Part shown: positions 1 to 11,463 of the stretch, one piece after another
How positions within the stretch are numbered: the first letter of the stretch is position 1
Layout of the letters: every line of letters starts with the position of its first letter
Origin: Gammaproteobacteria bacterium
Lineage (GTDB): Bacteria > Pseudomonadota > Gammaproteobacteria > Pseudomonadales > Azotimanducaceae
Direction of reading: 5' to 3'
Assembly: GCA_027295975.1 (NCBI GenBank)
Contig: JAPUJX010000608.1
Location: 1 to 11,463, forward strand
DNA: 11,463 nucleotides
The notes under the pieces: generated by a model
Told to the model about the DNA's origin: nothing
Database searches by the model: none
What the model saw: the letters and a program-made list of their open reading frames with translations, nothing else
Translations under genes and position numbers: made by a program

Positions 1-709
1 ATGCCTGACCCTTCGTTCGCAAACGAATATTGCCCGCCGCTGAGCGAATCGACCCACCGGGGAGGTCAATCGACCAGAGCCTGATGGTCCGTGCGACCCG
101 GTCCAACGTCATGCCATATTGGCGCAGGGTATTTTCGGATATCTCGATCGATATTTCGAACGGCCGCGACCCCATGACCTCGGCGTAGGTTACTTCGGGA
201 AGCGAGGTGATTTCCTCGCGAATCTGATCCGCGAGATCCTTCATAGCCCGTTCGTCGAGGTTGCCGTGCACCTGGACGTTTATCACCCCCCGTCGGAACA
301 ATTGCTTCGAGTAGGTGGGACGCTCGGTCTCGGCGGGGAAGGTGGAGATCCCGTCAATCGCAAGTTTCAACTCGTCGTTGATTTCCCCTAGATCGTAACC
401 CTCCTCTACCTCGACCATGACCTGACCGAAGCCTTCCGCCGCAATCGAATTGATCTCCCGAATACCCTGGATGGCTTTGATGGCTTCCTCGATCTTGATG
501 ATCACACCCTCTTCCACTTCCTGGGGCGCGGCGCCGAGATAGGGAACCCGCACGGTGATCATGTCGAACCGGAACTCCGGCATCATCTCTTTTTTGATGA
601 CCACCAGAGAGTAGATCCCCATACCGAGAATGAAGAACATCAGCAGATTCGCGGCAACGTGGTTGGTAGCAAACCAACCGATCAATCCTCGAACTTTTTG
701 ATCAGGCAC
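1..709 (-). CDS. RND efflux transporter permease subunit, N-terminal part (cut by left edge)
   Basis: This is the inner-membrane, proton-driven pump of a tripartite RND exporter (AcrB/MexB superfamily). About 236 residues are visible of a family that usually exceeds 1000. It begins with a short cytoplasmic stretch and one transmembrane helix at about residues 15-37 (TNHVAANLLMFFILGMGIYS). The start of the periplasmic porter domain follows (KKEMMPEFRFDMITV, then VPYLGAAPQEVEEGV), which is the typical RND N-terminal pattern. The start is GTG at 709. A stop codon lies immediately upstream in frame, and a GGTGAG ribosome site sits a few bases before it. The gene follows the membrane fusion protein gene by 17 bases, so the two are almost certainly cotranscribed. 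The end lies outside the window. Family assignment is secure; the exported substrate cannot be inferred. Confidence 0.93.
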   Translation of the reverse strand, partial: MPDQKVRGLIGWFATNHVAANLLMFFILGMGIYSLVVIKKEMMPEFRFDMITVRVPYLGAAPQEVEEGVIIKIEEAIKAIQGIREINSIAAEGFGQVMVEVEEGYDLGEINDELKLAIDGISTFPAETERPTYSKQLFRRGVINVQVHGNLDERAMKDLADQIREEITSLPEVTYAEVMGSRPFEISIEISENTLRQYGMTLDRVARTIRLWSIDLPGGSIRSAAGNIRLRTKGQA

Positions 710-726
710 TTATCTCACCGGTTGTT

Positions 727-1908
727 TTACAGGTCAGGGAGTTGTCGTGATGACTCACCGAAGCGGACCTTCATACCCGGCAGCGGTCGATCGATGGGTG
801 TGATTGCGTAACGATCGCCTTCCTCGAGACCCTTGTCGACGTAGGCAAATTTCTCGTCCATTCGAACGATATGCACATCGCTCGGCTGAATACGCAATTG
901 GTCGTCGACGAGCCACAAGGTTTTCCCGCGTGACAAGGCATGCCGCGGAATGGCAAACAGTTGACCCCCGGCATTACCGGAGATTTCCGCGGTGACAAAC
1001 GTACCCATGCGAAGCGGCTCACGACCGGTTCCCTCGAGGTCGTAGGGATCTTCGATCTGTGCCACTACGTACAGCATCCGGCTGGTCGCATCGAACACAC
1101 CTTCCGAGCGTACGATCTGCGCGCTCCAGGTGAATGTCTGCCCCCCAATATCGGCCGTCAACGTCACCGGCAATCGTGCGCCGGCGGCCAGGCTCGTTAT
1201 GTCCAGGAACTGCAGATCCTGCTGCGCCAGCGGCAGCCGAACCTCTGCTCGATCCACGGCAAACGTTCGTGCGAGCTGCCCGCTGATGTTGACAAACTGG
1301 CCGACGTCGGCAATTTTTTCACGCACCATGCCGTTGTAGGGCGCTCGTATGACGGTGCGGTTCAAATCCTCCTGGGCCATTTCGAGATCGGCTTCTTTCG
1401 ACTCGAGTTCGGCTAAAGCGGCCTGCAACTGGGGCTTTCTGAGCGCCAGCGACGAAGCCTCGCGGGTGACTTGATCGAACTCCCGCAGTCGCTGCCAATC
1501 CTCATAAGCGTATCCGGAAAGCGCGCTTTCCGTTGCGACCTGGGTTTGCGCCTTCGCCACACCCGCTTTCGCCCGCTTCACCGCAGACTGATAGTTGCGC
1601 GGGTCGATGCGAACGAGAATATCACCACGTTTGAAAAAGCCGCCACTGACAAACGCCGAGGAAACATCGATGATTTGCCCTGAAACTTCGGACATCAGGG
1701 TGGTCTCGGTGCGGGGCGAAACCGAGCCCTGGGAACGTACCATGAAGGTCACCGGTATTCGCGCGGCGGTATTCACCGCAACGAGTAATGCAGGGAGCGA
1801 CACAGGTTTCTGCATCGCCGCCGGGCGCGACTGAACCATCACAAACGATCCACCGATCGCAAGGACGATAAACAGGATCGGCAGAAAAACCTTCAACGTT
1901 CGCGCCAT
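727..1908 (-). CDS. RND efflux periplasmic adaptor (membrane fusion protein, HlyD/AcrA type)
   Basis: This 393-residue adaptor would link the inner-membrane RND pump to an outer-membrane channel. Residues 7-25 (VFLPILFIVLAIGGSFVMV) form an N-terminal membrane anchor or uncleaved signal, and there is no clear lipobox cysteine. A first lipoyl half lies around residues 60-110 (SGQIIDVSSAFVSGGFFKRGDILVRIDP). An alpha-helical hairpin follows (about 110-185, rich in A, Q, E), then the second lipoyl half (RTVIRAPYNGMVREKIADVGQFV), a beta-barrel, and a C-terminal membrane-proximal domain ending in LPGMKVRF. This domain order and length are typical of the family. The ATG at 1908 lies just upstream of the hydrophobic anchor; the ribosome site there is weak (GAGCGA). 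It is the first gene of a two-gene operon with the permease. Confidence 0.93.
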   Translation of the reverse strand: MARTLKVFLPILFIVLAIGGSFVMVQSRPAAMQKPVSLPALLVAVNTAARIPVTFMVRSQGSVSPRTETTLMSEVSGQIIDVSSAFVSGGFFKRGDILVRIDPRNYQSAVKRAKAGVAKAQTQVATESALSGYAYEDWQRLREFDQVTREASSLALRKPQLQAALAELESKEADLEMAQEDLNRTVIRAPYNGMVREKIADVGQFVNISGQLARTFAVDRAEVRLPLAQQDLQFLDITSLAAGARLPVTLTADIGGQTFTWSAQIVRSEGVFDATSRMLYVVAQIEDPYDLEGTGREPLRMGTFVTAEISGNAGGQLFAIPRHALSRGKTLWLVDDQLRIQPSDVHIVRMDEKFAYVDKGLEEGDRYAITPIDRPLPGMKVRFGESSRQLPDL

Positions 1909-2058
1909 GGTCGAAATCGCTCGAATTTCAGAGTGATACGAAAGGTAACGCTGCAGTTTACAAATCCTGGCGCAAGAAATCTTGACGAATTTGGGCTGGT
2001 TTCACGTTTGGCACGGTTTTTCGGCCGGCAAAGCGCAAAAATTCCAACCCTTGGGGTG
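1909..2058 (-). other. Intergenic leader of the RND efflux operon
   Basis: This 150-base gap separates the amidohydrolase stop from the efflux operon on the same strand. It should carry the end of the upstream transcript and the promoter of the efflux genes. On the minus strand a very short stem (four base pairs, CCAA and TTGG) followed by AATTTTT lies near 2035-2050 and is at best a weak terminator. A TTGTAA hexamer lies nearer the efflux gene, but no good -10 sits at the right distance. No regulator gene for the pump is next to it. Confidence 0.4.
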
Positions 2059-3210
2059 TTAAACGGCGAATACCCGCGCGAAATTTTCGCTGTAAAACTT
2101 CGCGAGCACGGGTTCATCGAAGCCTTCCAGGCTGGCACGGAATCGGCCCAGGGGGTTTCGCCCGCCTTCGGCGTGGGGATAATCGCTCGAGAACAGGTAA
2201 AGGTCCGGGTTGGAGCTGCGCACCAGTTCTCCCACGTCTTCGAATACGAACGGGGTAAACGCCATCTGCTCGGTTATCTGTTCGGACGGAGGGCGTTTGA
2301 GGGCGGCAATTTCCGGTTCGGTGCGACCCCAGGTTTTTGCAATATGATCGAGGCGCTTCAACATACCCGGCACCCAGTCGGCACCCAGCTCGATTACCCC
2401 GCCACGAAGTTTCGGAAAACGTTCGAGCACCCCGTCCAGCACCAGACATCCAATAAACTTCTCGGCGTCCTGGTGCAGGCGAACCATGTCCTTGCCACGA
2501 ACATTTTCTCCGCCCCCCAGCCAATCGGTTGGCAGTGGGCGGCCGGTGTTCGTCCAGGGCTCCTCTATCCGCAGTGCGGCACCGCCAACATGTAAGGCGA
2601 ACGGAACGCCCGCCTCCTCGAGACGCGCCCAGAACGGATCGAAATCATTGTGTCCGGGAGAGCGTCCGCCGCAATGTCGGTGCGGTATCCAAACCGCTTT
2701 CAGACCCATGGCAAGCGCCTGGGTGAGTTCATCAACGGCAAGCGCCGGATTGTCGAGGGGGATGACGGCAACACCCATCAAACGATCGTCGCCACCACAA
2801 AACTCCGCCATGCCGCGATTGGCCGCTCTCGATGCACCATAACGAACCTGTTCATCAAGCCGTGGATTGAACGCTGTCCCCGCGGCAAAACTCACGAACA
2901 CGAGTTGTTTGTCGAACCCAAGGAGATCCAGCGCCTGGCTTCGCTCATCCGCGCAGAAAGCACCCAGGGCCCGATAGTTTTTAGGACCCGAAATCAGCTC
3001 GTCACCAAGCGCCAGCAGTTCCGCCCGGTAGGCTTGCGGATGACCCGCCTCGGTCAGGGTATCGTTGTGGCCGATCTGCCCGGCGGTTGCGGACGCTTTG
3101 TTCGGCATCACCCCACGCACATCGGGGTCGGCGTAACGCTGCAGGAAGTCCGGCAGATCCATGATGTGGCTGTCGGCGTCGTAAAAGGTGCGGCCGGTTG
3201 CGTAGGTCAT
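2059..3210 (-). CDS. Amidohydrolase family protein (Amidohydro_2, ACMSD-like TIM barrel)
   Basis: This 383-residue metal-dependent hydrolase or decarboxylase belongs to the Amidohydro_2 group (ACMSD, gamma-resorcylate decarboxylase and many uncharacterised relatives). Visible motifs, in order: DADSH at residues 11-15 (first strand; the usual HxH is D-x-H here, as in many members), IPHRH with His177 and His179, FALHVGG with the strand-5 His207, VIELGADW around 272-279, and SSDYPH at 341-346, whose Asp343 is the expected catalytic or metal-binding aspartate. The ATG at 3210 has an AGGGAA ribosome site about six bases upstream. It follows the aldolase gene by 56 bases on the same strand, so the two probably form an operon. 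Members act on C-N bonds or decarboxylate aromatic or ring-cleavage acids; the substrate here is unknown. Confidence 0.9.
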   Translation of the reverse strand: MTYATGRTFYDADSHIMDLPDFLQRYADPDVRGVMPNKASATAGQIGHNDTLTEAGHPQAYRAELLALGDELISGPKNYRALGAFCADERSQALDLLGFDKQLVFVSFAAGTAFNPRLDEQVRYGASRAANRGMAEFCGGDDRLMGVAVIPLDNPALAVDELTQALAMGLKAVWIPHRHCGGRSPGHNDFDPFWARLEEAGVPFALHVGGAALRIEEPWTNTGRPLPTDWLGGGENVRGKDMVRLHQDAEKFIGCLVLDGVLERFPKLRGGVIELGADWVPGMLKRLDHIAKTWGRTEPEIAALKRPPSEQITEQMAFTPFVFEDVGELVRSSNPDLYLFSSDYPHAEGGRNPLGRFRASLEGFDEPVLAKFYSENFARVFAV

Positions 3211-3266
3211 GGTGTTTCCCTTAGTCCTGTCCGAACGATATTACCCCAATTGACGGAAACAGCCCG

Positions 3267-4064
3267 TCAAAGGTTTTGCAGCAGTTTTTTCATTCCTTCA
3301 CCGAGTTCCGTCAACGCGGTGCGGTAGAGGAAACGGTCCCAGCCGATGCAGAAGTGCCTGACTCCAAGGTCGAGGTATCGTTTCGCCTGCTCGACGGCAC
3401 CGATCTCGATGCGCGGGTGAATGCCGTATTCGAGTGACTTCCCGATTACCAGTTCCTCGAACGGGCGAATCTCGGGAGTCCCCATCAGGCCGGGTTGACC
3501 GCGTGAAAAGCCGAAATCCGCGGGCCCCCACTGGGTCATGTCGACGCCTTTCGTTTTAGCCCGGGTAAGTACTTCGTCGATATGGTCTACCGTGACGTTC
3601 TTTTCGATCATGATGAGAAACACGATCGATTCGAGATCCTCGAGGTAACTTTCCGTCTGGTAACTCGACAGGGCGGGGCGTCGGAGCTTCACCCCCATCC
3701 TGCCGCCGACTTCAGGCGTATCGGGGGCAATCGAGCGGTGGCAGTTGTCCACATCTTCCGGCGTGCGGACGTCGGTGAACAGCACGGACTTGAAACCGGC
3801 CCCGAGGGCCGCTTGCGCCCAGAAACCCTGGCTCTCCTGATCGAGCTTGATCATCAAAGGCAAATTGCCGCACTGGCCCGCGCGCGCCATATGGTAAAGC
3901 TGTTTCATGTCGAGGGTGGAGTACTCGGCGGCAAACTCGCCATAATCAAAAAAGCCGGTATCGCCGATGATTTCAGGGATGTCGGGATCGGCGAAAAGAA
4001 AGTGAGTGCCAAGCGTAGGACCACCCCGCGTCAGCGTGTCGCGAAACGTGTTCTGCATAATCAT
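3267..4064 (-). CDS. HpcH/HpaI aldolase/citrate lyase family protein
   Basis: This 265-residue protein has the TIM-barrel pattern of class II, metal-dependent 2-keto-3-deoxy-type aldolases (HpcH/HpaI). These normally split 2-oxo-4-hydroxy acids into pyruvate and an aldehyde. The clearest signature is MIEKNVTVDHIDEVL followed by GVDMTQWGPADFGFSRG. Glu154 and Asp183 correspond to the two metal ligands of HpaI. By my reading, the family's catalytic His (in the usual GEHxP segment) is replaced in YGEFAAEYSTL (about 41-51), and the catalytic Arg (in VRVP) reads as Lys73 in MIKLD. Chemistry may therefore differ from a standard aldolase. The first of two close ATGs (4064) is preferred because the GGAGG site lies ten bases upstream; the alternative starts two codons later. 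It is the first gene of the probable operon with the amidohydrolase. Confidence 0.85.
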   Translation of the reverse strand: MIMQNTFRDTLTRGGPTLGTHFLFADPDIPEIIGDTGFFDYGEFAAEYSTLDMKQLYHMARAGQCGNLPLMIKLDQESQGFWAQAALGAGFKSVLFTDVRTPEDVDNCHRSIAPDTPEVGGRMGVKLRRPALSSYQTESYLEDLESIVFLIMIEKNVTVDHIDEVLTRAKTKGVDMTQWGPADFGFSRGQPGLMGTPEIRPFEELVIGKSLEYGIHPRIEIGAVEQAKRYLDLGVRHFCIGWDRFLYRTALTELGEGMKKLLQNL

Positions 4065-4169
4065 GGCCGGCGTTCCTCCAGTTCCTCGTTCTATTTAAAT
4101 CGGACAGGACATTAGAACAAAAATGACTAGACTGGTGGCTGGGAAATCAACACGACGGGGAGACCACTC
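4065..4169. promoter_or_regulatory. Divergent intergenic control region
   Basis: This 105-base gap lies between divergently transcribed genes (aldolase on minus, ABM protein on plus) and must contain both promoters unless they start further away. It is more AT-rich than its surroundings around 4090-4130. On the minus strand TTGTTC and TAAATA are separated by 17 bases, but each matches the sigma-70 consensus at only three of six positions. The block 4100-4109 (TCGGACAGGA) recurs inverted at 3225-3234 ahead of the amidohydrolase. Ribosome sites are clear on both sides: GGAGG for the aldolase and GGGGAG for the ABM protein. Confidence 0.45.
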
Positions 4170-4613
4170 ATGACGGATTCGGAAAAAAATACAGTACAGG
4201 CGGAAACCGATCGCCGCGGTTTCATTAAAACCGCCGCAGTTGGCGTGCTCGCCGTCGGCGGTCTCGGCTTTCTGCGTCCTCGGGCCGCCGCGGCAGCGGA
4301 TGACTCCGAGTGGATCACGGTTACGGCGACGCTGACCCTCAATCCCGACAATGCGGATGATGCCATTGCCGGGCTCAAGGAGATGGTTGCGCAGGTCGAG
4401 GCGGAAGAACCAGGCGTGTTGGCCTACATCTGCAACCGCGGGGTGCAGAACCCCAACGAAATCCTGTTTTTCGAAGTCTACGAAAATCAAGCCGCGACCG
4501 TGGCCCACGGTCAGACCGATCACATGAACAAGTTTCGCGAAGCCGCAGCCGGTTTTTTCGTGGGCGATATGAAAATCTCCGCCTACGAACGGATCGGCGG
4601 ATATCACCGCTGA
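4170..4613 (+). CDS. Tat-signal protein with an antibiotic biosynthesis monooxygenase (ABM) domain
   Basis: This 147-residue protein starts with a twin-arginine-type signal: DRRGFIK at residues 14-20, a hydrophobic stretch at 21-35, and an alanine run at 39-43 where signal peptidase could cut. The mature part, about 104 residues, matches the small ferredoxin-like ABM fold (EWITVTATLTLNP, then PGVLAYICNR, then EILFFEVYENQAA and a HMNKF-like end). ABM proteins include cofactor-free monooxygenases and dimeric ligand-binding proteins; which applies is not visible. The start is well supported by GGGGAG eight bases upstream. The next gene begins 11 bases after the stop, so they are probably cotranscribed. 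A Tat signal on an ABM domain is less common than the cytoplasmic form and suggests action in the periplasm. Confidence 0.82.
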   Translation: MTDSEKNTVQAETDRRGFIKTAAVGVLAVGGLGFLRPRAAAAADDSEWITVTATLTLNPDNADDAIAGLKEMVAQVEAEEPGVLAYICNRGVQNPNEILFFEVYENQAATVAHGQTDHMNKFREAAAGFFVGDMKISAYERIGGYHR

Positions 4614-4624
4614 GGATCAAACTC

Positions 4625-5485
4625 ATGAAAATTGGCTATTTCGGTTTCAACAACGGCCCCTTGGCACAACCCGAGCCCATTGCGAGTTTGCTCAAATGCG
4701 CCGAAGACTCGGGGTTCGAGTCCGCCTGGACCGGTGAACATGTGGTCGTGATCGACCCTCAAGAGCCGCCGTCTCCGGTGCCGCCGGAGTTCCCGATGCT
4801 CGACACGGTGGCCACCCTGGCTTTCTCGGCGGCCGTCACTTCCCGTTTGAAACTGGGTTCCGGTATCATCCTCCTGGCCCAACGCAACCCCGTGATACTT
4901 GCCAAGGAATTGTCGACTATCGACGTTCTGTCCCAGGGTCGGCTGTTGTTCGGCGTTGGTGTCGGGTACGTGAAACGCGAGTTCGACGTTATTGGCGTGC
5001 CTTACGAAGAGCGCGGCGCGCGCACCAGCGAACACATCGAAGCAATTCGTGCGCTCTGGACTCAGGACAAACCCACATTCGACGGCCGTTTCACCCGGAT
5101 CTCGGGGGTGCAATCCAAGCCGATGCCGGTGCAGTCGCCTCACCCCCCCATCATCATCGGGGGGATGTCGCCCGCTGGATACCGTCGCGCCATCAACCAC
5201 GGCGATGGCTGGTACGGGTTCAATCAGACCGAAGACGAAGCCGCCGCATCGATCGAAGGTCTGCGGGAAGCGGCGCGTGCCGCCGATCAGGCCAGCAAAT
5301 TCGACGACCTCGAGATATCGATCACCCCGCGAGGCGCCATCGATGCCGATCGGGTGAAACGGTTTGAAGATCTCGGCGTCTCGAGACTGATCTTATTGCC
5401 AAGACCGGCGAGCGGCAGCGGAGACCCTCTGGACGGTATTCGCGCCTTTATCGAAGATACCGCCCGGCAACTCGACTTGGCTTGA
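4625..5485 (+). CDS. Luciferase-like monooxygenase (LLM class flavin oxidoreductase)
   Basis: This 286-residue protein has the bacterial-luciferase TIM-barrel pattern. The N-terminus MKIGYFGFNNG is followed by AEDSGFESAWTGEHVVV (residues 26-42), SRLKLGSGIILLAQRNPV, LSTIDVLSQGRLLFGVGVGY, and HPPIIIGGMSPAGYRRA with GDGWYGF. The segments match the LLM subgroup often annotated as F420-dependent. The cofactor could be FMN or F420, and proteobacteria more often use FMN. These enzymes oxygenate or reduce small organic molecules. The start has a GAGGA site within the tail of the previous gene, and the spacing of 11 bases indicates translation from the same transcript as the ABM protein. No typical intrinsic terminator follows the stop. 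Substrate unknown. Confidence 0.9.
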   Translation: MKIGYFGFNNGPLAQPEPIASLLKCAEDSGFESAWTGEHVVVIDPQEPPSPVPPEFPMLDTVATLAFSAAVTSRLKLGSGIILLAQRNPVILAKELSTIDVLSQGRLLFGVGVGYVKREFDVIGVPYEERGARTSEHIEAIRALWTQDKPTFDGRFTRISGVQSKPMPVQSPHPPIIIGGMSPAGYRRAINHGDGWYGFNQTEDEAAASIEGLREAARAADQASKFDDLEISITPRGAIDADRVKRFEDLGVSRLILLPRPASGSGDPLDGIRAFIEDTARQLDLA

Positions 5486-5794
5486 TGTCCGGAAATTGGG
5501 ATAACTGTCTGAGCGATTGGCGCCTGTAACACCGCGTTGGGGGTGAGCGGGCTTCAATCGTCAGCATGATTTTCGACGTGTGGCTAGTAGTGTCGTCGCG
5601 CAAAACCGGCAGTTCTTCGCCAGCGTTTGCCTACGCCGAAACCAACGACAAACGGTCTGTTTGCCATCCCCGGCTATCTGCTGACATCACATTGATATCG
5701 CAAACTGAAGATACCTTGGAGATCGAGGTTCAAACGTTGACGAGGTGGACCGCAGGTGTAAGCGTCGGGATCCCAAAACATCTGGAGACGCAAA
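5486..5794 (+). other. 309-base non-coding stretch upstream of the double-glycine peptide gene
   Basis: I see no convincing gene here. An open frame from 5566 to 5802 encodes 78 residues with no recognisable pattern; it has poor codon quality and no ribosome site, so I treat it as chance. The stretch should contain the promoter of the peptide operon. TTGACG at about 5737 is a good -35 match but has no matching -10 at the usual distance, so no promoter is assigned. There is no clear hairpin terminator after the oxidoreductase gene. The length could allow a regulated promoter or an untranslated leader. Confidence 0.5.
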
Positions 5795-5977
5795 ATGCGT
5801 GAACTCAACGAACAAGAAATGGAAGAGGTCAGTGGGGGTATCTTACCCCTCATCGCCGTCGCAATATCCTTTGCCGGTCATGTGGCCGGATTCAGTGGTC
5901 CTGCAACCTGGGCACTGAGTTCCATCGGACTGATCTTGAGCACCTTCTCGGCTGCCGTGTACGTGGACTCGATGTAA
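5795..5977 (+). CDS. Double-glycine leader peptide, putative class II bacteriocin/microcin precursor
   Basis: This 60-residue peptide opens with a canonical double-glycine leader, MRELNEQEMEEVSGG (residues 1-15), with the expected hydrophobics at -4 (Val), -7 (Met) and -12 (Leu) before the GG. Such leaders are recognised and cut by C39-peptidase ABC exporters. The predicted 45-residue core is very hydrophobic, rich in Gly, Ala and Ser, and contains a GHVAG (GxxxG) motif, the helix-packing element seen in class IIb bacteriocins. It has no cysteine and almost no charge (one His, one Asp), unlike cationic pediocin-type peptides. The ribosome site GGAG lies seven bases before ATG. Two small membrane-protein genes follow. 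No exporter is present in the window. It could alternatively be a secreted signal peptide. The leader call is strong; toxic activity is inferred. Confidence 0.8.
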   Translation: MRELNEQEMEEVSGGILPLIAVAISFAGHVAGFSGPATWALSSIGLILSTFSAAVYVDSM

Positions 5978-5992
5978 CCGGGACACGATCAA

Positions 5993-6018
5993 AAGTGGGG
6001 TCCCCCGGGACCCCACTT
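5993..6018. repeat. Perfect 12-bp inverted repeat (REP-like or intercistronic hairpin)
   Basis: The arms AAGTGGGGTCCC (5993-6004) and GGGACCCCACTT (6007-6018) are perfect complements with two bases between them, so RNA would fold as about 11 pairs with a four-base loop. No T-run follows on the plus strand, so it is not a standard intrinsic terminator. It sits between the peptide gene and the two small membrane genes. There it could stabilise or separate the upstream message or attenuate the downstream genes. The AAAAGTGGGGTC/GACCCCACTT arms also resemble REP palindromes linked to RAYT (REP-associated tyrosine transposase) elements, which is an inference from memory. Confidence 0.75.
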
Positions 6019-6051
6019 CCCCGTTTGACCCCATGGGACCGGGAGAAGACC

Positions 6052-6255
6052 ATGAACGACAGCCAAACCAGCTTTATGAGAACCGACCTCCGTGAGGCCG
6101 CCTACATGTTGGGTTTTGCGTGTCTGGGTACGGCGGTCGTCAGCTTCTACTCCACCCGGACCGGCATGTTGATCGGCGCAGCGGTGATCGGCATGACCCT
6201 GGGAAAACTGCTGGCGCGGATGTTGCGCCGAAGACCGAAAACCCCCGATGAATAA
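6052..6255 (+). CDS. Small two-helix membrane protein, candidate immunity protein
   Basis: I do not recognise a family. This start gives 67 residues. It is chosen because a strong GGGAGAAG ribosome site lies just upstream, whereas an earlier in-frame ATG at 5995 would read through the palindrome with an unlikely sequence. A short polar N-terminus (MNDSQTSFMRTDLREA) is followed by two predicted membrane helices, about residues 17-34 and 37-55, a tight turn between them, and a basic tail (ARMLRRRPKTPDE) expected to stay in the cytoplasm. Its 3' end overlaps the next small gene by eight bases. Small membrane proteins directly after a double-glycine precursor are often immunity proteins; here that role rests on position and topology only. 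Confidence 0.65.
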   Translation: MNDSQTSFMRTDLREAAYMLGFACLGTAVVSFYSTRTGMLIGAAVIGMTLGKLLARMLRRRPKTPDE

Positions 6256-6427
6256 ATCCCCGTATGGTCTCAGCCTCTGGATCATTACCTGTGTCGGTAT
6301 CGGTTTTGGCCTGGCATACCTCGATGGCGTCGGCGCGAAAGCCATCATCACAACCGCCGCCATCGTCGCCAGTGGCATAACGGTTCTGCTGCTCGGAGCC
6401 TGGGCCTTGAAGGCATCGAAGAAGTAG
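6248..6427 (+). CDS. Very small two-helix membrane protein, candidate immunity or accessory protein
   Basis: This 59-residue frame starts at ATG 6248 inside the last codons of the previous gene and ends at TAG 6425-6427, so translational coupling is likely. The product starts MNKSPYGLSLW and has two predicted membrane helices at about residues 8-24 and 31-54. A short loop (LDGVGAK) joins them, and a lysine-rich end (LKASKK) follows. I recognise no family. Hydrophobic composition through the full frame, good codon use and the overlap argue that it is real rather than chance. Together with the neighbouring small membrane gene it could protect the producer from the peptide encoded upstream, or help its release; this is inference. 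Confidence 0.6.
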   Translation: MNKSPYGLSLWIITCVGIGFGLAYLDGVGAKAIITTAAIVASGITVLLLGAWALKASKK

Positions 6428-6429
6428 AT

Positions 6430-6459
6430 CTGCCAAGCCCTGCCGAGACCTGCTAGCAT
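6430..6459 (+). promoter_or_regulatory. Candidate sigma-70 promoter for the Nudix gene
   Basis: CTGCCA (6430-6435, four of six matches to TTGACA) and TAGCAT (6454-6459, four of six to TATAAT) are 18 bases apart. TGC precedes the -10, giving an extended -10 element. A transcript would begin near 6466, about 23 bases before the TTG start, leaving room for the AGGAA ribosome site at 6475-6479. If real, the Nudix gene is expressed separately from the peptide operon. Confidence 0.4.
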
Positions 6460-6488
6460 GCCGTCCTTTTTGCCAGGAACTCACCCAC

Positions 6489-7241
6489 TTGGCCGACGAC
6501 AGAAAGACCCGGCATCACAACGATATCTACGGAAAAATCGAATCCCGACACGAGGCTGAGGAAGGTGTTTCGCCGCCCATCCCGGCTGCGACCGTGGTGC
6601 TGCTGCGTGACGGCGCCGACGGCCCCGAGGTTTTAATGTTGCGCAAGAACTCGAAAATCACCTTTGGCGGCATGTGGGTTTTTCCGGGCGGAAAGATCGA
6701 TCCGGAAGATTTCCCAGCCGATGGGGACATGCAGGCGGCAGCCCGCACGGCGGCGGTACGTGAGGCCGCCGAAGAAGCGAGCCTTGAACTCAGCCCCGAC
6801 GATTTCGTCTGGTTTGCGCATTGGACGCCGCCGCCAGGACCGCAAAAACGTTTTGCTACCTGGTTTTTTGCGGCACATCTGCGCGAAACGCACGAGGTAA
6901 AAATCGACGACGGAGAAATCGACGACCACACCTGGATTCGACCCGCCGATGCGCTCGCTCGTCACAACGCCCGCGAAATCGACATCGTCCCACCTACCTG
7001 GGTGACCTTATATCACCTGTCCCTATATCGGCCCGCCAGCGCCATGTTGCAACATTTCAGAGACAACGAGACCAAGGTTTACGCAACGAGGGTGGTAAAA
7101 GCCGCCGACGGTAGCCGCGTGGCAATGTGGCACGGTGATGCCGGTTACCAGGACTGGGATGCGGACATCGAGGGACACCGTCACCGCCTGTTGATGGCTA
7201 AAAGTGGTTTTGTGTTCGAAAACACCATCGAGCGGTACTGA
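6489..7241 (+). CDS. Nudix hydrolase (NUDT19-like long form)
   Basis: This 250-residue protein would hydrolyse nucleoside-diphosphate-linked compounds such as CoA derivatives or modified nucleotides. The core fold starts at PAATVVLLRDG (residues 32-42), and the Nudix box is GGKIDPED (67-74) plus REAAEEASLEL (91-101). Compared with the GX5EX7REUXEEXGU pattern, the middle spacer is 17 residues rather than 7, as in NUDT19-like and other long forms, and the late Gly is Ser98. The metal-binding Glu95 and Glu96 are present. C-terminal features such as DDHTWIRPADAL fit the family. The start is TTG, supported by AGGAA nine bases upstream; no ATG occurs before the first core strand. Long-form relatives are often CoA or acyl-CoA diphosphatases, which would suit the acyl-CoA enzymes nearby, but the substrate is not proven. 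Confidence 0.87.
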   Translation: MADDRKTRHHNDIYGKIESRHEAEEGVSPPIPAATVVLLRDGADGPEVLMLRKNSKITFGGMWVFPGGKIDPEDFPADGDMQAAARTAAVREAAEEASLELSPDDFVWFAHWTPPPGPQKRFATWFFAAHLRETHEVKIDDGEIDDHTWIRPADALARHNAREIDIVPPTWVTLYHLSLYRPASAMLQHFRDNETKVYATRVVKAADGSRVAMWHGDAGYQDWDADIEGHRHRLLMAKSGFVFENTIERY

Positions 7242-7243
7242 AA

Positions 7244-7267
7244 GTAAAAAAGGGGAACCTTTTTTAC
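7244..7267. terminator. Bidirectional hairpin terminator between convergent genes
   Basis: The arms GTAAAAAAGG (7244-7253) and CCTTTTTTAC (7258-7267) are perfect complements with a GGAA loop. A T-run lies at the 3' side in both reading directions, which fits intrinsic termination of both the Nudix gene (ends 7241) and the VOC gene. The hairpin includes the VOC stop codon (7264-7266), so the terminator overlaps the coding end. Confidence 0.7.
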
Positions 7268-8040
7268 CCTTGGTGCAGATTAAAACGCGTGCCGCAGAGA
7301 TCAACACGGTCATCGTTCACGTAACACCCTCGCTCCCGCGCCGCGGCCAGGATGTGATCGCGGTTTTTCACCGCAACATCGAGCCCGCCAAGACCAGCGC
7401 CACGCCCGTCCGCGGCTTCCACGAACCGGATGGTGGCATTGTTCAGGCGCATGGATAACTCAGCACCCTCGCGTGCAACGGGTAAACCCGCAACCTTTCC
7501 CCAGAGTTCGGCGAGGGTCACCGGGTCGGAACTCTGTAGTTCCACGCCGAGGTAGTCGACCGTTACGTCCTGTTTTACCTTGTCTTCCCAGCCCGTACCA
7601 CCCACCGGCATCCAGTTGCCGTCGAAGTCTTCGAACTTGTCGTACTCGATCTCGAGGAACGAGGCGATCATGTCTCCGGGATGGAGTTGGCACAGATGCC
7701 AGCCGTTGCGCTCGGCTTCGTTTGCGATTCGCACGCCATTGTCGAGCGCACGCTGGCGCACGGTGCGTTGATTCTCGAGGGTATCGAGCTGGGTGATGAC
7801 CATGTAACCACCATCGCCGCCGCGTCGGTCCAGATACCGGCCTCCAGCGGTGTTTTCTTCGATGGGCGCAACTACTTCGAGAAAGTTGCGGCCGATGGGC
7901 ATCAGCGTGTTTTCGAGACCAAACTTGCCGACCCCCGGGTCTACGAAACAGGTGTTGATCCCCAACACGTTGGTGAGATCGTCGATCACGGGCTCAAGCT
8001 CGCGAGCAACCAGGCAGATCTGGCGCAGTTGTATGGTCAT
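7264..8040 (-). CDS. VOC-fold (glyoxalase/dioxygenase-like) protein
   Basis: This 258-residue protein is built of two vicinal-oxygen-chelate modules. The first starts LRQICLVARELEPVIDDLTN (residues 5-24) and includes NFLEVVAPIEENTAGGRYL (52-70), a common VOC signature whose Glu55 may bind metal. The usual first-strand His (as in a DHV-type start) reads Gln7-Ile8 here, so the metal site may be incomplete. The second module covers roughly residues 140-258 (VDYLGVELQSSDPVTLAELWGKVAGL and a C-terminal GTRFNLHQG). VOC proteins include glyoxalases, ring-cleaving dioxygenases and epimerases; nothing visible chooses among these. The ATG at 8040 has GAGGGG about six bases upstream. It diverges from the crotonase gene, and a link to the same CoA or aromatic catabolism is plausible. 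Confidence 0.82.
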   Translation of the reverse strand: MTIQLRQICLVARELEPVIDDLTNVLGINTCFVDPGVGKFGLENTLMPIGRNFLEVVAPIEENTAGGRYLDRRGGDGGYMVITQLDTLENQRTVRQRALDNGVRIANEAERNGWHLCQLHPGDMIASFLEIEYDKFEDFDGNWMPVGGTGWEDKVKQDVTVDYLGVELQSSDPVTLAELWGKVAGLPVAREGAELSMRLNNATIRFVEAADGRGAGLGGLDVAVKNRDHILAAARERGCYVNDDRVDLCGTRFNLHQG

Positions 8041-8070
8041 GGTTGTCCCCTCGTTTTCGTCACTCCCAAG

Positions 8071-8099
8071 AGCCTATCCCGCTTACCCTCTCCTGCCAA
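8071..8099 (-). promoter_or_regulatory. Candidate sigma-70 promoter for the VOC gene
   Basis: Read on the minus strand, TTGGCA (8099-8094, five of six matches to TTGACA) and TAGGCT (8076-8071, three of six to TATAAT) are exactly 17 bases apart. They lie about 30 bases before the VOC start. The opposite-strand promoter for the crotonase gene must share this 152-base gap (8041-8192), but I could not find a convincing one. Confidence 0.35.
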
Positions 8100-8192
8100 T
8101 GGCGGGGGCTGATCAGGCATACGACCAAACAACGCGCTGGTCTTACACGGCAGTTTGCGCTCTCATAGGGATATCAACACGGGAGAGAAGGC

Positions 8193-9026
8193 ATGTATCA
8201 GGATATTCTTTATGAAGTACAAGATCCGGTCGCAATAATCACGATGAACCGGCCCGAGGCGCTCAACGCGCTCACCGGGCGCATGATGGCGGAGATGCGC
8301 CATGCGTTCGCCGCGGCGGAAAAAGACACGGCAGTTGTGGGTATGGTGCTGACCGGCGCAGGACGCGGATTCTGCGCAGGCGCGGACATGGCAGGATTGA
8401 ATGCGACCGCCTCGGGTGAGCGTGGCGAAGCCGAGGATCTCTCCGACCTGGAAGCGAGCCCCGGGAATCCGGACATGGGCCCGAACTTCGAAATTACCTA
8501 CTCCTACATGATGGCCCTTCAGAAGCCACTGATTGCGGCAATCAACGGACCCTGCGCCGGGCTTGGATTTTGTTATGCGTGTCTGGCCGATATGCGGATT
8601 GTCGAGCGTCAGGCAAAGTTCACAACGGCATTCTCGCAACGGGGACTCATCGCCGAACACGGTTCGAGCTGGGTGTTGCCGCGGCTGATTGGAACGGGAC
8701 GCGCACTGGATCTGTTGTGGAGCGCGCGTAAGTTCACCGGCGAGGAAGCGAAGGAACTCGGGTTGGCGGAGCGTCTGGTAGAACAGGGCGAGTCGTTACA
8801 AACCGCCATCGACTACATCAAACAACTTGCGAGCGCCGTCTCCCCTACTTCCATCAAGGTGATCAAGGCGCAGGTTTATCGCCACCTCAACATGGAATTG
8901 GGCGAAGCCATGGCCGAGTCCAATACCTGGATGGCCGAATCGCTGAAACGCGAAGATTTCAAGGAGGGTGTGAGTTCGTTCATGGAAAAACGGCTGCCCG
9001 AGTTCAAACGCGTAGGCGACGATTGA
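8193..9026 (+). CDS. Enoyl-CoA hydratase/isomerase (crotonase) family protein
   Basis: This 277-residue crotonase-fold enzyme acts on acyl-CoA thioesters. Landmarks are VAIITMNRPEALNAL (residues 13-27), the first oxyanion-hole segment GFCAGADM (59-66), the second one at AAINGPCAGLG (115-125), and LPRLIGTGRALDLLWSARKFTG. By alignment from memory, neither catalytic Glu of classic enoyl-CoA hydratase (Glu144 and Glu164 in the rat enzyme) is kept. A single acid, Glu155 in GLIAEHG, sits where PaaG-type isomerases have their acid. An isomerase-like or other crotonase activity is therefore more likely than plain hydration. A long ribosome site (GGGAGAGAAGG) precedes the ATG. The flavoprotein gene follows after 57 bases. 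Confidence 0.9.
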   Translation: MYQDILYEVQDPVAIITMNRPEALNALTGRMMAEMRHAFAAAEKDTAVVGMVLTGAGRGFCAGADMAGLNATASGERGEAEDLSDLEASPGNPDMGPNFEITYSYMMALQKPLIAAINGPCAGLGFCYACLADMRIVERQAKFTTAFSQRGLIAEHGSSWVLPRLIGTGRALDLLWSARKFTGEEAKELGLAERLVEQGESLQTAIDYIKQLASAVSPTSIKVIKAQVYRHLNMELGEAMAESNTWMAESLKREDFKEGVSSFMEKRLPEFKRVGDD

Positions 9027-9065
9027 CAGCGGCAGCCAATCGGCAGTCACCACGGCGGTCGGTAT

Positions 9066-9071
9066 TACAAT
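9066..9071 (+). promoter_or_regulatory. Possible -10 element close to the flavoprotein start
   Basis: TACAAT matches the sigma-70 -10 consensus at five of six positions, but no good -35 is found at 16-18 bases. A transcript from it would begin about 9078, only a few bases before the GTG at 9084. This would give a nearly leaderless message, consistent with the lack of a visible ribosome site. Confidence 0.25.
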
Positions 9072-9083
9072 GGCGATATTGTT

Positions 9084-10256
9084 GTGAACACAAGCTCGGC
9101 AGAATTTACTGAGATAGAACGGCAGATCGCAACGGTCAAACCGGTCATTGAAGCTCATGCCGATGAGGCGGAAGAACAACGGCACCTCAGCAACGAGGTA
9201 GCCCGGGCCATGGCGTTGGCCGGACTATACCGCGTTGCCGTCCCGCGAAGTCTCGACGGTGCCGAGGCTCATCCGATAACCCAGATCAAAACCATCGAAG
9301 CGGTTTCCGAAATTCACGGCTCTACCGGTTGGAACCTGATGATCGGCATTGAAACCATGGGTATTCTCGGCGGTACCTTCAGCAGGTCCGTAACAGAAAA
9401 ACTCTACGCAGATCCCGAGCTGGTTATTGCCGGAACCCTCAATCCCCTAGGGCAGGCAACCCCCTGCGATGGCGGATACCGGATCAGTGGGCAATGGCCG
9501 TTTGCAAGCGGAGTGCACAACGCCAAGTTTTTCTGGAGCCAGAGCATCGTCCATAAGGACGGTGAACGTCTCAAAGACGATCGCGGGTTTGTGTTTTGCG
9601 AATCCATGGTCCCGGTTGCGCAAATTGAAATTCTGGATACCTGGCATGTATCAGGCTTGCGTGGGTCGGGCAGCCACGATGTCCGCATACGGGACGTGTT
9701 CGTTTCGAACGAGTACATCAGCCAGGTGCAGCGACAGATACCGGTTGAATCGGGCACCCTCTACCGCCTGCCCATCTATAGCCGCCTGGCTTACAACAAG
9801 GTCGGTGTGGCGACCGGGATCGCAAGAGCCGCCATCAATCAGTTCATTCGGCTGAGCAGTGAGAAGAAGCCGCGCGGCTCGAGTAGTTTGTTGCGCAACA
9901 GAGTAGACGCGCAACGAGCCGTTGCCGAGGCAGAGAGACTGATTGGTTCCGCTAGAAGTTATGTCTTCGATTCTGTTTCAGACCTATGGGAGACGATAGA
10001 AAATGGCAACAAGCCAACCGACAGACAGAAAGCCATTGTGCAACTGAGTTGTTCCGGCGCCGCCAACGAATCGGTCAAAGCGGTCGAGATGTTGTATTCG
10101 GCAGCCGGGGCCAGCGCCAACTTCCTGACGAGCCCACTGGAACGCAGCATGCGGGACGTGCTGGTGGTGCGGCAGCACATCATGGTTTCACCTCAGTACA
10201 CCGAGGCGGTGGGCCGAGTACTGCTCGGGATGGAATCCGAGAGTTTCTTGTTCTGA
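9084..10256 (+). CDS. Acyl-CoA dehydrogenase-fold flavoprotein (HsaA/group D monooxygenase-like)
   Basis: This 390-residue protein has the acyl-CoA dehydrogenase fold in the version used by two-component flavin monooxygenases such as HsaA (steroid ring hydroxylation) and related hydroxylases. It starts with a helical domain (residues 1-110; AMALAGLYRVAVPRSLDG, then SEIHGSTGWNLMIG). The beta domain follows (GGYRISGQWPFASGVHNAKFF, about 133-153, then DTWHVSGLRGSGSHDVRI). A C-terminal helical domain comes next (PLERSMRDVLVVRQHIMVSPQ). The length equals that of HsaA. The W-x-F-A-S-G motif and the GSGSHD segment are typical of this subgroup rather than true dehydrogenases. Such enzymes need a separate flavin reductase, which is not in the window. 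The GTG start is the only reasonable in-frame choice and has no clear ribosome site. Substrate unknown. Confidence 0.85.
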   Translation: MNTSSAEFTEIERQIATVKPVIEAHADEAEEQRHLSNEVARAMALAGLYRVAVPRSLDGAEAHPITQIKTIEAVSEIHGSTGWNLMIGIETMGILGGTFSRSVTEKLYADPELVIAGTLNPLGQATPCDGGYRISGQWPFASGVHNAKFFWSQSIVHKDGERLKDDRGFVFCESMVPVAQIEILDTWHVSGLRGSGSHDVRIRDVFVSNEYISQVQRQIPVESGTLYRLPIYSRLAYNKVGVATGIARAAINQFIRLSSEKKPRGSSSLLRNRVDAQRAVAEAERLIGSARSYVFDSVSDLWETIENGNKPTDRQKAIVQLSCSGAANESVKAVEMLYSAAGASANFLTSPLERSMRDVLVVRQHIMVSPQYTEAVGRVLLGMESESFLF

Positions 10257-10269
10257 TTCGAGGCCTTTT

Positions 10270-11463
10270 TTACGCCGGGGCGCTCTGACAACCTCGAACC
10301 AGCCGACCCGGCATCAAACCGGTGTGCTCGCCACATTCATAGGTCACTTCACCCGATTTGATGGTCATGCGGTACCCCTGTGCCGTCTGCACCAGACGTT
10401 TACCTCCTGCCGGCAGGTCATAAACCATCTTCGGTGGATGTAGTTTCAACCCATCATAGTCGATGAGATTAAAATCGGCCGTGTATCCGGGAGCGATCAC
10501 GCCGCGGTCGCGCAAACCGTATACTTCCGCGGAATTCCGGGTGAGTTTGTGCACGACGAACTCCAGCGACATCCGTGGGCCCCTTTGTCTATCGCGGGTG
10601 AAATAACTCAACATGTAGGTTGGTACGCTCGCATCCACCAGCACGCCGCAGTGAGCGCCGCCATCGGACAGCCCGAACACGCTCTGCGGATGTTCGATGA
10701 CCTTGCGTTGCCCCTCCAGGTCACCTTCGTACCTGCCAAACAGGATGAGCAAAGGCGCACCTTCGGCAAGAATATCCATCATCACCTCACGAGGGTCGAC
10801 ACCACGCCGATGTGCCACGGCAGCGACGGTATCGTCGGGACCGGGTTCGTAGGTGAGGGCATCGTCCATGACGTACATGTATTCGTAATCCGTCATGAAA
10901 CGCATCGCATCCCTGTTGCGGGGCAACACCGGTTCTTCGGTGAGAACGCGCTGCCGGAACACGGGATCTTTCAGGCGAGCCTGACGTTCCCCAAGAGGTA
11001 ACTCGTGAATTTCCCGATAGGCCGGGAACTGCCGCATGGGGTTAATTGTGCCATCCAGCATCATCAGAATGGAGGCCGGACGCGCACCTACCTGAGGCCT
11101 CAGGTTGAACCCTTCCGCATGGAGTTTCTCCGCCAGGGCCCATATGGGCGCCGCGCCCGCGGTAACCAACGGCGTCACCGTACAGCCGGTGGTGCGGGCA
11201 ATGCGTTCGATCCACGCCAACTCTTCCGGATCGTTCAGACCGTCCGAGACAAACTCCATTGTTCCATAGGACAACCCCGAAAAAGCGCTGGCAATGGTGG
11301 TCATCTCTTCCGCCGATGCGCGGGTACCGGGAATCAGCTTGCCGGCCTTGTCAACGTGCCCGTAAAACCGCGAGGTCGAGAACCCGAGCGCACCGGCTTC
11401 AAGCGCAGTACGGGTAATCGCGCGCATCTCTGCCATGTCTTCGCTAGTCGCATCGTCGTAGCA
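10270..11463 (-). CDS. Amidohydrolase family 3 (N-acyl-D-amino-acid deacylase-like), cut by right edge
   Basis: The last 397 residues of a TIM-barrel metal hydrolase are visible. The frame stays open to the right edge (CYDDATSEDMAEMR), so the ATG at 11436 is internal, and roughly a third of the protein including the HxH metal motif lies outside. Diagnostic segments are LEAGALGFSTSRFYGH, GTMEFVSDGL, GLSDGGAHCGVL (the Asp is the expected catalytic residue), KLTRNSAEVYGLRDRG, and IAPGYTADFNLIDYD with the C-terminal sandwich ending in MPGRLVRG. Where classic D-aminoacylases carry an SHxK-type metal histidine, this protein reads NLRPQVGARP. That is typical of a large, poorly characterised subgroup, so deacylase activity on D-amino acids should not be assumed. 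It converges on the flavoprotein gene with only 13 bases between stops. Confidence 0.9.
   Translation of the reverse strand, partial: CYDDATSEDMAEMRAITRTALEAGALGFSTSRFYGHVDKAGKLIPGTRASAEEMTTIASAFSGLSYGTMEFVSDGLNDPEELAWIERIARTTGCTVTPLVTAGAAPIWALAEKLHAEGFNLRPQVGARPASILMMLDGTINPMRQFPAYREIHELPLGERQARLKDPVFRQRVLTEEPVLPRNRDAMRFMTDYEYMYVMDDALTYEPGPDDTVAAVAHRRGVDPREVMMDILAEGAPLLILFGRYEGDLEGQRKVIEHPQSVFGLSDGGAHCGVLVDASVPTYMLSYFTRDRQRGPRMSLEFVVHKLTRNSAEVYGLRDRGVIAPGYTADFNLIDYDGLKLHPPKMVYDLPAGGKRLVQTAQGYRMTIKSGEVTYECGEHTGLMPGRLVRGCQSAPA

Follow-up and report, generated by a model that had tools for sequence, protein, structure and literature searches.

The window, which is the whole stretch of DNA that was analysed (11,463 nucleotides), is the entire contig C566 of a parent assembly of 3.72 Mb that consists of 680 contigs and is 77% complete. 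It features a cassette of a precursor gene followed by two genes for small membrane proteins, M1 and M2 (Table 1). The precursor is a 60-residue protein encoded at 5795-5977, as determined by translation of the window frame. Its leader has Leu, Met, and Val at positions -12, -7, and -4, and hydrophobic residues at these positions are the pattern described for double-glycine signals in the part of PMC11494933 cited here. The core contains no Lys or Arg, one Asp or Glu, and no Cys, its GRAVY value is 1.38, and the predicted mature peptide of 45 residues has an average mass of 4523.25 Da (4520.41 monoisotopic). Glycine makes up 8.9% (about 9%) of the core and 10% of the whole precursor. An AlphaFold2 model of the precursor features three helices, two of which form the core hairpin (pLDDT 89, pTM 0.42). 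Searching the PDB with this model in Foldseek gave no matches, and the precursor sequence profile gave three PDB matches, none of them convincing (best E 0.094). A Pfam match to EAV_GS in the window (E 6e-4; 19.9 bits against a cut-off of 25 bits) was taken as a chance hydrophobic match.

Table 1. Features of the cassette, with positions numbered from the first base of the window
Feature	Position	Strand	Basis or remark
GGAG, ribosome-binding-site-like, 5' of the precursor gene	5784..5787	+	read from sequence
Double-glycine leader of the precursor, MRELNEQEMEEVSGG	5795..5839	+	hydrophobic at -4, -7, -12; leader dN 0.03-0.06 among G000/G001/G002
Core, 45 residues (predicted mature peptide), and stop codon	5840..5977	+	predicted helix-loop-helix hairpin
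Stem-loop, 11-bp perfect stem and 4-nt loop, between the precursor gene and M1	5993..6018	+	stem search, folding
GGGAG, ribosome-binding-site-like, 5' of M1	6041..6045	+	read from sequence
M1, 67 aa, two hydrophobic segments and basic tail; proposed immunity subunit	6052..6255	+	hydropathy, co-occurrence, gene layout
M2, 59 aa, two hydrophobic segments; proposed core immunity subunit	6248..6427	+	hydropathy, co-occurrence, gene layout

The M1 frame at its longest starts at GTG 5995 and encodes 86 residues. The start was set at ATG 6052 because an ATG occupies this position in the corresponding frames of two genomes of the same genus, G001 and G002; the ATG of the window is also closely preceded by GGGAG. 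M2 starts at ATG 6248 and shares 8 bases with the 3' end of M1. Hydropathy shows two hydrophobic peaks in each protein, and neither has a match above the cut-off in Pfam or NCBIfam. The initial annotation had described a canonical double-glycine leader and two overlapping genes for two-helix membrane proteins of no recognised family, and all of this is confirmed. A comparison of M1 with M2 in hhalign gave a 34-column match with 9% identity and a probability of 80%.

The stem-loop is the same in G001 except for the two outer pairs, which are changed on both sides, and other genera mostly feature stems of unrelated sequence at a similar position. Of the 14 cassettes, 9 have a perfect stem of 8 bp or more within 100 nt of the precursor stop, versus 10 of 128 mechanically picked control frames (other long frames of the same loci) and 2.8% of 5,600 random windows. 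For stems of at least 6 bp the corresponding values are 13 of 14, 31 of 128, and 18%. The enrichment over the control frames has a p of 3e-6 for the longer and 6e-7 for the shorter stems, and the random control repeated with N-free windows gave 2.9% and 18%, respectively. These counts include G058 and G034, whose stems were found by stem search and not by folding. G002 is missing from the count because its stem contains a G-U pair; this stem does fold. Judged solely on folding energy, the 77-nt stretch of the window is unremarkable (z -0.93). Most of the stems are not classical terminators, because a long T-run follows the stem in G142 only. A scan of 5480-6520 for promoters and terminators found none.

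Relatives and genomic setting of the precursor

A phmmer search with the precursor returned 13 relatives that are 61-93% identical, with a coverage of 95-100% in 12 of them and 85% in one. The named records that contain precursor relatives are three metagenome genomes labelled Gammaproteobacteria, Proteobacteria, and Pseudomonadales. A profile search of the databases found 110 proteins at E <= 0.01, of which 96 with E up to 2e-8 were aligned and the weakest 14 were left out. Both leader and core are conserved across the 96 aligned relatives, the leader strongly, which answers the question of leader conservation that the initial annotation had raised as a check. Hydrophobic residues at -4, -7, and -12 were found in 79 of 92 relatives by a scripted rule that also allows Ala or Thr at -4 and -7. 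The aligned cores mostly feature Leu-Pro after the double glycine, Lys or His at position 29 (76 of 97 rows), and Trp at position 39 (80 of 97), and glycine makes up at least 12% of the core in 81 of 95 relatives. The initial description of the core as hydrophobic, nearly uncharged, and free of cysteine is accurate for the window but does not extend to the wider family, in which the net charge ranges from -2 to +5 and Cys occurs in 12 of 92 cores.

One of the 13 phmmer relatives, together with some of the profile matches, is named "class IIb bacteriocin, lactobin A/cerein 7B family" by NCBI. The window precursor itself passes the cut-off of this NCBIfam family, TIGR03949 (29.6 versus 21.5 bits), and the peptide is therefore not wholly unrecognised, so that the earlier suggestion of an unstudied system falls short here. 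Only the leader and the beginning of the core (residues 3-34) lie within the match, and the G064 precursor lies below the cut-off (19.8 bits). The family name implies two peptides, which raises the alternative that the cassette belongs to a two-peptide (class IIb) bacteriocin and that only one of its two halves is seen in the window. The loci of G058 and G034, which have a second short double-glycine peptide, are in line with such a pair. The cassette, however, shows one peptide and no partner: no second double-glycine peptide lies beside it in the ORF lists of the window, G001, and G064, and the precursor profile has a single match in each of G000, G001, and G002, which makes the two-peptide alternative very improbable.

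Both genus mates (G001 and G002) carry the precursor, M1, and M2 in synteny with the window. This synteny, the 110 profile relatives, and a dN below dS rule out that the genes are artefacts or chance frames. Pfam matches and synteny place the cassette of this genus, g1, between a luciferase-like monooxygenase gene and a NUDIX gene. Inspection by eye showed that the flanks differ between most genera, with an esterase-like frame in G064 and MATE-like frames in several g33 genomes. A luciferase-like monooxygenase gene is found near the cassette both in the window (4625-5485, upstream) and in G064 (L029:10897-11766, downstream), with ~36% identity. Because of this shared neighbour the neighbourhoods are not wholly unrelated, and the link between the g1 and G064 cassettes may be more than chance.

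Other double-glycine peptides were observed as well. The loci L034:7270-8797 (G012) and L006:621-1716 encode a double-glycine peptide of another kind, whose core is rich in glycine; after it come several small proteins with a common C-terminal "DKRFK..WEK.P" motif, and together they possibly represent a further peptide-plus-partner family. Double-glycine peptides are also found at L113/L115 (G248, G361), at L089:7807-8378 (G090), and at L114 (G051), as a tandem pair in G248 and G361. These are followed by a hydrophobic protein of 95-103 aa with paired CxxC-like motifs, which looks zinc-ribbon-like by eye and is a candidate partner type.

Linkage, fusion, and evolution of M1 and M2

Co-occurrence was determined in 206 genomes of the family, of which the 14 with a strong full-length peptide match (E <= 8e-19) are counted as carriers; this cut was chosen after the gap had been seen, and the next full-length matches have E values of 5e-12 and 2e-10. 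The precursor profile matched 39 of the 206 genomes, many of these matches being to the leader only. Strong M1 matches were found in 13 genomes, all of them carriers, and M2 matches in 14 genomes, of which 13 are carriers. M1 matched 18 genomes in total, and the five weak matches (E 1e-4 to 8e-4, within frames of 233-409 aa) were set aside as chance. With the genomes treated as independent, Fisher tests of co-occurrence with the peptide gave a p of 1.1e-19 for M1 and 1.5e-18 for M2; 9 of the 14 carriers belong to one genus. The distance to the full-length peptide is at most 1.6 kb for all 13 strong M1 matches and for 13 of the 14 M2 matches, and the first of the two genes starts within 0.15 kb of the peptide in 12 of the 13 cassettes whose gene layout was determined. 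Absences in this survey are not strict, because scoring in many genomes was limited to the top 30 first-look candidates.

In the 206 family genomes, M1 or M2 is seldom found where the peptide is lacking, which agrees with the three-gene co-occurrence proposed as a check at the outset, and the exceptions are few. G034 has the peptide and M1 without an M2 match, G059 has the peptide and M2 without an M1 match, and G171 has M2 without a peptide match. The weaker full-length peptides of G166 and G090 have neither an M1 nor an M2 match. The M2-like gene of G171 (L087:7712-7891), beside which no peptide was detected, is possibly an orphan immunity gene. An order-wide search of 390 genomes, with up to 16 candidates scored per genome, found a peptide match in 12, including the window's own genome and two family members, and these matches are mostly weak or leader-only. 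Reading by eye revealed an M2-like frame directly after the peptide in G508, which belongs to another family (peptide E 7e-14), and a partial M2-like frame after the peptide in G335 (peptide E 9e-10).

The gene layout was determined for 13 cassettes, with G034 left out, and every one of them begins with the precursor gene. M1 precedes M2 with an overlap of 4-16 bases in six cassettes (G000, G001, G002, G018, G061, and G142), and the order is reversed in one (G063). A single M1-M2 protein is encoded in G064 (140 aa) and G065 (139 aa), a single M2-M1 protein of 136-138 aa in G060, G062, and G058, and M2 alone in G059. The fused gene of G058 is located 1.3 kb from the peptide, and another short double-glycine peptide and another membrane protein lie between them. 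That M1 and M2 occur split, swapped, and fused both ways implies that they act together. The fusion in either order is strong evidence that the two work as one unit, and their joint action is most simply explained by a putative two-part immunity protein. A partner pair that is split, swapped, and fused in both orders would be unexpected to a specialist, and the natural fusions both ways hint at how the halves may pack. The predicted structure of the G064 fusion is a four-helix model of low confidence (pLDDT 57, pTM 0.32). A 136-aa membrane protein of G034 is similar to an M1-M2 fusion by eye; its hhalign probability is 0.4%, and it is not claimed as one. In G058 (L079:7509-10042) and G034 (L033:7354-8700), a second short double-glycine peptide and a membrane protein of 136-149 aa are found between or after the known parts. 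As to a mobile element as carrier of the cassette, a plasmid search with the peptide and the fused protein gave no match.

Comparison of G000, G001, and G002 determined a dN of 0.03-0.06 for the leader, 0.09-0.25 for the core, 0.15-0.23 for M1, and 0.21-0.23 for M2, with dN below dS in every comparison; the neighbouring luciferase-like gene has a dN of 0.04 (one pair). Slow change in the leader alongside fast change in the core and both partners fits a weapon with its immunity, and it also fits a fast-evolving ligand and receptor of any kind. The peptide could alternatively be a double-glycine factor that is secreted for a role other than killing, in biofilm formation, self-lysis, or signalling, and M1 and M2 could be its membrane receptor or guard. 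EbfG1-4 (PMC4997328) and the Neisseria Naps (PMC11798529), as described in the cited parts of these papers, are precedents for such a role, and the presence of the peptide in 3 of 3 g1 genomes and in 9 of 9 g33 genomes met in the family search suits a steady function. However, no regulator was noticed beside the cassettes in the ORF lists, and the fast evolution of the core, M1, and M2 suits conflict somewhat better, so that a non-killing role is considered unlikely. A bacteriocin remains the likely reading of the peptide. The initial annotation of the locus as a bacteriocin plus immunity unit is supported by the gene order, the co-occurrence, the fusions, the fast core evolution, and an intact exporter in the genus mates, but two further points, a peptide outside the known classes and of unusual charge, fall short.

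Proposed route of export and mechanism

The observation that no exporter adjoins the cassette is correct for the window, and a search for a C39 exporter in the rest of the genome had been suggested. No C39 domain was found in the window's own 77%-complete assembly, which, taken literally, is an outcome that the initial annotation had named as a refutation. In this assembly the best match to the G001 exporter covers the transporter part only (31% identity). In contrast, both genus mates feature a C39 ABC exporter of ~712 aa that adjoins a 415-aa frame with HlyD-type adaptor domains in G001 and a like-sized frame in G002. The Cys-His-Asp triad is intact in both exporters; the G002 exporter reading has a stop at codon 4 and an uncertain start. 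The exporter and the cassette are located on different contigs in G001 and G002, and they are separated by 53 kb and 1.66 Mb in the two carriers that consist of a single contig.

Comparison of the own assembly with the 7.7-kb G001 exporter locus revealed edge matches of 61 and 43 bases on contig C677 and a match of 174 bases elsewhere. The 43-base match ends at the last base of C677 (5,203). C677 and the G001 contig are collinear as far as the border of the exporter locus, with 85-90% amino-acid identity, and C677 stops at a glyoxalase-family gene, where G001 continues with a methylmalonyl-CoA mutase, the exporter, and the adaptor, as assigned by their domains. A DNA search of the own assembly did not recover the adaptor. 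With C677 ending at the border of this locus and the completeness of the assembly at 77%, the missing exporter is read as an assembly gap. A missing contig is the simplest reading of its apparent absence, and a true absence from the species is not favoured given the same collinearity and completeness.

A C39 match with E <= 1e-10 is present in 129 of the 206 family genomes and in 12 of the 14 carriers (not in G000 and G142), which is only a weak enrichment in carriers (p 0.05). The exporter is not a specific partner of the cassette, because it is also present in most genomes that have no cassette. TolC-type OEP domains were found in all four genomes searched, including the window's own. The peptide would plausibly be exported through a C39 exporter, an adaptor, and a TolC-type channel. 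Searches that demand a linked exporter would miss systems like this cassette.

The export genes also bear on the possibility that M1 and M2 are accessory parts, either helpers for export or membrane insertion or components of a complex with the peptide, and do not confer immunity. Constant linkage and fusion show joint action and not which action it is, and the lack of a Pfam or NCBIfam match above the cut-off leaves room for such a role. However, the C39 exporter and adaptor of the genus mates already provide export, and small inner-membrane proteins that adjoin the precursor gene are the usual immunity pattern in the cited parts of PMC9746304 and PMC10233263. An accessory role is accordingly given a low probability, well within the range of the unlikely.

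The cassette is real and conserved as judged from its sequences, and it is reasonably probable that it encodes a class II microcin-like bacteriocin together with a putative two-part immunity module and depends on an unlinked exporter. The C39 exporter would cut after the double glycine and ship the 45-residue hydrophobic hairpin through the TolC-type channel, and the peptide would insert into the inner membrane of competing relatives. In the producer, M1 and M2 would form an inner-membrane complex of four helices that binds or blocks the peptide. The stem-loop may stabilise or partly terminate the transcript, which would yield precursor in excess over M1 and M2. A more tentative proposal, to which we give somewhat less than even weight, is that the cassette represents a new Pseudomonadales microcin-like family, in which two two-helix proteins, with halves that are separate, swapped, or fused, would be jointly needed for immunity as a four-helix unit and the stem-loop would set the ratio of weapon to protection. 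In the literature searched, with preprints outside its scope, no functional description of the cassette was found, and neither the peptide family nor a fused two-part immunity protein was found described. A two-part immunity mechanism becomes directly testable with this cassette.

Comparison with characterized systems

The sources cited in this section are cited in part, and the statements drawn from them refer to those parts. Class II microcins feature a leader, a C39 exporter, an adaptor, TolC, and a small membrane immunity protein (PMC10233263, PMC9746304). Their leaders are double-glycine leaders of 15-18 aa, which the 15-residue window leader fits. Their immunity proteins are quoted as 51-216 aa long and have no common sequence features (PMC10233263, PMC9746304). 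M1 and M2 fit the pattern of a small membrane immunity protein adjoining the precursor by place, size, and hydrophobic segments only. Known class II microcins contain 12-26% glycine, and microcin-like matches are also found at 8-10% (PMC11494933); the window core, at 8.9%, lies below the former range. No exporter is found near the precursor as it is in class II microcins. The cassette is said to work like a class II microcin and is not filed as one, because its exporter is unlinked, the glycine content of the window core is low, and its activity is predicted. The low charge of the core, which had been taken as a departure from known classes, is no such departure, as a neutral or anionic charge is normal among microcins (PMC10233263).

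A 2022 review lists 15 characterised microcins, all of them from Enterobacteriaceae, and states that immunity proteins have no conserved sequence features by which they could be located (PMC10233263). In the present family, the immunity candidate can be followed from genus to genus by its sequence. A need for two immunity proteins has already been proposed for the putative microcin Mcc1229 (PMC10233263), and several small membrane proteins are found beside one candidate microcin in E. coli (PMC11494933). Non-killing roles are shown for two comparable systems. EbfG1-4 of Synechococcus have a role in biofilm formation (PMC4997328), and the Neisseria Naps are bacteriocin-like, have no detectable antimicrobial activity, and promote autolysis (PMC11798529). 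Like the window peptide, these are bacteriocin-like or double-glycine peptides from non-enteric bacteria; unlike the cassette, they are described in the cited parts without mention of an M1/M2-like pair.

Microcin-like examples that have been shown outside Enterobacteriaceae exist and look few, one being that of Moraxella (PMC2761928). In McbABCI of Moraxella catarrhalis, a gene for a 74-aa protein overlaps the double-glycine bacteriocin gene and was shown to confer immunity (PMC2761928). Compared by description, McbABCI resembles the cassette in featuring a double-glycine peptide outside Enterobacterales and a small overlapping gene. It differs in having one immunity gene and not two, in the overlap of this gene with the precursor gene, and in the presence of transport genes in the operon.

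The class IIa microcins, such as microcin V with CvaB/CvaA, are similar to the cassette in their 15-residue double-glycine leader, their hydrophobic core of ~4.5 kDa, and the adjoining genes for small membrane proteins, and the genus mates feature the corresponding C39 exporter, adaptor, and TolC-type parts. The core has no similarity to microcin V above the cut-off (Pfam MccV, 13.3 versus 27 bits). The cassette further differs from the class IIa microcins in that its exporter is unlinked, its activity is predicted, and it features two membrane partners that can be fused in either order.
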